Part shown: positions 1-64,000 of the stretch, piece after piece
Layout of the letters: each line of letters begins with the position of its first letter
Position numbering within the stretch: the stretch's first letter is position 1
Assembly (NCBI RefSeq): GCF_000024925.1
Contig: NC_013521.1
Span: 3,410,001 to 3,474,000, forward strand
Direction of reading: 5' to 3'
Origin: Sanguibacter keddieii DSM 10542
Lineage (GTDB): Bacteria; Actinomycetota; Actinomycetes; Actinomycetales; Cellulomonadaceae
DNA: 64,000 nt
The notes under the pieces: generated by a model
The model's input: the letters and a program-made list of their open reading frames with translations, nothing else
What the model was told of the DNA's origin: nothing
Database searches by the model: none
Program-made: the position numbers and the translations under genes

Positions 1-228
1 GACGCCGGCCACGGCCTCACGCTCGGTCCCTCGTCGCACGACGCGGCGGTTGCCACGACGCCGGGCAGGCGTCGCCGGTGTCGCCGGTGTCGCCGGTGTC
101 GTACCCGTAGTGCTTTCCGGGACCGCGTCGTCCGGACCTGAGCCGACCGGTGCCGGGGTGTCCGCAGCTGAGCCGTCAGGTGCGGCCGTGCCACCCTGTC
201 CCGCCACGAACGCGCCGTCCGGCGTCAC
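1..228 (-). CDS. 5' part of an unidentified protein, cut by the window edge
   Basis: An open frame starts with GTG at 228 and runs 76 codons to the edge without a stop. Its GTG overlaps the TGA of the upstream helicase-like gene (GTGA junction), so the two are probably co-transcribed and translationally coupled. The visible N-terminus is hydrophilic and rich in Pro, Thr, Ala and Gly, with a TPATPATPA run from a 9-bp DNA repeat, followed by a basic stretch (RRRGNRRVVRR). No family can be recognised. Coupling to the helicase-like gene suggests related work, but this is only inference. Confidence 0.55.
   Translation of the reverse strand, partial: MTPDGAFVAGQGGTAAPDGSAADTPAPVGSGPDDAVPESTTGTTPATPATPATPARRRGNRRVVRRGTEREAVAGV
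71..97. repeat. Three tandem 9-bp units inside a coding region
   Basis: Three perfect copies of GTCGCCGGT lie head to tail. On the minus strand they encode the Thr-Pro-Ala repeat of the partial protein. Such in-frame units change copy number by slippage without breaking the frame. Confidence 0.8.
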
Positions 229-3200
229 AGCCCGAGGGCTCGACGGACCGCGCTCGACACGGCGATGTCCACGCGGTTGCTGCGGCGGACCAGCCCGAGC
301 TCGGAGCGCACCTGGGCGGCGAGCTCGTCGGCGTCACGCGGGACACCGTCGGTCATGATCCAGCGCGCGACCTCGTCGAGGTCGTCGTCACCGTAGGCCG
401 CGATGGGCAGACCGGCCTCGACGTCCGGGCGCGTCGCCCGGCGCTGGGGCTCGCGAGGTGTCGGGACCCCGTCGGCGGTGAGCAGCGGTGCGGTGACCAC
501 CGGGACGGGCGCGGAGGGGTCGACGACCTCTCCGGCGAACCCTTCTGCGGCGGCCAGACCGGCGATGTCACCGGCGTCGTCGACGCCGACGAGCGGGATC
601 GCGCCCGTCACCGGCATGCGTGCGGCGCGGCGGCGCGCCTCGATCTCGAGGACCGCCTCGCGGATGCGGTTCGCCTGGCCCTCGGGGTCGAGGAACAAGG
701 AGACCGACCACACCTGGATGACCGACCAGCCGAGGCGCTCGAGACGCTCGGCGCGCTGGCGGTCGCGGACCCGGATGCTCGTCTCGGCGGTGTAGTCCGC
801 GTCGTCGGTGAGCACCGCGACGAGGAGCTCGTCCGGCAGGTCGGGGTGCCCGACCACGAGCGGGATGTGCTCGCCGTCCGACGCGCCGTGGTGCGTCTCG
901 ACGGTCAGGCCGGCCCGGAACAGGCGCTCGGCGAGGTCGAGCACCAGGCGGTCGGGGTCCGGCTGCCCCTCGGCGAAGTCGCCGACGTCGTGCACCGGGC
1001 TGGCGGAGCGCTGCTCGACGAAGCCCAGGAGGGCACCGAGCAGCTGGGAGCCTGCTCCGCGCAGACGCTCGGGGTCGAGGTCGTCCGCACCGAAGCAGGA
1101 CACGACGGTGAGCCGGCGCCGGGTCGCACCGACGGCGTTGAGCAGGAGCGAGTCGCCCGTCGGGCCGGAGACGTCGCCGAAGTTGTGCAGCACACGGCCG
1201 TGCGGGGTGCGGCCGAAGCCGACCGAGAAGATCACGGCCTCGCGGCTCAGACCGGCGACGGACTGCAGGTCGGAGACCACCACGGGCTCGCGCCGCGACG
1301 GGTCGAAGAAGGGGCCGAGCGCCGCGTTCTGGCGCACCTGGCCGAGGATCGCCTCGCGGATGCGGTCCGCGTGCGTCCGCGACCCGGTGATGATGCCGAG
1401 CGACTCGTCCGGCCGGTCGAGCGCGTGCAGGATCGCGAGCTCGACCACCCGGTCGACCTCCGTCTGCGTCGACTCGACCGCGCCCGACGTGGGGTCGGGC
1501 ATGCCGACGCCCTCGACGGTCTCGAAGAACACCAGCCGCTCCTGCGACGGCAGCGGCATGGGGTGCAGCACCCCGGCGTAACCGTGCTCCGACAGGAACT
1601 GCGTGAGCTCGGGGTCCCGGCGCGAGGAGTCGCCGACCAGCGCGACGGTCGGCAGGAGCTCGGCGAGGCTGCGGACCGCCTGGCCCGGGGCGCAGCGGGC
1701 GTCGCCCACGACGACGACCTGACGTCCGCGGGCGACGGCCGACAGCACCGACTCGACCGGCAGGTGCTGCGCCGCGTCGAGGACCACGAGGTCGACCGTG
1801 CGGTGCGCGGGCAGCACGTGCGGGACGAGCGTCGGCGTCGCGATCATGCAGGGGCGCAGCTTGCGCAGGACGTCGCCGTACTCCTCGGCCACGGTGCGCA
1901 GGCTGGTCAGCGACTCCTCGACCAGCAGGGCGAAGAGCCCCTCGGCCTGGTCGCGGTTGTCGCGCAGGGCGCCGTGGATCTGCGCGACGGCCGCCGCACG
2001 GATCGGCGTGGCGAGGGACTCGACGTGCTCGCGGTCCAGGCGCCGGAACTGCTCGGCCAGCGCCTCGATGCCCCGGCCGCCCACCTCGGCGACGTAGGGG
2101 TCGGCCGCGAGGATCTGCTCGAACACCGAGCTCCACCACGCGAGGTCGAGCTCGGCCTCGACGAGACCGGCCTCGACCCGTCGGGCCGACAGGTCGGTGA
2201 GGAGCGTGCCGAGACCGTGGTCGGTCAGACGGCGCACCAGACGGGTCCGCTCGGGGAGCGTGGTGAGAGCGCCGGCGTCGTCGAGGAGGCGCTGCAGGCG
2301 CTCGGTGGCGTCACCGAGGGTGAGGTCGGCCAGACCGCCACCGGCGGAGGTCGTCGCGAGGACCGCGTCGAGGGCGGTGAGGTCGGCGACGACGTCGCGG
2401 TGGGTCTGCTCGATGGCAGCGAGGCCCTCGGGCAGCCGGGGCCACCCTCCCGACGGGCAGTGCTCGGCCCAGGTGCGGCGCTGCGCCTGCACCTCGAGGA
2501 GCGCGCCGTGCAGGTCGGCGACCCGCGAGCCCGGACGGATCATGTCCTTGGCACGCTTGACGAGGCGGCGACGGTGCAGGCCGCTCATCTCGACGTCGTG
2601 CTCCTTGCGCCACTGGCGGCTCGCGGTCGCGGCGACCAGGTCGTCCGCGGTCCGCTCGAAGACCATCGGCTGGAAGGCCTCGAGCGTCGTGCGCATGCCG
2701 GCGAGCATGGTGATCTGCTCGCCCCACGCGGAGACGGTCCGTGCGGCCTGCAGGCCGGTGTCCTCGACGACGGCGTCCAGCTGCCGGCGCAGGTCGGCGA
2801 GCGACACGTCGAGCAGGCGGGTGATGCGCTCGACGGCGTCCTCAGCCACGCCGTCGTCGTCGATGTCCGCGCCGTGCCACGGCGAGGTGCTCTGCCGCGC
2901 CGTGAAGGCGCCGAGGGTGGCCGCGCGCACCAGGTCGGCGCCGGCCTCCTGCCGGACCGAGGCGACCCGGGCGAGCGTCGCCGCGTCGAGCCGCACCGTC
3001 GTCGCAGGGGTCGGACGCTCGGAGGTGAGTCGGGCGAGCGCCTGGAGGGCGTCGTAGGCGGAGATGTCCCAGGGGGAACGGACCTGGTGCAGCCCGTCGA
3101 TCATGCGGGTGAGGCGGGCGCGCGTCTCGACGAGCTCGAGCCGGGTGTCCGCGATCCGCGCGGCGTCCACGGTGGGCGCCTCGAGGGTCATCGCACCGAG

Positions 3201-4466
3201 CAGCCGGCGCGAGACCGAGGTCCGCCAGCTGGGGCTCGGCGTCACGTCGAGGACCAGGTCGCCGAGACCGAGGTCCTCGAGGCGTGCCGTGAGCGCGTCG
3301 GCGGCGCGGCGGTGCCCGGGGACGTAGAGCACGCTGCGCCCGATCGCGGCCGCCTCGGCCACGACGGCGGCGACCGCGCCGGTCGAGTCGGCACCGACAG
3401 GGGCGTCGACGAAGAGGTGGCTGCCGGTCGCGAGGGCGTCGAGGACGTTGCGGCCCGACGGGTCGAGGTCGCCGACGCCACGCTCCATGCTCGGCTCGGC
3501 GTCGCCTGTGCGCAGCGCGGGCATCGAGGCCGCGAGGGAGTCGATCGCGGCCTGGTCGCCGGCGAGCGCCGCGATGACCTCGTGCCGGTCGAGCCCGATG
3601 TTGAGCTCGTCGAGGTCGTCGACGAGCATCTGGCCCGGGTGCGCGAAGGTCCCGACGAGCAGCTTGTCCGTCATCGTGAAGTCGGCCAGCACGGCCGACC
3701 CGAGGGCGTTGATGCGGTCGAGCGCCACGGCAGGGTCGAAGCCCGAGCCGGTGAACGCGCCGCGGGCGAGGGCCGCGGCGTCGAGCAGCGCGCCCCGGGA
3801 CCGCAGAGCACGTGCGAGGACGGGGTTGATCTCGGCGGTCGGCTCGAGCGCGAGCTCGTAGTCCGACTCCCCTCCCCCGCGGGCCTCGATCTCGATGGGG
3901 CGCAGCAGCACGGGCGCGCGGACGGTGCGGCCGGCGGCACGGGACGCCTCGGCTGCGGCGTCGTCGTACACGCCCCGGTCAGAACCGCCGGAGAAGGCGA
4001 CGCGGGCGAGCGCGGCGACGTCGTCGGAGGTCTCGTCGACCTCGTGCTCGGTCCACGTCGCGAGGCCGATGGCGAGGTAGGTCGGGGCGATGCCGTAGCG
4101 CTCGGCCTGCTCCTGCGAGCGCTGCGCGACGGCGCGGGCGCGGCGGCGCGCGACGGGCAGCGAGCTGCCCTCGCGGAAGATGTTGGCCAGGCGGGTGCTG
4201 CGGCCGGCGAACAGCTGGGCGATGCCCGACGGGTGCGCGGCCGTGAGGTCGAGGACCGCGTCGCCGAGGAGCCCGACGTCGGCGAGCGTGGAGCCGCCGG
4301 CCAGCGAGACGAGGGTCGAGCGCCACCGGTCGATGGCCGCGGCGACGGTCTCGGCCGTCGTGGGGGGCTTGACGAGGGTGGGGACCGTGCGCATCGCAAG
4401 GGTCTCGGCGGTCGCGTCGGCGTCGCCGTGGACCGCGCCGGAGGCGGGCTGGTCCGAGCTGGTCAT
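225..4466 (-). CDS. Large SF1-helicase-like protein with degenerate ATPase motif and C-terminal nuclease-like domain
   Basis: A 1413-residue protein resembling the DUF4011 / AAA-type SF1 helicases that end in an MTES_1575 (Vsr-like) endonuclease domain. The motif I region near residue 355 reads DAPVGADSTGA instead of GPPGTGKS, so the Walker A lysine is absent. Motif Ia-like VLYVPGHRRAAD follows. The motif II position near residue 895 reads VVLDAAQHLP rather than DEA(S/Q). Near residues 1220-1310 the RDRQRAERLERLGWSVIQVWS segment is typical of the nuclease module, but the expected acidic/Lys core is not obvious. ATG at 4466 is preferred: the extra 36 codons back to a GTG at 4574 use AGG, AGA, GAT and CCT unlike the rest. 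However, that GTG follows TAGCGT by 6 bases and could be a leaderless start. The stop overlaps the next gene. Role unknown; possibly a non-catalytic helicase relative. Confidence 0.75.
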   Translation of the reverse strand: MTSSDQPASGAVHGDADATAETLAMRTVPTLVKPPTTAETVAAAIDRWRSTLVSLAGGSTLADVGLLGDAVLDLTAAHPSGIAQLFAGRSTRLANIFREGSSLPVARRRARAVAQRSQEQAERYGIAPTYLAIGLATWTEHEVDETSDDVAALARVAFSGGSDRGVYDDAAAEASRAAGRTVRAPVLLRPIEIEARGGGESDYELALEPTAEINPVLARALRSRGALLDAAALARGAFTGSGFDPAVALDRINALGSAVLADFTMTDKLLVGTFAHPGQMLVDDLDELNIGLDRHEVIAALAGDQAAIDSLAASMPALRTGDAEPSMERGVGDLDPSGRNVLDALATGSHLFVDAPVGADSTGAVAAVVAEAAAIGRSVLYVPGHRRAADALTARLEDLGLGDLVLDVTPSPSWRTSVSRRLLGAMTLEAPTVDAARIADTRLELVETRARLTRMIDGLHQVRSPWDISAYDALQALARLTSERPTPATTVRLDAATLARVASVRQEAGADLVRAATLGAFTARQSTSPWHGADIDDDGVAEDAVERITRLLDVSLADLRRQLDAVVEDTGLQAARTVSAWGEQITMLAGMRTTLEAFQPMVFERTADDLVAATASRQWRKEHDVEMSGLHRRRLVKRAKDMIRPGSRVADLHGALLEVQAQRRTWAEHCPSGGWPRLPEGLAAIEQTHRDVVADLTALDAVLATTSAGGGLADLTLGDATERLQRLLDDAGALTTLPERTRLVRRLTDHGLGTLLTDLSARRVEAGLVEAELDLAWWSSVFEQILAADPYVAEVGGRGIEALAEQFRRLDREHVESLATPIRAAAVAQIHGALRDNRDQAEGLFALLVEESLTSLRTVAEEYGDVLRKLRPCMIATPTLVPHVLPAHRTVDLVVLDAAQHLPVESVLSAVARGRQVVVVGDARCAPGQAVRSLAELLPTVALVGDSSRRDPELTQFLSEHGYAGVLHPMPLPSQERLVFFETVEGVGMPDPTSGAVESTQTEVDRVVELAILHALDRPDESLGIITGSRTHADRIREAILGQVRQNAALGPFFDPSRREPVVVSDLQSVAGLSREAVIFSVGFGRTPHGRVLHNFGDVSGPTGDSLLLNAVGATRRRLTVVSCFGADDLDPERLRGAGSQLLGALLGFVEQRSASPVHDVGDFAEGQPDPDRLVLDLAERLFRAGLTVETHHGASDGEHIPLVVGHPDLPDELLVAVLTDDADYTAETSIRVRDRQRAERLERLGWSVIQVWSVSLFLDPEGQANRIREAVLEIEARRRAARMPVTGAIPLVGVDDAGDIAGLAAAEGFAGEVVDPSAPVPVVTAPLLTADGVPTPREPQRRATRPDVEAGLPIAAYGDDDLDEVARWIMTDGVPRDADELAAQVRSELGLVRRSNRVDIAVSSAVRRALGL

Positions 4467-5065
4467 GTCAGGGGTTCTCTCGCTGGACGGGTCGTGAGGC
4501 GCAGCCGAGGTCGGGTCGTGGTGCGTGCGGGCCCTGTCGGTCCCCGCCGGCCTGTCGCGATCGGGAGCTGTCACCCCAGCACGCTATCCGCCGTGACGTG
4601 GTTTGTGGACCTGACGCGCCGAGGGACGGGGCAGCCGAGGGGGCGCAGGAGGCCGTGAGAGAGCCTCGGGAGCGGCGCTGAGAACCGTGTGCGAGCGCGG
4701 CCTCGAGGGTGTCGACACCGCGGAGGACCTGCGGCGGAGACCGGGCTGGACGGAGGCCTGGAGACCTCGTCGGCGACTCGCCAGAAATAGGAACAGTGCG
4801 TGCCGCGCAGGGGGCAGGCGGCACGCACTGTCAGGGACAACTATGCACTCGGCCAGATCGGGTGTCAACAGGGAAGTTGAAGGTTCTTCCAGATCGGTTC
4901 GAGCCCTGGTATCCCGCGGCTCACAGGGAGGGCTCCGACCTGCGGGTTCACCGGGCAGAGCGCCCCTCCAGCAGCCCGGCGGCAACCCTCGCGTGACCCG
5001 CGACACCCCCACCCGGGCACCGGCGAGGAACAGCGTCGACGGTCAGGTAGCCTTGTCTCGCTCTC
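4467..5065. other. Intergenic region between helicase-like gene and tRNA-Arg
   Basis: About 600 bases without a convincing gene. Open frames here have no ribosome-binding site and no typical codon use. It holds the inverted repeat at 4793-4831 and, just before the tRNA, a TAGCCT (5048-5053) that could be a -10 box for the tRNA. Confidence 0.6.
4793..4831. terminator. Inverted repeat, terminator-like
   Basis: A perfect 13-bp stem (ACAGTGCGTGCCG paired with its complement) encloses a 13-base loop. No U-tract follows, as is common in GC-rich actinobacteria. It lies between the divergent helicase-like gene and the tRNA, so a terminator for an unseen transcript or a regulatory hairpin are both possible. 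Confidence 0.4.
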
Positions 5066-5141
5066 GCGCCCGTAGCTCAGGGGATAGAGCACCGCTCTCC
5101 TAAAGCGGGTGTCGGCAGTTCGAATCTGCCCGGGCGCACCA
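5066..5141 (+). tRNA. tRNA-Arg (anticodon CCT)
   Basis: A complete cloverleaf of 76 bases. The acceptor stem is GCGCCCG with CGGGCGC, the D-arm GCTC...GAGC, the anticodon stem CCGCT/AGCGG with loop CTCCTAA giving anticodon CCT, the variable loop GTGTC, and the T-arm GGCAG TTCGAAT CTGCC. CCA is encoded. It reads AGG codons, which are rare in this genome. No integrase or duplicated tRNA end is seen downstream, so there is no sign of an integrated element here. Confidence 0.97.
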
Positions 5142-5219
5142 TCTCGCAGGACCCCGCGGCGCCGTCGCACCCGAGCCTGTGGCGTCGACGTGCGCCTCGC
5201 AGCACGGGCCCACCGCGGC

Positions 5220-5576
5220 TCAGACCTTCTTCACCACGCTCGACTTGAGCTGCATGGGCCCGAAGCCGTCGACCTTGCAGTCGATGTCGTGGTCACCGAC
5301 GCCGTCGACCAGGCGGATGCCCCGCACCTTGGTGCCGACCTTGATGGCGGTCGCGCTGCCCTTGACCTTGAGGTCCTTGACGACGGTCACCGTGTCGCCG
5401 TCGGCGAGCACGTTCCCGACCGCGTCGCGGATCTCCCGCGGGCCGTCGGAGACGTCGGCGTCGGTGCCCGCACCGGGCTCCCACTCGTGGTCGCACTCGG
5501 GGCACACGAGCAGCGCGCCCATCTCGTAGGTGTAGACGGAGGAGCACTCGGGGCACGGGGGCAGGGTGTCGGTCAC
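5220..5576 (-). CDS. yjdM: YjdM/PhnA-type zinc ribbon protein
   Basis: A 118-residue protein of the YjdM (formerly PhnA) family. The N-terminal zinc ribbon has CPEC at residues 8-11 and CPEC at 25-28. The C-terminal KOW/SH3-like domain carries the typical [13 protein letters not shown] and DIDCKVDG segments. The start is GTG at 5576; a second in-frame GTG three codons upstream is possible. It is a stand-alone gene ending close to the tRNA on the other strand. The family was once linked to phosphonate use, but its biochemical role is not settled, and no phosphonate genes are nearby. Confidence 0.9.
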
Positions 5577-5626
5577 GGCCGACACCCTACCCACCTGCAC
5601 CGTCTCAGAAAGCCACCTGCGCCGTC

Positions 5627-7027
5627 TCAGACGGAGGGCTCGTGCTCCTTCTCGTCCTCGTGAGACGCGAGCCCGTAGTCGACGTCCTTGGTCTCCTTGG
5701 ACAGCAGCACGGCGATCAGCGTGAGGACCGCGGCCCCCGACAGGTAGAGCCCGACGAGCCACGTGTCGCCGTCGGCCTGCGCCCAGAGGGCGACGGCGAC
5801 GATCGGCGCGAGCGCCGCACCGAGGATGGAGCTGACGTTGTAGGCGATCGCCGAGCCGGTGTACCGCACGTTGGTGGGGAACAGCTCGGGCAGCAGCGCA
5901 CCCATGGGCCCGAAGGTCACCCCCATGAGGGTGAACCCCAGGATGAGGAAGGCCTGCACCAGGCCACCGGTGAAGGCGGCGTCGGCGCGCGGCACGAGGA
6001 ACAGGTGGAAGGTCAGCCCGAAGACGACGATGAGGCTCGACACCCCGATGAGCAGCCGCCGGCGGCCGATGAGGTCGGCGACGGGCCCGGAGATGAGCGT
6101 GAAGATCCCGAAGAAGATCACGCCGATGATCTGCATGATGACGAAGTGCACGTAGGGGATGCCCAGGCCCGCGGGGTCGGCGTCGGCCGCCTTGGTGCCG
6201 TAGGTCAGCGTGAAGCTGGTCATGAGGTAGAAGAGCACGTAGGTGGCGAGCATGATGAACGTGCCGAGGACTAGCTGGCGCCAGTGGAACCGGAACACCG
6301 TCGCGAGGGGCGTCTTGGTGATCGCGCCCTTCTTCTCGGCCTTGACGAAGGCCTCGGACTCGACGAGCTTGAGCCGGACCCACAGGCCGATGATCACCAT
6401 GACGGCGGAGAACAGGAACGGGATCCGCCATCCCCACGAGAGGAACGCCTCGGACTGCAGCAGGGAGTCCTCGGGGTGGGGCAGCACGGCGTTGATGGTG
6501 AGGAACAGGCCGTTGGCGATGATGAAGCCGATCGGCGCCCCGAGCTGGGGGAAGGTGCCGTACCAGGCGCGCTTGTTCGCCGGGGCGTTCTCGGTCGCGA
6601 CGAGCGCCGCACCCGACCACTCGCCGCCGAGCGCGAAGCCCTGCGCGAGGCGCAGCACGAGGAGCAGCGCGGGCGCCACGATCCCGATCGAGTCGAAGGT
6701 GGGGAGCACCCCGATGAGGAAGGTCGCGATCCCCATGGTGAGCAGCGAGATGACGAGGGTCGTCTTGCGGCCGCGCTTGTCCCCCAGGTGGCCGAAGACC
6801 ACGGCCCCGACCGGTCGGGCGACCATCGCGGCGCCGAACACGGCGAAGGACGCGAGCAGCGCCGTGGTGTCGTTGCCCGTGGGGAAGAACAGGGTGGGGA
6901 AGACGAGGACGGCTGCCGTCGCGTAGACGTAGAAGTCGTAGAACTCGATCGTGGTGCCGACGAGGCTCGCGGTGATGACCCTCCCCCGGGAGTTCAGCGG
7001 GCGGGCGGGTGCAGCGGTGGTGGTCAT
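5627..7027 (-). CDS. MFS transporter, metabolite:H+ symporter (MHS) type
   Basis: A 466-residue membrane protein with about 12 predicted helices. The N-terminal [16 protein letters not shown] segment and the loop [10 protein letters not shown] between helices 2 and 3 are hallmarks of the MHS (ProP/KgtP/ShiA-like) family, as is [15 protein letters not shown] in helix 4. These carriers import organic acids, betaines or shikimate with protons; the substrate cannot be told from sequence. The C-terminus is acidic (HEDEKEHEP). It is a single gene with ATG at 7027, divergent from osmC. Confidence 0.9.
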
Positions 7028-7337
7028 GTGGTGCTCCGGTCGGTGGGCTCACGCTCGAGGCATCGTTCGCGGACGGGCGTCTGAGCGGAGCTGCGCGGGC
7101 ACGAGGGCTGCGGCGCGGACCGGGGAGAGCTGCGGGCCGGGGAGAACAAGGGGCCGTGGTCGACACGTGGGTGACGGTACCGAGCAACACTAGGACTGTC
7201 TCAGCATGAGTTCACCCCGTCTCCACCATGTGGACGACCTCGGCGTCGCCCGCGGCGGTGTGCGGCTGGTGAGCAGTCGCCTGCGCCCTCGGCGGACACC
7301 CCGGGCGCACCCGGGCACCCGGTGGAAGAATCAGCAG
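7028..7337. other. Divergent intergenic region
   Basis: About 310 bases between the MFS gene (minus) and the OsmC gene (plus). It should contain both promoters, but no pair of -35/-10 boxes stands out. A direct repeat CCGGGGAGA is present near 7120-7145. Nothing else is identifiable. Confidence 0.5.
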
Positions 7338-7853
7338 ATGACCGAGAACACGAGCACCGCGACCGACTCCTCGAGCGACACCCCGACCGGCACCTCGTCG
7401 AGCACCGTCTCCCCCGCACCCCAGGCCGGCACGCAGCCGGCGCTCTGGGTCGAGCGCACCGGCGGGCGCCGCTACGTGGGCCGCAGCGCCCGCGGCGGCG
7501 AGGTCCAGCTCGGCGGTCTGGACGTCGAGGGGACCTTCACCCCGGGAGAGCTCCTCAAGATCGCCCTCGCCGCGTGCACCGGGTTCTCGTCCGACGTCAC
7601 CCTGGCGCGCCGCCTCGGGGACGACTACGCGGCGACGATCCACGTCTCCGGCGTCTCCGACCCCGACGAAGACCGCTACCCGAGGCTCGTCGAGCGCCTC
7701 GAGCTCGACCTCTCCGGCCTCGACGACGAGGCCCGCGAGCGCCTGCTCACCGTCGTCACCCGTGCGGTCGACCAGGCCTGCACCGTCGGGCGGACCCTGA
7801 AGGCGGGCGCGGAGGTCGAGCTGACCATCGCGTCGGTGTCGACCGCCGAGTGA
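7338..7853 (+). CDS. OsmC family peroxiredoxin-like protein
   Basis: A 171-residue OsmC/Ohr-superfamily protein. The two redox cysteines expected of the family are at C80 (AACTGFSSDV) and C148 (QACTVGRTL). The fold typically reduces organic hydroperoxides in the cytoplasm. The N-terminal 30 residues are Ser/Thr-rich and dispensable-looking. ATG at 7338 is preferred over an earlier in-frame start at 7206 because GGAAGA lies about 9 bases upstream and homology begins after it. Whether it is OsmC, Ohr or the YhfA branch cannot be decided; spacing and sequence are closest to generic OsmC. Confidence 0.88.
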   Translation: MTENTSTATDSSSDTPTGTSSSTVSPAPQAGTQPALWVERTGGRRYVGRSARGGEVQLGGLDVEGTFTPGELLKIALAACTGFSSDVTLARRLGDDYAATIHVSGVSDPDEDRYPRLVERLELDLSGLDDEARERLLTVVTRAVDQACTVGRTLKAGAEVELTIASVSTAE

Positions 7854-7946
7854 CCCGCAGCGGTGCCCGGCCCCTCGTGATGCCGGACGCCGATCCCCCA
7901 CTTCACGCCCCCTCTCACGACCTGCCGACCCCTGCAAGGAGACACC

Positions 7947-8771
7947 GTGGACCAGAAGCTGTCGTTCGTCCGGACGCCGCTGATCGACGCCGCGCTCGAC
8001 CAGGCGCTCACGCTGCCGTCGTCGACGGTGCGCGCCCACGTCGACAGCCTGCGCCGCAAGAACCCCGAGGCCTCGCCCCAGCAGATCATCAACCTGCTCA
8101 CCCGCGAGTACTCGCTCGTGCTCCAGGGAGCGGGAGGCGCGGTCGGCGCGGCCGCGGCCTTCCCCGGCGTCGGGACGGGCGTCTCGATGATCCTCAGCGG
8201 CGGGGACGTCGCGACCTTCTTCAGCGCGTCGGCCGCCTACGCGCTCTGCGTCGCCGAGGTGCACGGCGTCGAGGGCGACGACCTCGACCGTCGCCGCGCG
8301 CTGCTGCTCGCGACGGTGCTCGGCGAGTCCGGCGCCCGGTCCGTGGAGGAGGTGTCCGGCAAGTCGGCAGCGGCCTGGGGCACCGCCCTCATGACCACCA
8401 TGCCCAAGAGCACCATCCGGCAGGTCAACAAGGTCCTCACCCGACGGTTCGTCAAGCGGCAGATCGCCAAGCAGACCTCCCTGATGATGGGACGCATCAT
8501 CCCGTTCGGCATCGGCGCCGTCGTCGGTGTCGCGGGTGGTCGGGCGCTCGCGAAGACCGTGGTGCACCAGGCCACCAAGGCCTTCGGGCCGGCACCGGCC
8601 CAGTTCGCGCGGGCGGTGGCGCCGGCGCGGTCGAAGGGCGTGCCGGAGGACGGCCTGCTCGTCGACCCGCGAGGGGGTGCCGGGTCGAAGATCCCGCTGG
8701 TCGACCGGGCACGTCGTGCGCGGCTGGGCCGCGGCTCGCGACGCATCACCTCCAGCACGGACAAGTCATGA
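7947..8771 (+). CDS. Hypothetical membrane-associated protein
   Basis: A 274-residue protein starting at GTG with an excellent AAGGAGA 5 bases upstream. Residues 50-110 contain Gly/Ala-rich hydrophobic segments (GAGGAVGAAAAFPGVGTG) and residues 175-205 another (IIPFGIGAVVGVAGGRALA), giving a pattern seen in EcsC-like membrane-associated proteins, but I cannot assign the family firmly. The C-terminus is basic. Its TGA overlaps the ATG of the SRPBCC gene (ATGA), so the two are an operon. Confidence 0.75.
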   Translation: MDQKLSFVRTPLIDAALDQALTLPSSTVRAHVDSLRRKNPEASPQQIINLLTREYSLVLQGAGGAVGAAAAFPGVGTGVSMILSGGDVATFFSASAAYALCVAEVHGVEGDDLDRRRALLLATVLGESGARSVEEVSGKSAAAWGTALMTTMPKSTIRQVNKVLTRRFVKRQIAKQTSLMMGRIIPFGIGAVVGVAGGRALAKTVVHQATKAFGPAPAQFARAVAPARSKGVPEDGLLVDPRGGAGSKIPLVDRARRARLGRGSRRITSSTDKS

Positions 8772-9253
8772 CGCGCGTCGCGGTCACCCGGGTCCTCCCG
8801 GGGCAGCCCGACGAGGTCTTCGACCTCGTGGCCGACGTCCGCCACCACTCGCGCTGGATCCCGCTGACCTGGGGCTCGTTCCCCACGGACGCGTCGGGGC
8901 ACCCGCTCGCCCCGGGCCCGCTCCCCCGCGGTGCCCGGTTCACGATGTTCAGCCACCCGGGCATCGTCGACCGCATGGAGGTCGTCGGCCTGGAGCGCCC
9001 CACGGCCGGCTCCCCGGGAGCCGACGAGCGCCACCGCCTCGTGCTGCGCAAGGCCGGTCCACTGCTGCTCGGGACGGCCGGGATCGACGTGGAGCCCGTC
9101 GACCACGCGTCGAGCCTGGTGACGTGGTGGGAAGAGGTCTACCTCGCCGGCCCGCTCCCGGCGCGGTTCACCGCGCCGCTGCTCGCGGTGCCGCTCGGCC
9201 TGATGCTGCGCCTCGCGCTGCACCGGGTCGCGCGCGAGGTCGACGCCGGCTGA
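8768..9253 (+). CDS. SRPBCC (START/Bet v1-like) family protein
   Basis: A 161-residue protein. The opening VAVTRVLPGQPDEVFDLVAD followed by a W-I-P-L segment, and the late WWEEVYLAGPLP and LHRVAREV helix, match the SRPBCC ligand-binding fold (polyketide cyclase/dehydrase type). Such proteins bind hydrophobic ligands; the ligand is unknown. It is translationally coupled to the preceding gene through an ATGA overlap, which suggests the pair works together at the membrane. Confidence 0.8.
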   Translation: MTRVAVTRVLPGQPDEVFDLVADVRHHSRWIPLTWGSFPTDASGHPLAPGPLPRGARFTMFSHPGIVDRMEVVGLERPTAGSPGADERHRLVLRKAGPLLLGTAGIDVEPVDHASSLVTWWEEVYLAGPLPARFTAPLLAVPLGLMLRLALHRVAREVDAG

Positions 9254-9398
9254 CAGGAGTGCCGCTCCTCCGCGCGATCTCACGGCTCTCGGCGTAGTGT
9301 CGGGCATCACACCGACCGTGTGACCAGCGACCGGGCACCACCCGGACGCTCCCGACGTGACCTCGGCACCCCCCGAGGCCTCTCCCAGGAGCCCGCCC

Positions 9399-10238
9399 AT
9401 GACCACAGCCCCCGCCGCCCGAGCCCGCCGCTACCTCATGTGCCGTCCGGAGCACTTCACCGTCAGCTACGAGATCAACCCGTGGATGGACGTGAGCCGC
9501 CCGACGGACACCGCGCGGGCCGTCCAGCAGTGGGAGCGGCTCCGTGACGTGTACCTCGACCTCGGGCACACCGTGGACCTCGTCGAGCCCGTCGCCGGCC
9601 TCCCCGACATGGTCTACGCGGCCAACGGCGCGACGGTGGTCGACGGCGTCGTCTACAGCGCCCGGTTCACGCACCCCGAGCGCCAGCCCGAGGCCGACGT
9701 GTACCTGCGGTGGTTCGCCGAGAACGGCTTCGAGGTGCACAGCGCCCGCGAGCGCAACGAGGGTGAGGGCGACATCCTCACGGTGGGTCCCCTGACGCTC
9801 GCCGGGACGGGCTTCCGCACCGACACCGCGGCGCACGCCGAGGCGGCAGGGCTGTGGGGCCGCGAGGTCGTGACGCTCGAGCTGGTCGACCCGCGCTTCT
9901 ACCACCTCGACACCGCGCTGACGGTCCTCGAGGGTTCCGAGGGCGGGACGACCCCGGGTGTCGTCGCCTACTACCCGGACGCCTTCTCCGCGGAGAGCCG
10001 GGCGCGGCTCTCCGACCTCTTCCCGGACGCCGTGCACGCCGTCGAGTCCGACGCGACCGTGCTCGGGCTCAACGCGGTCTCCGACGGCCTCCACGTGGTC
10101 CTCAACCCCGCCGCGACCCGCCTGCAGGGGCAGCTCGTCGAGCGTGGCTACGAACCGATCGGCGTCGACACCACCGAGCTGCTGCTCGGCGGCGGCGGCG
10201 CGAAGTGCTGCACGCTCGAGATCCGGGCGGCGGGCTGA
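9399..10238 (+). CDS. ddaH: Dimethylargininase (N(G),N(G)-dimethylarginine dimethylaminohydrolase)
   Basis: A 279-residue amidinotransferase-superfamily enzyme that would hydrolyse dimethylarginine to citrulline and dimethylamine. The expected catalytic set is visible: His169 in RFYHLDTALTVL, Cys270/271 in GGGAKCCTLE near the C-terminus, and acidic D70/GEGD positions. The start at 9399 has an AGGAG about 8 bases upstream. rocD follows after 12 bases, so the pair forms an operon. Related enzymes (arginine deiminase-like hydrolases) are the main alternative; the context with ornithine aminotransferase supports catabolism of arginine-type substrates. Confidence 0.85.
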   Translation: MTTAPAARARRYLMCRPEHFTVSYEINPWMDVSRPTDTARAVQQWERLRDVYLDLGHTVDLVEPVAGLPDMVYAANGATVVDGVVYSARFTHPERQPEADVYLRWFAENGFEVHSARERNEGEGDILTVGPLTLAGTGFRTDTAAHAEAAGLWGREVVTLELVDPRFYHLDTALTVLEGSEGGTTPGVVAYYPDAFSAESRARLSDLFPDAVHAVESDATVLGLNAVSDGLHVVLNPAATRLQGQLVERGYEPIGVDTTELLLGGGGAKCCTLEIRAAG

Positions 10239-10250
10239 GAGGAGCCGGAG

Positions 10251-11465
10251 ATGGACACCACGCACGTCGAGGTCAGGGACCACCTGGTGCACAACTACGC
10301 ACCGCTCCCCGTGACCGTCGCGCAGGGCGAGGGCTCGTGGGTGACCGACGTCGAGGGCCACCGGTACCTCGACATGCTGTCCGGCTACTCCGCCCTGAAC
10401 TTCGGGCACCGCCACCCCGCGCTGGTCGCCGCGGCCACCGCGCAGCTGGGCCGCGTGACGCTGACGTCGCGTGCCTTCGACAACGACCAGCTCGGTCCCT
10501 TCGCCGACGAGCTCTGCGCACTGGTCGAGGGGTCGCTCGCCCTCGACGGGACGCACGCCGCGATGCTCCCCATGAACACCGGGGCCGAGGCGGTCGAGAC
10601 GGCGGTCAAGGCCGTGCGCAAGTGGGGCCACCGCCGCGGGATCACCGAGCCGACCATCATCGTCGGCAGCGACAACTTCCACGGGCGCACCACCACGGTC
10701 GTGTCCTTCTCGACCGACGACGAGGCCCGCGAGGGCTACGGGCCGTTCACGCCAGGGTTCCGCGTGGTGCCGTACGGCGATGCAGAGGCTGTCGCCGCCG
10801 CGATCGACGAGACCACGGTCGCGGTGCTCATGGAGCCCATCCAGGGCGAGGCCGGCGTGGTCGTGCCCCCGCCCGGGTACTGGGCGTCGCTGCGGACGGT
10901 GTGCGATGACGCCGGCATCCTGCTGGTCGCCGACGAGATCCAGTCCGGGCTCGGGCGCACGGGGACGACCCTGGCGTGCGAGCTCTGGAACGTCCGGCCC
11001 GACCTGGTGACGCTCGGCAAGGCCCTCGGCGGCGGGATCCTCCCCGTGAGCGCTGTCGTCGGCCGGGCCGACGTGCTCGACGTCTTCACCCCGGGGACGC
11101 ACGGGTCGACCTTCGGGGGCAACCCGCTCGCGAGCGCCGTGGGCCGCGCCGTGGTGCGCCTGCTCGACTCCGGGGAGGTCCAGGAGCGCGCGGCGACGCT
11201 CGGCGCGCACCTCCAGCTGCGGCTCGACGAGCTCGTCGAGACCGAGCTGCTCGCCGAGGTGCGCGGCGCCGGCCTGTGGGCCGGGATCGACCTCACGCCG
11301 GCCTGGCCGTCCGGGCGCGAGCTGTGCCTCGCGCTGCGTGACGCCGGCGTCCTCGCCAAGGACACCCACGGTGCGACGGTGCGCCTGGCGCCACCGCTGA
11401 CCATCACCGAGGACGACCTCGACCTGGGGATCGACCGGCTGCGGGACGTGCTCGCGTCCCGCTGA
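10251..11465 (+). CDS. rocD: Ornithine--oxo-acid aminotransferase
   Basis: A 404-residue class III PLP-dependent aminotransferase. The PLP lysine is K257 ([11 protein letters not shown]), with the cofactor Asp at D228 in [12 protein letters not shown] and the phosphate-binding [11 protein letters not shown] near 108-118. It converts ornithine and 2-oxoglutarate to glutamate semialdehyde and glutamate. Length and motifs match RocD well. It starts 12 bases after the dimethylargininase stop with GAGGAGCCGG just upstream, so the two are translated from one mRNA. This links arginine-derivative breakdown to proline and glutamate supply. Confidence 0.92.
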
Positions 11466-11545
11466 CCGCCGATCTTCCCGATCCCCGCGCGCAACTGCGC
11501 AAGAAAGGAGTAGCCGCGGGCACAGCGGGCGCACAGGATGAGGAC

Positions 11546-12607
11546 ATGAGCGACTACGCGATCGAGGCGCACGGCCTCGTCAAGCACTTCGGGTCCACCC
11601 GAGCGGTCGACGGCATCGACCTCGAGGTCCCCGCCGGGACCGTCTACGGCGTGCTGGGCCCCAACGGGGCAGGCAAGACCACCGCGGTGCGGATGCTCGC
11701 GACCCTGCTGCGGCCCGACGCCGGCACCGCCCGGATCCTCGGCCACGACATCCTCCGCGAGGCCGACACCGTCCGCAGCCTCGTCGGCCTCACCGGGCAG
11801 TACGCCTCGGTCGACGAGGACCTCACCGGCGCCGAGAACCTCATGGTGCTCGCGCGCCTCTACGGGTTCTCCCGGCCCGCAGCCCGTCGGCGCGGCGCCG
11901 ACCTTCTCGAGGCCTTCGACCTCACCGAGGCGGCCGGCAAGCAGGTCAAGACGTACTCGGGCGGCATGCGGCGGCGCATCGACCTCGCCGCGAGCCTCGT
12001 GATGAGCCCCGCGGTGCTGTTCCTCGACGAGCCCACCACCGGCCTCGACCCGCGCAGCCGCAACGACGTGTGGGACATCGTCCGGGTGCTCGTGGACGAC
12101 GGCGCCACGGTGCTGCTCACCACCCAGTACCTCGAGGAGGCAGACCAGCTGGCGAACCGCATCGCCGTCGTCGACCACGGGAAGGTCATCGCCGAGGGCA
12201 CCGCCACGGAGCTCAAGAGCTCGGTGGGGTCGGGCTCGGTCCAGCTGCGCCTGGCCGACCCGTCACGCCGCGACGAGGCGGCGCGCATCGTCGCCGGCCT
12301 GCTCGGCGAGCCCGACGCCGTCTCGCTGTCCCCCGACCCGGCGGCGCTCTCGGCACGCATCGACAGCAGTGCCGACGGCTCCGCACGCGCCCACCAGATC
12401 CTGCCGAGGCTGCACGACGCGGGGATCCACGTCCCCGAGTTCTCGCTCGGCCAGCCGAGCCTCGACGAGGTGTTCCTCGCGCTCACGGGTCAGCCGACAG
12501 GCACAGGTCAGCCGACAGACACAGGGAAGCCGACAGACTCGACCCAGGGCACCGAGGCCGGGCCGGGCTCCGCGGCCGGGCAGACCACCGAGGAGGCCAC
12601 CTCATGA
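11546..12607 (+). CDS. ABC exporter ATP-binding protein, DrrA family
   Basis: A 353-residue ATPase. Walker A is GPNGAGKTT (38-46), the ABC signature is [14 protein letters not shown] and Walker B is [15 protein letters not shown]. Sequence, length and the C-terminal domain after [11 protein letters not shown] match the daunorubicin-resistance (DrrA) subfamily of exporters. The extreme C-terminus is a Thr/Pro/Gly tail built from an 18-bp repeat. The stop overlaps the ATG of the permease gene (ATGA). Substrate unknown; drug or lipid export is typical. Confidence 0.93.
12488..12541. repeat. Three tandem 18-bp units in the ABC ATPase gene
   Basis: Three imperfect 18-bp copies (core CAGCCGACAG) encode the repeated Gly-Gln/Lys-Pro-Thr-Asp/Gly-Thr tail. 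The first two differ at a single base, so the expansion looks recent. Confidence 0.75.
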
Positions 12608-13437
12608 GCACCACCGACAACCCCACCACCGCGGCCACGTCGCTGCGGTCTGCCGTCTCCCTCGAGGTCCGGCCCGGCCGGCCGTCGCCGATCGAGAACA
12701 CGCTCACCTTCGCGTGGCGCGCCCTGCTGAAGATCAAGCACGTGCCCGAGCAGCTCTTCGACGTGACGCTCACCCCGATCATCTTCACGCTGATGTTCAC
12801 GTACCTGTTCGGCGGGGCGATCGCGGGCGACACCTCCACCTACCTGCAGTTCCTGCTGCCCGGGATCCTCGTGCAGACCGTGCTGATCATCACCGTGTAC
12901 ACGGGGTTCACGCTCAACACGGACATCACCAAGGGGGTGTTCGACAGGTTCCGCTCGCTGCCCATCTGGCGTCCCGCGCCGATCGTCGGCGCGCTCCTCG
13001 GGGACACCGTCCGCTACACCATCGCGTCGGTCATCACGCTCGGCCTCGGGCTGATCCTCGGGTACCGCCCGGGCGGTGGCGTGGCCGGCACGCTCGCCGC
13101 GATCGCCCTGCTGCTCGTCTTCGCGTTCTCGCTCAGCTGGATCTTCACGATCTTCGGGCTGCTGATGCGCACCCCCAACGCCGTCATGGGCGTGTCCATG
13201 CTCATCCTCATGCCGCTGACCTTCGCGTCCAACATCTTCGTCGACCCGGCGACGATGCCGTCGGCGCTGCGCGCCTTCGTCGACGTCAACCCGGTGACGC
13301 ACCTCGTCACCGCGATCCGGGGCCTCATGGGCGGCGGGGCAGCGTTCTCCGACGTGGTGTGGGTGCTCGTGGCCTCGGCCGCGCTGACCCTGGTGTTCGC
13401 GCCGATCACGATGCGGCTCTACCGGACCAAGAGCTGA
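12604..13437 (+). CDS. ABC exporter permease, DrrB (ABC-2) family
   Basis: A 277-residue integral membrane protein with about six helices. It partners the preceding ATPase, with which it overlaps by ATGA. The coupling region [23 protein letters not shown] is characteristic of DrrB-type ABC-2 permeases, as is the late [14 protein letters not shown] segment. Together they form a complete exporter in the cytoplasmic membrane. Confidence 0.93.
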
Positions 13438-13476
13438 CGGGACCGCTCTCCGCGGGCGGCTCTCCGCCGCCCTCGG

Positions 13477-13950
13477 TCAGCTGGGCTCCCAGGTCACGGC
13501 GCCTCCCCCGGTGCCCGTCAGCCCGCCGAGCGCGTGGCCGACGATCGTCCCGACGAGACCGTCCCCCGGGTCACCCCAGAGGTCGACCAGCACGATGCCG
13601 TCGGCGGCCCGTGTCGTCGCGCGGCGCACCTCGGACGGAGACCACCCCGGGTCCAGGCGCAGCGTGCCGAGCAGCTCGGCGGGCAGGACCCCGGAGAACC
13701 TCCCTGTCTCGTGCCGCAGGGTCAACGTGCCGGCGGCGGTCGTCAGGACAGCGCGGACGTACCCGCGCGCCTCGTCGTAGCAGCCCGTCACCTTGCCGGC
13801 GCGGGAGTCGGTCGTCGCGGGGTGGCGCTCGGTCAGCAGGACCGAGGTCCTCCCGCCTGGACCGGTCGACGACAGCACGCGCAGCAGCACCGGGTCAGCG
13901 TGCTGGGCTGAGGATCGACCGACGCGGACGGCGGGCAGGGTGCGGTTCAT
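13477..13950 (-). CDS. Hypothetical protein
   Basis: A 157-residue protein starting at ATG 13950 with a strong GGAGGAG 5 bases upstream. The open frame continues upstream into the universal stress gene, but that part is antisense-like and not used. The C-terminal two-thirds reads as alternating beta-type sequence (AVLTTAAGTLTLRHETG, GIVLVDLWGDPGDG). No family recognised. It sits about 130 bases downstream of the universal stress gene on the same strand and may be its operon partner. Confidence 0.7.
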   Translation of the reverse strand: MNRTLPAVRVGRSSAQHADPVLLRVLSSTGPGGRTSVLLTERHPATTDSRAGKVTGCYDEARGYVRAVLTTAAGTLTLRHETGRFSGVLPAELLGTLRLDPGWSPSEVRRATTRAADGIVLVDLWGDPGDGLVGTIVGHALGGLTGTGGGAVTWEPS

Positions 13951-14077
13951 GAGAGCTCCTCCGACGGGTCGCCGTGACTCGACGACACTGGAGCCCCACG
14001 ATGCCCGGGCGGGCGTGGGCTCGGCGTGAGCGGAGAGAGGCCTGGGCCCCATGGCCGACGACGACCGCCCGCGGCTG

Positions 14078-14995
14078 TCAGCTCTCGGGGATCTCGCAGT
14101 GCTTGTTGACCACGAGCACGGGGCAGGTGGAGTGGTGCAGCACGGCCTGGCTCGTGGAGCCCAGGAGGAGGCCGGCGAAGCCGCCGCGGCCGCGTGAGCC
14201 GACGACCAGCAGGTCGCTCGCCTCGGAGAACTCGGTGAGCAGCTCGGCGCCGCTGCCGTCGAGCACGATCCGGCGGATGGTGGTGCCCGGGTGCGCAGCC
14301 TCGGCCTTGTCGACGATCGCGTCGAGGCCGTCGGTGACGTCGGCGAGGACCTGCTCGTGGTCGATCGCGGCGGGCAGCCAGGCCAGCATCCCGGCGCCGG
14401 CACCGACCGGCACCCCGGCGACGGCGACGAGCTCGGCGCCCCACAGGTTCGCCTGGTGGATGGCTGCGTGGAGGGCCCCGTAGGCCGAGGGCGAGCCGTC
14501 GACGCCGACCACGACCCGCTTCATCGGATGGGTGGGGACGTCCGCGTCCGGGTCGCCGCTGCCGCGGTAGGGGACGACGACCGTCGGGCAGTGCCCGTGC
14601 GCAGGGAGGGCCGAGGACACGGTACCGAGGAGACGTTCGGCGAAGCCGCCGCGACCGCGCGTCCCGACGACGGCGAGGGCGAAGTCCTTGGAGCGCTCGA
14701 CGAGCACCCCGGCGGCGTCCCCGGCGGCGAGCTCGGTGGTCACGGTCACGCCGGACCGTGCGGCGCGTGCGCGGGCGTCGTCGAGGACAGACCGTGCGCC
14801 GTCCTGGATGGCGTTGTCGTCGAGAGCGGCGTACCCGCCGTCGAGGGACGCCGCGGCGAAGGAGGGCAGGGAGTAGGCGCAGACCACCGTGATGGGCTGT
14901 CCGCTGCGCGTCGCGTGCGCGACCGCCCAGTCGAGCGCGTGGAGGCTCGAGACCGAGCCGTCGACGCCGACGATGATGGCATCAGAGTGCGACAT
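14078..14995 (-). CDS. Universal stress protein with two UspA domains
   Basis: A 305-residue cytoplasmic protein made of two tandem Usp domains. Each ends in the ATP-binding signature G-2x-G-9x-G(S/T): GTRGRGGFAERLLGT in the first and GSRGRGGFAGLLLGS in the second. Domain starts are AIIVGVDGS and RVVVGVDGS. ATG at 14995 is preceded by AGGAGGG at good spacing, so the earlier in-frame start at 15025 is not used. Actinobacterial tandem Usp proteins are typically induced by hypoxia or stationary phase; no DosR-type site was identified here. Confidence 0.93.
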   Translation of the reverse strand: MSHSDAIIVGVDGSVSSLHALDWAVAHATRSGQPITVVCAYSLPSFAAASLDGGYAALDDNAIQDGARSVLDDARARAARSGVTVTTELAAGDAAGVLVERSKDFALAVVGTRGRGGFAERLLGTVSSALPAHGHCPTVVVPYRGSGDPDADVPTHPMKRVVVGVDGSPSAYGALHAAIHQANLWGAELVAVAGVPVGAGAGMLAWLPAAIDHEQVLADVTDGLDAIVDKAEAAHPGTTIRRIVLDGSGAELLTEFSEASDLLVVGSRGRGGFAGLLLGSTSQAVLHHSTCPVLVVNKHCEIPES

Positions 14996-15170
14996 GGCAT
15001 TCCCTCCTGCATGACGGACGAGCAACCGTGCTTGTCCGGTACATTACCCGCTCATGACGCGGAGAACACCCTGTTCGCGCAGCCGAGACCGAGCGTGTCA
15101 CGACGGGACCGGCCGCGCCTCGGCGACCGGCCCCGAGAGGCCCGAGGCGCGTCGGGCCGTCCGGGCTCTC

Positions 15171-15225
15171 AGACGCACGAAGGCCCGGACCGCAGTGCGG
15201 TCCAGGCCTTCGAGGCGATGCGTCT
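15171..15225. terminator. Bipartite hairpin downstream of the NlpC/P60 gene
   Basis: An outer 7-bp arm (AGACGCA/TGCGTCT) flanks an inner stem at 15178-15212 of about 16 bp with one mismatch and a tiny loop. It lies 20 bases past the hydrolase stop codon and is the likely terminator for that transcript. Confidence 0.7.
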
Positions 15226-15244
15226 GCCGAGGCAGGACGACGTG

Positions 15245-16078
15245 TCAGCCGATACGGATGAACGTCGGGTTCGTCTGCCAGATCTCGCGGAACTGGATGC
15301 TCTTGCCGGGGCGCGGAGCGTCGATCTGCGAGTTGCCACCGGCGTAGATGGCGATGTGGCCGGGGGACGCGATGAGGTCGCCGGGCTGGGCGTCCTCGCG
15401 GGACACGACGGTCCCGGCCTGTGCCTGTGCACCCGACTGGCGCGGCAGGTTGATGCCGAGCTGGGCGAACACGTACTGCGTGAAGCCGGAGCAGTCGAAG
15501 CCGTCCGGGGAGGCGCCGCCCGAGACGTACGGGACGCCCACGTAGCGGCCCGCGATGTCGAGGACGGCAGAGCCGCTCGCCGACGCGGGGACAGCAGCCG
15601 CTGCCTCGACCGGAGCCTCGGCCGCGACCTCGACGGGGGCCGCAGCCTCGGTCTCGGTCTGCGTGTCGGTGGCGATCGACGTGCGCTCGGCCGTGCGGGA
15701 GGCGGCGGCAGGTGCGCGCACCGGCTCCGGCTCGGGCTCAGGCTCGGGAGCAGGGGTGACGACCATGTCGATCTGCTCGACGGTCCACGAGGCGTCCGCG
15801 GCGACCGTGACGGCGGGAGCCGTGCTGAGGGCTGCGCGGGCCTCTGCCTTGAGCGAGGTGACGTCGACGGTCGAGACCGACGCGTCGGTGGGGAGGGGAG
15901 CTGCCGAGGCAGAGGTGGCGCCCATCAGGGAGACGATGAGGCCGGAGGACGCTGCCACGAGGGCCGTCCGACGTCCGACGGTCGCTGCGTTGCCGGTCGC
16001 CGCGGTGGCGATCGAGCTCAGCGGCGCCATGGGACGCCGTGCCGCGCGGTGGCGGGCACGAGTAGTACTAGTAGTCAC
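15245..16078 (-). CDS. Secreted NlpC/P60 peptidoglycan endopeptidase
   Basis: A 277-residue exported cell-wall hydrolase. Residues 1-59 are a long signal peptide with basic N-region and hydrophobic core (TALVAASSGLIVSLMG) ending SASA. A Pro/Glu (PEPEPEP) and Ala/Glu-rich linker follows. The C-terminal NlpC/P60 domain has catalytic Cys196 (FDCSGFTQYVF) and His241 (PGHIAIYAGG). It should cleave within peptide stems of peptidoglycan. The GTG start has GGAG 6 bases upstream. A c-di-AMP riboswitch precedes it, tying its expression to wall and osmotic homeostasis. Confidence 0.93.
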   Translation of the reverse strand: MTTSTTRARHRAARRPMAPLSSIATAATGNAATVGRRTALVAASSGLIVSLMGATSASAAPLPTDASVSTVDVTSLKAEARAALSTAPAVTVAADASWTVEQIDMVVTPAPEPEPEPEPVRAPAAASRTAERTSIATDTQTETEAAAPVEVAAEAPVEAAAAVPASASGSAVLDIAGRYVGVPYVSGGASPDGFDCSGFTQYVFAQLGINLPRQSGAQAQAGTVVSREDAQPGDLIASPGHIAIYAGGNSQIDAPRPGKSIQFREIWQTNPTFIRIG

Positions 16079-16091
16079 GTTTTCTCCAGTA

Positions 16092-16248
16092 CGCCTGCGA
16101 GGTCAGCTGTCGGGTTCGGGTAGGAGATGCACCCGGCCTCACGGCCGTCGAGACGGTCGTGGGGCTTCACCCCGAGGACGCTGTGAACAGCGCCCAGATT
16201 TGGGTCCCCCGTCCCTGCCAGCGGGTTGTCGGCGGCTCTCGCAGTGGC
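16092..16248 (-). promoter_or_regulatory. c-di-AMP riboswitch (ydaO-yuaA class)
   Basis: The leader of the NlpC/P60 gene has the actinobacterial ydaO consensus. Closing stem P1 is CTGCGAG (16244-16238) with CTCGCAG (16101-16095), a perfect 7 bp. Inside are GGGGACCCAAAT (about 16210-16198), GGGGTGAAGCCCC (16173-16161) and the signature CTCCTACCCGAACCCGACAG just before the 3' strand of P1. This class binds c-di-AMP and usually turns genes off when the ligand is abundant; cell-wall hydrolases are its main actinobacterial targets. Confidence 0.9.
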
Positions 16249-16283
16249 AGGGTTAGGCGTTCTGCGCGAGCGCGTCATGGGCT

Positions 16284-18408
<2,125 letters not shown>

Positions 18409-18440
18409 CCTGCTGGACGACCGGCTGAGCCGGCGCAGAC

Positions 18441-18478
18441 CACGACAGAGGCCGGGGACATCCCCGGCCTCTGTCGTG
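18441..18478. terminator. Strong bidirectional terminator hairpin
   Basis: A perfect 18-bp inverted repeat beginning CACGACAGAGGCC, with a two-base centre. It lies between the convergent serC and MFS genes and can end transcription from both sides. Confidence 0.9.
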
Positions 18479-18532
18479 TGCGACCTCTGTCGTGCCCGGA
18501 CCCGCTGCAGGGCCGCGCCCGCGCCCCGTGGG

Positions 18533-19891
18533 TCAGGCCGCGGTCGTGCGGTCCTTGGCCTCCTGGACGCCGAGGCCGTCGGCCACGTCGCGTCGGGCGT
18601 CGGCCTCGGCCGGGCGGGGCGAGTCGATGGTCGAGGGTCCGTAGGTGACCTCGACGTGGGGTCGGTGGAACACCTGGTACTTCACGGTGTAGTCCCAGTT
18701 GTGCTTGGTCCACAGTGCCGCGCCGGCCGCGACCAGCAGGGCGGTGATGGAGCCGACGCCGATCGCCCACCGGGCGCCGAAGGTCTCGGCGATCCAGCCG
18801 ACGAGCGGGGAGCCGATGGGCGTCGCCCCGAGGAACACCATCATGTAGAGCGCCATGACCCGCCCGCGCATCTGCGGCTCCGTGGTCATCTGGATGGTGG
18901 AGTTCGCCGCGGTGAGCATGGTGAGGCTCGAGAACCCGACGGGGATGCTCATGAGCGCGTAGGTCCAGTACGTCGGCATGATCGCCATGAGCCCGGTCGA
19001 CACGCCGAAGGCGAAGGCAGAGCCGATGACGAGGCGCACCCGCGGACGCTCACGGCGCGCCGCGAGGAGCGCGCCGGCCAGGGAGCCGATCGCGAGGATC
19101 GACCCGAGGATCCCGTACTCCCCCGCACCCTTGCCGAACTCGGCGGTCGCCATGACCGCGGAGGTCAGCTGGAAGTTGAGGCCGAAGGTGGACACGACGC
19201 ACACCACGCACATGATGACGACGATGTCGCTGCGGTTGCGGACGTACCGCACGCCCTCGCGGATCTGCCCCTTGGCTCGCGCCGTGACCGGCAGCCGGTT
19301 GAGCTCGCTGATCCGCATCCGGGTCATCGCGACGATCACCGCGGCGAAGGTCAGCCCGTTGATGATGAACATCCACCCGGGGCCGAAGGCCGCGATGAGC
19401 AGGCCGGCGGCACCGGGGCCGACGAGGCGGGCGGCGTTGAAGCCCGCGGAGTTGAGGCCCACGGCGTTCGACAGCTTCTCCTTGGGCACCATCTCGGCGA
19501 CGAAGGTCTGGCGCACCGGGTTGTCGATGGCCGTGACGCAGCCGAGCAGCGCGGCGAACACGTACACGTGCCACAGCTCGGCGTAGCCGGAGAGCACCAG
19601 GGCACCGAGGGCGAGGGCGAGCACACCGAGCGCGGACTGCGTGAGGATCAGCAGCTTGCGGCGGTCGACGCGGTCGGCGAGCACGCCGGCCCACGCGGAC
19701 AGCGCGAGCACCGGGAGGAACTGCAGGGCGGTGACGATGCCGACGGCGGTCCCCGAGTTGTCCGTGAGGACGGTGAGCACGAGCCAGTCCTGGGCGACGC
19801 GCTGCATCCAGGTCCCGACGTTCGCCACGAGGGCGGCGCTGAACCAGAGTCTGTAGTTGTAGTACCTCAGGGAGGCGAAGGTAGGGCTCAT
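18533..19891 (-). CDS. MFS exporter (multidrug type)
   Basis: A 452-residue, about 12-helix major facilitator of the MFS_3 (EntS/MdtG-like) type. Motif A is present as GVLADRVDRRKLL between helices 2 and 3, and FVAEMVPKEKLSNAVGLNSAGFN follows helix 4 as in efflux carriers of this branch. The cytosolic C-terminal tail of about 55 residues is hydrophilic. Its ATG overlaps the stop of a MarR-type regulator (ATGA), the usual arrangement for an inducible efflux pump controlled by its own operon's repressor. Substrate unknown. Confidence 0.92.
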   Translation of the reverse strand: MSPTFASLRYYNYRLWFSAALVANVGTWMQRVAQDWLVLTVLTDNSGTAVGIVTALQFLPVLALSAWAGVLADRVDRRKLLILTQSALGVLALALGALVLSGYAELWHVYVFAALLGCVTAIDNPVRQTFVAEMVPKEKLSNAVGLNSAGFNAARLVGPGAAGLLIAAFGPGWMFIINGLTFAAVIVAMTRMRISELNRLPVTARAKGQIREGVRYVRNRSDIVVIMCVVCVVSTFGLNFQLTSAVMATAEFGKGAGEYGILGSILAIGSLAGALLAARRERPRVRLVIGSAFAFGVSTGLMAIMPTYWTYALMSIPVGFSSLTMLTAANSTIQMTTEPQMRGRVMALYMMVFLGATPIGSPLVGWIAETFGARWAIGVGSITALLVAAGAALWTKHNWDYTVKYQVFHRPHVEVTYGPSTIDSPRPAEADARRDVADGLGVQEAKDRTTAA

Positions 19892-20325
19892 CGACTGGCG
19901 ATCCTCACGAGCAGCTCGCTCGCCGCTGCGAGCGTCTGCCGTTCTTCGGGGGTCAGCTGACCCAGGTTCTTCGTCAACCAGGCCTCGCGGCGTCGCCTGG
20001 TCTCTCTCACTTCGTCACGGCCCGTGGTCGTCAGCTCGACGAGGACGAGCCTCTTGTCGGTCTCGTGGCCGACCTTGGTCACGAGACCCAGCTCGGCGAG
20101 CGCGTTGACCGTGCGCGTCATCGACGGCGGGCGGATGTGCTCGTGGTCGGCGAGCGCTCCGGGTGTCATCGGTCCGTGCTTGTAGATCGTGGTCAGGACG
20201 GCGAACTGTCCCTCAGGGAGGTCGGCCTCACCGCGCTGGTTCCGCAGGCGTCGGGAGATCCGGGTCAACGCCACACGGAGCTGACCTCCGAGCGTTCCGG
20301 GGGCGCAGGCATCAGGTGTGGTCAC
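19888..20325 (-). CDS. MarR-family transcriptional regulator
   Basis: A 145-residue winged-helix protein. The recognition helix region is RPPSMTRTVNALAELGLV and the wing is KVGHETDKRLVLVELT, both typical of MarR. It starts with GTG at 20325 and is coupled to the MFS exporter by ATGA. It most likely represses its own operon through the repeats directly upstream and is released by a small ligand. The ribosome-binding site (AAGAAC) is weak. Confidence 0.93.
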   Translation of the reverse strand: MTTPDACAPGTLGGQLRVALTRISRRLRNQRGEADLPEGQFAVLTTIYKHGPMTPGALADHEHIRPPSMTRTVNALAELGLVTKVGHETDKRLVLVELTTTGRDEVRETRRRREAWLTKNLGQLTPEERQTLAAASELLVRIASR

Positions 20326-20330
20326 TGTTC

Positions 20331-20356
20331 TTACCCTAACTCATTACCCTAGGTAA
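20331..20356. promoter_or_regulatory. Probable MarR operator
   Basis: TTACCCTAA (20331-20339) is followed after four bases by the palindrome TTACCCTAGGTAA (20344-20356). The repeats begin 6 bases before the marR start codon and are AT-rich in an otherwise GC-rich region. They fit an autoregulatory site overlapping the promoter. Confidence 0.55.
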
Positions 20357-20396
20357 CAACAGGGGTCTGGGGCAGGGAGATGCGGGACACCCCGGG

Positions 20397-21644
20397 CTAC
20401 GGCACGTAGGCCACGACCACCTGTCCGTGCCCGTCGAGGGCGAAGTGCCCCACGTCGTGCGGCACGAAGGCCGACTCGCCGCGCTCGAGCGTGACCAGGG
20501 GGCCGAGCGCGCCGGACAGGGTCAGGCGCCCCTCGAGGCACAGCACGACCCGTGGGCCACCGTGGGTGACCAGGGCGTGTCCGGACACCGCGCCGAACAG
20601 CAGGGAGAACTCCGCGACCGGGGCCCGGTACGCGGTGAGGCCGCCCGGCTCCGCGCGCAGCACCGGGCGCTGCGGGGGGCTCGAGGCGTAGCTCGCGCAC
20701 GACAGCAGCTCGTCGACGTCGACCCGCTTGGCGGTCAGCCCGGCGCGCAGGACGTTGTCCGAGCTCGCCATGACCTCCACCCCCACCCCGGACAGGTAGG
20801 CGTGCACCTCCCCCGCGCCGAGGAACACGGCCTCGCCGGGCTCGAGCGACACCCGGTTGAGCATGAGGGACACGAGCGCCCCCGGGTCGCCGGGGAAGGC
20901 CTCGGCGAGGTCGAGCAGCGTCTGGTCGCCGCGGGAGGTCGAGCGTCCGGCCGCGATGCGCGCGCGCACGGAGTCGACGGTCGCGGCGATGTCCGTCGCG
21001 CAGTCGGTCTCCCGCGCTGCGAGCGCCACCTCGAAGGCCGCGCGGACGCCGGCCGGGTCGGGCGAGGCACGGAGCGTGGCGCGCATGCGGGCCACGTGCT
21101 CGCCGGCGAGCCCGTCGAGCAGCGCGAGGGTCCGTGCCGGCCGCCGGAAGCCGCAGAGCCCCTCGAAGGGGGTGAGCGCGAGGATCATCTCGGGCTTGTG
21201 CTGGTCGTCCTTGTAGTTGCGCGACGGCGCGTCGAGCGGGACCCCGGCGAGGTTCTCACGCCGGAAGCCGGCACGTGCGACGTGCGGGTGCGGGTGCACC
21301 TGCAGGGAGAGCGGCTTGTCGGCGGCCAGCACCTTGAGCAGGTAGGGCAGCCGCGGGCCGTAGCCCTCGACGACCGCCCGACCGAGCAGCGCGTCGGGCG
21401 AAGACCGCAGCAGGCTCGCGAGGTCCACGGGTGCCGGGTCGGTGACCGGCCCGGGCGCCCGGGTCGCCGAGGCCGACGGCTCGACAGTTGCCATCGACGG
21501 GGCCAAGGGGTGCGCACCGAGCCACATCTCGGCCACCGGTCCGCCGTCGGGCTCGGTCCCGAGGAGCTCGGGGATCACCGTGGGAGACCCCCACGCGTAC
21601 CGCTGCAGCGTGTTGGTCAGCCGGTAGACGCTACTGGGTTCCAC
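20397..21644 (-). CDS. manA: Mannose-6-phosphate isomerase, class I
   Basis: A 415-residue type I phosphomannose isomerase that interconverts mannose-6-P and fructose-6-P. The zinc-site motif SLQVHPHPH, the LAWGxPT-like N-terminus (YRLTNTLQRYAWGSPT) and the YKDDQHKPEMILALTPFEGLCG segment are diagnostic. I place the start at GTG 21644 because homology begins right after it and TAGGGT lies 8 bases upstream, suggesting a leaderless mRNA. ATG at 21701 would begin inside the terminator-like stem of the upstream permease gene and has no ribosome-binding site. Confidence 0.92.
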   Translation of the reverse strand: MEPSSVYRLTNTLQRYAWGSPTVIPELLGTEPDGGPVAEMWLGAHPLAPSMATVEPSASATRAPGPVTDPAPVDLASLLRSSPDALLGRAVVEGYGPRLPYLLKVLAADKPLSLQVHPHPHVARAGFRRENLAGVPLDAPSRNYKDDQHKPEMILALTPFEGLCGFRRPARTLALLDGLAGEHVARMRATLRASPDPAGVRAAFEVALAARETDCATDIAATVDSVRARIAAGRSTSRGDQTLLDLAEAFPGDPGALVSLMLNRVSLEPGEAVFLGAGEVHAYLSGVGVEVMASSDNVLRAGLTAKRVDVDELLSCASYASSPPQRPVLRAEPGGLTAYRAPVAEFSLLFGAVSGHALVTHGGPRVVLCLEGRLTLSGALGPLVTLERGESAFVPHDVGHFALDGHGQVVVAYVP

Positions 21645-21696
21645 AGCAGTAGACCCTACGACAGAGCCCGCCCCACGCACCGACGGCCCAGACGCA

Positions 21697-21762
21697 CTCA
21701 TGGCCGGGGCGCGACCGCGAAGCACTCCGTGGAGCACCTCGCCGTCGCGCCCCGGCCATGAG
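21697..21762 (-). terminator. Long inverted repeat after the NCS2 permease gene
   Basis: A perfect 19-bp stem (21697-21715 with 21744-21762) encloses a 28-base loop that itself contains a small CTCC/GGAG hairpin. It lies 23 bases past the permease stop codon. No T-run is present. Confidence 0.75.
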
Positions 21763-21784
21763 AGTGGGGGCGGAGCGGCTGGGG

Positions 21785-23269
21785 TCAGAAGACGCCGAGG
21801 GTCTCGCCGAGGGGGCCGCGGACGAAGTACAGGACGAACAGGACCGCGGCGACCCACATGAGCGGGTGCACCTGGCGGACCTTGCCGACCGCGATGCGGA
21901 TGACGACGAAGGTGATGAAGCCCGCGCCGATGCCCGCGGTGATCGAGAAGGTGAAGGGCATGACGATGATCGTGAGGAAGGCCGGGATGGCCAGCTCCAT
22001 GTTCTTCCAGTCGATGCCGGTCACCTGCATGACCATGAGGAACCCGACGACCACGAGCGCCGGGGTGGCCGCCTCGGAGGGCACCATCTCGACGAGCGGC
22101 GCGAAGAGCGTCGCGAGCAGGAAGGCGACACCGGTGACGACCGACGCGAGACCCGTGCGGGCACCGTCCCCGACACCCGCGGCGGACTCGACGTACCCGG
22201 TGTTCGACGAGACACCACCGGCACCGCCGGCGATGGCCGCGACCGAGTCGACGACGAGGATCTGGCGGGTCTTGGGCAGGTTGCCGTCCTTGTCGACGAG
22301 CCCGGCCTCGGAGCCGACCGCGACCATGGTGCCCATGGTGTCGAAGAAGTCGGCGAGCAGCAGGGAGAAGACGAGGAGGATGACCGCGACGGCGCCGATC
22401 TTCTCGAAGGACCCGAAGAGCGAGAACTGACCGAGCAGCGAGAAGTCGGGCCAGTCGACGACGCTGTCGGGGAGCGTCGGGACGTTGAGCTTCCAGCCGT
22501 GGGAGTTGAGGACGCCGTCAGGGCCCATCATCCCGCCGACCTTGGCGACAGCCTCGATGACGAGGGCGACGACCGTGGACGCGACGATCGAGATGAGGAT
22601 CGCGCCCTTGACCTTGCGGACCATGAGCACGATCGCGGTGAGCACACCGAAGACGAAGACGAGCAGCGGCCACCCGGCGACCGAACCGGCGACGCCGAGC
22701 TCGACCGGCGTGCCGGCGCCCGGGCGCACGAAGCCTGCGTCGACCATGCCGACGAAGGCGATGAAGAGACCGATGCCGACGCTGATCGCGACCTTGAGCT
22801 CGGGCGGCACGGCGCGGAACACGGCCTCCCGGAACCCGGTGAGGACCAGCAGCAGGATGATGATGCCCTCGAGCACCACGATGCCCATGGCGTCGGCCCA
22901 GGTCATGTCCGGCAGCGACGCGATGGAGTACGCGACGACCGCGTTGAGGCCCATGCCGGCCGCGAGCGCGAGCGGGAAGTTCGCGACGAGCCCCATGACG
23001 ATCGACAGCACGCCCGCGATGAGCGCGGTGGCTGCGGCGATCATCGTGATGTTCGGCTCGTCGGTCCCGCCGCCGAGCAGCTGGCCGGTGCCGTCCTGGA
23101 CGTTGCCGAGGATGATCGGGTTGAGCACGATGATGTAGCTCATCGCGAAGAAGGTGACGAGGCCACCCCGGACCTCTGAGGTGAGCGAGGAGCCCCGCTC
23201 CGAGATCTTGAAGAATCGGTCGATCGCGCCTGCGGGCGCGGGTGTCTCACGGGTTGTGCTGTTGGCCAT
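21785..23269 (-). CDS. NCS2-family purine permease (AzgA-like)
   Basis: A 494-residue membrane protein with about 12-14 helices. The FFAMSYIIVLNPIILG segment in helix 1, the NFPLALAAGMGLNAVVAYS region and SSNTGYVESAAGVGDGARTG late in the protein match the AzgA branch of NCS2 transporters, which import adenine, guanine or hypoxanthine with protons. ATG 23269 follows a weak Shine-Dalgarno; the 19 residues upstream of it look non-coding. It is divergent from a DUF2530 gene, a common actinobacterial arrangement. Confidence 0.92.
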   Translation of the reverse strand: MANSTTRETPAPAGAIDRFFKISERGSSLTSEVRGGLVTFFAMSYIIVLNPIILGNVQDGTGQLLGGGTDEPNITMIAAATALIAGVLSIVMGLVANFPLALAAGMGLNAVVAYSIASLPDMTWADAMGIVVLEGIIILLLVLTGFREAVFRAVPPELKVAISVGIGLFIAFVGMVDAGFVRPGAGTPVELGVAGSVAGWPLLVFVFGVLTAIVLMVRKVKGAILISIVASTVVALVIEAVAKVGGMMGPDGVLNSHGWKLNVPTLPDSVVDWPDFSLLGQFSLFGSFEKIGAVAVILLVFSLLLADFFDTMGTMVAVGSEAGLVDKDGNLPKTRQILVVDSVAAIAGGAGGVSSNTGYVESAAGVGDGARTGLASVVTGVAFLLATLFAPLVEMVPSEAATPALVVVGFLMVMQVTGIDWKNMELAIPAFLTIIVMPFTFSITAGIGAGFITFVVIRIAVGKVRQVHPLMWVAAVLFVLYFVRGPLGETLGVF

Positions 23270-23355
23270 GGGGACAAGTGTGCCCGACCGGTCGGCGCAC
23301 CTCGCACACCGTCTCGTCACCGTCACGACACACGGGGAGCGCCTAGGCTGAGGGG

Positions 23356-23652
23356 GTGCGCACCTCCCTCGAGCTCTTCCTCCACCCGGAGCGTCGCCGA
23401 CCAGGCCCGCAGCCTCGTCAGGTCGACCTGCGCCGCGCGATCCTCGCCGGTCTCGGCGTCTGGGCCCTCGCCGCGGCGGTCCTCGGCGTGATCGGTCTCA
23501 CCACCGACCTCGCCGTCCGCTCGAACCTCGTGGTGTGCGCGACCGGCGCCGGGCTCGGGCTGCTCGCGCTCGCGTGGGAGCAGAACAACCGGCGCCGCTA
23601 CCGTGCGGTCGCCGAGACCGTCGACGTGGTCCGGGCGCCCGAGCAGCACTGA
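23356..23652 (+). CDS. DUF2530 small membrane protein
   Basis: A 98-residue protein with two predicted transmembrane helices (about residues 28-49 and 55-75) and a basic C-terminus (EQNNRRRYR). It matches the actinobacterial DUF2530 family, often found next to NCS2 permeases; its function is unknown. Start GTG at 23356 has a GAGGGG directly upstream. Confidence 0.8.
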   Translation: MRTSLELFLHPERRRPGPQPRQVDLRRAILAGLGVWALAAAVLGVIGLTTDLAVRSNLVVCATGAGLGLLALAWEQNNRRRYRAVAETVDVVRAPEQH

Positions 23653-23745
23653 GCCGGGCAGGGCCTCGGCCCGCTGGCTCCGAGGTGACGCCCCTACGGC
23701 TCCGACATCCCTGTCGTCCGTATCACCGCGACTCTGTCGCCCGCG

Positions 23746-24423
23746 TCACCGCGACGCCTCCGGAGCCGCGTGCAGCAGCGCCGACCGCACCTCGTCGGCG
23801 AGCGCGTCGGCCGACGGCCCGCGTCGCGCGAGCGTGCTCAGCACCGCGAGCAGGTCGCCGGGGGTGCTCAGCCAGCCGCGCGTGCTGGGCTCGGACACGA
23901 GGACCCGCAGGAGCGCCTCGACCACGCGGGCGTGCGGCTCCCAGTAGCCCCGCCCGGCGAAGCCGTCGCAGCGCACCACCTCGACCCCGCCCGCCGTCGT
24001 GACCTCGACGTCGAAGGCAGCCCCCTCGGGGTACCACTCGATGCCGACCGTGCCCACCACCGCCGCGACGACCGTCGAGAGCACACCCGGGTACCGCCAC
24101 CGGGTCAGCGGCGCGTCGACCTCGACCGCCGCGAGGTCGCGCCACGCGGTGACGACCCACGGCGAGGCGAGGGCGGGCTGCTGGGCGTCTGGGTCGTCAG
24201 GGGCGTCTGGGTCCTCAGAGGAACCGGGGTCGTCAGGGTCGTCCCAGTCGTCGTCTCCGTCGCCCTCGTCCTCGTAGTCCTGGTCGTCCTCGTCACCGAC
24301 GCCGTCCTCCGTCGCCTTCCACCCGGGCGTGTGCACGCCGTCGGGCCGCAGCCGCACGTGCAGGCCTCCGGGGTCCCCGAGGCACAGGACGCCTCCTCTG
24401 ACGTTCGCGTGAGCGAGCCGCAC
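23746..24423 (-). CDS. Hypothetical protein with acidic linker
   Basis: A 225-residue protein. The short N-terminal part is followed by a very acidic low-complexity stretch (about residues 38-85, rich in Asp/Glu with DPDDPG-like repeats), then a C-terminal domain starting near SPWVVTAWRDL. That domain contains TVGIEWYPEGAAFDVEV and FAGRGYWEPHARVVEALLRVL. GTG at 24423 is chosen because AGGAG lies 5 bases upstream. The family is not recognised. It follows the chemotaxis terminator and is not clearly part of that operon. Confidence 0.65.
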   Translation of the reverse strand: MRLAHANVRGGVLCLGDPGGLHVRLRPDGVHTPGWKATEDGVGDEDDQDYEDEGDGDDDWDDPDDPGSSEDPDAPDDPDAQQPALASPWVVTAWRDLAAVEVDAPLTRWRYPGVLSTVVAAVVGTVGIEWYPEGAAFDVEVTTAGGVEVVRCDGFAGRGYWEPHARVVEALLRVLVSEPSTRGWLSTPGDLLAVLSTLARRGPSADALADEVRSALLHAAPEASR

Positions 24424-24492
24424 CCGCACTCCTTCTGCTCGGCAGAGCCGGTCGTGGCCCTGCCCCATCCTGCACCAGGTCCTGGACGCACG

Positions 24493-24524
24493 ACGGCCCC
24501 GGCACGCTGAGGTGCCGGGGCCGT
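24493..24524 (-). terminator. Terminator of the chemotaxis operon
   Basis: A perfect 13-bp stem ACGGCCCCGGCAC with its complement and a 6-base loop, 48 bases past the last cheX-like stop codon. It closes the operon that starts at the receptor gene ending at 32374. Confidence 0.85.
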
Positions 24525-24572
24525 GCGGACGCCGCTCGCAGGACCTGCCGAGCAGCGTGGGGTCTCGCGTGG

Positions 24573-25064
24573 TCAGCTGTTGATGACCAGCACCGAGAGC
24601 GTCCCCGGGCCGTACCCGGAGACGTCGCACTCGAGGTCGAGCCGCGGCACGTACGCGAGGACCCACGACGCCACGTCGTTGGGCAGCGCGCTCTTGGGCG
24701 GGTGCACGCTGCTGAGCCGCAGGTGCGGGGCACCCTCGGCGTTGAACAGCGACGCCATGACGTTGAGGATCTCGCCGGCGTTCTCGAGCAGGACGTCCGT
24801 GAGCTCGCCGGCCCCCACGGCGTTCTCCGACGCGTGCGAGGGCATGAGCGCGATGGACGCCCCCGCCCGCGCGGCGAGCGGCACGTCCATGACGACGAGC
24901 GCGTTCAGCTGCATCTGGTCGGAGACGAACTCGGCGACGAGCGCGCCGTCCTCGCTCCCCGGGTCGACCATCGGCCCACCGGTGACGACCTCGACCTCAC
25001 GGCCGAGCAGACCCTCGAGGAGCTCGCGGACCTCGAGGGCGCTCGGCAGGGGCGTGCCGGTCAT
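24573..25064 (-). CDS. cheX: CheX-like CheY-P phosphatase, second copy
   Basis: A 163-residue protein of the CheC/CheX/FliY fold. The catalytic E-x-x-N signature is present as E98-I-L-N101 in ENAGEILNVMASLF, with prolines about 21-22 residues later (VHPP) as the family requires. It probably dephosphorylates a CheY and resets swimming bias. Its start overlaps the stop of the adjacent cheY (ATGA), making a cheY-cheX pair that duplicates the upstream pair. It has diverged strongly from the first CheX, so confidence in exact family is moderate. Confidence 0.7.
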   Translation of the reverse strand: MTGTPLPSALEVRELLEGLLGREVEVVTGGPMVDPGSEDGALVAEFVSDQMQLNALVVMDVPLAARAGASIALMPSHASENAVGAGELTDVLLENAGEILNVMASLFNAEGAPHLRLSSVHPPKSALPNDVASWVLAYVPRLDLECDVSGYGPGTLSVLVINS

Positions 25065-25420
25065 GCGAGCACCGGGTCGATGGTCTCGCGGACGGACTCC
25101 GCGGTGAAGGGCTTGGCGATGAGGAACAGCGCACCGGCGGCCTCCGCCTGGTCGCGCATCTCCTGCGAGCCCTCGGAGGTGATGAAGCCGAAGGGGATCA
25201 TGCAGCCGGCCTGGCGGAGCGCCTGGAGCGCCTCGATCCCGGTGGCGTTGGGCATGTTCCAGTCCGACAGGATGAGGTCGGGGTTCTCGGCGAGGGCCAT
25301 GTCGTAGGCCTCCTGCCCGTCGGTGGCCTCGATGATCTGCCAGTCGTACCCTGCCTGGCGCAGGGTACGGATCACGATCTGCCGCATCACGCGGCTGTCG
25401 TCGGCAACTAGGACGTACAT
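25061..25420 (-). CDS. cheY: CheY-type response regulator, second copy
   Basis: A 119-residue stand-alone receiver domain. The acidic pocket is D7, D8, the phosphorylation site is D53 (ILSDWNMP), with T81 and K103 (IAKPF) completing the switch. No output domain follows, so it acts by protein contact, most likely on the flagellar motor or as a phosphate sink. It begins 41 bases after the first cheX and overlaps the second cheX. Confidence 0.92.
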   Translation of the reverse strand: MYVLVADDSRVMRQIVIRTLRQAGYDWQIIEATDGQEAYDMALAENPDLILSDWNMPNATGIEALQALRQAGCMIPFGFITSEGSQEMRDQAEAAGALFLIAKPFTAESVRETIDPVLA

Positions 25421-25461
25421 AAGGGGGTTCCTCTCCTGCTTCTGCTGCTACGTGCTTCGGG

Positions 25462-25935
25462 TCAGACCAGCGACCACAGCGACACGACGAGGACGTGGCC
25501 TCGCCAGTCGAGGGCGATGTCCTGCAAGAACTGGTTCTCGGGCAGCTCGGGGGCGGTCTGCGCGACCGACGGGAGCGACAGCACGGCCGGGGCGGCGAGC
25601 AACGACTTCACGTTACCGCCCACGACGTTGGCGAGCTCGCCGAACGCGTCGACGAGGTCCTCCTGGCCGACGGCCTCCGAGGCGGCCATCATGAGCAGCG
25701 CCCGCGTCAGCTGGTCCGCGGCCGGGCGCTCGGTGCGCACGATCGTGCGGACGCCGAGGCCGAGCTCGGCGACCGTCATGTCGACCCACGCGCACAGCGG
25801 CTCGACCGGTGCGGGCACCGGCTCGTGGCGCTCGGTCACGAGCACCTCGCTGCCGCCGTCGATCATGGCGGCGAAGACGTCCTCGGTGATGGCCAGGATC
25901 TGCTCCCGGCTGACGGTCACGAGTCCGGCGATCAT
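25462..25935 (-). CDS. cheX: CheX-type chemotaxis phosphatase
   Basis: A 157-residue CheX-family protein. Residues 95-110 (DAFGELANVVGGNVKSLL) carry the phosphatase signature E100-x-x-N103, and the last strand is GHVLVVSLWSLV. CheX dimers hydrolyse CheY-P. No CheZ, CheC or CheD gene is in the window, so CheX proteins are the likely signal terminators. It overlaps the preceding cheY by ATGA. Confidence 0.85.
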   Translation of the reverse strand: MIAGLVTVSREQILAITEDVFAAMIDGGSEVLVTERHEPVPAPVEPLCAWVDMTVAELGLGVRTIVRTERPAADQLTRALLMMAASEAVGQEDLVDAFGELANVVGGNVKSLLAAPAVLSLPSVAQTAPELPENQFLQDIALDWRGHVLVVSLWSLV

Positions 25936-26315
25936 GCGATCTCCTCCACGGGGAGCAGCCCGAGCAGCTCCAGCTTGTCCCGGAGCGCGTCCGGGGTGAA
26001 CGGTTTGATGAGGTACTCGTGGGCGCCGGCCGCGAGCGCACGGACGATCTGCCCGTGCTCGCTCTCGGTCGTCACCATCATGAGCGTGATGCCGCGCCAG
26101 GCGCGGTTCTCGCGGACCTTCGTGACGAAGGTCAGGCCGTCCATGACCGGCATGTTCCAGTCGATGCACGCGAGCTGGAACTCGTCCCCGACCTCGAGGG
26201 CGTCGAGGGCCTGCTGGCCGTCGCCGGCCTCGACCGTCTCGTAGCCGAGATCGGTCAGGACCGATGACACGATGCGGCGCATCGTCCGAGAGTCGTCGAT
26301 CACGAGTGCTTTCAT
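25932..26315 (-). CDS. cheY: CheY-type response regulator
   Basis: A 127-residue single receiver domain with D7, D8, phospho-acceptor D52 (ACIDWNMPVMDG), T82 (MMVTTES) and K104 (YLIKPF). It is coupled on both sides: its ATG overlaps the cheR stop and its stop overlaps cheX. Position directly after cheR makes it the best candidate for the motor-binding CheY phosphorylated by CheA. Confidence 0.93.
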   Translation of the reverse strand: MKALVIDDSRTMRRIVSSVLTDLGYETVEAGDGQQALDALEVGDEFQLACIDWNMPVMDGLTFVTKVRENRAWRGITLMMVTTESEHGQIVRALAAGAHEYLIKPFTPDALRDKLELLGLLPVEEIA

Positions 26316-27130
26316 GCTGGTCTCCCTGAGTTCTGGTAGATCGAGCTCCGGCCCACCTGGACACGGGTCCAGGCGTCGTCGATGCCGACGGTGGTCTCGG
26401 CAGCGCCGAGGACGAGGAACCCGCCCGGGCGCATCGTCGTGCGCAGGCGTCGCAGGATGTCCCGCTTCACCTCGACGTCGAAGTAGATGAGGACGTTGCG
26501 CAGGAAGACGATGTCGAAGGGTCCTCCTGCCGGCGGTGCGCTCAGCAGGTTGTGCTTGCTGAACCGCACCGTCGAGCGGATGTCGTCGGCGATCTGCCAC
26601 TGCGCGCCGACCTTGGTGAAGTGCTTGACGAGGAAGGTGACCGGGAGGCCCCGGTTGACCTCGAGCTGGGAGTAGAGACCGGCCCGGGCCTTGTCGAGCA
26701 CCTCGCCCGACAGGTCGGTCGCGGTGATCTCGGCCCGGCGGGCGCCGAGCTGCTCGCGCAGCACCATCGCGATCGAGTAGGGCTCCTGCCCGGTCGAGCA
26801 CGCGGCGGACCAGATGCGCAGGGGTGCGCCCGGCAGCAGCCGGCTGGTGGCCTCGGGGAGGATGTGGTCGGTGAGCGCCTGGAACGGCAGCGCGTCACGG
26901 AACCAGCTGGTCTCGTTGGTGGTGAGCGCCTCGACGATGAGCTCGGCCTCGAGCTGGTCGGGGCGGGTGCGCTGGCTGCGCACGTACTCGTCGACGGTCA
27001 CGTTGCGCCGCCGTGCGAGCGGCAGCAGCCGGCTCTCGACGAGGTACTCCTTGCCGGGTGCGAGGTGGATCGCGCTGCGGGAGCGGACCAGATCAGCGAC
27101 GAAGGTGAAGCTCTCCGTGGTCAGGCTCAC
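26312..27130 (-). CDS. cheR: Chemoreceptor glutamate methyltransferase CheR
   Basis: A 272-residue SAM-dependent methyltransferase that methylates receptor glutamates during adaptation. The N-terminal helical domain ends near TTNETSWFRD (71-80) and the SAM site is IWSAACSTGQEPYSIAM (106-122). FLRNVLIYFD is the late conserved motif. GTG at 27130 has AGGAGG at 7 bases and overlaps the cheB stop (GTGA). No C-terminal beta-subdomain insertion for receptor pentapeptides is obvious, consistent with receptors lacking that tail. Confidence 0.95.
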   Translation of the reverse strand: MSLTTESFTFVADLVRSRSAIHLAPGKEYLVESRLLPLARRRNVTVDEYVRSQRTRPDQLEAELIVEALTTNETSWFRDALPFQALTDHILPEATSRLLPGAPLRIWSAACSTGQEPYSIAMVLREQLGARRAEITATDLSGEVLDKARAGLYSQLEVNRGLPVTFLVKHFTKVGAQWQIADDIRSTVRFSKHNLLSAPPAGGPFDIVFLRNVLIYFDVEVKRDILRRLRTTMRPGGFLVLGAAETTVGIDDAWTRVQVGRSSIYQNSGRPA

Positions 27131-28239
27131 TGTGACACCTCCTGTGCTCCGGTGCTCGCCTGGACGAGCGCCGAGATGGTCTGCCCGATCTCGAGGATCG
27201 GGACGATGCGGTGCGCGTAGCCGGCCTGGGCGGTGACGCCCGGCATGCCCCACACGACCGAGGTCTTCTCGTCCTGGACGACGATCGTGCCGCCGGCCTC
27301 GGCGATGGCGCCCGAGCCGGCCTTGCCGTCGGCGCCCATCCCCGTGAGGATCACGCCGAGGAGGTCCGGCCCGATGGCGCCGAGGACCGAGCGGAAGAGC
27401 ACGTCGACCGACGGGCGGCAGAAGTTCACCGGTGCGCCGTGGGTGATCCGTGCCCGGAGGTTCCCGGCCTTGCCGTCGACCTCGAGGTGCGTGTCGCCCG
27501 GGGCGATGTAGATGCCGCCGGGGACGAGCGGCTGGCCGTCCTCCGCCTCGACGACGGTCGACGGCCCGAGGCGGTCGAGCCGGTTCGCGAGCTGGCGCGT
27601 GAACACGGCCGGCATGTGCTGGACGACGAGCATCGGCACGGGCAGCGGGACGGTGAGCCGCTCGACGACGCGCGAGAGCGCCTCGGGCCCACCGGTCGAG
27701 CAGCCGAGGACGACGGCGCGCACCGGGTGACGGCGTGCCCCCTGCCGCGGGGTCGCGGACCGGGCGGCGGGGACGGCGGCCACGGCGGCCCGGGCCGGCG
27801 CGACGGCACCGGTCCGGGGCGCCTGGGCCCGGGCCCCGGGGACGAGGGCGCGGATCTTCGGGATGAGCTGGTCGGCGACGGCCGCGAGGGACTCGTTGAT
27901 GGAGCCGACGTTCGAGGGCTTCGCGACGTAGTCGGAGGCCCCGGCCGACAGCGCGTCGAGCGTCGCGGTCGCGCCACGCTCGGTGAGCGTCGAGAACATG
28001 ATGATGGGCATCTGGTGCCCGCGCTTGCGCAGCTCGCGCACCGCCTCGACGCCGTTCATCTCGGGCATCTCGATGTCCATGGTGACCGCGTCGGGGCGCA
28101 GCTGCTCGACCTTGGCGAGCGCCAGCCTCCCGTTCGCGGCCGTGGACACCACCTCGACGTCAGGGTCGCTCTCGAGAGCCTGGACGACGAGCCGGCGGAT
28201 CACCACCGAGTCGTCGACCACGAGAACACGGATCGTCAT
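27127..28239 (-). CDS. cheB: Chemotaxis response regulator / methylesterase CheB
   Basis: A 370-residue two-domain enzyme. The receiver (1-125) has phosphorylation site D55 (VTMDIEMPEMNG). After an Ala/Arg/Pro linker the methylesterase domain has the catalytic triad S181 (LGCSTGGPEAL), H208 (VQHMP) and D304 (GMGADGKAG). It removes methyl groups from receptors and may deamidate them. It lies 27 bases past the receptor gene and is coupled to cheR. Confidence 0.96.
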   Translation of the reverse strand: MTIRVLVVDDSVVIRRLVVQALESDPDVEVVSTAANGRLALAKVEQLRPDAVTMDIEMPEMNGVEAVRELRKRGHQMPIIMFSTLTERGATATLDALSAGASDYVAKPSNVGSINESLAAVADQLIPKIRALVPGARAQAPRTGAVAPARAAVAAVPAARSATPRQGARRHPVRAVVLGCSTGGPEALSRVVERLTVPLPVPMLVVQHMPAVFTRQLANRLDRLGPSTVVEAEDGQPLVPGGIYIAPGDTHLEVDGKAGNLRARITHGAPVNFCRPSVDVLFRSVLGAIGPDLLGVILTGMGADGKAGSGAIAEAGGTIVVQDEKTSVVWGMPGVTAQAGYAHRIVPILEIGQTISALVQASTGAQEVSQ

Positions 28240-28266
28240 GAGAGCACCTTGTCTGTCAGGGGGAGG

Positions 28267-30018
28267 TCAGACCGCGAACGCCGCGGTCTGGGTACGGAGG
28301 TCGGCCGAGGCCGCCGTGAGCTCGTCGACGGTCTGGCCCATGCGGGCCACGACGTCGGAGGACTGGGAGGCGACGGCCGCGACGGAGCCGATGTGCACGG
28401 CGATCTCGCCGGCGCCCGCGGCAGCCTCAGTGATGCCGCGGCTCATCTCGTTGGTCGTCGCGGTCTGCTCCTCGACGGCCGAGGCGATGGTCATCTGGTA
28501 GTCGCTGATCGTGCGGATGATCCCCGAGATCTCGGAGATGGCCGTGACGGTCGAGCCGGTCTGCGACTGGATCTCGGCGATGCGGCGCGCGACGTCCTCG
28601 GCGGCGCGCCCCGACTCCCCCGCGAGCTCCTTGACCTCGTGCGCGACCACCGCGAAGCCCTTGCCGGCCTCGCCGGCGCGCGCGGCCTCGATGGTCGCGT
28701 TGAGGGCCAGCAGGTTGGTCTGCTCGGCGATGCTCGTGATCGCCTTGACGACGGTGCCGATGGCCTGGGACGACTCCCCGAGCAGCCGCACCGACTCGGC
28801 GGTGGACTCGGAGACCTGGACCGCCTGCGCGGCGACCTTCGCGGCCTCGTCGGCCGAGCCGGCGATCTCGCGGATCGACGCGCCCATCTGCTCCGCGCCG
28901 GCGGCGACGGACTGGATGGTGCGCGAGACCAGCTCGGCGGCCTCGGTCGCGACGGCCGCCTGCGCGCTCGTCGCCTCTGCCCCGCCGGACACCTGGGTGT
29001 TGGCGGCGCCGAGGTCCTCGGCGTTCTGGGCCACAGCGGTCGCGGTGCTCACCACGCCGGTCATGGCGCCGCGCAGGTTGGACACGGCGAGGTCGTAGGA
29101 CTGGGACATCTGCCCGAGCTCGTCGCGGCTGAGCACGTCGACCTCGTGGGTGAGGTCACCGGTCGCGAGGGACTCGAGGGCACCCTGGACGGACCGGATG
29201 CCCGACGTGATGCGTCGCACGACGAGCACCGCGAGCGTCACCGAGAGCCCTGCCCCGACCAGGAAGGACACCCCGAGCACGATGATGGTGCGGGAGACGT
29301 CGGCCTGGGCGTCGTGGAGCACCTCGGCGACCTGGAAGTCGATCTGGCCCTGCGCGAGCAGCAGCGCGCGCCCGGCGCGGTCGGGGTCGGCGGCGACGTC
29401 GGCCGCGAGGGCCTGCTCGACGCCGTCGACGTCGCCGGCCTCGACGAGGGGCAGCACGACGCCGTCGCGGTACGCGGTCCACTCCCCCCACCGGGTGACG
29501 AAGTCCTGCCACTGCTGGGTGCCGGACTGCTCGAAGGTCTCGACGTCGGCGATGAGGCGCTCGACGGTCGTGTCGTTCCAGTCGGAGGAGGTGAGGAGCT
29601 GGGTGCGCAGCGCGTCGTCGGGTGCTGCGGCCGCGCGGCGGACGAGCAGCTGGCTCGTGGCCTGCGCGGCGCGGAGGTCGCCGAGGTCGCCCTGGAGCTC
29701 GCCGGTGAGCGTGTTCACCTGGTCGAGGTGGTCGGCGGCGCGCCCGAGCGCGAGCGCCGCGACGCCTCCGACGGAGGCGAAGACGACGCCCATGACCACG
29801 AGCGACGTGCCGATCTTCACGGCGACGGGACGGTCCCAGAACCACCGGGCACGGGATGCGCGGGGCTCGCGGGCAGAGGGCTTCTCGCCGGGGCGCCCGG
29901 GGGCGGAGGAGCTGGCTGGCCGCTGCTGGGCAGCCGCGCCGTCACGGGGCGCGGTGCCGCTGCGGGGCGCGGGTGTGCTGGCTGTGGTGCGTGCAGGCCT
30001 GGTCGACGTCGTCGTCAT
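28267..30018 (-). CDS. Methyl-accepting chemotaxis protein with periplasmic-type helical sensor
   Basis: A 583-residue receptor. A 65-residue Pro/Ala/Ser/Arg cytoplasmic N-tail precedes TM1 (about 69-91). The extracytoplasmic region of about 150 residues is mostly helical, followed by TM2 (about 240-262), HAMP, and the kinase-control domain with the invariant tip [19 protein letters not shown]. The ATG overlaps the stop of the sugar-binding lipoprotein gene (ATGA), suggesting that this receptor reads out the loaded binding protein. The chain ends FAV, with no xWxxF pentapeptide. Confidence 0.95.
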
Positions 30019-31145
30019 CGCAGGTCCTCCTCGGTGTAGTAGCCGCCGCCGACCAGCAGCGACTCGTAGTTCGTGGCGGTCACCACGACGGGGGCGAGCA
30101 GGTAGGTCGGGACGGTCGTGACACCGTTGTCGTACGAGGTGACGTCGTTGACCTCGGGCGCGGTGCCCTTGAGGAGCGCGTCGCCCATGGCGACGGTGAC
30201 CTCGGCGAGCTGGCGGGTGTCCTTGTAGATGCTCGAGTACTGCTCGCCGGCGATCACGGACTTGATCGACGGCGCCTCGGCGTCCTGCCCGACGACCACG
30301 GGCAGCGGCCGGGCGGCAGTGCCGTAGCCCGCGCCCTTGAGGACGTCGATGATGGCGATCGAGATGCCGTCGTACGGGGACAGGACGCCGTCGATCACCA
30401 GGTCGGTGCCGGAGTACACGCTGTCGAGCAGGCGGGTCATGCGCTCGCCGCCGACCTTGGCGTCCCACGCCTCGATCGCGATGGTCGCGAAGTCCGTCTC
30501 GCCCGACGGCACCTCGAGCACACCCGAGTCCAGGTACGGCTGGAGGACGCTGAAGGCACCCTCGTAGAACACCGTCGCGTTGTTGTCGTCCGACGACCCG
30601 GCGAACACCTCGACCGTGTACGGCCCTTCTTCGCCGGTCGGCTCGCCCGCCTCGTCGAGGACCCCGAGGCCCTGGAGCAGCGAGGTGGCCTGCTGGGTGC
30701 CGACGCGGAAGTTGTCGAAGGTCGCGTAGTAGTCGACGTCCGGTGACTCCCGGATGAGCCGGTCGTAGGCGATGACCGGGATGCCGGCGTCTGCCGCCTG
30801 CGCGAGCTGGTCGGTGAGCGCCGTGCCGTCGATCGACCCGACCACGAGGAGGTCCGCCCCGGCGTCGATCATCGACTGGAGCTGGTCCACCTGGGTGGGG
30901 ACGTCGTTCTCGGCGTACTGCAGGTCGACCTGGTACCCGAGGGCCTCGAGCTGCGCCTTGAGGTTGTCCCCGTCCTCGATCCACCGCAACGACGTGGTCG
31001 TCGGCATCGCGACGCCCACGAGGGAGCCGTCGGCGCCGGCGGCGTCCGTCGAGCATCCTGCGAGGGCGAGCGGTGCGGCGAGGAGCAGCACGACGGCCGG
31101 CGCGATCAGGCGCGACGGCGAGGGTGGGCGGGAGAAGGACATCAT
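30015..31145 (-). CDS. ChvE-like sugar-binding lipoprotein in a chemotaxis operon
   Basis: A 376-residue periplasmic-binding-protein type I fold protein. Signal peptide with lipobox LALAGC puts acylated Cys at residue 31. Segments [31 protein letters not shown] and [19 protein letters not shown] match ChvE/XylF-type sugar-binding proteins. No ABC ATPase or permease is adjacent; instead it lies between two receptor genes, 5 bases after one and overlapping the other. The natural reading is a ligand-binding adaptor for chemotaxis. It may also feed a transporter encoded elsewhere. Confidence 0.88.
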
Positions 31146-31150
31146 CGGCC

Positions 31151-32374
31151 TCAGATCGTGAAGTGGGACACCTGGGACCGGAGGTCCCCGGAGAGGTCGG
31201 CGAGCTCGGTGACCGTGCCGCCGACGGCAGTGAGCACACCGGAGGAGGTGTGCGCGGACTCGGCGACGTCGGTGATCGTCGCGGAGATCTCAGAGGCCCC
31301 GGCAGCGGCGTCGCTGACGGAGCGGGTCATCTCGTTGGTCGTGGCGGTCTGCTCCTCGACCGCCGAGGCGATGGTCAGCTGGTAGTCGTTGATGCTCGCG
31401 ATGATCGACGAGATCTCACCGATCGCCGCGACCGCGGACGTCGTCTGCTCCTGCACCTGCGTGATCCGCCGCGCGATGTCCTCCGCAGCCCGACCCGACT
31501 CCGCAGCCAGGTCCTTGACCTCCGAGGCCACCACCGCGAAGCCCTTGCCCGCCTCACCCGCACGGGCCGCCTCGATCGTCGCGTTCAGCGCCAGCAGGTT
31601 CGTCTGCTCCGCGATGCTCGTGATCACCTTGACCACCGACCCGATCTCCCGCGACGTCTCGCCGAGCGCACCGACGGTCGCCGCGGTCGAGTTGGAGAAG
31701 GTGACGGCCTGGCTCGCGACCTTCGCGGCGTCGTTGGCGTTGGTCGCGATCTCACGGATCGACGCGCCCATCTGCTCGGCTCCGGCGGCGACGGTCTGCA
31801 CGTTGCGCGAGACCTGCTCGGCAGCCGTCGCGGCGACGCCCGCCTGGGTGCTGGTCTGGCTGACGCCCCCGGCCACCTGCGTGTTGGCTGCGGCGAGGTC
31901 GTCGGCCTTGCTGGCCACCGACCCGGCCGCGAGGGCGACCTGGGTGAGGGTGCCGCGCAGCTCGCCGCGGGCGATCTCGAAGGAGTCGACGATCGAGCCG
32001 ACCTCGTCGGAGTCGACGTGGACGGCGGGGTGCGTGAGGTCGCCGGCGGCGAGCTGGTCGATCGAGCCGCGCAGCATCTCGATGCTGCGACGGACCCGGG
32101 CGTTGACCGCGACCGTGAGGACGGTGCAGCAGATCGCGCCGATGACGAAGGCGACGGCGAGCACGGCGAGCGTGCGCGTCGCCTCCTGCTCGGCGGCGGT
32201 CGCGAGCTCTGCCGCGGCGACGGGGTCGGCCTCGGCCGACACGGCCCGCAGGCTCGACGCCGCGCTGCGCAGGGCCAGGGCACCGAGCCCGCCGACGACC
32301 GCGAAGACCGCCCCCATGAGCACCAGCGGTGCCGAGAACTTCACGCCGACGGGACGGTTCCAGAACCACTGCAT
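31151..32374 (-). CDS. Methyl-accepting chemotaxis protein with minimal sensor
   Basis: A 407-residue receptor, short for the family. TM1 (about 13-34) and TM2 (about 70-92) are separated by only about 35 residues, so almost no ligand-binding domain exists. HAMP and a full signalling domain with [19 protein letters not shown] follow. It may sense through a partner, for example the lipoprotein encoded 5 bases downstream, or through the membrane. ATG 32374 with AGGAG upstream is chosen over an earlier in-frame start at 32482. A sigma-28-like promoter lies at 32439-32469. Confidence 0.93.
31328..31666. repeat. Conversion tract shared with 32681-33019
   Basis: Positions 31328-31549 are identical base for base to 32681-32902 (222 bp), and the similarity continues with few mismatches to 31666/33019. 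Both encode the signalling tip of neighbouring receptors. Identity at silent sites points to recent gene conversion or duplication. Confidence 0.85.
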
Positions 32375-32438
32375 CGTTCTCAACTCCTGCTGTGTGACGG
32401 GGCCGCGCAGGACTGCGCGGCCCGGACGGCTTCTCTCC

Positions 32439-32469
32439 CTATCGGCACGCGCGTGCCATGTGTGAGAGG
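32439..32469 (-). promoter_or_regulatory. Sigma-28-like promoter of the receptor/cheBR operon
   Basis: CTCA (32466-32463), 16 bases, then GCCGATAG (32446-32439). It would drive the operon from the minimal receptor through the last cheX-like gene. Confidence 0.65.
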
Positions 32470-32503
32470 ACCCGAGGAGCATCTGCGGCGGGGAGTCTCG
32501 CCC

Positions 32504-34126
32504 TCAGACCGTGAAGGTCCGGACCTGCGTGCGCAGCTCCGCCGAGGTCTGGGCGAGCCCGTCGACGGTCTCGGTCATCTGCCCCACGGTGACGGTCGAC
32601 TCGGCCGCGGCCGCGGCGACACCGGTGATGTTCGCGGCGATCTCGCCGGCCCCGGTCGCCGCCTCGGTCACCGAGCGCGACATCTCGTTGGTCGTGGCGG
32701 TCTGCTCCTCGACCGCCGAGGCGATGGTCAGCTGGTAGTCGTTGATGCTCGCGATGATCGACGAGATCTCACCGATCGCCGCGACCGCGGACGTCGTCTG
32801 CTCCTGCACCTGCGTGATCCGCCGCGCGATGTCCTCCGCAGCCCGACCCGACTCCGCAGCCAGGTCCTTGACCTCCGAGGCCACCACCGCGAAGCCCTTG
32901 CCGGCCTCGCCGGCACGGGCCGCCTCGATCGTCGCGTTCAGGGCCAGCAGGTTCGTCTGCTCCGCGATGCTCGTGATCACCTTGACCACCGACCCGATCT
33001 CCCGCGACGTCTCGCCGAGGTCGTTGATGGCGGCGGCTGTGGCGGTCGAGAACTCGACCGCCTGCCCGGCGACCTTCGCGGCCTCGTTGGCGTTGGTCGC
33101 GATCTCACGGATCGACGCGCCCATCTCCTCCGCGCCGGCGGCGACGGTCTGCACGTTGCGCGAGACCTGCTCGGCCGCGGCGGCGACGACGCCGGCCTGC
33201 GCGCTCGTCTCCTCGGCACCTGCGGCGACCTGGGAGCTGGAGGAGGCGAGGTGCTCCGCGGCGGAGGCGAGGACGTCGCTCGAGCCGACGACCCCGGCGA
33301 GCAGCGCGGCGATCGAGCGCTGCGCGTCCCCGAGGGACCGTGCCATGTCGCCGATCTCGTCGGCGCTCGAGACGTCGGGGATCCGGGTGAGGTCGCCGAC
33401 CGCGAGGGCGTCGAGGGCCTCGTTGACCTCGTGGGCGGACCGCTTCACGCGGCGGCCGAGGGCCAGGCTCAGCGTGACGACGACGGCCAGCCCGAGCAGG
33501 ACGGCGGCGACGACGATCGCGCCGTTGCGGGTCCGGGCGCTCGACATGTCGTCGTGGAGGGCGTCCGCGCGCCCGGTGAGGGACTCGCCGAGCTCGGCCG
33601 TCTGGCTCGTGATCGCGTAGTACTGCTCGTACCCGGCGCCCACGACCAGCGCGTCTGCCTCGACCTTCGAGGCCTCGGTCCCGTCCTCGTACAGCGCGAC
33701 GACCTGGTCGTCGACGGCCTCGAAGGCGTCCCAGCTGGAGGTGATGTCCTCGAAGGTCGCGAGCTCGGTGGGCGTCATGCTCTCCGTGTCGACCGCGTCG
33801 AGGAGGGAGCGGAGCTCCCCGATCGAGGTGAGGAACCCTGCCCTGTTGCCGGAGTCGGGTGCGACGGCGGCCTGCGGGCCCAGGGTGCTCGCGTCCCACG
33901 CGTAGGCGACCTGCCAGCCCGAGACGTCGGAGTTGTAGCGGGAGACCTCGGCCACCTGCAGGCGGAGCGCGTCGAGGCGGACGATCTGGTCGTTGGAGTC
34001 CTGCGAGGACGTGAGCCCGGCCCAGCCGGCGGAGGCGACCGCCACGGCGACGAGCATGCCCACGGCACCGACGGACAGGATCTTGGCGCGCAGGTCGTAG
34101 CGCGGACGGGTCTTCACGGCGGTCAT
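32504..34126 (-). CDS. Methyl-accepting chemotaxis protein
   Basis: A 540-residue receptor with TM1 near 14-36, an extracytoplasmic sensor of about 165 residues, TM2 near 203-225, HAMP and signalling domain. The signalling tip DNA is nearly identical to that of the downstream receptor (see repeat at 31328-31666). Its own sigma-28-like promoter lies at 34208-34238. The sensor does not match a named family by eye. The C-terminus is [10 protein letters not shown]. Confidence 0.95.
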
Positions 34127-34207
34127 GGGTGCTCCTGGGGCAGACGGGTGGTACCGGCTCGCTCCCCCTGCGGCCGTCTGTATCTCTCACGACGGCCAGC
34201 GCACCTC

Positions 34208-34238
34208 TCATCGGCCGCAGGTCGCGGTTGCTGAGGGG
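34208..34238 (-). promoter_or_regulatory. Sigma-28-like promoter of a receptor gene
   Basis: CTCA (34235-34232), 16 bases, then GCCGATGA (34215-34208), about 80 bases before the start codon at 34126. Confidence 0.65.
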
Positions 34239-34333
34239 TCTGCGACCCCGGAGCGCCGTGCGCGGCGGGCCGGACCGCGGCTCCGCGGCGTGCGCGACGG
34301 CTCCCCCCGGGGCCGCCGCGCGCGCCGGGTGCG

Positions 34334-35956
34334 TCAGTAGACGAAGCGCGCGACCCGTTCGCGCAGGTCAGACGACATCATGGCGAGCTCCTGGACCGCC
34401 GTGCCCATCTGGGCGACGACGTCGGACGCCGTCCCGGCGGCAGTCGCGACCCCGACGATGTTCTGCGCGATCTCACCCGACCCGGTGGCCGCCTCGGTGA
34501 CCGAGCGCGACATCTCGGTGGTCGTGGCCGTCTGCTCCTCGACCGCCGACGCGATGGTCAGCTGGTAGTCGTTGATGGTGGCGATGATCTCGCCGATGCC
34601 GGAGATCGCCGCGACCGCGGACTCCGTCTGGGTGCGGTTCACGTCGATCCGTCGCGCGATGTCCTCCGCGGCGCGGGCGGACTCGGCTGCGAGGTCCTTG
34701 ACCTCGGAGGCCACCACCGCGAAGCCCTTGCCGGCCTCGCCGGCACGGGCAGCCTCGATGGTCGCGTTGAGGGCGAGCAGGTTGGTCTGCTCCGCGATGC
34801 TCGTGATGACCTTGACGACCGCGCCGATCTCCTGGCTCGAGGTGCCGAGCTCGACGACCGTCGCGCGGGTGCGCTCGGACTGCTCGACCGCCTCGTTCGA
34901 CGCGCGGGCGGCCTCGTTGGCGTTCTGCGAGATCTCCCGGATCGACGCGCCCATCTGCTCGGCGCCCGCCGCGACCGTCTGGACGTTGCGGGACACCTGC
35001 TCGGCGGCTGCCGCGACCACGCCCGCCTGGACGCTGGTCTCCTCCGAGCCGGCGGCGACCTGGGTGGTCGAGGCCGACATCTCCTCGGCGGCCGCCGCGA
35101 CGGTCCCGGCCGTCGCGACGACGCCCGACACGAGCTCGCGCAGGTTGGTCTGGGCGGTGGTCAGCGACCCGGCCATCTGCCCGAGCTCGTCGCGCGAGTC
35201 GACACCGGTGGGGTGCGTGAGGTCGCCGTCGCCGAGCGCGACGATGGTGGACTGCACCTTGCGCAGGTTGCCGACGATCGAGCGGACGAGGGTGACCGCG
35301 ACGAGGGCGGCGAGCAGCGCTGCGACGATGCCGGCGACGATCATCGAGACGATCGCGGTACGGGCGGTCGAGGTGGACTCGGCGACCGACTGCGCGGCGC
35401 TCTCGTCGACCGCGTCGATGATCTCCTGGAGGGCGGTGGTCACCTCGGAGGTGATCGGTCGTACCTGCTCGAGGTAGGCGTCGTGGTACTCGATCGCCCC
35501 GTCCTCGGCGAACGGCGCGATGACCTGGAAGGCCGCCTGGTAGCGGCTGTAGGCGTCGGTCAGCGCCGCGAAGGCCGCGTCGTCGAGGACGTAGGGCTCG
35601 TAGGCCGCCATGCTCGCGAGGGCGTCGGTGTCGAAGCCCTCCATCTCCTGGAGGACCGTCACCTGGTCCTCGGGGGTGCTCATGCCGTACTCGAGCACCC
35701 GGGCGCGGCTCGCCTGGAACCAGCGCTGGACGCTGTTGAGGTCGGCCTGCGGGGCGATGGCCTCGCGGTTGAGGGTCTGCGTCTGCTGGTCGAGGGTGAG
35801 GATCCGCTGCGCGCCGACCGTGGTGATCATCGCGGTCAGCAGGATCACGATCCCGAAGCCGAGCCCGATGCGGACGGCGACCGGCAGGTCGGCGAGACGA
35901 CGACGGCGAGGCGCCGGGCTCGGGGCAGACGGGTGGGCGGGCGAGGGCGCAGACAT
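34334..35956 (-). CDS. Methyl-accepting chemotaxis protein
   Basis: A 540-residue receptor. After a Pro/Ser/Arg N-tail, TM1 is near 30-50, the helical sensor of about 150 residues contains [18 protein letters not shown] and TM2 is near 200-222. HAMP and the methyl-accepting domain follow, with [19 protein letters not shown] at the tip. The sensor looks like a four-helix bundle. A 136-bp stretch is identical to the next upstream receptor gene. Its promoter candidate is at 36020-36050. Confidence 0.95.
34716..34851. repeat. 136-bp tract identical to 36592-36727
   Basis: Both copies encode the signalling tip of adjacent receptors and are identical at every base, including silent positions. Outside the tract the genes diverge quickly. 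Confidence 0.85.
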
Positions 35957-36019
35957 GGTGCTCCTGTGGCAGGGGGACGTGGCGGGAGCGCGCGACGCGC
36001 TCGGCGCCGGGCACCCCTC

Positions 36020-36050
36020 TCATCGGCAGGATCCTGCGGAAGATGAAGGG
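36020..36050 (-). promoter_or_regulatory. Sigma-28-like promoter of a receptor gene
   Basis: TTCA (36047-36044) replaces CTCA here, then 16 bases and GCCGATGA (36027-36020), about 65 bases before the start at 35956. Confidence 0.55.
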
Positions 36051-36209
36051 TCGGCGGCGCACCTCACACCCGCCTCGTGCCCGGGCTGGACGGGCGTGAC
36101 CGGCCCCGGACGCACGACGAGGCCCCTCCGTCGTCCGCGCGGAGGGGCCTCGTGTGCCTTGACCTGCGCAGACACCCGGTGAGGTGCCGGTCGCGCCGGT
36201 CGGCTGCCG

Positions 36210-37898
36210 TCAGTACCGGAAGGTCGAGACCTTCGAGTGGAGCTCCGACGCGATCCCGGCGAGGTCGTCGACACGACCGCCGAGGTCGGCGATCGCGATG
36301 TTCGAGACCTCGGCGGTCTGCGCGACGCCGGCCGCGTTGGACGCGATCTCGCCCGAGCCGGTGGCGGCCTCGGTCACCGAGCGCGACATCTCGTTGGTCG
36401 TGGCGGTCTGCTCCTCGACCGCCGAGGCGATGGTCAGCTGGTAGTCGTTGATGCTCGCGATGATCGACGAGATCTCGGCGATGGCGTCGACGGCCGAGCG
36501 GGTGTCGACCTGGATCGCCTCGACGCGCCGGGCGATGTCCTCGGTCGCCTTGGCGGTCTCCTGGGCGAGGTCCTTGACCTCGGAGGCCACGACCGCGAAG
36601 CCCTTGCCGGCCTCGCCGGCACGGGCAGCCTCGATGGTCGCGTTGAGGGCGAGCAGGTTGGTCTGCTCCGCGATGCTCGTGATGACCTTGACGACCGCGC
36701 CGATCTCCTGGCTCGAGGTGCCGAGCTTGGCGACCGTGTCGTTCGTGGCAGCGGCCACGGTCGTCGCGGAGTGCGCGACCTTCGCGGCCTCGTTGGCGTT
36801 GGTGGCGATCTCGCGGATGGACGCGCCCATCTGCTCGGCGCCCGCGGCGACCGTCTGGACGTTGCGGGAGACCTGCTCCGCCGCGGCGGCGACCACGCCG
36901 ATCTGCGCGCTCGACTCCTCCGAGCCGGTCGTCACCTGGGTGGCCCCGGCGCGCATGTCCTGCGCCGCGTCCGAGACGTTGCGGGCCGAGTCGGCCACCC
37001 CGCCGAGCACGTCGCGCAGGCTGCGCTGCGCGGTGACGAGCGCGCTCGCCATCGCACCGATCTCGTCGCGCGACGTGACGTGCGGCTCGACCGTGAGGTC
37101 GCCCTCGGCGAGCGCCTCGAGCGACCGCTGCACGGCGACCGTCGACCGGGTGATCGCCCGGGCGATGAGGATCCCGGTGGTGGCCCCGGCCGCGATCCCG
37201 AGGAGGCTCACGACGATGATGACGACCAGGCCGGAGTTTCCCGTGGAACGGGCCGTGTCGGCCAGCCCGGTGCTGTATGCCTCGGTCTCCGCCGCGCCCG
37301 CGTCGAGGTCGACGAGGTACTCGTCGATGAGCGGCTGGGACACCCGCGTGATGATCGCCTCGTACTTGGTGCGGTCGACCGAACGGGCGGCGGGGATGAT
37401 CTGGGCGTCGCGCACGTCGCGCCACTCGAGGAACTTGTCGATCCCGACGATCGCGCTGGAGCCGTCCTGGAACAGCGCCGCGCGGAGCTCGGCGATCGCC
37501 ACGTCCGTCTCGTCGTCGTTCTCGGCCTGCTTGTCGAGCCACTCGTTGACCCGGTTCTGGCTCGACGCCGCGGCGATCTGCGCGACGATGAGCCGCGCCT
37601 TGAGCTGGCCCTGGTGGATCTTGTTGAGCGGCACCACGATGTCCGACTGGACGACCGCGAGCTGGTTCGCGTCGTCCGAGATGGACCGGGTGGTGGTCAC
37701 CGCGACCGCACCGATGATGACGATGACGAGCACGAAGGCGCCGATGATCGCCCCGATGCGCTGCATCAGGCCGAGGCGCACCCCGCGGACCCCCGCCCCG
37801 CGCCGCTGAGCGGCGGGCTCAGCGGCGGCGGGAGCGTCGGTCTCGAGGGGCCCCTCAGGGGTCTCGGTCTCGCGGTGGTCGGACGTCAGGGCGGTCAT
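36210..37898 (-). CDS. Methyl-accepting chemotaxis protein
   Basis: A 562-residue receptor with a 45-residue cytoplasmic N-tail, TM1 near 47-70, an extracytoplasmic sensor of about 140 residues, TM2 near 213-235, HAMP and the signalling domain. It is the first receptor after cheW and has no clear sigma-28-like promoter of its own, so it is probably read from the cheA promoter despite the hairpin at 37930-37957. The C-terminus is [10 protein letters not shown]. Confidence 0.95.
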
Positions 37899-37929
37899 GG
37901 TGCCTCTTCCGGGTCGACGGGCGTGCCGT

Positions 37930-37957
37930 CGGGCCGAGAGAGACCCTCGTCGGCCCG
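37930..37957 (-). terminator. Hairpin between cheW and the next receptor gene
   Basis: CGGGCCGA pairs with TCGGCCCG (8 bp, 12-base loop) in the 113-base gap. It is probably a partial terminator or RNA-stabilising hairpin, reducing receptor expression relative to cheA-cheW. Confidence 0.4.
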
Positions 37958-38011
37958 TGTGCGGTCAGCAGCGGTCAGGTGCTGGGTCGTGCGGTGGTGC
38001 TGGCCCTCGCC

Positions 38012-38431
38012 TCAGGCGGCGAGGGCGGCGTCGACGTCGAGCGTCAGCAGCAGCCCCTGGTCGAGCTTGAAGGCGCCGGTGATGAGCTCACGGCTCTGAG
38101 CACCGAGCGTCTCCGGGGGCGACTCGAACTGCTCCTCGTCGAGGGTGAGCACCTCGCCCACCTCGTCGACGAGCAGGCTGATCGAGTCGTCTGCGACCTC
38201 GACGACCACCATCATCGACTCGGCGTCGGCCGCCAGGGCCTCGAGGCCGAGCCGCGGGCGCAGGTCGACCGTCATGACCACCTGTCCGCGCAGGTTCACC
38301 AGGCCGGCGATGCCGACCGGGGCGAGCGGGACGGGTGTGCGGGCGTGGTGCCCGAGCGTCTCCGAGATCCGCATGACCTCGACGCCGTAGAGCGCCTCGC
38401 CGATGCGGAACGTCACGTACTGGGTCGACAT
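38012..38431 (-). CDS. cheW: Chemotaxis coupling protein CheW
   Basis: A 139-residue single CheW domain that links receptors to the kinase CheA. Opening MSTQYVTFRIGEALYGVEV, the GLVNLRGQVVMTVDLRPRLGL core and VDEVGEVL are typical. Its ATG overlaps the cheA stop (TGATG), ensuring matched amounts of the two proteins. Confidence 0.96.
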   Translation of the reverse strand: MSTQYVTFRIGEALYGVEVMRISETLGHHARTPVPLAPVGIAGLVNLRGQVVMTVDLRPRLGLEALAADAESMMVVVEVADDSISLLVDEVGEVLTLDEEQFESPPETLGAQSRELITGAFKLDQGLLLTLDVDAALAA

Positions 38432-40890
38432 CAGACTCCCACCATCTCTGCGTCGTGCGCATAGCCGAGGCCGGTGGCCCCGACCTGGTCCAGACCGTCG
38501 GCGCCGTGCACCGGGTCGCCGTCGTAGAAGCGCGGGTCGGCCTGCAGCAGCGCCGTCGGCACGTCGAGCAGCTCGGTGACGCGTCCCGAGAGGACGATCG
38601 ACCCGAGCAGGCCGATGTCGTCGACGGTGCTGCGCTCGGCGCCCGCGTCGGACACGATCTCGACGATCTCCGAGACCACCATGGCCACGGTGCGCTCGCC
38701 GCGGGTGAAGACCACCAGCGGGATCTCCTCGGTCGGCTCCTCGAAGGACCCGAGGGCACGCGCCAGGCGCGAGACCGGGACGATCGCGTCGCGGTACTGG
38801 ATGACCTCGTGGCCGCCGACGAGCTCGAGGCGGTCCTGGGCGACGAGCTCGAGGCGCGTGACCATCGCGAGCGGGACCGCGACACGACGGCCCGACCCGA
38901 TCCCGACGACCAGCAGCTCGGTGACCTCGCCGGCCGAGACCGTCTTCTCGACGGCCGCGCGGTGGTCGAGGTCGGCGACCTCGCCCGAGAGCGAGCGGCG
39001 TGCGATGGCCTGCACGTCGAGGATGAGCGCGACCTGGCCGTCGCCCATGAGCGTCGCCCCGGCGTAGATGCCGATCGTCTTGAGCTGGGCCGCGAGCGGC
39101 TTGACGACGATCTCCTCGTTGTTGAGGACGCGGTCGACGACGAGCCCGAAGCGCTGGTTGTCGGCCTGGAGGACCGCGATGACCGCGGAGTCCCCGTCGC
39201 CGCGCGTCTGGCCCATGACGTCGCTGAGGCGCACGAGCGGCAGCAGCGACCCGCGGAGGCGGTACACCTCGGCCGAGCCGATGTGCTCGATGGCTTCCTG
39301 CGTCTTCTGCGTGTCGAGGGCGACGAGCTCCTGCAGGTTGACCTGCGGGATCGCGTAGATCTCGGAGCCTGAGCGCACCGTGAGCGCTGGCATGATCGCG
39401 AGGGTCAGCGGGATGCGCAGGCGCCACGTGGTGCCGCGACCCACCTCGCTCTCGACCTCGACGGCCCCGCCGATGGACTCGATGTTCGAGCGGACCACGT
39501 CCATGCCGACACCGCGGCCGGACACGTTGGTGACGGCTGCGGCGGTCGAGAACCCGGGGAGGAACACGAGGTTGAGGATGTCGCTCGTGGCCATCGCGTC
39601 GAGCTGCTCGGCCGTCTTGAGGCCACGCTCGAGCGCCTTGGCGGCGACCTTCTGCGGGTCGATGCCCGCGCCGTCGTCGCGGACCTCGACCATGACCTGC
39701 CCACCGGCGTGGTAGGCGCGCAGGGTCAGGACACCGGTCGAGGGCTTGCCCGAGGCGGTGCGGGTCGCGGGCGACTCGATGCCGTGGTCGACCGCGTTGC
39801 GCACGAGGTGCGTCAGCGGGTCCTTGACGGACTCGAGGAGCGAGCGGTCGAGCTCGGTGTCCCCGCCGACCATCTCCAGGCGCACCTCACGGGCGCAGGC
39901 GGCCGCGAGGTCGCGCACGATGCGCGGCATCTTGGACCAGATGTGGTCGATCGGCTGCATGCGGGTCTTCATGACCCCTTCCTGCAGCTCGGAGGCGATG
40001 AGGCTCAGGCGCTGCGAGGAGCGCGTCAGCTCGGCGTCGGAGTCGAACCCGGCGAGCTGGGCGATCTGGTTGCGGACGAGCACGAGCTCGCCGACCTGGC
40101 GCATGAGGTCGTCGAGCAGGTCGACGTCCACGCGGATCGAGGACTCGCTCGTCCCGCGCGAGGCCACGGACTCGGTGGCCTCGGGGGCTGCCGGGCGCGC
40201 CGGGGCGGGCGTCGCCGCAGGAGCCACCGGCGTGGTGGGCGCGGCGGCGACGACGGCTGCCGTGACAGCAGCGGCAGACGCCGCAGCGCTCACGGCCCGG
40301 TCGCCGTCCTGGGCGTCCGTCGCGGCGAGGACCGCCGCGACAGCCTCGTCCGCTGCGGCCGAGGCCGCGGCGGCTGCCAGCGGTGCGGCCGCGGCGACGG
40401 CTGCTGCCGCGAGGTCCTCGGCCGTGGGCTGGCCGACCTCGGGCGCGGCTGCCTCGGGCACGGTGCTCTCGGCTGCGGCCTCGGGCGCGGTCTCCACCTC
40501 GTCCTCGCCGTCCAGCGCGCGCTGGATCACCGCGATGACGTCGTCGACCTCGATGCCGGCCTCGCCACCGGTCGACTCGATGCGACCGAGCAGGTCACGG
40601 ATCGTGTCCACCATGCGCAGCAGCACGTCGGTGGTGTGCTGGTCCATGAGGCGACGTCCGTCGCGCAGCTCGACGAGCAGGCTCTCCCCGACGTGCGCGA
40701 CCCTCTCGAGGTCGCCGAACGCCAGGAACCCGCTGGTTCCCTTGATCGTGTGGATCGTGCGGAAGACGCTCGAGAGCAGCTCACGCGATCCCGGGGCGCT
40801 CTCGAGCGCGACCAGGTCCTGGTCCAGCTGGTCCAGGTTCTCGTAGCTCTCGATCAGGAACTCCCGAACGATGTCGTCAATGTCGTCCAC
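38431..40890 (-). CDS. cheA: Chemotaxis histidine kinase CheA with two CheW-like domains
   Basis: An 819-residue kinase. The HPt domain carries the phosphorylated H47 (TIHTIKGTSGF). A long Ala-rich linker (about 130-225) replaces a clear P2 domain. The dimerisation and ATPase domains show the N box near 365 (LVRNAVDHGIE), G1 near 407 (DDGAGID) and G2 near 457 (GRGVGMD). Two CheW-like P5 units follow, about 500-640 and 655-785. GTG 40890 follows GGAGGG at somewhat long spacing; the sequence before it is non-coding. It phosphorylates CheY and CheB. The sigma-28-like promoter is at 40943-40973. Confidence 0.95.
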   Translation of the reverse strand: MDDIDDIVREFLIESYENLDQLDQDLVALESAPGSRELLSSVFRTIHTIKGTSGFLAFGDLERVAHVGESLLVELRDGRRLMDQHTTDVLLRMVDTIRDLLGRIESTGGEAGIEVDDVIAVIQRALDGEDEVETAPEAAAESTVPEAAAPEVGQPTAEDLAAAAVAAAAPLAAAAASAAADEAVAAVLAATDAQDGDRAVSAAASAAAVTAAVVAAAPTTPVAPAATPAPARPAAPEATESVASRGTSESSIRVDVDLLDDLMRQVGELVLVRNQIAQLAGFDSDAELTRSSQRLSLIASELQEGVMKTRMQPIDHIWSKMPRIVRDLAAACAREVRLEMVGGDTELDRSLLESVKDPLTHLVRNAVDHGIESPATRTASGKPSTGVLTLRAYHAGGQVMVEVRDDGAGIDPQKVAAKALERGLKTAEQLDAMATSDILNLVFLPGFSTAAAVTNVSGRGVGMDVVRSNIESIGGAVEVESEVGRGTTWRLRIPLTLAIMPALTVRSGSEIYAIPQVNLQELVALDTQKTQEAIEHIGSAEVYRLRGSLLPLVRLSDVMGQTRGDGDSAVIAVLQADNQRFGLVVDRVLNNEEIVVKPLAAQLKTIGIYAGATLMGDGQVALILDVQAIARRSLSGEVADLDHRAAVEKTVSAGEVTELLVVGIGSGRRVAVPLAMVTRLELVAQDRLELVGGHEVIQYRDAIVPVSRLARALGSFEEPTEEIPLVVFTRGERTVAMVVSEIVEIVSDAGAERSTVDDIGLLGSIVLSGRVTELLDVPTALLQADPRFYDGDPVHGADGLDQVGATGLGYAHDAEMVGV

Positions 40891-40942
40891 TGACGCACTC
40901 CCTCCGCTTCGCGGACGGATAGTTCTACCCGTCACGATCCAC

Positions 40943-40973
40943 AGATCGGTCGCCACGGACCGGGTATGAGGGA
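40943..40973 (-). promoter_or_regulatory. Sigma-28-like promoter of cheA-cheW
   Basis: CTCA (40970-40967), 16 bases, then ACCGATCT (40950-40943). The decamer CCTCATACCC around the -35 box is identical to those ahead of flbD and fliM. The expected leader is about 45 bases. Confidence 0.6.
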
Positions 40974-41131
40974 TTGAACCGTCAACCACCGGGTGACTCG
41001 TGGGCGACGGCGCACACACGGCACCGGGCGGCCGGGCCACGGAGGCTCCGTGCCGCAGCCCGTGCGCGGCACACCTCGACACGCAGCACACCGAGCGGTG
41101 GACCTCGCAGCGTGGCCGGGAACCCCTGGGG

Positions 41132-41137
41132 TAGTCT
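41132..41137 (+). promoter_or_regulatory. -10 box of a possible leaderless csrA promoter
   Basis: TAGTCT ends 7 bases before the csrA ATG, so transcription would begin at or next to the start codon. No good ribosome-binding site precedes the ATG. Confidence 0.4.
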
Positions 41138-41144
41138 CGTCAGC

Positions 41145-41435
41145 ATGCTGGTGCTGAGTCGACGTGTCGGGGAGAAGCTCCTCATCGGCGACGACATCGT
41201 CATCACCATCATCGACACCCGCGGGGACGGCGTCCGGATCGGCATCGACGCCCCCCGGTCCATGCGCGTCAACCGCGCCGAGGTCGTCGAGGCCGTCCAG
41301 GCCAGCAACATCGCCGCGACCACGGTCGACGACGACACCCAGGCCGCGCTCATCGCCCTGGTCTCCCAGGCCGCGAAGCCCACGAGCACCGAGACGCCCA
41401 GCACCCCGGCCGACGAGGACTCCTCGCCCGCCTGA
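41145..41435 (+). CDS. csrA: Carbon storage regulator CsrA with C-terminal extension
   Basis: A 96-residue protein. Residues 1-60 are a canonical CsrA (MLVLSRRVGEKLLIGDDIVI, RIGIDAPRSMRVNR). The remaining 35 or so residues (Ala/Thr/Pro/Glu/Ser tail) are extra compared with the usual 60-75. CsrA binds GGA motifs in mRNA leaders and in Gram-positives represses flagellin until FliW sequesters it. It is the only plus-strand gene in the motility region, divergent from cheA and convergent with the FlhF-like gene. Confidence 0.93.
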   Translation: MLVLSRRVGEKLLIGDDIVITIIDTRGDGVRIGIDAPRSMRVNRAEVVEAVQASNIAATTVDDDTQAALIALVSQAAKPTSTETPSTPADEDSSPA

Positions 41436-41508
41436 GCGGCTGCCTGGCCTGCTGGCCACCCCGGCCGCGCCGGGTCCTGACCGAGCCTGCCCGGCTCTGC
41501 CCTGCCGC

Positions 41509-42888
41509 TCAGTCCCAGGCGGGGTCGTCGAGGTGCTCGTCGAGGAGGGCCGCCCACACGAGCGCGCTCGCCGGGAAGCCGTCGAGCAGGCCCACCGGGA
41601 CGCCGAGCTCGAGGATCGCCGCGGGCTGCGACGTCGCCGAGACGTTGCGGGCCGCGAGGGCGTCGAAGGGCCGGTGCTGCGCGACCGCGGTCATCCAGCG
41701 GCGCGCGTCCGCGAGGCTGCGGTCGGCCTCGACGACGGCCCACACCTGGTCCGGGTCGAAGGACGCGACGAGCGACGACGCGATGGTCCAGTCCGACGCG
41801 TCCGCGCCGACCCCGAGCGCGACGACGAGCGGCGCCTCGGACTCCACGGTCGCGGCGCGCAGCCGGCGGGCGGACATGCCGGTGATGACCCAGGGGCCGT
41901 AGCCCGTCTGCGGGTCGAGCCGTCCCGCGAGCGCGATGCCGGAGTCCGGGACGCCGACGCGACGCGCGACGAGGCGCGCGGCCTCGACGACCTGCTCTCC
42001 CTGCCCGGCGACGACCACCACGGAGGCGGGCTCGCGCACGACGGCGGGCGCGCGCGGCACCCGGGCGAGCACCTGGGACAGCGGGTAGGTCCCCTGCCCG
42101 GCCGGGAGCTCGGCGAGCAGCTTCTTGGGGACCCCGACGCCGAGGAGCTCGGGGATGCTCGCCCCGGTGGTGCGCACGACGACGAACTCCGCGGGGCGGA
42201 CCTCCTTGTCGAGGACCACGGGGCTCGGGCCCGACGGCGCGCTCTTGCGCGCCCACGGGTTGCTGCGCCGTGCGGACGTCTGGCCGAAGGGCGCCGCGGC
42301 GGGCACCGTGCCGAGGAGGCTCCCCGCCAGACCGGGCTGGGTCGGCGACGCCGCCGCGGCCTGGGCAGCGGTGGCGGCGGCCTCGTCGGCCTGACGGGTC
42401 TCCGAGGCGAGCTGGCGCACCGAGTCGAGGATCGACGCGAAGCTGTCCTGCTCGGTCGACACCGGGGCGACGCTGTCGTCCTCGGGCGCGGCCTCGCGGG
42501 CAGAGCCGTGGCGGTCGGCGGCGTCGGCGGCCGCGAGCAGCGCGTCGATGCCGACGGGCTGGACGTCGGCCGTGCCCTCGTCGACGGCCGCCCGCCGGGC
42601 GGCGTCGTCACCCGACGTGCCGAGCCCCGCGGTGAAGGAGGACGCCGTCGGGCCGGTGCTGCCCAGGCTGCCGCGGCTGCCCGGGGTGACGAGCGGACCA
42701 GGGACGTAGGCGACCTCGTCCGGGACCTCGACGGTCAGCTCGAAGCGTTCCTTGGCGAAGAACCCGGCCACACCTCCGGTGCGGACGCGCTCGGCCTTGA
42801 CGACCTTGGCGGTGGGGCCGATCTCACCGTGCACGCGCACGATGAGGGCCTCGAGGTCGGTCCCCTCAAGCAGCAATCGCTTCGACAT
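41509..42888 (-). CDS. FlhF-like protein lacking the GTPase P-loop
   Basis: A 459-residue protein in the usual flhF position after flhA, whose end it overlaps by 23 bases. The N-terminus (LEGTDLEALIVRVHGEIGPTA then GGVAGFFAKERFELTVEVP) matches the FlhF N-domain. Where FlhF has GPTGVGKTTT, this protein reads VVVVAGQGEQVVEAARLVA, without Lys-Ser/Thr. The rest keeps an alternating alpha/beta pattern ending ILELGVPVGLLDGFPASALVWA. It is probably a degenerate SRP-type GTPase homologue with a structural or regulatory role in placing flagella. ATG 42888 is preferred; a TTG three codons earlier is possible. Confidence 0.7.
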   Translation of the reverse strand: MSKRLLLEGTDLEALIVRVHGEIGPTAKVVKAERVRTGGVAGFFAKERFELTVEVPDEVAYVPGPLVTPGSRGSLGSTGPTASSFTAGLGTSGDDAARRAAVDEGTADVQPVGIDALLAAADAADRHGSAREAAPEDDSVAPVSTEQDSFASILDSVRQLASETRQADEAAATAAQAAAASPTQPGLAGSLLGTVPAAAPFGQTSARRSNPWARKSAPSGPSPVVLDKEVRPAEFVVVRTTGASIPELLGVGVPKKLLAELPAGQGTYPLSQVLARVPRAPAVVREPASVVVVAGQGEQVVEAARLVARRVGVPDSGIALAGRLDPQTGYGPWVITGMSARRLRAATVESEAPLVVALGVGADASDWTIASSLVASFDPDQVWAVVEADRSLADARRWMTAVAQHRPFDALAARNVSATSQPAAILELGVPVGLLDGFPASALVWAALLDEHLDDPAWD

Positions 42889-44926
42889 CGCGGACAACCC
42901 CCACAGCCTCGATCTTCACACCGGATCCGGTGACCTCGGAGTATGACATCACGGGGGCCTCGCCGTGGTGGGTGGCCACGAGGGAGCGCAGCGCGGGGCG
43001 TAGCGCCGGGGCGCACACGAGCACCACGTCGACGCCCTGGCTCTCGGCCGCGGCCCGGCCTGCGGCGAAGGACCGCAGCATGGCCTCGAGGCGGTTCGGG
43101 TCGAGCAGGATCTGGGTGCCCTGCTCCCCCGGGCGCAGCCCCTCGAGCAGCGCCTGCTCGAGGACCGGCTCGAGGGTCATGACCCGGAGCACGCCCTCGT
43201 GGCTGTGCGCGGCGGTGATCGCGGGGGCCAGCTGCAGGCGCGCGGCCTCGACGAGGCCCTCGGCGTCGGTCGAGATCTTGGCGCGCAGGGTGAGCGCCTC
43301 GTAGATGCGTCCGAGGTCGCGGACCGGGACCTGCTCGGTGAGCAGCCGCTGGAGCACGCGCTGCACCTCGCCGAGCGTCAGCAGGTTCGGCACGAGCTCG
43401 TCGACGACCGCGGGGTTCACCTGCTTGACGCCCTCCGTGAGCACGCGGACGTCCTCGCGGCTCAGCAGCCTGTCGGCGTTGCTGACGATGACGTTCGACA
43501 GGTGCGTGATGAGCACCGACACGCGGTCGACGACGGTCGCGCCCGTCATCTCGGCGGCGAAGCGCATCTCGGAGGGCACCCACTTGCCGGCGAGGCCGAA
43601 CACGGGCTCGTGGACCTCGGTGCCGGGCAGCGAGCCGAGGTCGTCGCCGAGGGCGAGGACCCGGCCGGGCGGCACCTCGCCGCGGGCGGCCTCGACGCCG
43701 GAGATGCGCAGCACGTACGTCGACGCGGGCAGCTCGACCGAGTCGCGGGTGCGCACCGGCGGGACCACGATCCCGAGGTCGAGGGCCACCTTGCGGCGCA
43801 GGCCCCGGATGCGGGCGAGGAGGTCGTCGTCAGAGCCGGCGCTCACGAGGTCGACGAGGTTGGGCGCGAGCAGGATCTCGAGGGCGGAGACCCGCATGTC
43901 CTCGATGAGCTTCTCGGGGGTGTCGGCCACCGGGGCGACGGTCTCGCGGATGGCGGCGTCGAGCTCGGCGTCCTTGGCGATCTTGGCGTCGCGCGCCTTG
44001 ATGCGCTGGGCACCCAGCAGCAGGCAGGCGCCGACGAGGATGAACGGCAGCTTGGGCATGCCGGGCAGGAGCGCGAGGGCGATCGCGGCGCTGCCCGCGA
44101 TGAGCAGCGAGTTGCGGGACTGCGAGAGCTGCTTGGACGCCGAGGTGCCGAGGTCGGAGTCGGCGGTGGCCCGGGTGACGATGAGACCGGTGGACACCGA
44201 GAGCAGCAGGGCGGGGATCTGGGTGACGAGCCCGTCGCCGATGGTGAGCAGCGAGTACGTCTCGACGGCCTCGCCGACCTCCATGCCGCGCTGCATCATG
44301 CCGATCGCGATGCCGCCGACCAGGTTGATGATGGTGATGATGATGCCGGCGATCGCGTCGCCCTTGACGAACTTGGAACCACCGTCCATCGCACCGTAGA
44401 AGTCGGCCTCGGCGGCGACGTCCGCGCGGCGCTGGCGCGCCTGGTCCTCGGTGATGAGCCCGGAGTTGAGGTCGGCGTCGATGGCCATCTGCTTGCCGGG
44501 CATCGCGTCGAGGGTGAAGCGGGCGCCGACCTCGGCCACGCGCCCGGCACCGTTGGTGATGACCACGAACTGGATCACCACGAGGATGAGGAAGATGACG
44601 AGCCCGATGATGAGCGAGCCGCCGACCACGAAGTGCCCGAAGGCGTCGATGACCTCGCCGGCGTAGCCGTCACGGAGCACGAGGCGGGTCGAGGCCACGT
44701 TGAGCCCGAGCCGGAACAGCGTCGCGACGAGGATCAACGAGGGGAAGACCGAGAAGTCGAGCGGTCGCTGCACGTACATGGTCGTCAGCAGGATGACCAG
44801 GGACATGACGATGTTGACGACGATGAGCACGTCGAGCAGCCAGGCGGGCAGCGGGATGACGAGCAGCATCACGATGCCGACCACCCCGACGGGTACCGCC
44901 AGCTTGGCGAGGTCGCGGTTCTTCAT
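42866..44926 (-). CDS. flhA: Flagellar export protein FlhA
   Basis: A 686-residue component of the flagellar type III export gate. The N-terminal half has about eight membrane helices with the FHIPEP-family loop (PSLILVATLFRLGLNVASTRLVL, ITNGAGRVAEVGARFTLDAMPGKQMAIDADL, here named in two parts). The cytosolic C-domain binds chaperone-substrate complexes. Start ATG with GGAGG upstream, overlapping flhB by ATGA. Length matches the family. Confidence 0.96.
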   Translation of the reverse strand: MKNRDLAKLAVPVGVVGIVMLLVIPLPAWLLDVLIVVNIVMSLVILLTTMYVQRPLDFSVFPSLILVATLFRLGLNVASTRLVLRDGYAGEVIDAFGHFVVGGSLIIGLVIFLILVVIQFVVITNGAGRVAEVGARFTLDAMPGKQMAIDADLNSGLITEDQARQRRADVAAEADFYGAMDGGSKFVKGDAIAGIIITIINLVGGIAIGMMQRGMEVGEAVETYSLLTIGDGLVTQIPALLLSVSTGLIVTRATADSDLGTSASKQLSQSRNSLLIAGSAAIALALLPGMPKLPFILVGACLLLGAQRIKARDAKIAKDAELDAAIRETVAPVADTPEKLIEDMRVSALEILLAPNLVDLVSAGSDDDLLARIRGLRRKVALDLGIVVPPVRTRDSVELPASTYVLRISGVEAARGEVPPGRVLALGDDLGSLPGTEVHEPVFGLAGKWVPSEMRFAAEMTGATVVDRVSVLITHLSNVIVSNADRLLSREDVRVLTEGVKQVNPAVVDELVPNLLTLGEVQRVLQRLLTEQVPVRDLGRIYEALTLRAKISTDAEGLVEAARLQLAPAITAAHSHEGVLRVMTLEPVLEQALLEGLRPGEQGTQILLDPNRLEAMLRSFAAGRAAAESQGVDVVLVCAPALRPALRSLVATHHGEAPVMSYSEVTGSGVKIEAVGVVRDVEAIAA

Positions 44927-46191
44927 GCTCGGGCCTCCGAGAGGGTGGACGTCCCCGGTGCGGGGCCGTCGGGCTGCGTGGTGGTCTGGGTGCTGGTCTG
45001 CGATGCGGTGGGCGCCTCGCCGTCCGGCGGGCGCGCCGTGCGCGACGCCCGGGTGCGGCGTGCGGGCGGCGGGGTGCCGGGTGGTGGTTCGGGGATGGTC
45101 GGCTGCGGCATGCTGCGGACGCCGTCCGTGCTGGCGCCCCGGCGCTTGAGGGCCATGACGAAGGCGAGCACCTGGGCGACCGCCGCGTAGAGGTCGGCGG
45201 GGATCTCCTCGCCGATCTCGCACGCTCCGTGCAGGGCACGGGCCAGCGGCACGTCGGAGATCATCGGGACGCTCTTCTCGGCCGCGACCTCGCGGATGCG
45301 GGCGGCGACGTGGCCGGCGCCCTTGGCGACGACGCGCGGTGCGCCGGTGCCGGCCTCGTACTTCAGGGCGACGGCGACGTGCGTCGGGTTGACGAGCACC
45401 ACGTCGGCGTCGCCCACCGAGGCGATCATGCGGTTGCGGCTCATGGCGATCTGCTTGGAGCGGATGGCGCCCTTGAGCTGCGGGTCTCCCTCGGACTGCT
45501 TGTTCTCCTGCTTGACCTCGTACTTCGACATCCGCGTCTTCTTGCGGTTGCGCTTCATCACCACGACGAGGTCGAGGATGGCGAGGGCGATGCCGGCGGC
45601 CACCGCGCTCCACAGCAGCGCCTGGATGCCGCCGCCCGCCGCCGACAGCAGCGCGCCGACGGACAGGCCGCCCGCGGTGAGCAGCACCGGCATGAGGTTC
45701 TGGATCGCGATGTAGAGCACGAGCCCGACGACGAGGGTCTTGGCGAGGGCCTTGACGCCCTGCCACAGCGCCTGTCCGCCGAAGGTGTTCTTGATGCCCT
45801 TGACGAGGTTGAAGTGGTCGAACTTCGGCTTGAGCTTCTTGGTCGCGACGTGCAGGCCGCCCTGCGACACGTTGCCCACGACCGCCGCGAGGACCACCAC
45901 GACGAGCAGCGGCGTGAGGCTCGTGAGGATGGAGTCCATCCCGGTGCCGAGCAGGTCGACGACCACGAGCGGGTCCGGGTTCGAGATGATCTCGCGGACG
46001 GCGCTCAGCTGGTCGACCGCGGCCTCGGCACCGCGGCCGAGAGCCACGGGCAGCATGACCGCGGCGGCGCCGATGCCGAGCCAGGCGCTGAGGTCCTGCG
46101 ACCGCTGGAGCGCACCGTCCTTGCGGTTCTGCTTCATCCGCTTCGGTGTCGCCTGCTCGGTCTTCTCCCCCGAGTCACCTCCCCCGCTCAC
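44923..46191 (-). CDS. flhB: Flagellar export switch protein FlhB
   Basis: A 422-residue export gate protein. Four membrane helices lie between residues 30 and 212. The autocleavage motif N268-P-T-H271 is intact in VVLVNPTHVAVAL, so the hook-to-filament substrate switch should work. The C-terminal 60 residues are a Pro/Thr-rich tail not typical of enteric FlhB. The GTG start overlaps the fliR stop (GTGA). Confidence 0.96.
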   Translation of the reverse strand: MSGGGDSGEKTEQATPKRMKQNRKDGALQRSQDLSAWLGIGAAAVMLPVALGRGAEAAVDQLSAVREIISNPDPLVVVDLLGTGMDSILTSLTPLLVVVVLAAVVGNVSQGGLHVATKKLKPKFDHFNLVKGIKNTFGGQALWQGVKALAKTLVVGLVLYIAIQNLMPVLLTAGGLSVGALLSAAGGGIQALLWSAVAAGIALAILDLVVVMKRNRKKTRMSKYEVKQENKQSEGDPQLKGAIRSKQIAMSRNRMIASVGDADVVLVNPTHVAVALKYEAGTGAPRVVAKGAGHVAARIREVAAEKSVPMISDVPLARALHGACEIGEEIPADLYAAVAQVLAFVMALKRRGASTDGVRSMPQPTIPEPPPGTPPPARRTRASRTARPPDGEAPTASQTSTQTTTQPDGPAPGTSTLSEARA

Positions 46192-46946
46192 GAGGTGACC
46201 CCCAGCATCGACTCGAGGGACGTGCCCGTGAGGGACTCGATGATCCGCGGCATCGCGAGGTAGGTGAGCGACGCGAGGCTGAGCGTGAGCAAGATCTTCA
46301 GCGGGAAGCCGAGCGCGAAGGCGTTGAGCGCGGGAGCCACACGGGTGAGCAGGCCGAGGCCGACGTCGGCGAGGAACAGCACGACCACGAGCGGCCCGGC
46401 GATCTGCAGCGTCGCGAGGAACATGCCCGTGAGGCTCGACGTGAGGGCCTCGCCGAGGCGGGCGAGGTCGAGGGTGGACCCGAGCGGGAGCGCGTCGAAG
46501 GTCCGGACGAGCCCGCCGATGACCATCTGGTAGCCGTTCGAGGCGAAGAGGATGACCACGGCGGTCAGCTGGTAGAGCCGGGCGAACTGCGCGCCGTTGA
46601 CCTGGGTCATCGGGTCGAAGCCCTGGGCCAGCGAGAACCCGCCCATGAGGTCGATGAGCGCGCCCGCCGACTGGACGGCCGAGAACACGACCGCCACGAG
46701 GAACCCCAGCCCGGCTCCGATGATGGCCTCCCCCACGAGCAGCACGACGTACTCGCCGGTGCTGTCCGGGACCAGGTTCTCCACGCGCGGCGAGACGGCG
46801 AGCGCGAGACCGGTCGCCAGCATGACCTTGACGGTCGCGGGGATGCCGCGGTGCGAGAACGGCGGCGCGACGACGAGGAACGCCACCATGCGCACGCCCA
46901 CGAGCATGAGGGACTCGAGCGCGCCGAGGGAGAGGCTGAGGGTCAC
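46188..46946 (-). CDS. fliR: Flagellar export protein FliR
   Basis: A 252-residue integral membrane protein with about six helices, part of the FliPQR export channel. Typical segments are FLVVAPPFSHRGIPATVKVML and GFPLKILLTLSLASL near the C-terminus. GTG start at 46946, 3 bases after the fliQ stop. Coupled to flhB downstream. Confidence 0.95.
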   Translation of the reverse strand: MTLSLSLGALESLMLVGVRMVAFLVVAPPFSHRGIPATVKVMLATGLALAVSPRVENLVPDSTGEYVVLLVGEAIIGAGLGFLVAVVFSAVQSAGALIDLMGGFSLAQGFDPMTQVNGAQFARLYQLTAVVILFASNGYQMVIGGLVRTFDALPLGSTLDLARLGEALTSSLTGMFLATLQIAGPLVVVLFLADVGLGLLTRVAPALNAFALGFPLKILLTLSLASLTYLAMPRIIESLTGTSLESMLGVTS

Positions 46947-46949
46947 CGG

Positions 46950-47222
46950 TCAGCCCCCGAGCAGACCGGGGATGCGGCCGAAGAGCTCGTGGGTGAACGA
47001 GATCATCTCGGAGATCATCCAGTGCCCGGAGATCAGCAGCGCGAGTGAGACCGCGATGGCCTTGGGCACGAAGCTGAGGGTGACCTCCTGGATCTGGGTG
47101 ATGGACTGCAGGAGCGAGACCGCAAAACCGACGACGAGCGCCGTGATGAGGACCGGTGCGCACAGCTTGGCCGCGATGATGAGGCCCTGCACGCCGATGT
47201 CGAGGACTGCCGAGGTGTCCAT
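46950..47222 (-). CDS. fliQ: Flagellar export protein FliQ
   Basis: A 90-residue protein with two membrane helices around QSITQIQEVTLSFVPK, the family signature. It joins FliP and FliR in the export channel of the basal body. It starts 5 bases after fliP ends. Confidence 0.95.
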   Translation of the reverse strand: MDTSAVLDIGVQGLIIAAKLCAPVLITALVVGFAVSLLQSITQIQEVTLSFVPKAIAVSLALLISGHWMISEMISFTHELFGRIPGLLGG

Positions 47223-47227
47223 GGCCG

Positions 47228-48079
47228 CTACCCGTAGCTTCCGACGAGGGCCGTGACGATCATGCCCCAGCCGTCCACGAGGACGAACAGGAGGATCTTG
47301 AACGGCAGCGAGATCATCACCGGCGGGAGCATCATCATGCCCATGGACATGAGCGAGGCGGACACCACGAGGTCGATGACGAGGAAGGGGATGAAGATGA
47401 CGAAGCCGATGATGAACGCGGCCCGCAGCTCGGAGAGCATGAAGGACGGGATGAGCGTGAGCATCGGGACGGTCGACGGGTCGGTCGGGTTGGGCTGGTC
47501 GGCGGCCCGCGTCATGAGCGCGATGTCCTCCTCGCGCGTCTGCCCGAGCATGAACTCGCGCAGCGGCGCGGAGCCCGCCTCGACGGCCGCCCCGAAGTCG
47601 AGCCCGCCGTTGACGTAGGGCTGCACGCCGAGCTCGTTCACCTGGCCGATGATCGGCGCCATGATGAAGAGCGAGAGGAACAGCGCGAGGCCGGCCAGGA
47701 CCTGGTTCGGCGGGACGCCCTGCAGGCCGAGGGCGTTCCGGGTGAGGGCGAGCACCACGAAGATCTTGGTGAAGCTCGTCATCATGAGCAGCAGCGACGG
47801 CGCCACGGACAGCAGCGTGATGCCGAGGAGCACGACGATCGAGCTGCTGGGTGCCGTCGTGGTCCCGTCGAGGTCGACGGTGACGACCCCGGGGGCCGGG
47901 GCGACCGGGTCGACGGGGGCGATCGGGTCGCCCGGTGCCGCGACGAGCTCGACGGCGTGCGCCGTGACCGGCGCGAGGACCGTGGTCGCGGTGGCGCCGA
48001 CCAGGGCGAGGACGAGGACGAGGAGCGTCAGGACGAGCGGGCGCAGCCGGGAGGGCCTCAGGGGGGCCGCGGCCCTCAC
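47228..48079 (-). CDS. fliP: Flagellar export protein FliP
   Basis: A 283-residue protein with an N-terminal signal sequence (VLTLLVLVLALVGATATTV) and a 40-residue exported spacer before the core. Core motifs include MMTSFTKIFVVLALTRNALG and PFLVIDLVVSASLMSMGMMM followed by PVMISLPFKILLFVLVDGW. It forms most of the export channel. The GTG start overlaps the fliO stop. Confidence 0.96.
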   Translation of the reverse strand: MRAAAPLRPSRLRPLVLTLLVLVLALVGATATTVLAPVTAHAVELVAAPGDPIAPVDPVAPAPGVVTVDLDGTTTAPSSSIVVLLGITLLSVAPSLLLMMTSFTKIFVVLALTRNALGLQGVPPNQVLAGLALFLSLFIMAPIIGQVNELGVQPYVNGGLDFGAAVEAGSAPLREFMLGQTREEDIALMTRAADQPNPTDPSTVPMLTLIPSFMLSELRAAFIIGFVIFIPFLVIDLVVSASLMSMGMMMLPPVMISLPFKILLFVLVDGWGMIVTALVGSYG

Positions 48080-48723
48080 CGTCGGGCCCGGGTCTGCACG
48101 GCGCTGACCGCCTGGCGCCAGGTCGCCGGCGACAGGATCGACCCGTCGACGGCCGAGCGGCCCGGGACGAGCGCGGGGTCGACGGTGGCTGCAGGCGCAG
48201 TCGTGGTCGCAGCCGCGTCCGTGGTGGTGCTCGCACCCGTGGTCTCGCTCGCCCCGACGATGCCGGCGAAGACCTCGTCGAAGGCGGGCGACGGCGTGGC
48301 GGCCGCGGGCGTCGCGGAGACCTGCTGCGGAGCCTTGGTCAGCGACACCGTCGCCGGGAGCTCCTCGGGCTCGGGCTCGGGCACGGGCGCGTCCATCGTG
48401 GTGAGCAGCGTGACGCCGGCCTCGCTCACGCCGAGGACGAGGCGCTGGGCGCCGACGTCGACGACGGCGACGCTCGCCTTGGGGCCGAGGGCCTGACGGC
48501 CGACGAGGCCGATGACCGCGGCGGGCCGGCGGCGCCGGGGCGCAGCAGGGCGGCGCGACGCGCCGGGGACCAGCGCCCTGAGGGGTGCGACGAGGCGAGC
48601 GACGAAGCCGTCCTGCGAGCGCCCGGAGGCGCGGTCGTCGAGCACCCGGCCCAGGACCACGACGAGGCCGATGACCACGACGAGGGCGAGCACGGTGCGC
48701 AGTGCGAGGACGGCGGTGTCCAT
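48076..48723 (-). CDS. fliO: Flagellar export assembly protein FliO
   Basis: A 215-residue protein with one N-terminal membrane helix (LALVVVIGLVVVLGRVL) and a cytosolic FliO domain (VIGLVGRQALGPKASVAVVDVGAQRLVLGVS in parts). A long Ala/Thr/Pro-rich C-terminal tail follows. FliO assists FliP ring assembly. Position between fliN and fliP and the TGATG junction with fliN support the call. Confidence 0.9.
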   Translation of the reverse strand: MDTAVLALRTVLALVVVIGLVVVLGRVLDDRASGRSQDGFVARLVAPLRALVPGASRRPAAPRRRRPAAVIGLVGRQALGPKASVAVVDVGAQRLVLGVSEAGVTLLTTMDAPVPEPEPEELPATVSLTKAPQQVSATPAAATPSPAFDEVFAGIVGASETTGASTTTDAAATTTAPAATVDPALVPGRSAVDGSILSPATWRQAVSAVQTRARR

Positions 48724-49466
48724 CAGGCCGAGGCCTCCGCGAGGTCGACGATCTCGGTGATGCGCAGGCCGTAGTCCTCGTCGATGACGACGACCTCGCC
48801 GCGGGCGATGAGGCGACCGTTGACCATGAGGTCGGCCGGGCTGCCGGCGACCCGGTCGAGCTCGATGACGGCGCCGGGGACGAGCTCGAGCACCTGGCGG
48901 ACGGGCAGCTTGGCGCGGCCGATCTCGGCGGAGAGGGTCATCTCGACGTCGTAGAGGAGCCGGAGGTTGTCGCCCACCGAGGCTCCCTTCGAGGTGCCGG
49001 CGGCCCCGGCCTGTGCTGCGGGCACGACGTCCTGGTCGGCGCGCAGGCGCAGGCCGAACCAGCCGCGGACCACGCCTGCCGCCTCGAGGGCGAAGACGTG
49101 CACGTCGTCGGCGCCGAAGGCGGTGCCGGCGTCGCGGATCTGGGCCTCGCCGAGGACTCCCTCGCCGAGCGTCGCGGACGCGGCCTCGAGGGCCGGGCGG
49201 AGCGCGTCGGCGACCGACACGAGCGCGCCGGCGCCCGCACCGGCGAGGGCCTCCTCGATCGCCGTCTTCGCGATGACCGCGAGGTCGGCGCTGCGGGTGC
49301 CCACGAGCGACGCGGTCACGGCGACCTCGTCGGCGCCCGGGCCGGTGCCCGGCTCGCACGGCGAGACGACGAGCGGCACGTCGGAGGGGACGAGGCGGGC
49401 GAGCGCCTCGGCGGCGGCTCGGACCAGCTCGGTGGTCTCGGCGGCTCCAGCGTCAGCGGTGTTCAT
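48723..49466 (-). CDS. fliN: Flagellar motor switch protein FliN with N-terminal CheC-like domain
   Basis: A 247-residue switch protein. The C-terminal SpoA domain (about 165-245; LLYDVEMTLSAEIGRAKLPV, LVNGRLIARGEVVVIDEDYG-like end) is the FliN core that forms the C-ring base. The 150-residue N-terminal part resembles the CheC-like middle region of FliY and is absent from enteric FliN. No EIDALL-type CheY-binding peptide is seen. ATG with AGGAG upstream; overlaps fliM by ATGA. Confidence 0.92.
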   Translation of the reverse strand: MNTADAGAAETTELVRAAAEALARLVPSDVPLVVSPCEPGTGPGADEVAVTASLVGTRSADLAVIAKTAIEEALAGAGAGALVSVADALRPALEAASATLGEGVLGEAQIRDAGTAFGADDVHVFALEAAGVVRGWFGLRLRADQDVVPAAQAGAAGTSKGASVGDNLRLLYDVEMTLSAEIGRAKLPVRQVLELVPGAVIELDRVAGSPADLMVNGRLIARGEVVVIDEDYGLRITEIVDLAEASA

Positions 49467-50398
49467 CGGTCTTCTCCTTCAGAGTCCACGATCTTGCAGG
49501 CAAGTTGGCGTCCGTTGTTCCCTGCGACCCCGTGGGCGAGGACGATGCCGTCCACCACCACGTCGAGGGGGCGGGACACGGGGTGGTTCAGGTGGATGAC
49601 CTCGCCGACCGTGAGGTCGACGACGTCGCGCGGGTGGACCGTCACGGGGCGCATCCGCACGTGCACGTCGACGGGGACGGTGCTCATCGTGCGGTGGAGG
49701 CGGTCGCTCGCGGCGGCGGCCTCGGCCAGCTCGTCCTTGCTCCGCTGCACGACGCCCTCGCCGGCCCGCATGGGGGCGAGCAGCACGTCGGCCGGGATCA
49801 TGAGCGTCGCGGTCGTGGGGCGCTCGGCGACGGTGAGGGTGAAGGTCGCGACGATCACGGCCTCCGAGGCCGGGGCGGCCTGCACGAACTGCGGGTTGTA
49901 CTGGATCGCCTTGACGCGCACGTCGAGGGGGACGACGGCCACGAAGGCGTAGCGCAGGTCGGCCAGGGCCCCCGACAGCATGTCGGTGATGAGCGTGGTC
50001 TCGATCTCGGTGAGCTCGCGCGGGAGCTCTTCGCGGACCAGGCCGGGTCCGCCGAGCACGTAGTCGACCCAGAGCATCGAGGTCTCGGAGGCCACCTGGA
50101 GCACGGCCGTCGAGCGCGTGGTCTCGATGCTGCAGAGCACCATCGTGGTGTGGTTGGGGAGGCGGCGGACGTACTCGTCGTACGAGACCATCTCGACGCC
50201 GTCGAGCCCCACGCCGACCATCACCCGCAGGCGGGAGGTCAGCTGGGTGCCCCACTGGCGGGCGAAGGTCTCGAACGCCATCTCGAAGGCGCGTCCGTGC
50301 TCGCGGGCGAGCGTCATGGGGCGTCGGAAGTCGTACGCCTCGGGCTGGGCTGGGCGTTGTCGGCGCACAGCGGGGCGCGCCTTGTCCTGGACCGTCAC
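49463..50398 (-). CDS. fliM: Flagellar motor switch protein FliM
   Basis: A 311-residue C-ring protein that binds FliG and transmits direction signals. The conserved YDFRRP lies near residue 25, followed by the CheC-like middle domain and a C-terminal SpoA domain. The usual N-terminal CheY-binding peptide is absent. The in-frame ATG at 50410 lies inside the sigma-28-like -10 box, so I place the start at GTG 50398, where the mRNA should begin (leaderless). The gene heads the fliM-flhF-like operon. Confidence 0.93.
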   Translation of the reverse strand: MTVQDKARPAVRRQRPAQPEAYDFRRPMTLAREHGRAFEMAFETFARQWGTQLTSRLRVMVGVGLDGVEMVSYDEYVRRLPNHTTMVLCSIETTRSTAVLQVASETSMLWVDYVLGGPGLVREELPRELTEIETTLITDMLSGALADLRYAFVAVVPLDVRVKAIQYNPQFVQAAPASEAVIVATFTLTVAERPTTATLMIPADVLLAPMRAGEGVVQRSKDELAEAAAASDRLHRTMSTVPVDVHVRMRPVTVHPRDVVDLTVGEVIHLNHPVSRPLDVVVDGIVLAHGVAGNNGRQLACKIVDSEGEDR

Positions 50399-50406
50399 GA
50401 AGAGCA

Positions 50407-50437
50407 CCATCGGCTCTCGCAGCGCGGGTATGAGGAA
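50407..50437 (-). promoter_or_regulatory. Sigma-28-like promoter of the fliM operon
   Basis: CCTCATACCC with CTCA at 50434-50431, 16 bases, then GCCGATGG (50414-50407). Expected transcription start is about 50400. Confidence 0.7.
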
Positions 50438-50521
50438 AAGCAGGCACCGGGTGAAAACTAGTTCTCAGGTTGCGCCCCGGCGGCCCTCGTGGGCGCCGTG
50501 GTGCGGGTGCTGCTGGTCCTT

Positions 50522-50562
50522 CCCTCGACGTGCGCGCAGAGCACGCACGTGAAGCACGAGGG
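50522..50562 (-). terminator. Hairpin after fliL
   Basis: Nested stems CCCTCG/CGAGGG (50522-50527, 50557-50562) and ACGTGCG/CGCACGT (50528-50534, 50544-50550). It lies about 60 bases past the fliL stop and before the fliM promoter. Confidence 0.5.
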
Positions 50563-50622
50563 TCATGTGGCGCCCTCCATGGCGCCCCGACTCACCGGCA
50601 TCCGTGCCGGTCACTGGTCACC

Positions 50623-51129
50623 TCACTGGGTGACGAAGTCCGTCAGGTAGACGCCCATCACCTCGCCCTCGTACAGCTCGTCGAGCTGGTGCGCGAGCTC
50701 GCCCTTGAGGGCGTCTCGCGACTCCGGGTCGGAGACCTCTTCCACGGACTTGCCGGAGAAGAGGACGATCGCGGCGTCACGGGCCTTCGCGGCGTCCAGC
50801 TCGTGGGCTTCCGCCGTGAGCTGGAGGCCGAGGCCCAGACGCAGGTAGTGGCCGTCGGCGAGGTTGATGCTCATCGCCTCGACGGTGAAGACCTCGCCGG
50901 GCTCGGGGGCGGGCTCTGCGGCCTCGGCCTCCTTGCCCATGACGAGGAAGTAGTAGGCGGCAGCCGCGAGGGCCACCACGACGATCCCGACGATGACGAA
51001 GAGCTTCTTCTTGCTCTTCTTCGGCTCGGCCTCGGGCGCGGCGGCGTCGGCCTTGGGCTTGATGCCGCCGCCGGCCTGCGCGGCGCCGGGGCGCTGGGGC
51101 GCGTTCATCACACGCTGTTCGATGGGCAC
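50623..51129 (-). CDS. fliL: Flagellar basal body-associated protein FliL
   Basis: A 168-residue protein with a lysine-rich cytosolic N-tail, one membrane helix (about 42-64) and an extracytoplasmic domain ending GVYLTDFVTQ, typical of FliL. It supports the stator complex. GTG start 7 bases after the motB stop; ATG at 51108 is an alternative. Last gene of the flbD-motAB-fliL unit. Confidence 0.92.
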   Translation of the reverse strand: MPIEQRVMNAPQRPGAAQAGGGIKPKADAAAPEAEPKKSKKKLFVIVGIVVVALAAAAYYFLVMGKEAEAAEPAPEPGEVFTVEAMSINLADGHYLRLGLGLQLTAEAHELDAAKARDAAIVLFSGKSVEEVSDPESRDALKGELAHQLDELYEGEVMGVYLTDFVTQ

Positions 51130-51136
51130 TGGAGGC

Positions 51137-52024
51137 TCACCCTTCGGGGAGGGTCGGGACGATGGGCAGGAGAGCGCGGATGCGCTCGGGCTGGTCGCTC
51201 AGGACCACGAGGTCGACGCGGCGGTTGGCGGTGAGGCCCTCCGCGGTCTCGTTGGGCTGGAGCGGCCGGGAGTCGCCGTAGCCGACGGCGGAGATCCGGG
51301 TGGGCGGCATGCCGTCGGCCTCGACCATCCGGCGCAGCACCTGCGTCGCACGGTCGGAGGACAGCTCCCAGTTGGACGCGTACCGGGCGGTGGGCACCGA
51401 GTCGGCGTGGCCCTCGATCGAGATCTCGTTCGGCAGCGGCAGCATGAACGGCGTCATGGTGTCGACGACCGCCTGCGACGTCGGGGTGAGGACGGCGCTC
51501 TCGGAGGCGAAGAACACCTCGTCGGTGATCATGCCGATGACGAGCCCGCGCTCGTCGATGCGGAACTGGACCACACCCTCCATGCCCCCGGCGGCGAGCG
51601 CCGTGTCGATCTTCTCGGCGAGCTCGGCGAAGCTCTGGTACTCGACGCGGGCGGCCGCGATGTCGGCCGGTGAGGCCGCGTCACCGGCACCGGTCGAGTC
51701 ACCGCCGTCGCCGGAGGTGGACTCGTCGACGGTCGACGGGATGATCTTGTCGACCGCGGGCACCACGGCCTCGGTGGGGTTGTCCGTGAGCACGCCCGCG
51801 CCGTCGCTGAGGATCGAGACCTGCGGGGCGTTGAAGCCTGCGGCGAGCGACTGGCGCAGCTGGTCGTACTTGACCTCGTCGACCTGGCTGATGGCGTAGA
51901 GGACGATGAAGAGGGCGACGAGGACGGTCATCATGTCCGCGTAGCTCACGAGCCACCGCTCGCTGTCCTCGTGCTCCTCCTCGAGCTGCTTCTTGCCCTT
52001 CTTCTTGCCGCCGCCGCTGCTCAC
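51137..52024 (-). CDS. motB: Flagellar stator protein MotB
   Basis: A 295-residue protein. A lysine-rich N-tail precedes the single membrane helix with the proton-binding Asp in WLVSYADMMTVLVALFIV. A Gly/Ser/Asp linker and an OmpA-like peptidoglycan-binding domain follow (ISIEGHADSVPT, NWELSSDRATQVLRRM). It anchors the stator to the wall. The GTG start overlaps the motA stop (GTGA). Confidence 0.96.
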   Translation of the reverse strand: MSSGGGKKKGKKQLEEEHEDSERWLVSYADMMTVLVALFIVLYAISQVDEVKYDQLRQSLAAGFNAPQVSILSDGAGVLTDNPTEAVVPAVDKIIPSTVDESTSGDGGDSTGAGDAASPADIAAARVEYQSFAELAEKIDTALAAGGMEGVVQFRIDERGLVIGMITDEVFFASESAVLTPTSQAVVDTMTPFMLPLPNEISIEGHADSVPTARYASNWELSSDRATQVLRRMVEADGMPPTRISAVGYGDSRPLQPNETAEGLTANRRVDLVVLSDQPERIRALLPIVPTLPEG

Positions 52025-52797
52025 GCGGCTTCCTTCTCGCTCTGCTGCTGCTCGCTCAGCGGCAGCAGGCTGCGCAGGCGCTCGCCGACGAGGCGCGGGT
52101 TGGCACCGGCCTGGACGGAGAGGAGGCCCTCGAGGACGATCTCCATCTGGCTGCACTCGAGCTCGGAGAGGCGCTTGAGGCGGTTGCCGATCGGCAGCCA
52201 CAGGACGTTGGCCGAGAGGATCCCCCAGAGGGTCGCGACGAACGCCGCGGCGATCATGTGGCCGAGCTCGTCCGGGTTCGAGAGGTTCTCGAGGACGTGC
52301 ACGAGGGAGATCACGGTGCCCACGATGCCGATGGTCGGCGCGTAGCCGCCCATGTCGTGGAAGAACTTGTACGACGTCTTGTCGGAGACCCGCTTGGAGT
52401 GGATGCGGTCCTCAAGGAGGGTGCGCAGGTCTTCGGGGTCGGTGCCGTCGATGGCCGAGCGCAGGCCGCTGCGGAGGAACTCGTCGTCGATGTCGCGCGC
52501 CGCGTCCTCGAGGGACAGCAGCCCCTCGCGCCGGGCGCGGTCCGCGAGGCTGACGATGGTCTCGATCGAGTCGGCCGAGGTCTTGGCCTTGCCGACGAAG
52601 GCCTTCGGCAGGGACTTGAGGCCGCCGAGGGCGTCCTTGAGGGTCCCGCCGGCCAGGCTCACGGCGAAGGACCCGCCGAACACGAGGATCATCGGGGCCG
52701 GGAGGAGCACGGCCATCGGGCTGGCGCCCTCGAGGATGATCATCGCGAGGATCGAGCCGAGCGCGATACCGATGCCGAGCATGGTAGCCGGATCCAT
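52021..52797 (-). CDS. motA: Flagellar stator protein MotA
   Basis: A 258-residue protein with four membrane helices and the large cytosolic loop that contacts FliG. GGYAPTIGIVGTVISLVHVL is the conserved helix 3 region. It forms the ion channel with MotB; whether protons or sodium are used is not clear. Overlaps flbD by one base (TGATG). Confidence 0.96.
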   Translation of the reverse strand: MDPATMLGIGIALGSILAMIILEGASPMAVLLPAPMILVFGGSFAVSLAGGTLKDALGGLKSLPKAFVGKAKTSADSIETIVSLADRARREGLLSLEDAARDIDDEFLRSGLRSAIDGTDPEDLRTLLEDRIHSKRVSDKTSYKFFHDMGGYAPTIGIVGTVISLVHVLENLSNPDELGHMIAAAFVATLWGILSANVLWLPIGNRLKRLSELECSQMEIVLEGLLSVQAGANPRLVGERLRSLLPLSEQQQSEKEAA

Positions 52798-53072
52798 CAG
52801 GAGTCCTCCTCTGAGATCTGCTTCACGAGGGCCAGGTCTGGACGGTGCGCCGGGGGCTCGGAGATGTCGGCCTGCTGGATCTGCTGGGCGCGGGCGATCA
52901 TGTGCGAGCGGTGCTCGTTGATGAGCTCGATGACCTCGGCCATGCTCTCCTGGACGATGAACTTGGTGCCGTCGACGAGGGTGAGGATCGTGTCGGGCGC
53001 GCTGTCGACGCGCTGCACGAGGTCGGGGTTGACCGCGAAGGGTGGCCCGTTGAGGCGCGTCACGACTATCAC
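52797..53072 (-). CDS. flbD: Flagellar protein FlbD
   Basis: A 91-residue FlbD-family protein (IVVTRLNGPPFAVNPDLV, LTLVDGTKFIVQES). The family is regularly encoded before motA in Gram-positives and spirochaetes; its job is poorly defined. Start GTG at 53072. It begins the second flagellar transcription unit, with the promoter at 53130-53160. The C-terminal 30 residues are longer than the common 60-70 residue form. Confidence 0.9.
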   Translation of the reverse strand: MIVVTRLNGPPFAVNPDLVQRVDSAPDTILTLVDGTKFIVQESMAEVIELINEHRSHMIARAQQIQQADISEPPAHRPDLALVKQISEEDS

Positions 53073-53129
53073 TTGTTCATCCGTCCGTGGGGTGCTGCTA
53101 GAGGTCCGTCCATGAACCCGTCAGAGAAC

Positions 53130-53160
53130 TCTTCGGCGGGTGACCACGGGGTATGAGGCG
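53130..53160 (-). promoter_or_regulatory. Sigma-28-like promoter of flbD-motAB-fliL
   Basis: CCTCATACCC with CTCA at 53157-53154, 16 bases, then GCCGAAGA (53137-53130). The expected leader is about 50 bases. Confidence 0.6.
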
Positions 53161-53198
53161 TTCCGCCCACCCCGCTCCCCCGCTCTCATGCCCGTGGC

Positions 53199-53236
53199 GC
53201 GCCCGCGGGGGGCTCCGGGAGGTACCCCGCGGGCGC
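53199..53236 (-). terminator. Second inverted repeat after flgE
   Basis: GCGCCCGCGGGG (53199-53210) pairs with 53225-53236 over 12 bp. With the nearer hairpin it forms a double terminator for the flgB-flgE operon. Confidence 0.65.
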
Positions 53237-53297
53237 GTCCCGTGCATGTCAGCGGTGCGGAGCGGGGGTGGGTGGTGCGGGGGGGCTGGGCAGGGGG

Positions 53298-53327
53298 GAG
53301 GCGGCGCCCTGGTGGGGGCGCCGCCTC
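53298..53327 (-). terminator. Terminator of the flgB-flgE operon
   Basis: GAGGCGGCGCCC (53298-53309) pairs perfectly with 53316-53327, a 12-bp stem with a 6-base loop, 13 bases past the flgE stop. Confidence 0.8.
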
Positions 53328-53340
53328 AGGGGGGGGCGCG

Positions 53341-54525
53341 TCAGCGCTTGAGGTTGACGAGCTCCTGGAGGAGCTCGTCGGAGGTGGTGATGACGCGGGA
53401 GTTCGCCTGGAAACCGCGCTGGGCGATGATGAGGTTGGTGAACTCCTGGGAGAGGTCCACGTTGGACATCTCGAGCGCGCCGCCGACGAGCGAGCCGCGG
53501 CCGCCGGTGCCGGCGGTGCCGATCGCGGCCTCGCCCGAGTTGACCGTGGTCGTGTAGAGCGAGCCGCCGGCCTTCTCGAGGCCCACCGGGTTCGCGAAGG
53601 TGCCGAGGGCGATGCGGCCCACCGGCGATTTGAGGCCGTTGGAGAACGCACCGATGATCGTGCCGTCGGCGTTGATCGTGAAGGACTGCAGGCTGCCGGC
53701 GCGCTGGCCGTCCTTGGACGCGGTCTCGATGCTCGTGAGCTTCGCGAAGCCGGTGACGTCGGCGAGCGAGACCGCCACGCCGTCGACGGTGACCGTCCCG
53801 GGCGAGGCGAGCGTGCCGTCGGCGTTGAAGGCGACGGGCTGGGCCGCGCCGCCGTCGGAGGTGGTGAGCTGCCACTGGTTGGGTGCGCCCGCGGCGCCGG
53901 CGGCCTGCGTGAAGGTGAGGGTGATGTTCCGGGCGTTGCCCAGGGCGTCGTAGACCTCGACGTCGCGGTTGAGCACGGTGCCGACGGCCGCGTCGGAGGG
54001 CAGGTTGCCGTCGAAGCCGACCTGGGTGGTCGCGCTGGCCGGGTTGAGCACCGAGGTGGGCAGGCGCAGCGGGGCGAGCGCACCGTTGGGGTCGACGACG
54101 CCGTCGACGGCCGCCCAGCCCTGGACGAGCGCACCCTCGGCGGTGACGAGGTTGCCGTTGGCGTCGAAGTCGAACGCACCCGAGCGGGTGTAGAAGTTCT
54201 CGCCGTTCTTGGACACCACGAAGAACCCGTCGCCCGAGATCATCATGTCGGTGCTGCGGTTGGTGACCTGCGCGGCACCCTGCTGGAAGTTGGTGGTGAC
54301 ACCGGCGAGCTGGACGCCGAGGCCGACCTGCGCCGGGTTGGTGCCACCCACGCCACCCTGTGCGCCACCGGCGTTGGTGAGCACCTGGGACAGCGTGTCC
54401 TTGAACTGCGTCTGCGAGGCCTTGAAGCCGGTGGTGTTGACGTTGGCGATGTTGTTGCCGGTGACGTCGAGCATGGTCTGGTGGGTGCGGAGCCCGGAGA
54501 TGCCGGAGAAGAGCGAGCGGAGCAT
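53341..54525 (-). CDS. flgE: Flagellar hook protein FlgE
   Basis: A 394-residue hook subunit. The N-terminal rod/hook motif (LFSGISGLRTHQTMLDVTGN, then NIANVNTTGFK) and C-terminal SNVDLSQEFTNLIIAQRGFQ are diagnostic. The central D2-type domain is of usual size. Exported by the flagellar apparatus and polymerised under the FlgD cap. Being the only hook/rod-type gene besides flgB and flgC here, it could be mistaken for FlgG, but length and position after flgD fit FlgE. Confidence 0.94.
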   Translation of the reverse strand: MLRSLFSGISGLRTHQTMLDVTGNNIANVNTTGFKASQTQFKDTLSQVLTNAGGAQGGVGGTNPAQVGLGVQLAGVTTNFQQGAAQVTNRSTDMMISGDGFFVVSKNGENFYTRSGAFDFDANGNLVTAEGALVQGWAAVDGVVDPNGALAPLRLPTSVLNPASATTQVGFDGNLPSDAAVGTVLNRDVEVYDALGNARNITLTFTQAAGAAGAPNQWQLTTSDGGAAQPVAFNADGTLASPGTVTVDGVAVSLADVTGFAKLTSIETASKDGQRAGSLQSFTINADGTIIGAFSNGLKSPVGRIALGTFANPVGLEKAGGSLYTTTVNSGEAAIGTAGTGGRGSLVGGALEMSNVDLSQEFTNLIIAQRGFQANSRVITTSDELLQELVNLKR

Positions 54526-54551
54526 GAGAAGTTCCCTTCGGAAGGTACGGA

Positions 54552-55112
54552 CTAGGCGGAGGCTGTGGCGGGGGCGGTCGTCCCCGGTGCGGTGGTGTCG
54601 TCGGCCGGGTCGGCCGGGTCGGCCGGGTCGGCCGGGTCTGCAGGAGCAGGCGGCACGACGGGCACGCTGCCCGCGGCCTGGACCGTCTGCACGGCGTCGA
54701 GGGTGACCTCGACCCCGTCCACGACGACCATCGGGACGGAGTACTTGTAGGAGACGGACTGGGCGACGCCGGTCTTCACCGTGCCGTCGGCCTCGGTGTA
54801 GCTCACCTGCTTGCCGAGGAGCGTGGCCGCCGCGTCACGCATCTGGAGGGCGAAGCTCTCCGCGATGGTGTCCGTCATGGTGGTGAGCTTCTCCATGCTG
54901 GCCAGCTGCGTGGTCTGCGCCATCATCTCGGTCGTGTCCATCGGCGAGCTCGGGTCCTGGTACTTGAGCTGGGCGACGAGCAGGGTCATGAAGGTCTCGT
55001 TGTCGAGCGACTTCTTGGCCGTGCTCGCGCCGTTGGCCCCGGTGTACAGGCCCTGGGCGTTCTTGACGGACGTGGTGTCGACCGGGGTGGTCATGGTGGT
55101 GTCGATGGGCAT
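54552..55112 (-). CDS. flgD: Flagellar hook cap protein FlgD
   Basis: A 186-residue hook assembly scaffold. The core DNETFMTLLVAQLKYQDPSS and PMDTTEMMAQTTQLASMEKL are the family signature. The C-terminal 35 residues are a repetitive Ala-Asp-Pro tail encoded by a 9-bp tandem repeat. Shorter than enteric FlgD (about 230), as in other Gram-positives. ATG with AGGAG upstream. Confidence 0.93.
   Translation of the reverse strand: MPIDTTMTTPVDTTSVKNAQGLYTGANGASTAKKSLDNETFMTLLVAQLKYQDPSSPMDTTEMMAQTTQLASMEKLTTMTDTIAESFALQMRDAAATLLGKQVSYTEADGTVKTGVAQSVSYKYSVPMVVVDGVEVTLDAVQTVQAAGSVPVVPPAPADPADPADPADPADDTTAPGTTAPATASA
54600..54635. repeat. Four tandem 9-bp units in flgD
   Basis: Four perfect copies of GTCGGCCGG encode the (Pro-Ala-Asp)n tail of FlgD. 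Copy-number change would keep the frame. Confidence 0.85.
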
Positions 55113-55123
55113 CGGCGTTCTCC

Positions 55124-56704
55124 TCAGGTCAGGACGTCGACGCCGGTGGCGCCAGTGGTCGGTGCGGCGGGTCGTGCGGTCTCGGTGGGCAGCTCCGCGA
55201 CGAGCGCGCCGGGGTCGGCACGCAGCCCGGGGCGGGCGGTCGGGCCGCGGCCGTCCTGCGGACCGCCACCCCACTCCCCCGCGAGCCCGCCCTGCGCCCT
55301 GTCGCCGTCTCCGGCGAGGCTGAGCGAGGCGTTCATGCCGGTGCCCGCGAGGTCGCGGCGCAGGTCGGTGAGCAGCGCACGGAGCCCGTCGCGGCCGGCG
55401 TCGGTCACGCCGAGCAGCTCGATGCGGACACCGGCCGCACCGATGTGCGCCTTCACCTGGACCGGGCCGAGCGAGTCGGGCGTGACCTGCAGGGTGAGCG
55501 TGTGCTCCCCCGGTGCCGCGTGCCGCAGCGCCATGACGGGTCCGCGGACCTGCTCGGCGAGCGACGGCGCGGCGGCACCCGCGGCAGGGACGGGCGGCGC
55601 GGCGGCCACCCGCTCGGCGGGCGTCGTCGGGGTGAGCCCGGCGAGGGTCTGCGCGAAGCTGCTCGAGGTCGCGGTCGACGAGGTCGGCGCGCTGGTCGCC
55701 GCCGCGGCGGCACCGTCGGTACGGGTCGCGCCGCCGCCCTCCTGACCGAGGTCCGCGCTCGTGCCGGCGCCGCTCTGCGCGGTCGACACGGTGACCTGGG
55801 CGGCAGCACCGTCGACCGCGGAGGTCGTGGCGGTCGACCCGGCGGTCGGGGCGCCCGGTGCGACGGGGGTGCCCGCGGCGACCTGGGTGGTCGGGGTGCC
55901 CGCGGTCGACCCGACCGCCGCGGCGGTCGCGCCTGCGGCAGCCGGCGTCGTCGTGGTCGCGTCGGCCGTGGCGGCAGCCGAGCCGCTCGGGACGGCCGGA
56001 GCGGCCGCGTCGGCGGGAGCAGCAGCCGTCCCAAGCACGGCGACGACCGCCGCCGTGGGCAGGGCCACCTCGGCCGTCGGCTCGGCTGCGGGCGCAGCGC
56101 CGTCGGCCTCGACCGCCGGCTGCTCGACGACGGGGACGAGCCCGGCCTGAGGCACCTGCCCGGCAGCAGCCTCGGCCGCGGCGAGCTGCTGCGCGAGGAG
56201 CGCCGCGGCGTCGGCCGGAGCGGCGACGGGGTCGGTGGTCTGCGCGGTGTCGGCGGAGGAACCCGTGGAGGCCTCGCCCGCAGGCGTCCCGGTGGCGTCG
56301 ACCGAGACAGCGCCGGTGGACGTGGCGCTGCTCGACGTGGCGCTGCTCGACGCTGCTCCGGTCGTCGTGCCGTCACCGTCGGCCTGCCGGGTCTGCGCCG
56401 ACGACGCGGGCGTCGCCCCGCGGGGTCGCGTGACACCGAGGTCGGCACCGGGACGGTCGCGCTGCGCGATCGTCGTCGGGCGGCCGGCCGAGAGGTCGGT
56501 GCGGCGCACCTGGATCGGGTCGAGGCGGCGCTGCTGGGCCGGCTCCTGCCGTGGGGCGGGGCGCTCGGCCGGGCGACGCTCGACCGTCTCGCTGCGGCTG
56601 AGCGCCGCGGCGAAGGCGTCGCCGCTCGACGCCGAGGCGCTGCGCACGCCCGTGGCGGGCTGCGCACCGCGCACGCCCGCGCTCTGGACTGTCGGGGTGG
56701 TCAT
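55124..56704 (-). CDS. fliK: Flagellar hook-length control protein FliK
   Basis: A 526-residue protein, the molecular ruler and switch for FlhB. The first 380 residues are low-complexity Ala/Thr/Pro/Val/Ser. The C-terminal Flg_hook domain (about 395-480) contains HTLTLQVTPDSLGPVQVKAH and LRALLTDLRRDLAGTGMNA. ATG overlaps the stop of the NlpC/P60 gene. The long repetitive N-part fits the ruler function and varies quickly between species. Confidence 0.92.
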   Translation of the reverse strand: MTTPTVQSAGVRGAQPATGVRSASASSGDAFAAALSRSETVERRPAERPAPRQEPAQQRRLDPIQVRRTDLSAGRPTTIAQRDRPGADLGVTRPRGATPASSAQTRQADGDGTTTGAASSSATSSSATSTGAVSVDATGTPAGEASTGSSADTAQTTDPVAAPADAAALLAQQLAAAEAAAGQVPQAGLVPVVEQPAVEADGAAPAAEPTAEVALPTAAVVAVLGTAAAPADAAAPAVPSGSAAATADATTTTPAAAGATAAAVGSTAGTPTTQVAAGTPVAPGAPTAGSTATTSAVDGAAAQVTVSTAQSGAGTSADLGQEGGGATRTDGAAAAATSAPTSSTATSSSFAQTLAGLTPTTPAERVAAAPPVPAAGAAAPSLAEQVRGPVMALRHAAPGEHTLTLQVTPDSLGPVQVKAHIGAAGVRIELLGVTDAGRDGLRALLTDLRRDLAGTGMNASLSLAGDGDRAQGGLAGEWGGGPQDGRGPTARPGLRADPGALVAELPTETARPAAPTTGATGVDVLT

Positions 56705-57513
56705 GCGGCATCTCCCAGGAGTGCGGTGAGGGACGAGCGGTCTGCGGCGCTGCTCGCGAGCAGCTGCTCGACCTGCGCGGCGGTCGACAGGGCCGGGATG
56801 GCGGCGGGTGCGGCGGCGGCTGCCGCCGCGGCCTCGGCTGCGGTCGGCAGCACGCGGCGGATGGCGGTCGGGGTCTCGTACACGTCGCGCTCGCGCACGT
56901 GGTCCCCGGGCTTGGGTGCGTCGATCATGCGCCCCTCCCCGAGGTAGATGCCGATGTGCGAGCCCCCGTCGAAGACGAGCAGGTCTCCCGGCTGGGCCTC
57001 GGAGAGCGACGCGACGGGCGTGCCCTGGGTCATCTGCTCGCGGGCGACCCGCGGCATGTCGACGCCGAGCGCCGACAGCGAGAGCTTGACGAGACCCGAG
57101 CAGTCGAGCCCCTGCGCGCTCGAGCCGCCCCACACGTAGGGCACGCCGACGTACTTGCGGGCCTCGGCGACGAGGTCGGCGCCCGAGGGGCCCCCGGCAG
57201 GGGCGGCGGCGGGCGCGGGCTCCGAGAGCGCGGCGGCGGCCGCGAGCTGGGAGGCGAAGTCGACCGACGACGCGCTCGGGGAGGTCAGCGCAGCGGACGA
57301 CGCCGACGCTGCCGACGAGGTCGACGTCCCGGTGAGTGCCTGGACGGCTGCCGTGGTGCTGGTCGCCGCGAGGACGCTCGCGCCCGGGGTCGCCGCGGAG
57401 GTGCCCGTCCCGAGCACGGCGACGCCCATGGCCTGCTGCGCGGTCGGCTGGGTGAGGCTGCGGATCTGCTGCTGGATCTGGCTGATGCGGCCCATGGCCT
57501 CGACGGCGCTCAT
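56701..57513 (-). CDS. NlpC/P60 peptidoglycan hydrolase inside the flagellar operon
   Basis: A 270-residue protein between fliJ and fliK, coupled to both by ATGA. The NlpC/P60 domain (about 112-205) has catalytic C138 (GLDCSGLVKLSLSALG) and H186 (GGSHIGIYLG). The N-terminus (MGRISQIQQQIRSL then Ala/Thr/Ser-rich) has no signal peptide, so export is probably through the flagellar type III gate. It should open the peptidoglycan for rod passage, the job of FlgJ in Proteobacteria. The C-terminal 60 residues are Ala-rich. Confidence 0.9.
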   Translation of the reverse strand: MSAVEAMGRISQIQQQIRSLTQPTAQQAMGVAVLGTGTSAATPGASVLAATSTTAAVQALTGTSTSSAASASSAALTSPSASSVDFASQLAAAAALSEPAPAAAPAGGPSGADLVAEARKYVGVPYVWGGSSAQGLDCSGLVKLSLSALGVDMPRVAREQMTQGTPVASLSEAQPGDLLVFDGGSHIGIYLGEGRMIDAPKPGDHVRERDVYETPTAIRRVLPTAAEAAAAAAAAPAAIPALSTAAQVEQLLASSAADRSSLTALLGDAA

Positions 57514-57944
57514 GACTCGTCCCTCGGGTCGTCGGTGGTGGAGCTCGAGCCGATCTCGTCGAGCACGATCTGCTCCTGGCGGAGGTCTTCGACGGCCTCG
57601 CGCTCGGCGTGCTTGTCCGCGAGCTTCTCGAGCGGGACCAGCTGGCGGCGGGTCTGCGACCACGCCTCCTCGCGGCGGGCGACCTCGAGGCTCGCGAGCT
57701 CGGACGCGGCGCCGGCCTCGGAGGCGAGCCCGCGCAGCGCGGCTCGGGTCGCGACGGTGGACAGCCACGCACCGGTGTCCTCGACGGGGTCGAAGCCGTG
57801 CTCGGCGAGCTGGCCCTGGGCGAGGTCCTGGCGACGCAGCGCGGCGCGGCGCGCGGAGTGCGCGACGGCGAGGTCGGCCGCGGCCTGGTCCTCCTGCAGC
57901 TTGCGGAAGCGCAGCAGCCCGGCGAGGCGGAAGGGGCGGCTCAT
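57510..57944 (-). CDS. fliJ: Flagellar export chaperone FliJ
   Basis: A 144-residue, charged, almost entirely helical coiled-coil protein (RLAGLLRFRKLQEDQAAADL; EREAVEDLRQEQIVLDEI). It links the FliI ATPase to FlhA. Identified by position after fliI and coiled-coil pattern; sequence identity in this family is low. Overlaps at both ends by ATGA. Confidence 0.82.
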   Translation of the reverse strand: MSRPFRLAGLLRFRKLQEDQAAADLAVAHSARRAALRRQDLAQGQLAEHGFDPVEDTGAWLSTVATRAALRGLASEAGAASELASLEVARREEAWSQTRRQLVPLEKLADKHAEREAVEDLRQEQIVLDEIGSSSTTDDPRDES

Positions 57945-59320
57945 GCGGCCACCCCCATGCCCTGCACGAGGCCGCGCAGCGCGGCCCACGACTGCTCGGA
58001 GGGCGCAGGCTCGTCGACGCCCTGCTGCAGGAACGCGTCGATCGCGCCCTGGTGCGCGAGGGCCGCGTCGACCAGCGGGTTGCTGCCCTGCACGTATGCT
58101 CCGACGTCGACGAGGTCCTGGACGGCGCGTCGCGCGGACATCACCTTGCGCAGGGCGGTCGCGTCGGCGCGCTGCGCGGCGCTCGTGACGCGGGTCGCGA
58201 CGCGCGAGATCGAGCCGAGGGCGTCGATGCTCGGGAAGTGCCCGGCGACGGCGAGACGACGGTCGAGGACGACGTGCCCGTCGAGGATCGAGCGCGCGGC
58301 GTCGGCGATCGGCTCGTTGTGGTCGTCGCCGTCGACGAGGACCGTGTAGATACCGGTGACCGAGCCGCGGGCGGAGGTGCCGGCGCGCTCGAGGAGCTCG
58401 GCGAGCACCGAGAAGGTGGAGGGCGGGTAGCCGCGCGTCGCGGGGGGCTCGCCGACGGACAGGCCGATCTCGCGCTGCGCCATGGCGACGCGGGTAAGCG
58501 AGTCCATCATGAGCACGACGTCCTCGCCGCTCTCGCGGAAGGACTCGGCGATGCGGGTCGCCACGAACGCGGCGCGCAGCCGCACGAGCGCGGGCTCGTC
58601 GGAGGTGGCGACGACCACGACGGAGCGGGCGAGGCCCTCGGGTCCGAGGTCGTCCTCGAGGAACTCGCGGACCTCACGGCCACGCTCGCCGACGAGGGCG
58701 ATGACGCTCACCGCGGCGTCGGTCCCGCGGGCCACCATGGACAGCAGGGTCGACTTGCCGACGCCCGAGCCGGCGAACAGGCCCATGCGCTGGCCGCGGC
58801 CGACGGTCGTGAGGGTGTCGAGGGTGCGCACGCCGAGCGTGAGCGGCTGCGCGACGCGCTGGCGCTCGAGCGGGTGCGGCGCGCGGCCGTCGAGGGGCAC
58901 CGTGGTGGTCCCCACGAGCGGGCCCCTGCCGTCGAGGGGGCGGCCGAGGCCGTCGACCACGCGGCCGAGGAGCCCGGACCCGACCGGGACCTGGAGGGCG
59001 CCGCCGGTGGTCCGTGCCTGCAGGCCGGGACGGATGCCGCGCATCGCGCCGAGGGGCATGCAGCGCGCGGTCGAGCCGGTCACGGCGACGACCTCGGCGA
59101 GCATCGAGGCGTCGCTCCCCCGGCCGGTCTCGCCGAGCGCGAGGACGTCGCCGAGCGCGCAGTCGAGCCCGACCACGTCGAGCGAGAGGCCGACGGCGGC
59201 GCTGACCTGGCCGACGCGCTCCGGGCGGGCGGCGCCGAGCAGGCCGGACCACGCGGACGCGGCCGCGTGGCTCGGGTGCGGGGCGGTCGTCGCCGGAGCG
59301 GTCGCCAGGTCGCCGGTCAT
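57941..59320 (-). CDS. fliI: Flagellum-specific ATPase FliI
   Basis: A 459-residue F1-beta-like ATPase of the export apparatus. P-loop AGSGVGKST at 183-191, Walker B VVLMMDSLTRVAMAQREIGL near 268, and GEPPATRGYPPSTFSVLAELLERAG are diagnostic. It energises unloading of export substrates together with FliH and FliJ. Overlaps fliH and fliJ by ATGA. Confidence 0.96.
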   Translation of the reverse strand: MTGDLATAPATTAPHPSHAAASAWSGLLGAARPERVGQVSAAVGLSLDVVGLDCALGDVLALGETGRGSDASMLAEVVAVTGSTARCMPLGAMRGIRPGLQARTTGGALQVPVGSGLLGRVVDGLGRPLDGRGPLVGTTTVPLDGRAPHPLERQRVAQPLTLGVRTLDTLTTVGRGQRMGLFAGSGVGKSTLLSMVARGTDAAVSVIALVGERGREVREFLEDDLGPEGLARSVVVVATSDEPALVRLRAAFVATRIAESFRESGEDVVLMMDSLTRVAMAQREIGLSVGEPPATRGYPPSTFSVLAELLERAGTSARGSVTGIYTVLVDGDDHNEPIADAARSILDGHVVLDRRLAVAGHFPSIDALGSISRVATRVTSAAQRADATALRKVMSARRAVQDLVDVGAYVQGSNPLVDAALAHQGAIDAFLQQGVDEPAPSEQSWAALRGLVQGMGVAA

Positions 59321-60018
59321 CGGGGCTCGTCCGACGGGACGAGCTCGACGCTCGTGCGCAGGGCCTCGACGGCCCGGGTGAAGGCGGTCTCGATGCGGGC
59401 GTCGAAGAACCCGCCCTCGAAGGTGCTCACGGCGTCGCCGCGGGCCAGGCTCGGGTCCGCGACGAGCCGCACGCCGTCGAGCGGCGGGAGCACGGGAGAC
59501 CCAGGTGCAGCGGCAGGTGCAGGTGCGCTCTCGCCCGCCGCCGTGCGGGCGGCCTCGGCAGCACGCACCTCGGCGAGGTCGGCGGGGTGCAGGCGCACGG
59601 TCTGGACCTGCACGTCGTGCGGCACGTCGAGGGCCCGCACGACGGCCGCGCGGGCAGACCGCGCGTGGTCGGCGAGCTCGACGCCGAGGACGGCGCGCGC
59701 GAGCTCGAGCGCACCGGTGTAGAGCAGGCCGCGGGCGTCGTCGAGGACGGGCACCACGCGGGCACCGGCCGCCTGGGAGGCGCGGTTCAGCACAGACAGC
59801 GCGGCGGCGTGCTCGGCGAGCCGTGCGGCCTCCGCGGCGCGCGCCTGCGACTCGAGGCGCGTGTGCAGCGTCTCGGTCGCGCCGGCGGCAGCGCGGCTGC
59901 CGGCGGCGAAGCCGGCCGCGTACCCGGCGACGCGGGCACGCTCCTGGGTCTCGCGGACCCGGTCGTCCGCGACGACCGTGAGGCGCGCGGACCCGAAGGC
60001 GGGGGCGTCAGGAGACAT
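59317..60018 (-). CDS. fliH: Flagellar export stator protein FliH
   Basis: A 233-residue protein. The N-terminal helix contains the GxxxG-type repeat AGYAAGFAAGSRAAAG typical of FliH, followed by a helical region and a C-terminal domain with GVRLVADPSLARGDAVSTFEGG-like strands. It regulates FliI and links it to the C-ring. It starts 11 bases inside the end of fliG. Confidence 0.9.
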   Translation of the reverse strand: MSPDAPAFGSARLTVVADDRVRETQERARVAGYAAGFAAGSRAAAGATETLHTRLESQARAAEAARLAEHAAALSVLNRASQAAGARVVPVLDDARGLLYTGALELARAVLGVELADHARSARAAVVRALDVPHDVQVQTVRLHPADLAEVRAAEAARTAAGESAPAPAAAPGSPVLPPLDGVRLVADPSLARGDAVSTFEGGFFDARIETAFTRAVEALRTSVELVPSDEPR

Positions 60019-61021
60019 ACTCGTCCTCACCCTCGCGGCGGATGACGATCTGGCCGCTCTCCTCGAGGCGTCGGATGACCTGGACGATCTCCGCCCGTGC
60101 CTCCTCGACCTGGGACATGCGGACCGCGCCGAGCATCTCGATCTCCTCGAGCAGGTTCTCGCTCGCACGCTCGGAGAGGTTGCGCAGGACGGCGTCGCGC
60201 TCCCCCGCGCCGGCTCCCTTGAGGGCCAGGGCCAGGTTGGCGGACTCGACCCCGCGCAGCACGAGCTGGAGCGCGCGGTCCTCGAGCAGCACGATGTCGG
60301 CGAACACGAACATCCGCGAGCGGACCTCCTCGGCCAGCTCGACGTCGCGCGTCTCGAGCCCCTCGAGGATGAGCTTCTCGGTGCCCGGGTCGGCCCGGTT
60401 GATGATCTCGACGAGCGGCCCGACGCCACCGACCGCGGAGGTCTCCCGCGGGGTGAGGACGGCCGAGGCCTTCTTGTGCAGGGAGTCGGCGACGACCATG
60501 ACGACGTCGGGCGCCGCGCGCTCCATGAGCGCGATGCGGTGCGCGACCTCGCCCTGGGTCTCGTTCGGCAGGCCGGCGAGGATCGCCGAGGCGTGCTCGG
60601 GACGCAGGTGCGCGAGGACGAGCGCCATCGTCTGCGGGTGCTCTCCGTTGAGGAGGGCGAGGACCTGGCGGGCGTCGGCCTGCTGGAGGAACTCGAAGGG
60701 CTGGCCGGCCATGCTCGTGGCGAGCCGGTCGAGGAGCTCCTGGGCCTTGACGCCGCCCATGGACGCCTCGAGGAGCTGCTGGGCGAACCCGAGCCCGCCG
60801 TTGCTGATGCTCGAGCCGCCGCCGATGGTGATGGCGTGGAACTCGGCGATGACCTCGTCGGCCATGTCGCGGTCGACGCGCTCCATCCGCAGGATCTCGG
60901 CGGTGAGCTCTTCGATCGACGACTCGTCGAGCTGGGCCATCACCTTGGCCGCGCGGTCGCGGCCGATCTGCATGAGGACGAGGGCGGCCTTCTGGGTCCC
61001 GGTCAGCGTCGCGGTGCTCAT
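60008..61021 (-). CDS. fliG: Flagellar motor switch protein FliG
   Basis: A 337-residue rotor protein. The middle domain has the EHPQ motif (LLNGEHPQTMALVLAHLRP) and the C-terminal torque domain includes VEIINRADPGTEKLILEGLE and LALKGAGAGERDAVLRNLSE. It binds FliF at its N-terminus and MotA with its C-domain. Length is standard. ATG overlaps the fliF stop. Confidence 0.96.
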   Translation of the reverse strand: MSTATLTGTQKAALVLMQIGRDRAAKVMAQLDESSIEELTAEILRMERVDRDMADEVIAEFHAITIGGGSSISNGGLGFAQQLLEASMGGVKAQELLDRLATSMAGQPFEFLQQADARQVLALLNGEHPQTMALVLAHLRPEHASAILAGLPNETQGEVAHRIALMERAAPDVVMVVADSLHKKASAVLTPRETSAVGGVGPLVEIINRADPGTEKLILEGLETRDVELAEEVRSRMFVFADIVLLEDRALQLVLRGVESANLALALKGAGAGERDAVLRNLSERASENLLEEIEMLGAVRMSQVEEARAEIVQVIRRLEESGQIVIRREGEDEYVS

Positions 61022-62610
61022 ACGGAGGACCTCTCGTCCATCCAGCCGCGGAGGAGCTCGGCGACCTGCTCCGGCTGCTCGTCGACGAGGAGGGCCACGT
61101 CGTTGCGCTTGCGCTCGATGCTGACCTGCTCGGCCGACGGGAGCTCGGGGACCTCGGGCAGCTCGAGGAGCTGGGTGTCGAGGTCGGCGGGCTCGAGCGC
61201 GAGAGGCTCGTCCATGATCGGCAGGTCGCCGAGGTCGAGGGACTCGCGCGGGTCCTCGCGGTTGCGGCCGCGGCGGGCCAGGAAGATTGCGAGCAGGACG
61301 AGCGCCAGCAGCGCGGCACCGGCGATGACGTAGGTCTGCATCATGCGGCTGCTGGCGGCGGCGGCCTCGGCCTCCGCGGCGGCGTCGAGCGCTGCCTGGG
61401 CGCTCTCGGCGGCCGAGGTGTCGAAGGGCATCTGCGAGACGGTGACGACGTCGCCGCGGGCCTCGTCGAAGCCTGACGCGGACGAGACCATCGCCTGGAG
61501 CTGGGCCATGTCGACGGCTGCGGCGGCTGCCGCGTCGACCGCGACCGCGACGGACTGGCGCCGGACGGTGCCCGGGGCCGTGACCGTGTGCTCGGTGAGC
61601 TTGTCGACGGCGTTGTTCGCCTCGCTGGTCTCGTTGGTGTAGCTGCCGTCAGCGGTGCCGTTGGGCACCTGGATGTTGTCCGGGCCGAGCACCCCGGTGG
61701 CCGGGTTCCCTCCCCCGGCGAACTCCTCGGTGGTCGTCCGCTCGGTGAGCGGGAGGACGCCCTCGGCGCTCGAGAAGGACTCCTGGGTGCGCTCGGTCGC
61801 GTCGTAGTCGAGGTCGGCGGTCACCGTGACCACGGCCTTGCCGACGCCGACGATCGGCTCGAGCATCGCCTGGATGGACTGGGCCACCCGCTGCTCGTAC
61901 TCGACGGTCTGCTTGTTCCCGCCGGAGCCGGCCAGGCCGGTCCCGACCGCGGACAGCACCGCGCCCGAGGAGTCGATGACGGCCACGTCGGTGGCCTTCA
62001 TGCCCTCGACGCTCGCCGAGACGAGGTTGACGATGGACTGCACCTGGTCGTCGGTGAGCGTGACGCCGGATCGGGTCTTGACGAACACCGACGCGGTCGG
62101 GTCGGTCGCCTGGTCGACGAACACGGACTCGGCCGGCATCGCGAGCTTGACGGTCGCGAGCTCGACGCCCTGCATCGAGGAGACGGTCTTGCCCATCTCG
62201 CCCTCGAGCGCGCGCTTGTAGGTGACGTCCTGCTGGAACTCCGACGACGTCATGCCCATGTCGTCGAGGAGCGAGTAGCCGCCGTCGGCCGACGGCGACA
62301 TCCCGCTCGCGGCGACCTTGAGGCGCATGTCGTAGACCGACTCGGTCGGCACGAGGACCGTGGACCCGCCGTTGGTCAGCTGGTACTTGACGCCCTGGGC
62401 GGTGAGCTGGTCGACGATCGCGCTCGCGTCGGCCGGGGCCAGGTCGGTGTAGAGGGGGGAGAACTGCGGGCGGCTGAACCACATGCTCAGCGCGACCACG
62501 CCGACCACGGCGACCGCCAGCCCGATGAGGGCGAGGGTGCGCTGCGCGACGGTGAACTCACGGATCGACGAGGTGACCCGGCCGAGCGCGGAGGTGATCT
62601 GCTGGGGCAT
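61018..62610 (-). CDS. fliF: Flagellar MS-ring protein FliF
   Basis: A 530-residue ring protein with membrane helices near 25-45 and 428-450. The YscJ/FliF domain (PLYTDLAPADASAIVDQLTA) and the FliF C-terminal domain lie between them, and a cytosolic FliG-binding tail ends the chain. It is the first assembled base-plate of the flagellum. Joined to fliE by TGATG and to fliG by ATGA. Confidence 0.96.
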   Translation of the reverse strand: MPQQITSALGRVTSSIREFTVAQRTLALIGLAVAVVGVVALSMWFSRPQFSPLYTDLAPADASAIVDQLTAQGVKYQLTNGGSTVLVPTESVYDMRLKVAASGMSPSADGGYSLLDDMGMTSSEFQQDVTYKRALEGEMGKTVSSMQGVELATVKLAMPAESVFVDQATDPTASVFVKTRSGVTLTDDQVQSIVNLVSASVEGMKATDVAVIDSSGAVLSAVGTGLAGSGGNKQTVEYEQRVAQSIQAMLEPIVGVGKAVVTVTADLDYDATERTQESFSSAEGVLPLTERTTTEEFAGGGNPATGVLGPDNIQVPNGTADGSYTNETSEANNAVDKLTEHTVTAPGTVRRQSVAVAVDAAAAAAVDMAQLQAMVSSASGFDEARGDVVTVSQMPFDTSAAESAQAALDAAAEAEAAAASSRMMQTYVIAGAALLALVLLAIFLARRGRNREDPRESLDLGDLPIMDEPLALEPADLDTQLLELPEVPELPSAEQVSIERKRNDVALLVDEQPEQVAELLRGWMDERSSV

Positions 62611-62954
62611 CAGGCCTGCATCCTCATGATCTCGGAGAAGGCCTCGACGGCCTTGTTCCGGACGGCGGCGGTGAGCTCGAGGGTCAGCTTCGCCTCGGAT
62701 GAGGCGATGGTGTAGTCGTGGATGTCGTCGAGGTCACCGGTGACGGCGCGCACCGCGAGGGCGTTCGACTTCTCCTGGAGCGACTGCAGGTTGCCGACGG
62801 CCCCGGTGAGGACCTCGCCGAAGGCGCTCGAGGTGCCCGAGACGCCGGAGGCGCCCTCGGGACGCCCGATGACGTCCGGGGAGGACAGGTAGCCGGTCGG
62901 CGAGACGCCGCCCGCGCCGGAGAGGGACACGCCCTCGATCGCGGGGATGCTCAT
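62610..62954 (-). CDS. fliE: Flagellar hook-basal body protein FliE
   Basis: A 114-residue rod adaptor joining the MS ring to the rod. The C-terminal half (DLDDIHDYTIASSEAKLTLE, then AVRNKAVEAFSEIMRMQ) is the conserved FliE core. Joined by TGATG overlaps to flgC and fliF. Confidence 0.95.
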   Translation of the reverse strand: MSIPAIEGVSLSGAGGVSPTGYLSSPDVIGRPEGASGVSGTSSAFGEVLTGAVGNLQSLQEKSNALAVRAVTGDLDDIHDYTIASSEAKLTLELTAAVRNKAVEAFSEIMRMQA

Positions 62955-63358
62955 CAGGAACGTCCGATCTGCAGTGCTGCCTCGTAGGTGGCCTTCGCGC
63001 GGTCGACGACCGACGCGTTCGCCTGGTAGCCGCGCTGGGCCATGATCATCTGGGACATCTGGCCGGCCATGTCGACCTCGGGGTACTTGACGTAGCCCTC
63101 GGCGTCGGCGAGCGGGTGGTCGGGCTCGTGGACCATGCGGCCCTCGGCGCTGCCGAGCTCGATGCCGGCGACCTGGACCCCCTGGCCGTTCTCGGGGTAC
63201 CCGACGGCGCTCGCCACGACGTAGCGCGCCTGGAAGGCGGCCTCGTCCGAGGGGCGCACGGTGTTGATGTTGGCGAGGTTGTCGCTCACCGCGTCGAGCC
63301 ACTTGCGGTTCACGGTCATGCCCGTGCTCGCGATGCCGATCGCTCCGAAGGTTGTCAT
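62954..63358 (-). CDS. flgC: Flagellar basal-body rod protein FlgC
   Basis: A 134-residue proximal rod protein. N-terminal IASTGMTVNRKWLDAVSDNL-ANINT and C-terminal DMAGQMSQMIMAQRGYQANA are the rod-protein signatures. Joined to flgB by TGATG. Confidence 0.96.
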   Translation of the reverse strand: MTTFGAIGIASTGMTVNRKWLDAVSDNLANINTVRPSDEAAFQARYVVASAVGYPENGQGVQVAGIELGSAEGRMVHEPDHPLADAEGYVKYPEVDMAGQMSQMIMAQRGYQANASVVDRAKATYEAALQIGRS

Positions 63359-63699
63359 CAGCTGGTCCTCATTGCGGTCCGGAGGGACGAGAAGGTGCCG
63401 TCCACCGCTTGGGTGGCCAGCTGGTAGCGCAGGTTGGTGTCGACGTTGAGCAGGGTCTCCGCGTCGAGGTTCACGTTGTTGCCGTCGAGGCGCGTGGGCT
63501 CGAGGGACCGTGCCTGGGTCGCGGTGACCGCGCCCGTCCCGCGGCGCACGGCGGAGGCGAGCTCGCTCTCGAAGGAGACGCGGCCGGCGAGGTAGTTCGG
63601 GGTGTTGATGTTCGCGACGTTGTTCGCGATCACCCGCTGGCGCAGGGCAAGGCCGTCCAGGGCGCTGTTGAGCGCCACGAAGGTCACGGAATCGAACAC
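63358..63699 (-). CDS. flgB: Flagellar basal-body rod protein FlgB
   Basis: A 113-residue proximal rod protein with LDGLALRQRVIANNVANINT and NVDTNLRYQLATQAV. GTG at 63699 has GGGGA 8 bases upstream and matches family length; an earlier in-frame start at 63792 lies upstream of the predicted transcription start (about 63766) and is excluded. First gene of the main flagellar operon. Confidence 0.95.
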   Translation of the reverse strand: MFDSVTFVALNSALDGLALRQRVIANNVANINTPNYLAGRVSFESELASAVRRGTGAVTATQARSLEPTRLDGNNVNLDAETLLNVDTNLRYQLATQAVDGTFSSLRTAMRTS

Positions 63700-63772
63700 G
63701 AGAATCCCCACTCGAGGTGATGTGTCGGCCGATCCATGGCCTCCTGCGCGAGCCTTCCTGGCTCGTCCTGCA

Positions 63773-63803
63773 CTATCGGTCGGTCCTCGCAACTCATGAG
63801 GGG
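63773..63803 (-). promoter_or_regulatory. Sigma-28-like promoter of the flgB operon
   Basis: CCCCTCA with CTCA at 63800-63797, 16 bases, then ACCGATAG (63780-63773). The leader would be about 65 bases. Just upstream, an AGTTCTCAC element also resembles AGTTTTCAC upstream of the fliM promoter. Confidence 0.65.
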
Positions 63804-63899
63804 TTTTCTCACCCGGAGTGAGAACTCGCCCTCAGGTCGGGACCTGGGCCCGCTCGGCGGGCCCGGTGGGGCCTGTCGCAGGTCTGTCGTGGTGCGCTG

Positions 63900-64000
63900 T
63901 CAGCCGACGGCGTCGACGTACACCGAGGCCGTCGTGTCGTTCGTGCGGAGCGACCCGACCGCCCGGAGGTGGGCACGCGCGGCGCGCACGGCCTCCTCGA
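63900..64000 (-). CDS. 3' end of an unidentified gene, cut by the window edge
   Basis: The minus strand carries an open frame entering from the right edge and ending with TGA at 63902-63900, after 32 visible codons ending TTASVYVDAVG. Codon use (GC-rich third positions) fits a real gene. The fragment is too short to assign; by position it is probably a late flagellar gene upstream of flgB. Confidence 0.5.
   Translation of the reverse strand, partial: EEAVRAARAHLRAVGSLRTNDTTASVYVDAVG

Follow-up and report, generated by a model that had tools for sequence, protein, structure and literature searches.

The locus examined here raises the question of why a gene for a sugar-binding lipoprotein (SBP) lies between two receptor genes in a chemotaxis operon. 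The window, that is, the whole stretch of DNA that was analysed, covers 64,000 nt of Sanguibacter keddieii DSM 10542 (NC_013521.1, positions 3,410,001 to 3,474,000, forward strand), and feature coordinates are counted from its first letter. Its long che operon runs on the minus strand in the order cheA, cheW, MCP1, MCP2, MCP3, MCP4, SBP, MCP5, cheB, cheR and cheY/cheX-type genes, contains five MCP genes, and is the only cheA operon in this genome. The che, receptor and SBP genes listed below are all on the minus strand. The cheA gene (38431..41091; Pfam Hpt, H-kinase_dim, HATPase_c and CheW) is given as the ORF listed, and its true start may be downstream. It is followed by cheW (38012..38434, assigned from its translation and orthologues) and by the sibling receptors MCP1 (36210..37898), MCP2 (34334..35956) and MCP3 (32504..34126), each assigned by Pfam. 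At the other end are cheB (27127..28239, assigned by sequence and by orthologues at the same place) and cheR (26312..27253, Pfam CheR; the ORF as listed, with a true start that is probably downstream). On the cheA side, the operon is accompanied by flagellar genes of the FlhA, FlhB, FliQ, FliO, FliN, FliM, MotB, FlgE, FliI, FliG, FliF and FliE families. Scans for promoters and terminators were negative, a result that carries little weight at this GC content. We also note that the che operon ends with an ORF (24573-25064) that is conserved in relatives and has no Pfam match.

The SBP gene (30015..31145) encodes a protein of 376 aa that is identified as ChvE-type by NCBIfam ChvE, Pfam Peripla_BP_4 and its AF2 model. 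The protein scores 481.4 bits against NCBIfam ChvE (NF040907), above the cut-off of 460. ChvE 3urm is its best PDB match by sequence, and structural alignment of the AF2 model (pLDDT 93.9) with 3urm gives TM 0.91/0.96 and rmsd 1.7. Its signal peptide carries the lipobox LALAGC, with the lipobox cysteine as predicted mature N-terminus; by this motif, the protein is predicted to be lipidated and thus anchored in the membrane. The SBP start is 5 nt past the MCP4 stop, and the stop codon TGA overlaps the ATG of MCP5 (30018) by 4 nt as ATGA. The initial annotation had described just this arrangement, a ChvE-like lipoprotein gene 5 nt from one receptor gene and overlapping the other, and it is borne out. 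The same is true of its statement that transporter genes are missing nearby: no BPD_transp_2 permease was detected in the window, and the sole strong ABC ATPase is a DrrA-like gene (11546-12607) located 18 kb from SBP. The SBP gene does not have the neighbouring ABC ATPase and permease genes that go with a transport role in the NF040907 family.

One possible explanation is that SBP is an ordinary transporter SBP that came to lie in the che operon by accident, and it does belong to a transporter SBP family. We searched 222 genomes of the family with the alignment of the MCP5 sensor, counting scores of at least 270 bits as orthologues; below these, the next scores are 190 bits and lower, and belong to paralogues. 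An MCP5 sensor orthologue is present in 59 of the 222 genomes, and an SBP gene is directly upstream of it in 57 of the 59 (58 of 60 loci with Georgenia included). Among the 58 pairs, stop and start overlap as ATGA in 28 and as TGATG in 26, are separated by a 1-nt gap in 2, and are unresolved in 2. The other neighbours of the pair vary between genomes. Because the same pair recurs in nearly all receptor-holding genomes of the family, the pairing exceeds chance. Linkage to MCP5 with overlapping frames, kept while other neighbours change, leaves accidental placement strongly disfavoured, with a probability close to nil.

Additional searches define how far the pair extends. Besides the window's own genome, none of the genomes in a 396-genome sample of the phylum has an MCP5 sensor orthologue. 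When the best 80 relatives of SBP in a named-genome collection were inspected, 75 had ABC genes beside them, four (from two Actinotalea, Cellulomonas triticagri and Georgenia satyanarayanai) were next to an MCP5-like receptor, and one, from Actinomadura alba, had neither. In a check for receptor-type SBPs away from MCP5, 11 of the 12 high-scoring SBPs examined are encoded with MmsA/MmsB and one is at a contig end. In about eight genomes the pair has no che or MCP gene in the flanks read; the neighbours of these stand-alone pairs are mostly housekeeping genes, and examples include pairs close to tRNA-synthetase or Tad-pilus-type genes. MCP5 is found in 58 of 119 cheA-positive genomes versus 1 of 103 cheA-negative genomes, the sole exception being an incomplete draft. 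The Fisher p value for this association is 1e-18, but it counts genomes as independent, which they are not, so it is only indicative.

The MCP5 gene (28267..30018), which has GAGGAGG just upstream of its start, encodes a chemoreceptor with an ectodomain of ~145 aa, a HAMP domain and an MCP signalling domain. Both Pfam domains score above their cut-offs (MCPsignal, 103.7 versus 34.6 bits; HAMP, 37.9 versus 25 bits), and the ectodomain falls below that of Pfam 4HB_MCP_1 (24.0 versus 27). The sensor model is all-helical and is modelled as a four-helix bundle (pLDDT 85.7); chemoreceptor ligand-binding domains (MCP2201, Tsr) are among its best matches, with TMt 0.66-0.70 and weak E-values of 0.01-0.3. 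The sensor module (29179..29844), comprising TM1, ectodomain, TM2 and the start of HAMP, is the proposed docking site. Mean column identity in its alignment, A2, is 74%, and the best-conserved segment is the membrane-distal half of helix 4. In LytS, the cognate receptor of XylFII, the binding protein contacts helices H3 and H4 of the 4HB module (PMC9769921). Within the genus, conservation of the MCP5 sensor equals that of the MCP5 signalling domain (67-74% and 67-70%, respectively), whereas the sensor of the sibling receptor MCP1 goes down to 38-45%, with 77-80% for the signalling domain.

Two genomes, G018 and G090, have MCP5 without an adjacent SBP gene (L192:4531-6369 and L198:4815-6500), and in G103 (L180:5845-7083) a frameshift or an assembly error divides the SBP gene between two reading frames, next to an intact MCP5. 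Based on these three genomes, MCP5 may be able to work without SBP. MCP5 might even sense its ligand directly, with SBP merely concentrating or buffering that ligand, as G018 and G090 would allow; the 4HB domains of other MCPs are capable of direct binding of small ligands. Alternatively, the output could be something other than flagellar chemotaxis. We consider both of these very unlikely. By comparison with MCP1, the sensor of MCP5 is unusually conserved for a domain that binds its ligand directly. An output other than flagellar chemotaxis fits poorly with a pair located in the genome's only cheA operon, adjoined by flagellar genes, and with the restriction of MCP5 to cheA-positive genomes. 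As separate observations, G018 encodes a transporter-type SBP that has 63% identity to the one in the window and could stand in for the missing protein; and MCP5-like receptors of a further, more distantly matching group (L206, L208, L209 and L210; sensor scores of 62-120 bits) are encoded beside cheA without an SBP.

The initial annotation had proposed a dedicated binding-protein/receptor chemosensory module in a Gram-positive, from a lipoprotein gene with a receptor gene on either side. Comparative genomics supports this well for the lipoprotein and MCP5 and not for MCP4, so the module has two genes rather than three. MCP4 (31151..32374), which we characterised by TM scan, segment scores and BLASTP to MCP5, is the receptor that had been singled out for having almost no extracellular domain: only ~25 aa separate its TM segments (8-39 and 64-94), versus ~145 aa in MCP5. 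MCP4 is restricted to the window's genus, where it is present in three of the five pair-bearing genomes (G000, G001 and G005) and missing from G004. In G002, its position is occupied by a remnant of ~85 aa (L056:8595-9194) that retains the WFW N-terminus and the C-terminal tail and has no signalling domain. This confinement to one genus, the near-absence of an ectodomain, and the reduction or loss of the gene in sister species led us to reject a scheme with both flanking receptors as partners; MCP4 is probably not the binding partner of SBP. The first 46 residues and the TM2-HAMP region of MCP4 are far closer to MCP5 than to the sibling receptors, and its signalling part is closest to MCP3. 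Within the signalling domains, 222 bp are identical between MCP4 (31328-31549) and MCP3 (32681-32902), which suggests recent gene conversion among sibling receptors. From this mosaic of MCP5-like and MCP3-like parts, MCP4 looks like a duplicate of MCP5 in which the ectodomain has been lost and gene conversion has written MCP3 sequence over the original.

We used a maximum-likelihood tree of 128 SBPs to place the receptor-linked proteins among their relatives. A single branch (SH-aLRT 100, length 0.45) splits all 46 receptor-linked SBPs from all 82 transporter-type SBPs. Because the receptor-linked proteins share one side of one branch, they would appear to descend from a single capture, in this group, of the binding subunit from a sugar importer of the MmsA/MmsB type. 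The possibility that SBP is an orphaned transporter SBP was rejected in view of the conserved linkage to MCP5 and the separate clade. We also compared individual sites between the receptor-linked class and 81 transporter-type SBPs, the latter including proteins from Alphaproteobacteria. Both classes have R54W55, Y127DR, F143DN, D186DNN, W227, D259, Q287D and K308, motifs that we take to line the sugar site in the XylF/ChvE fold family. The 81 transporter SBPs show little or no variation at Q76, N177, R226, Q233 and K343, positions that are variable in the receptor-linked class, and Q65, D164 and E315 have the opposite pattern. This distribution fits release from a permease together with gain of a new partner, although we infer the roles of the individual residues.

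The main rival is a bifunctional SBP, which would supply a transporter encoded elsewhere and also stimulate MCP5. Exactly two proteins in the genome exceed the ChvE cut-off. The second is encoded 320 kb away, at 3.118-3.121 Mb, in an MmsA/MmsB-type operon where ATPase and permease genes come after it, and it is 55% identical to the window's SBP. A related ATPase/permease pair that SBP might serve is thus present, and the proposed pocket motifs are unchanged. In E. coli, MglB and RbsB each combine transport with stimulation of Trg. Classical precedents such as Agrobacterium ChvE are bifunctional as well (PMC4086400). However, the MmsA/MmsB operon already includes a ChvE for its transporter, the receptor-linked clade tolerates variation at residues that are invariant in the 81 transporter SBPs, and no matching transporter was found beside any receptor-linked SBP examined. 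We therefore regard a bifunctional SBP as improbable; on these comparisons of sequence, the receptor-linked SBP probably no longer serves a transporter.

The explanation that we consider likely is that SBP and MCP5 are a dedicated, co-translated sensory pair, in which sugar-loaded SBP docks on MCP5 and controls CheA. Lipid-anchored SBP, at the outer face of the membrane, would close on a monosaccharide, which by family resemblance may be an aldose or a sugar acid. The closed protein would then dock on the membrane-distal part of the helical ectodomain of MCP5. MCP5, in arrays with CheA and CheW, would shift CheA activity and thereby flagellar rotation, with adaptation provided by CheR/CheB. 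For this particular pair we infer docking, sign of the response, ligand and taxis. The overlap of the two genes suggests co-translation at a fixed ratio, which leaves room for a more tentative proposal: SBP could be a permanently associated chemoreceptor subunit, made at ~1:1 and held at the membrane by its lipid anchor, with sugar closing an SBP that is already docked. We see this as possible and not as the expected outcome. If true, SBP and MCP5 would form a chemoreceptor of two subunits that arose once, through capture of a transporter part, whereas the soluble binding proteins of Trg and Tar are in excess and dock only transiently.

Binding-protein chemotaxis and dedicated pairs are already known, and SBP-MCP5 is a variant of that mechanism; we found no earlier description of this pair in the open-licence literature searched. 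The nearest dedicated chemotaxis pairs are reportedly BasB/BasT and CosB/CosT of Halobacterium salinarum, for which Kokoeva et al. (2000, 2002) are said to have described binding-protein-mediated chemotaxis with a lipid-anchored binding protein encoded beside the transducer, apparently without a transporter of its own. By that description SBP-MCP5 would resemble BasB/BasT in its working: the SBP gene adjoins the receptor gene, this is conserved across the loci counted above (58/60), and SBP carries a lipobox. Unlike SBP-MCP5, BasB/BasT and CosB/CosT are archaeal and serve amino acids and osmoprotectants. Among Gram-positives, the Bacillus subtilis chemoreceptor McpC reportedly makes use of binding proteins as well in its sensing (Glekas et al. 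2012), but its SBPs are said to come from ABC transporters encoded elsewhere, and its sensor domain to be of another type than that of MCP5. In E. coli, MglB or RbsB, sugar-binding proteins of the Peripla_BP_4 type, act on the 4HB chemoreceptor Trg, and we propose a comparable arrangement for SBP-MCP5; in contrast to SBP, MglB and RbsB are soluble, are shared with transporters, and have genes that are not beside trg.

Activation of receptors by SBPs is widespread, including among E. coli receptors (PMC9602780), and Agrobacterium ChvE mediates both sugar chemotaxis and activation of the receptor VirA (PMC4086400). ChvE is in the same SBP family (NF040907), and SBP is 55% identical to 3urm in the structural alignment. 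However, Agrobacterium has one shared periplasmic ChvE, while the S. keddieii genome has separate transporter-linked and receptor-linked copies. Separate SBPs for sensing and uptake are found in CuaD/CuaS and XylFII/LytS, Gram-positive three-component systems of clostridia in which, as in SBP-MCP5, the gene for the sensing SBP is beside the sensor gene (PMC10384115). The LytS ectodomain is a 4HB (PMC9769921). The output of these systems is a histidine kinase and gene expression, as opposed to an MCP in our case. In GlnH/GlnX of Corynebacterium, also an actinobacterium, a lipoprotein SBP is encoded together with a membrane receptor of the 4HB type, but GlnH is from another SBP family and the output is through PknG (PMC9769921).

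This soil actinobacterium and its relatives appear to have recruited a spare copy of a sugar-uptake binding protein for one chemotaxis receptor, and SBP is likely to inform the swimming machinery about sugar rather than supply a pump. The pair would be a clear example of the conversion, on one occasion, of a transport protein into a dedicated Gram-positive chemotaxis sensor. The genome's second ChvE is a matched relative of transporter type, and comparing SBP with it would test directly which residues serve the pump and which the receptor. SBP-MCP5 may also explain part of the sugar sensing in plant-polymer degraders of the Cellulomonas type. One stand-alone pair (L199:1750-6138) is located near genes for a GH36 alpha-galactosidase and a GGDEF protein, a possible but not conclusive hint at the ligand.
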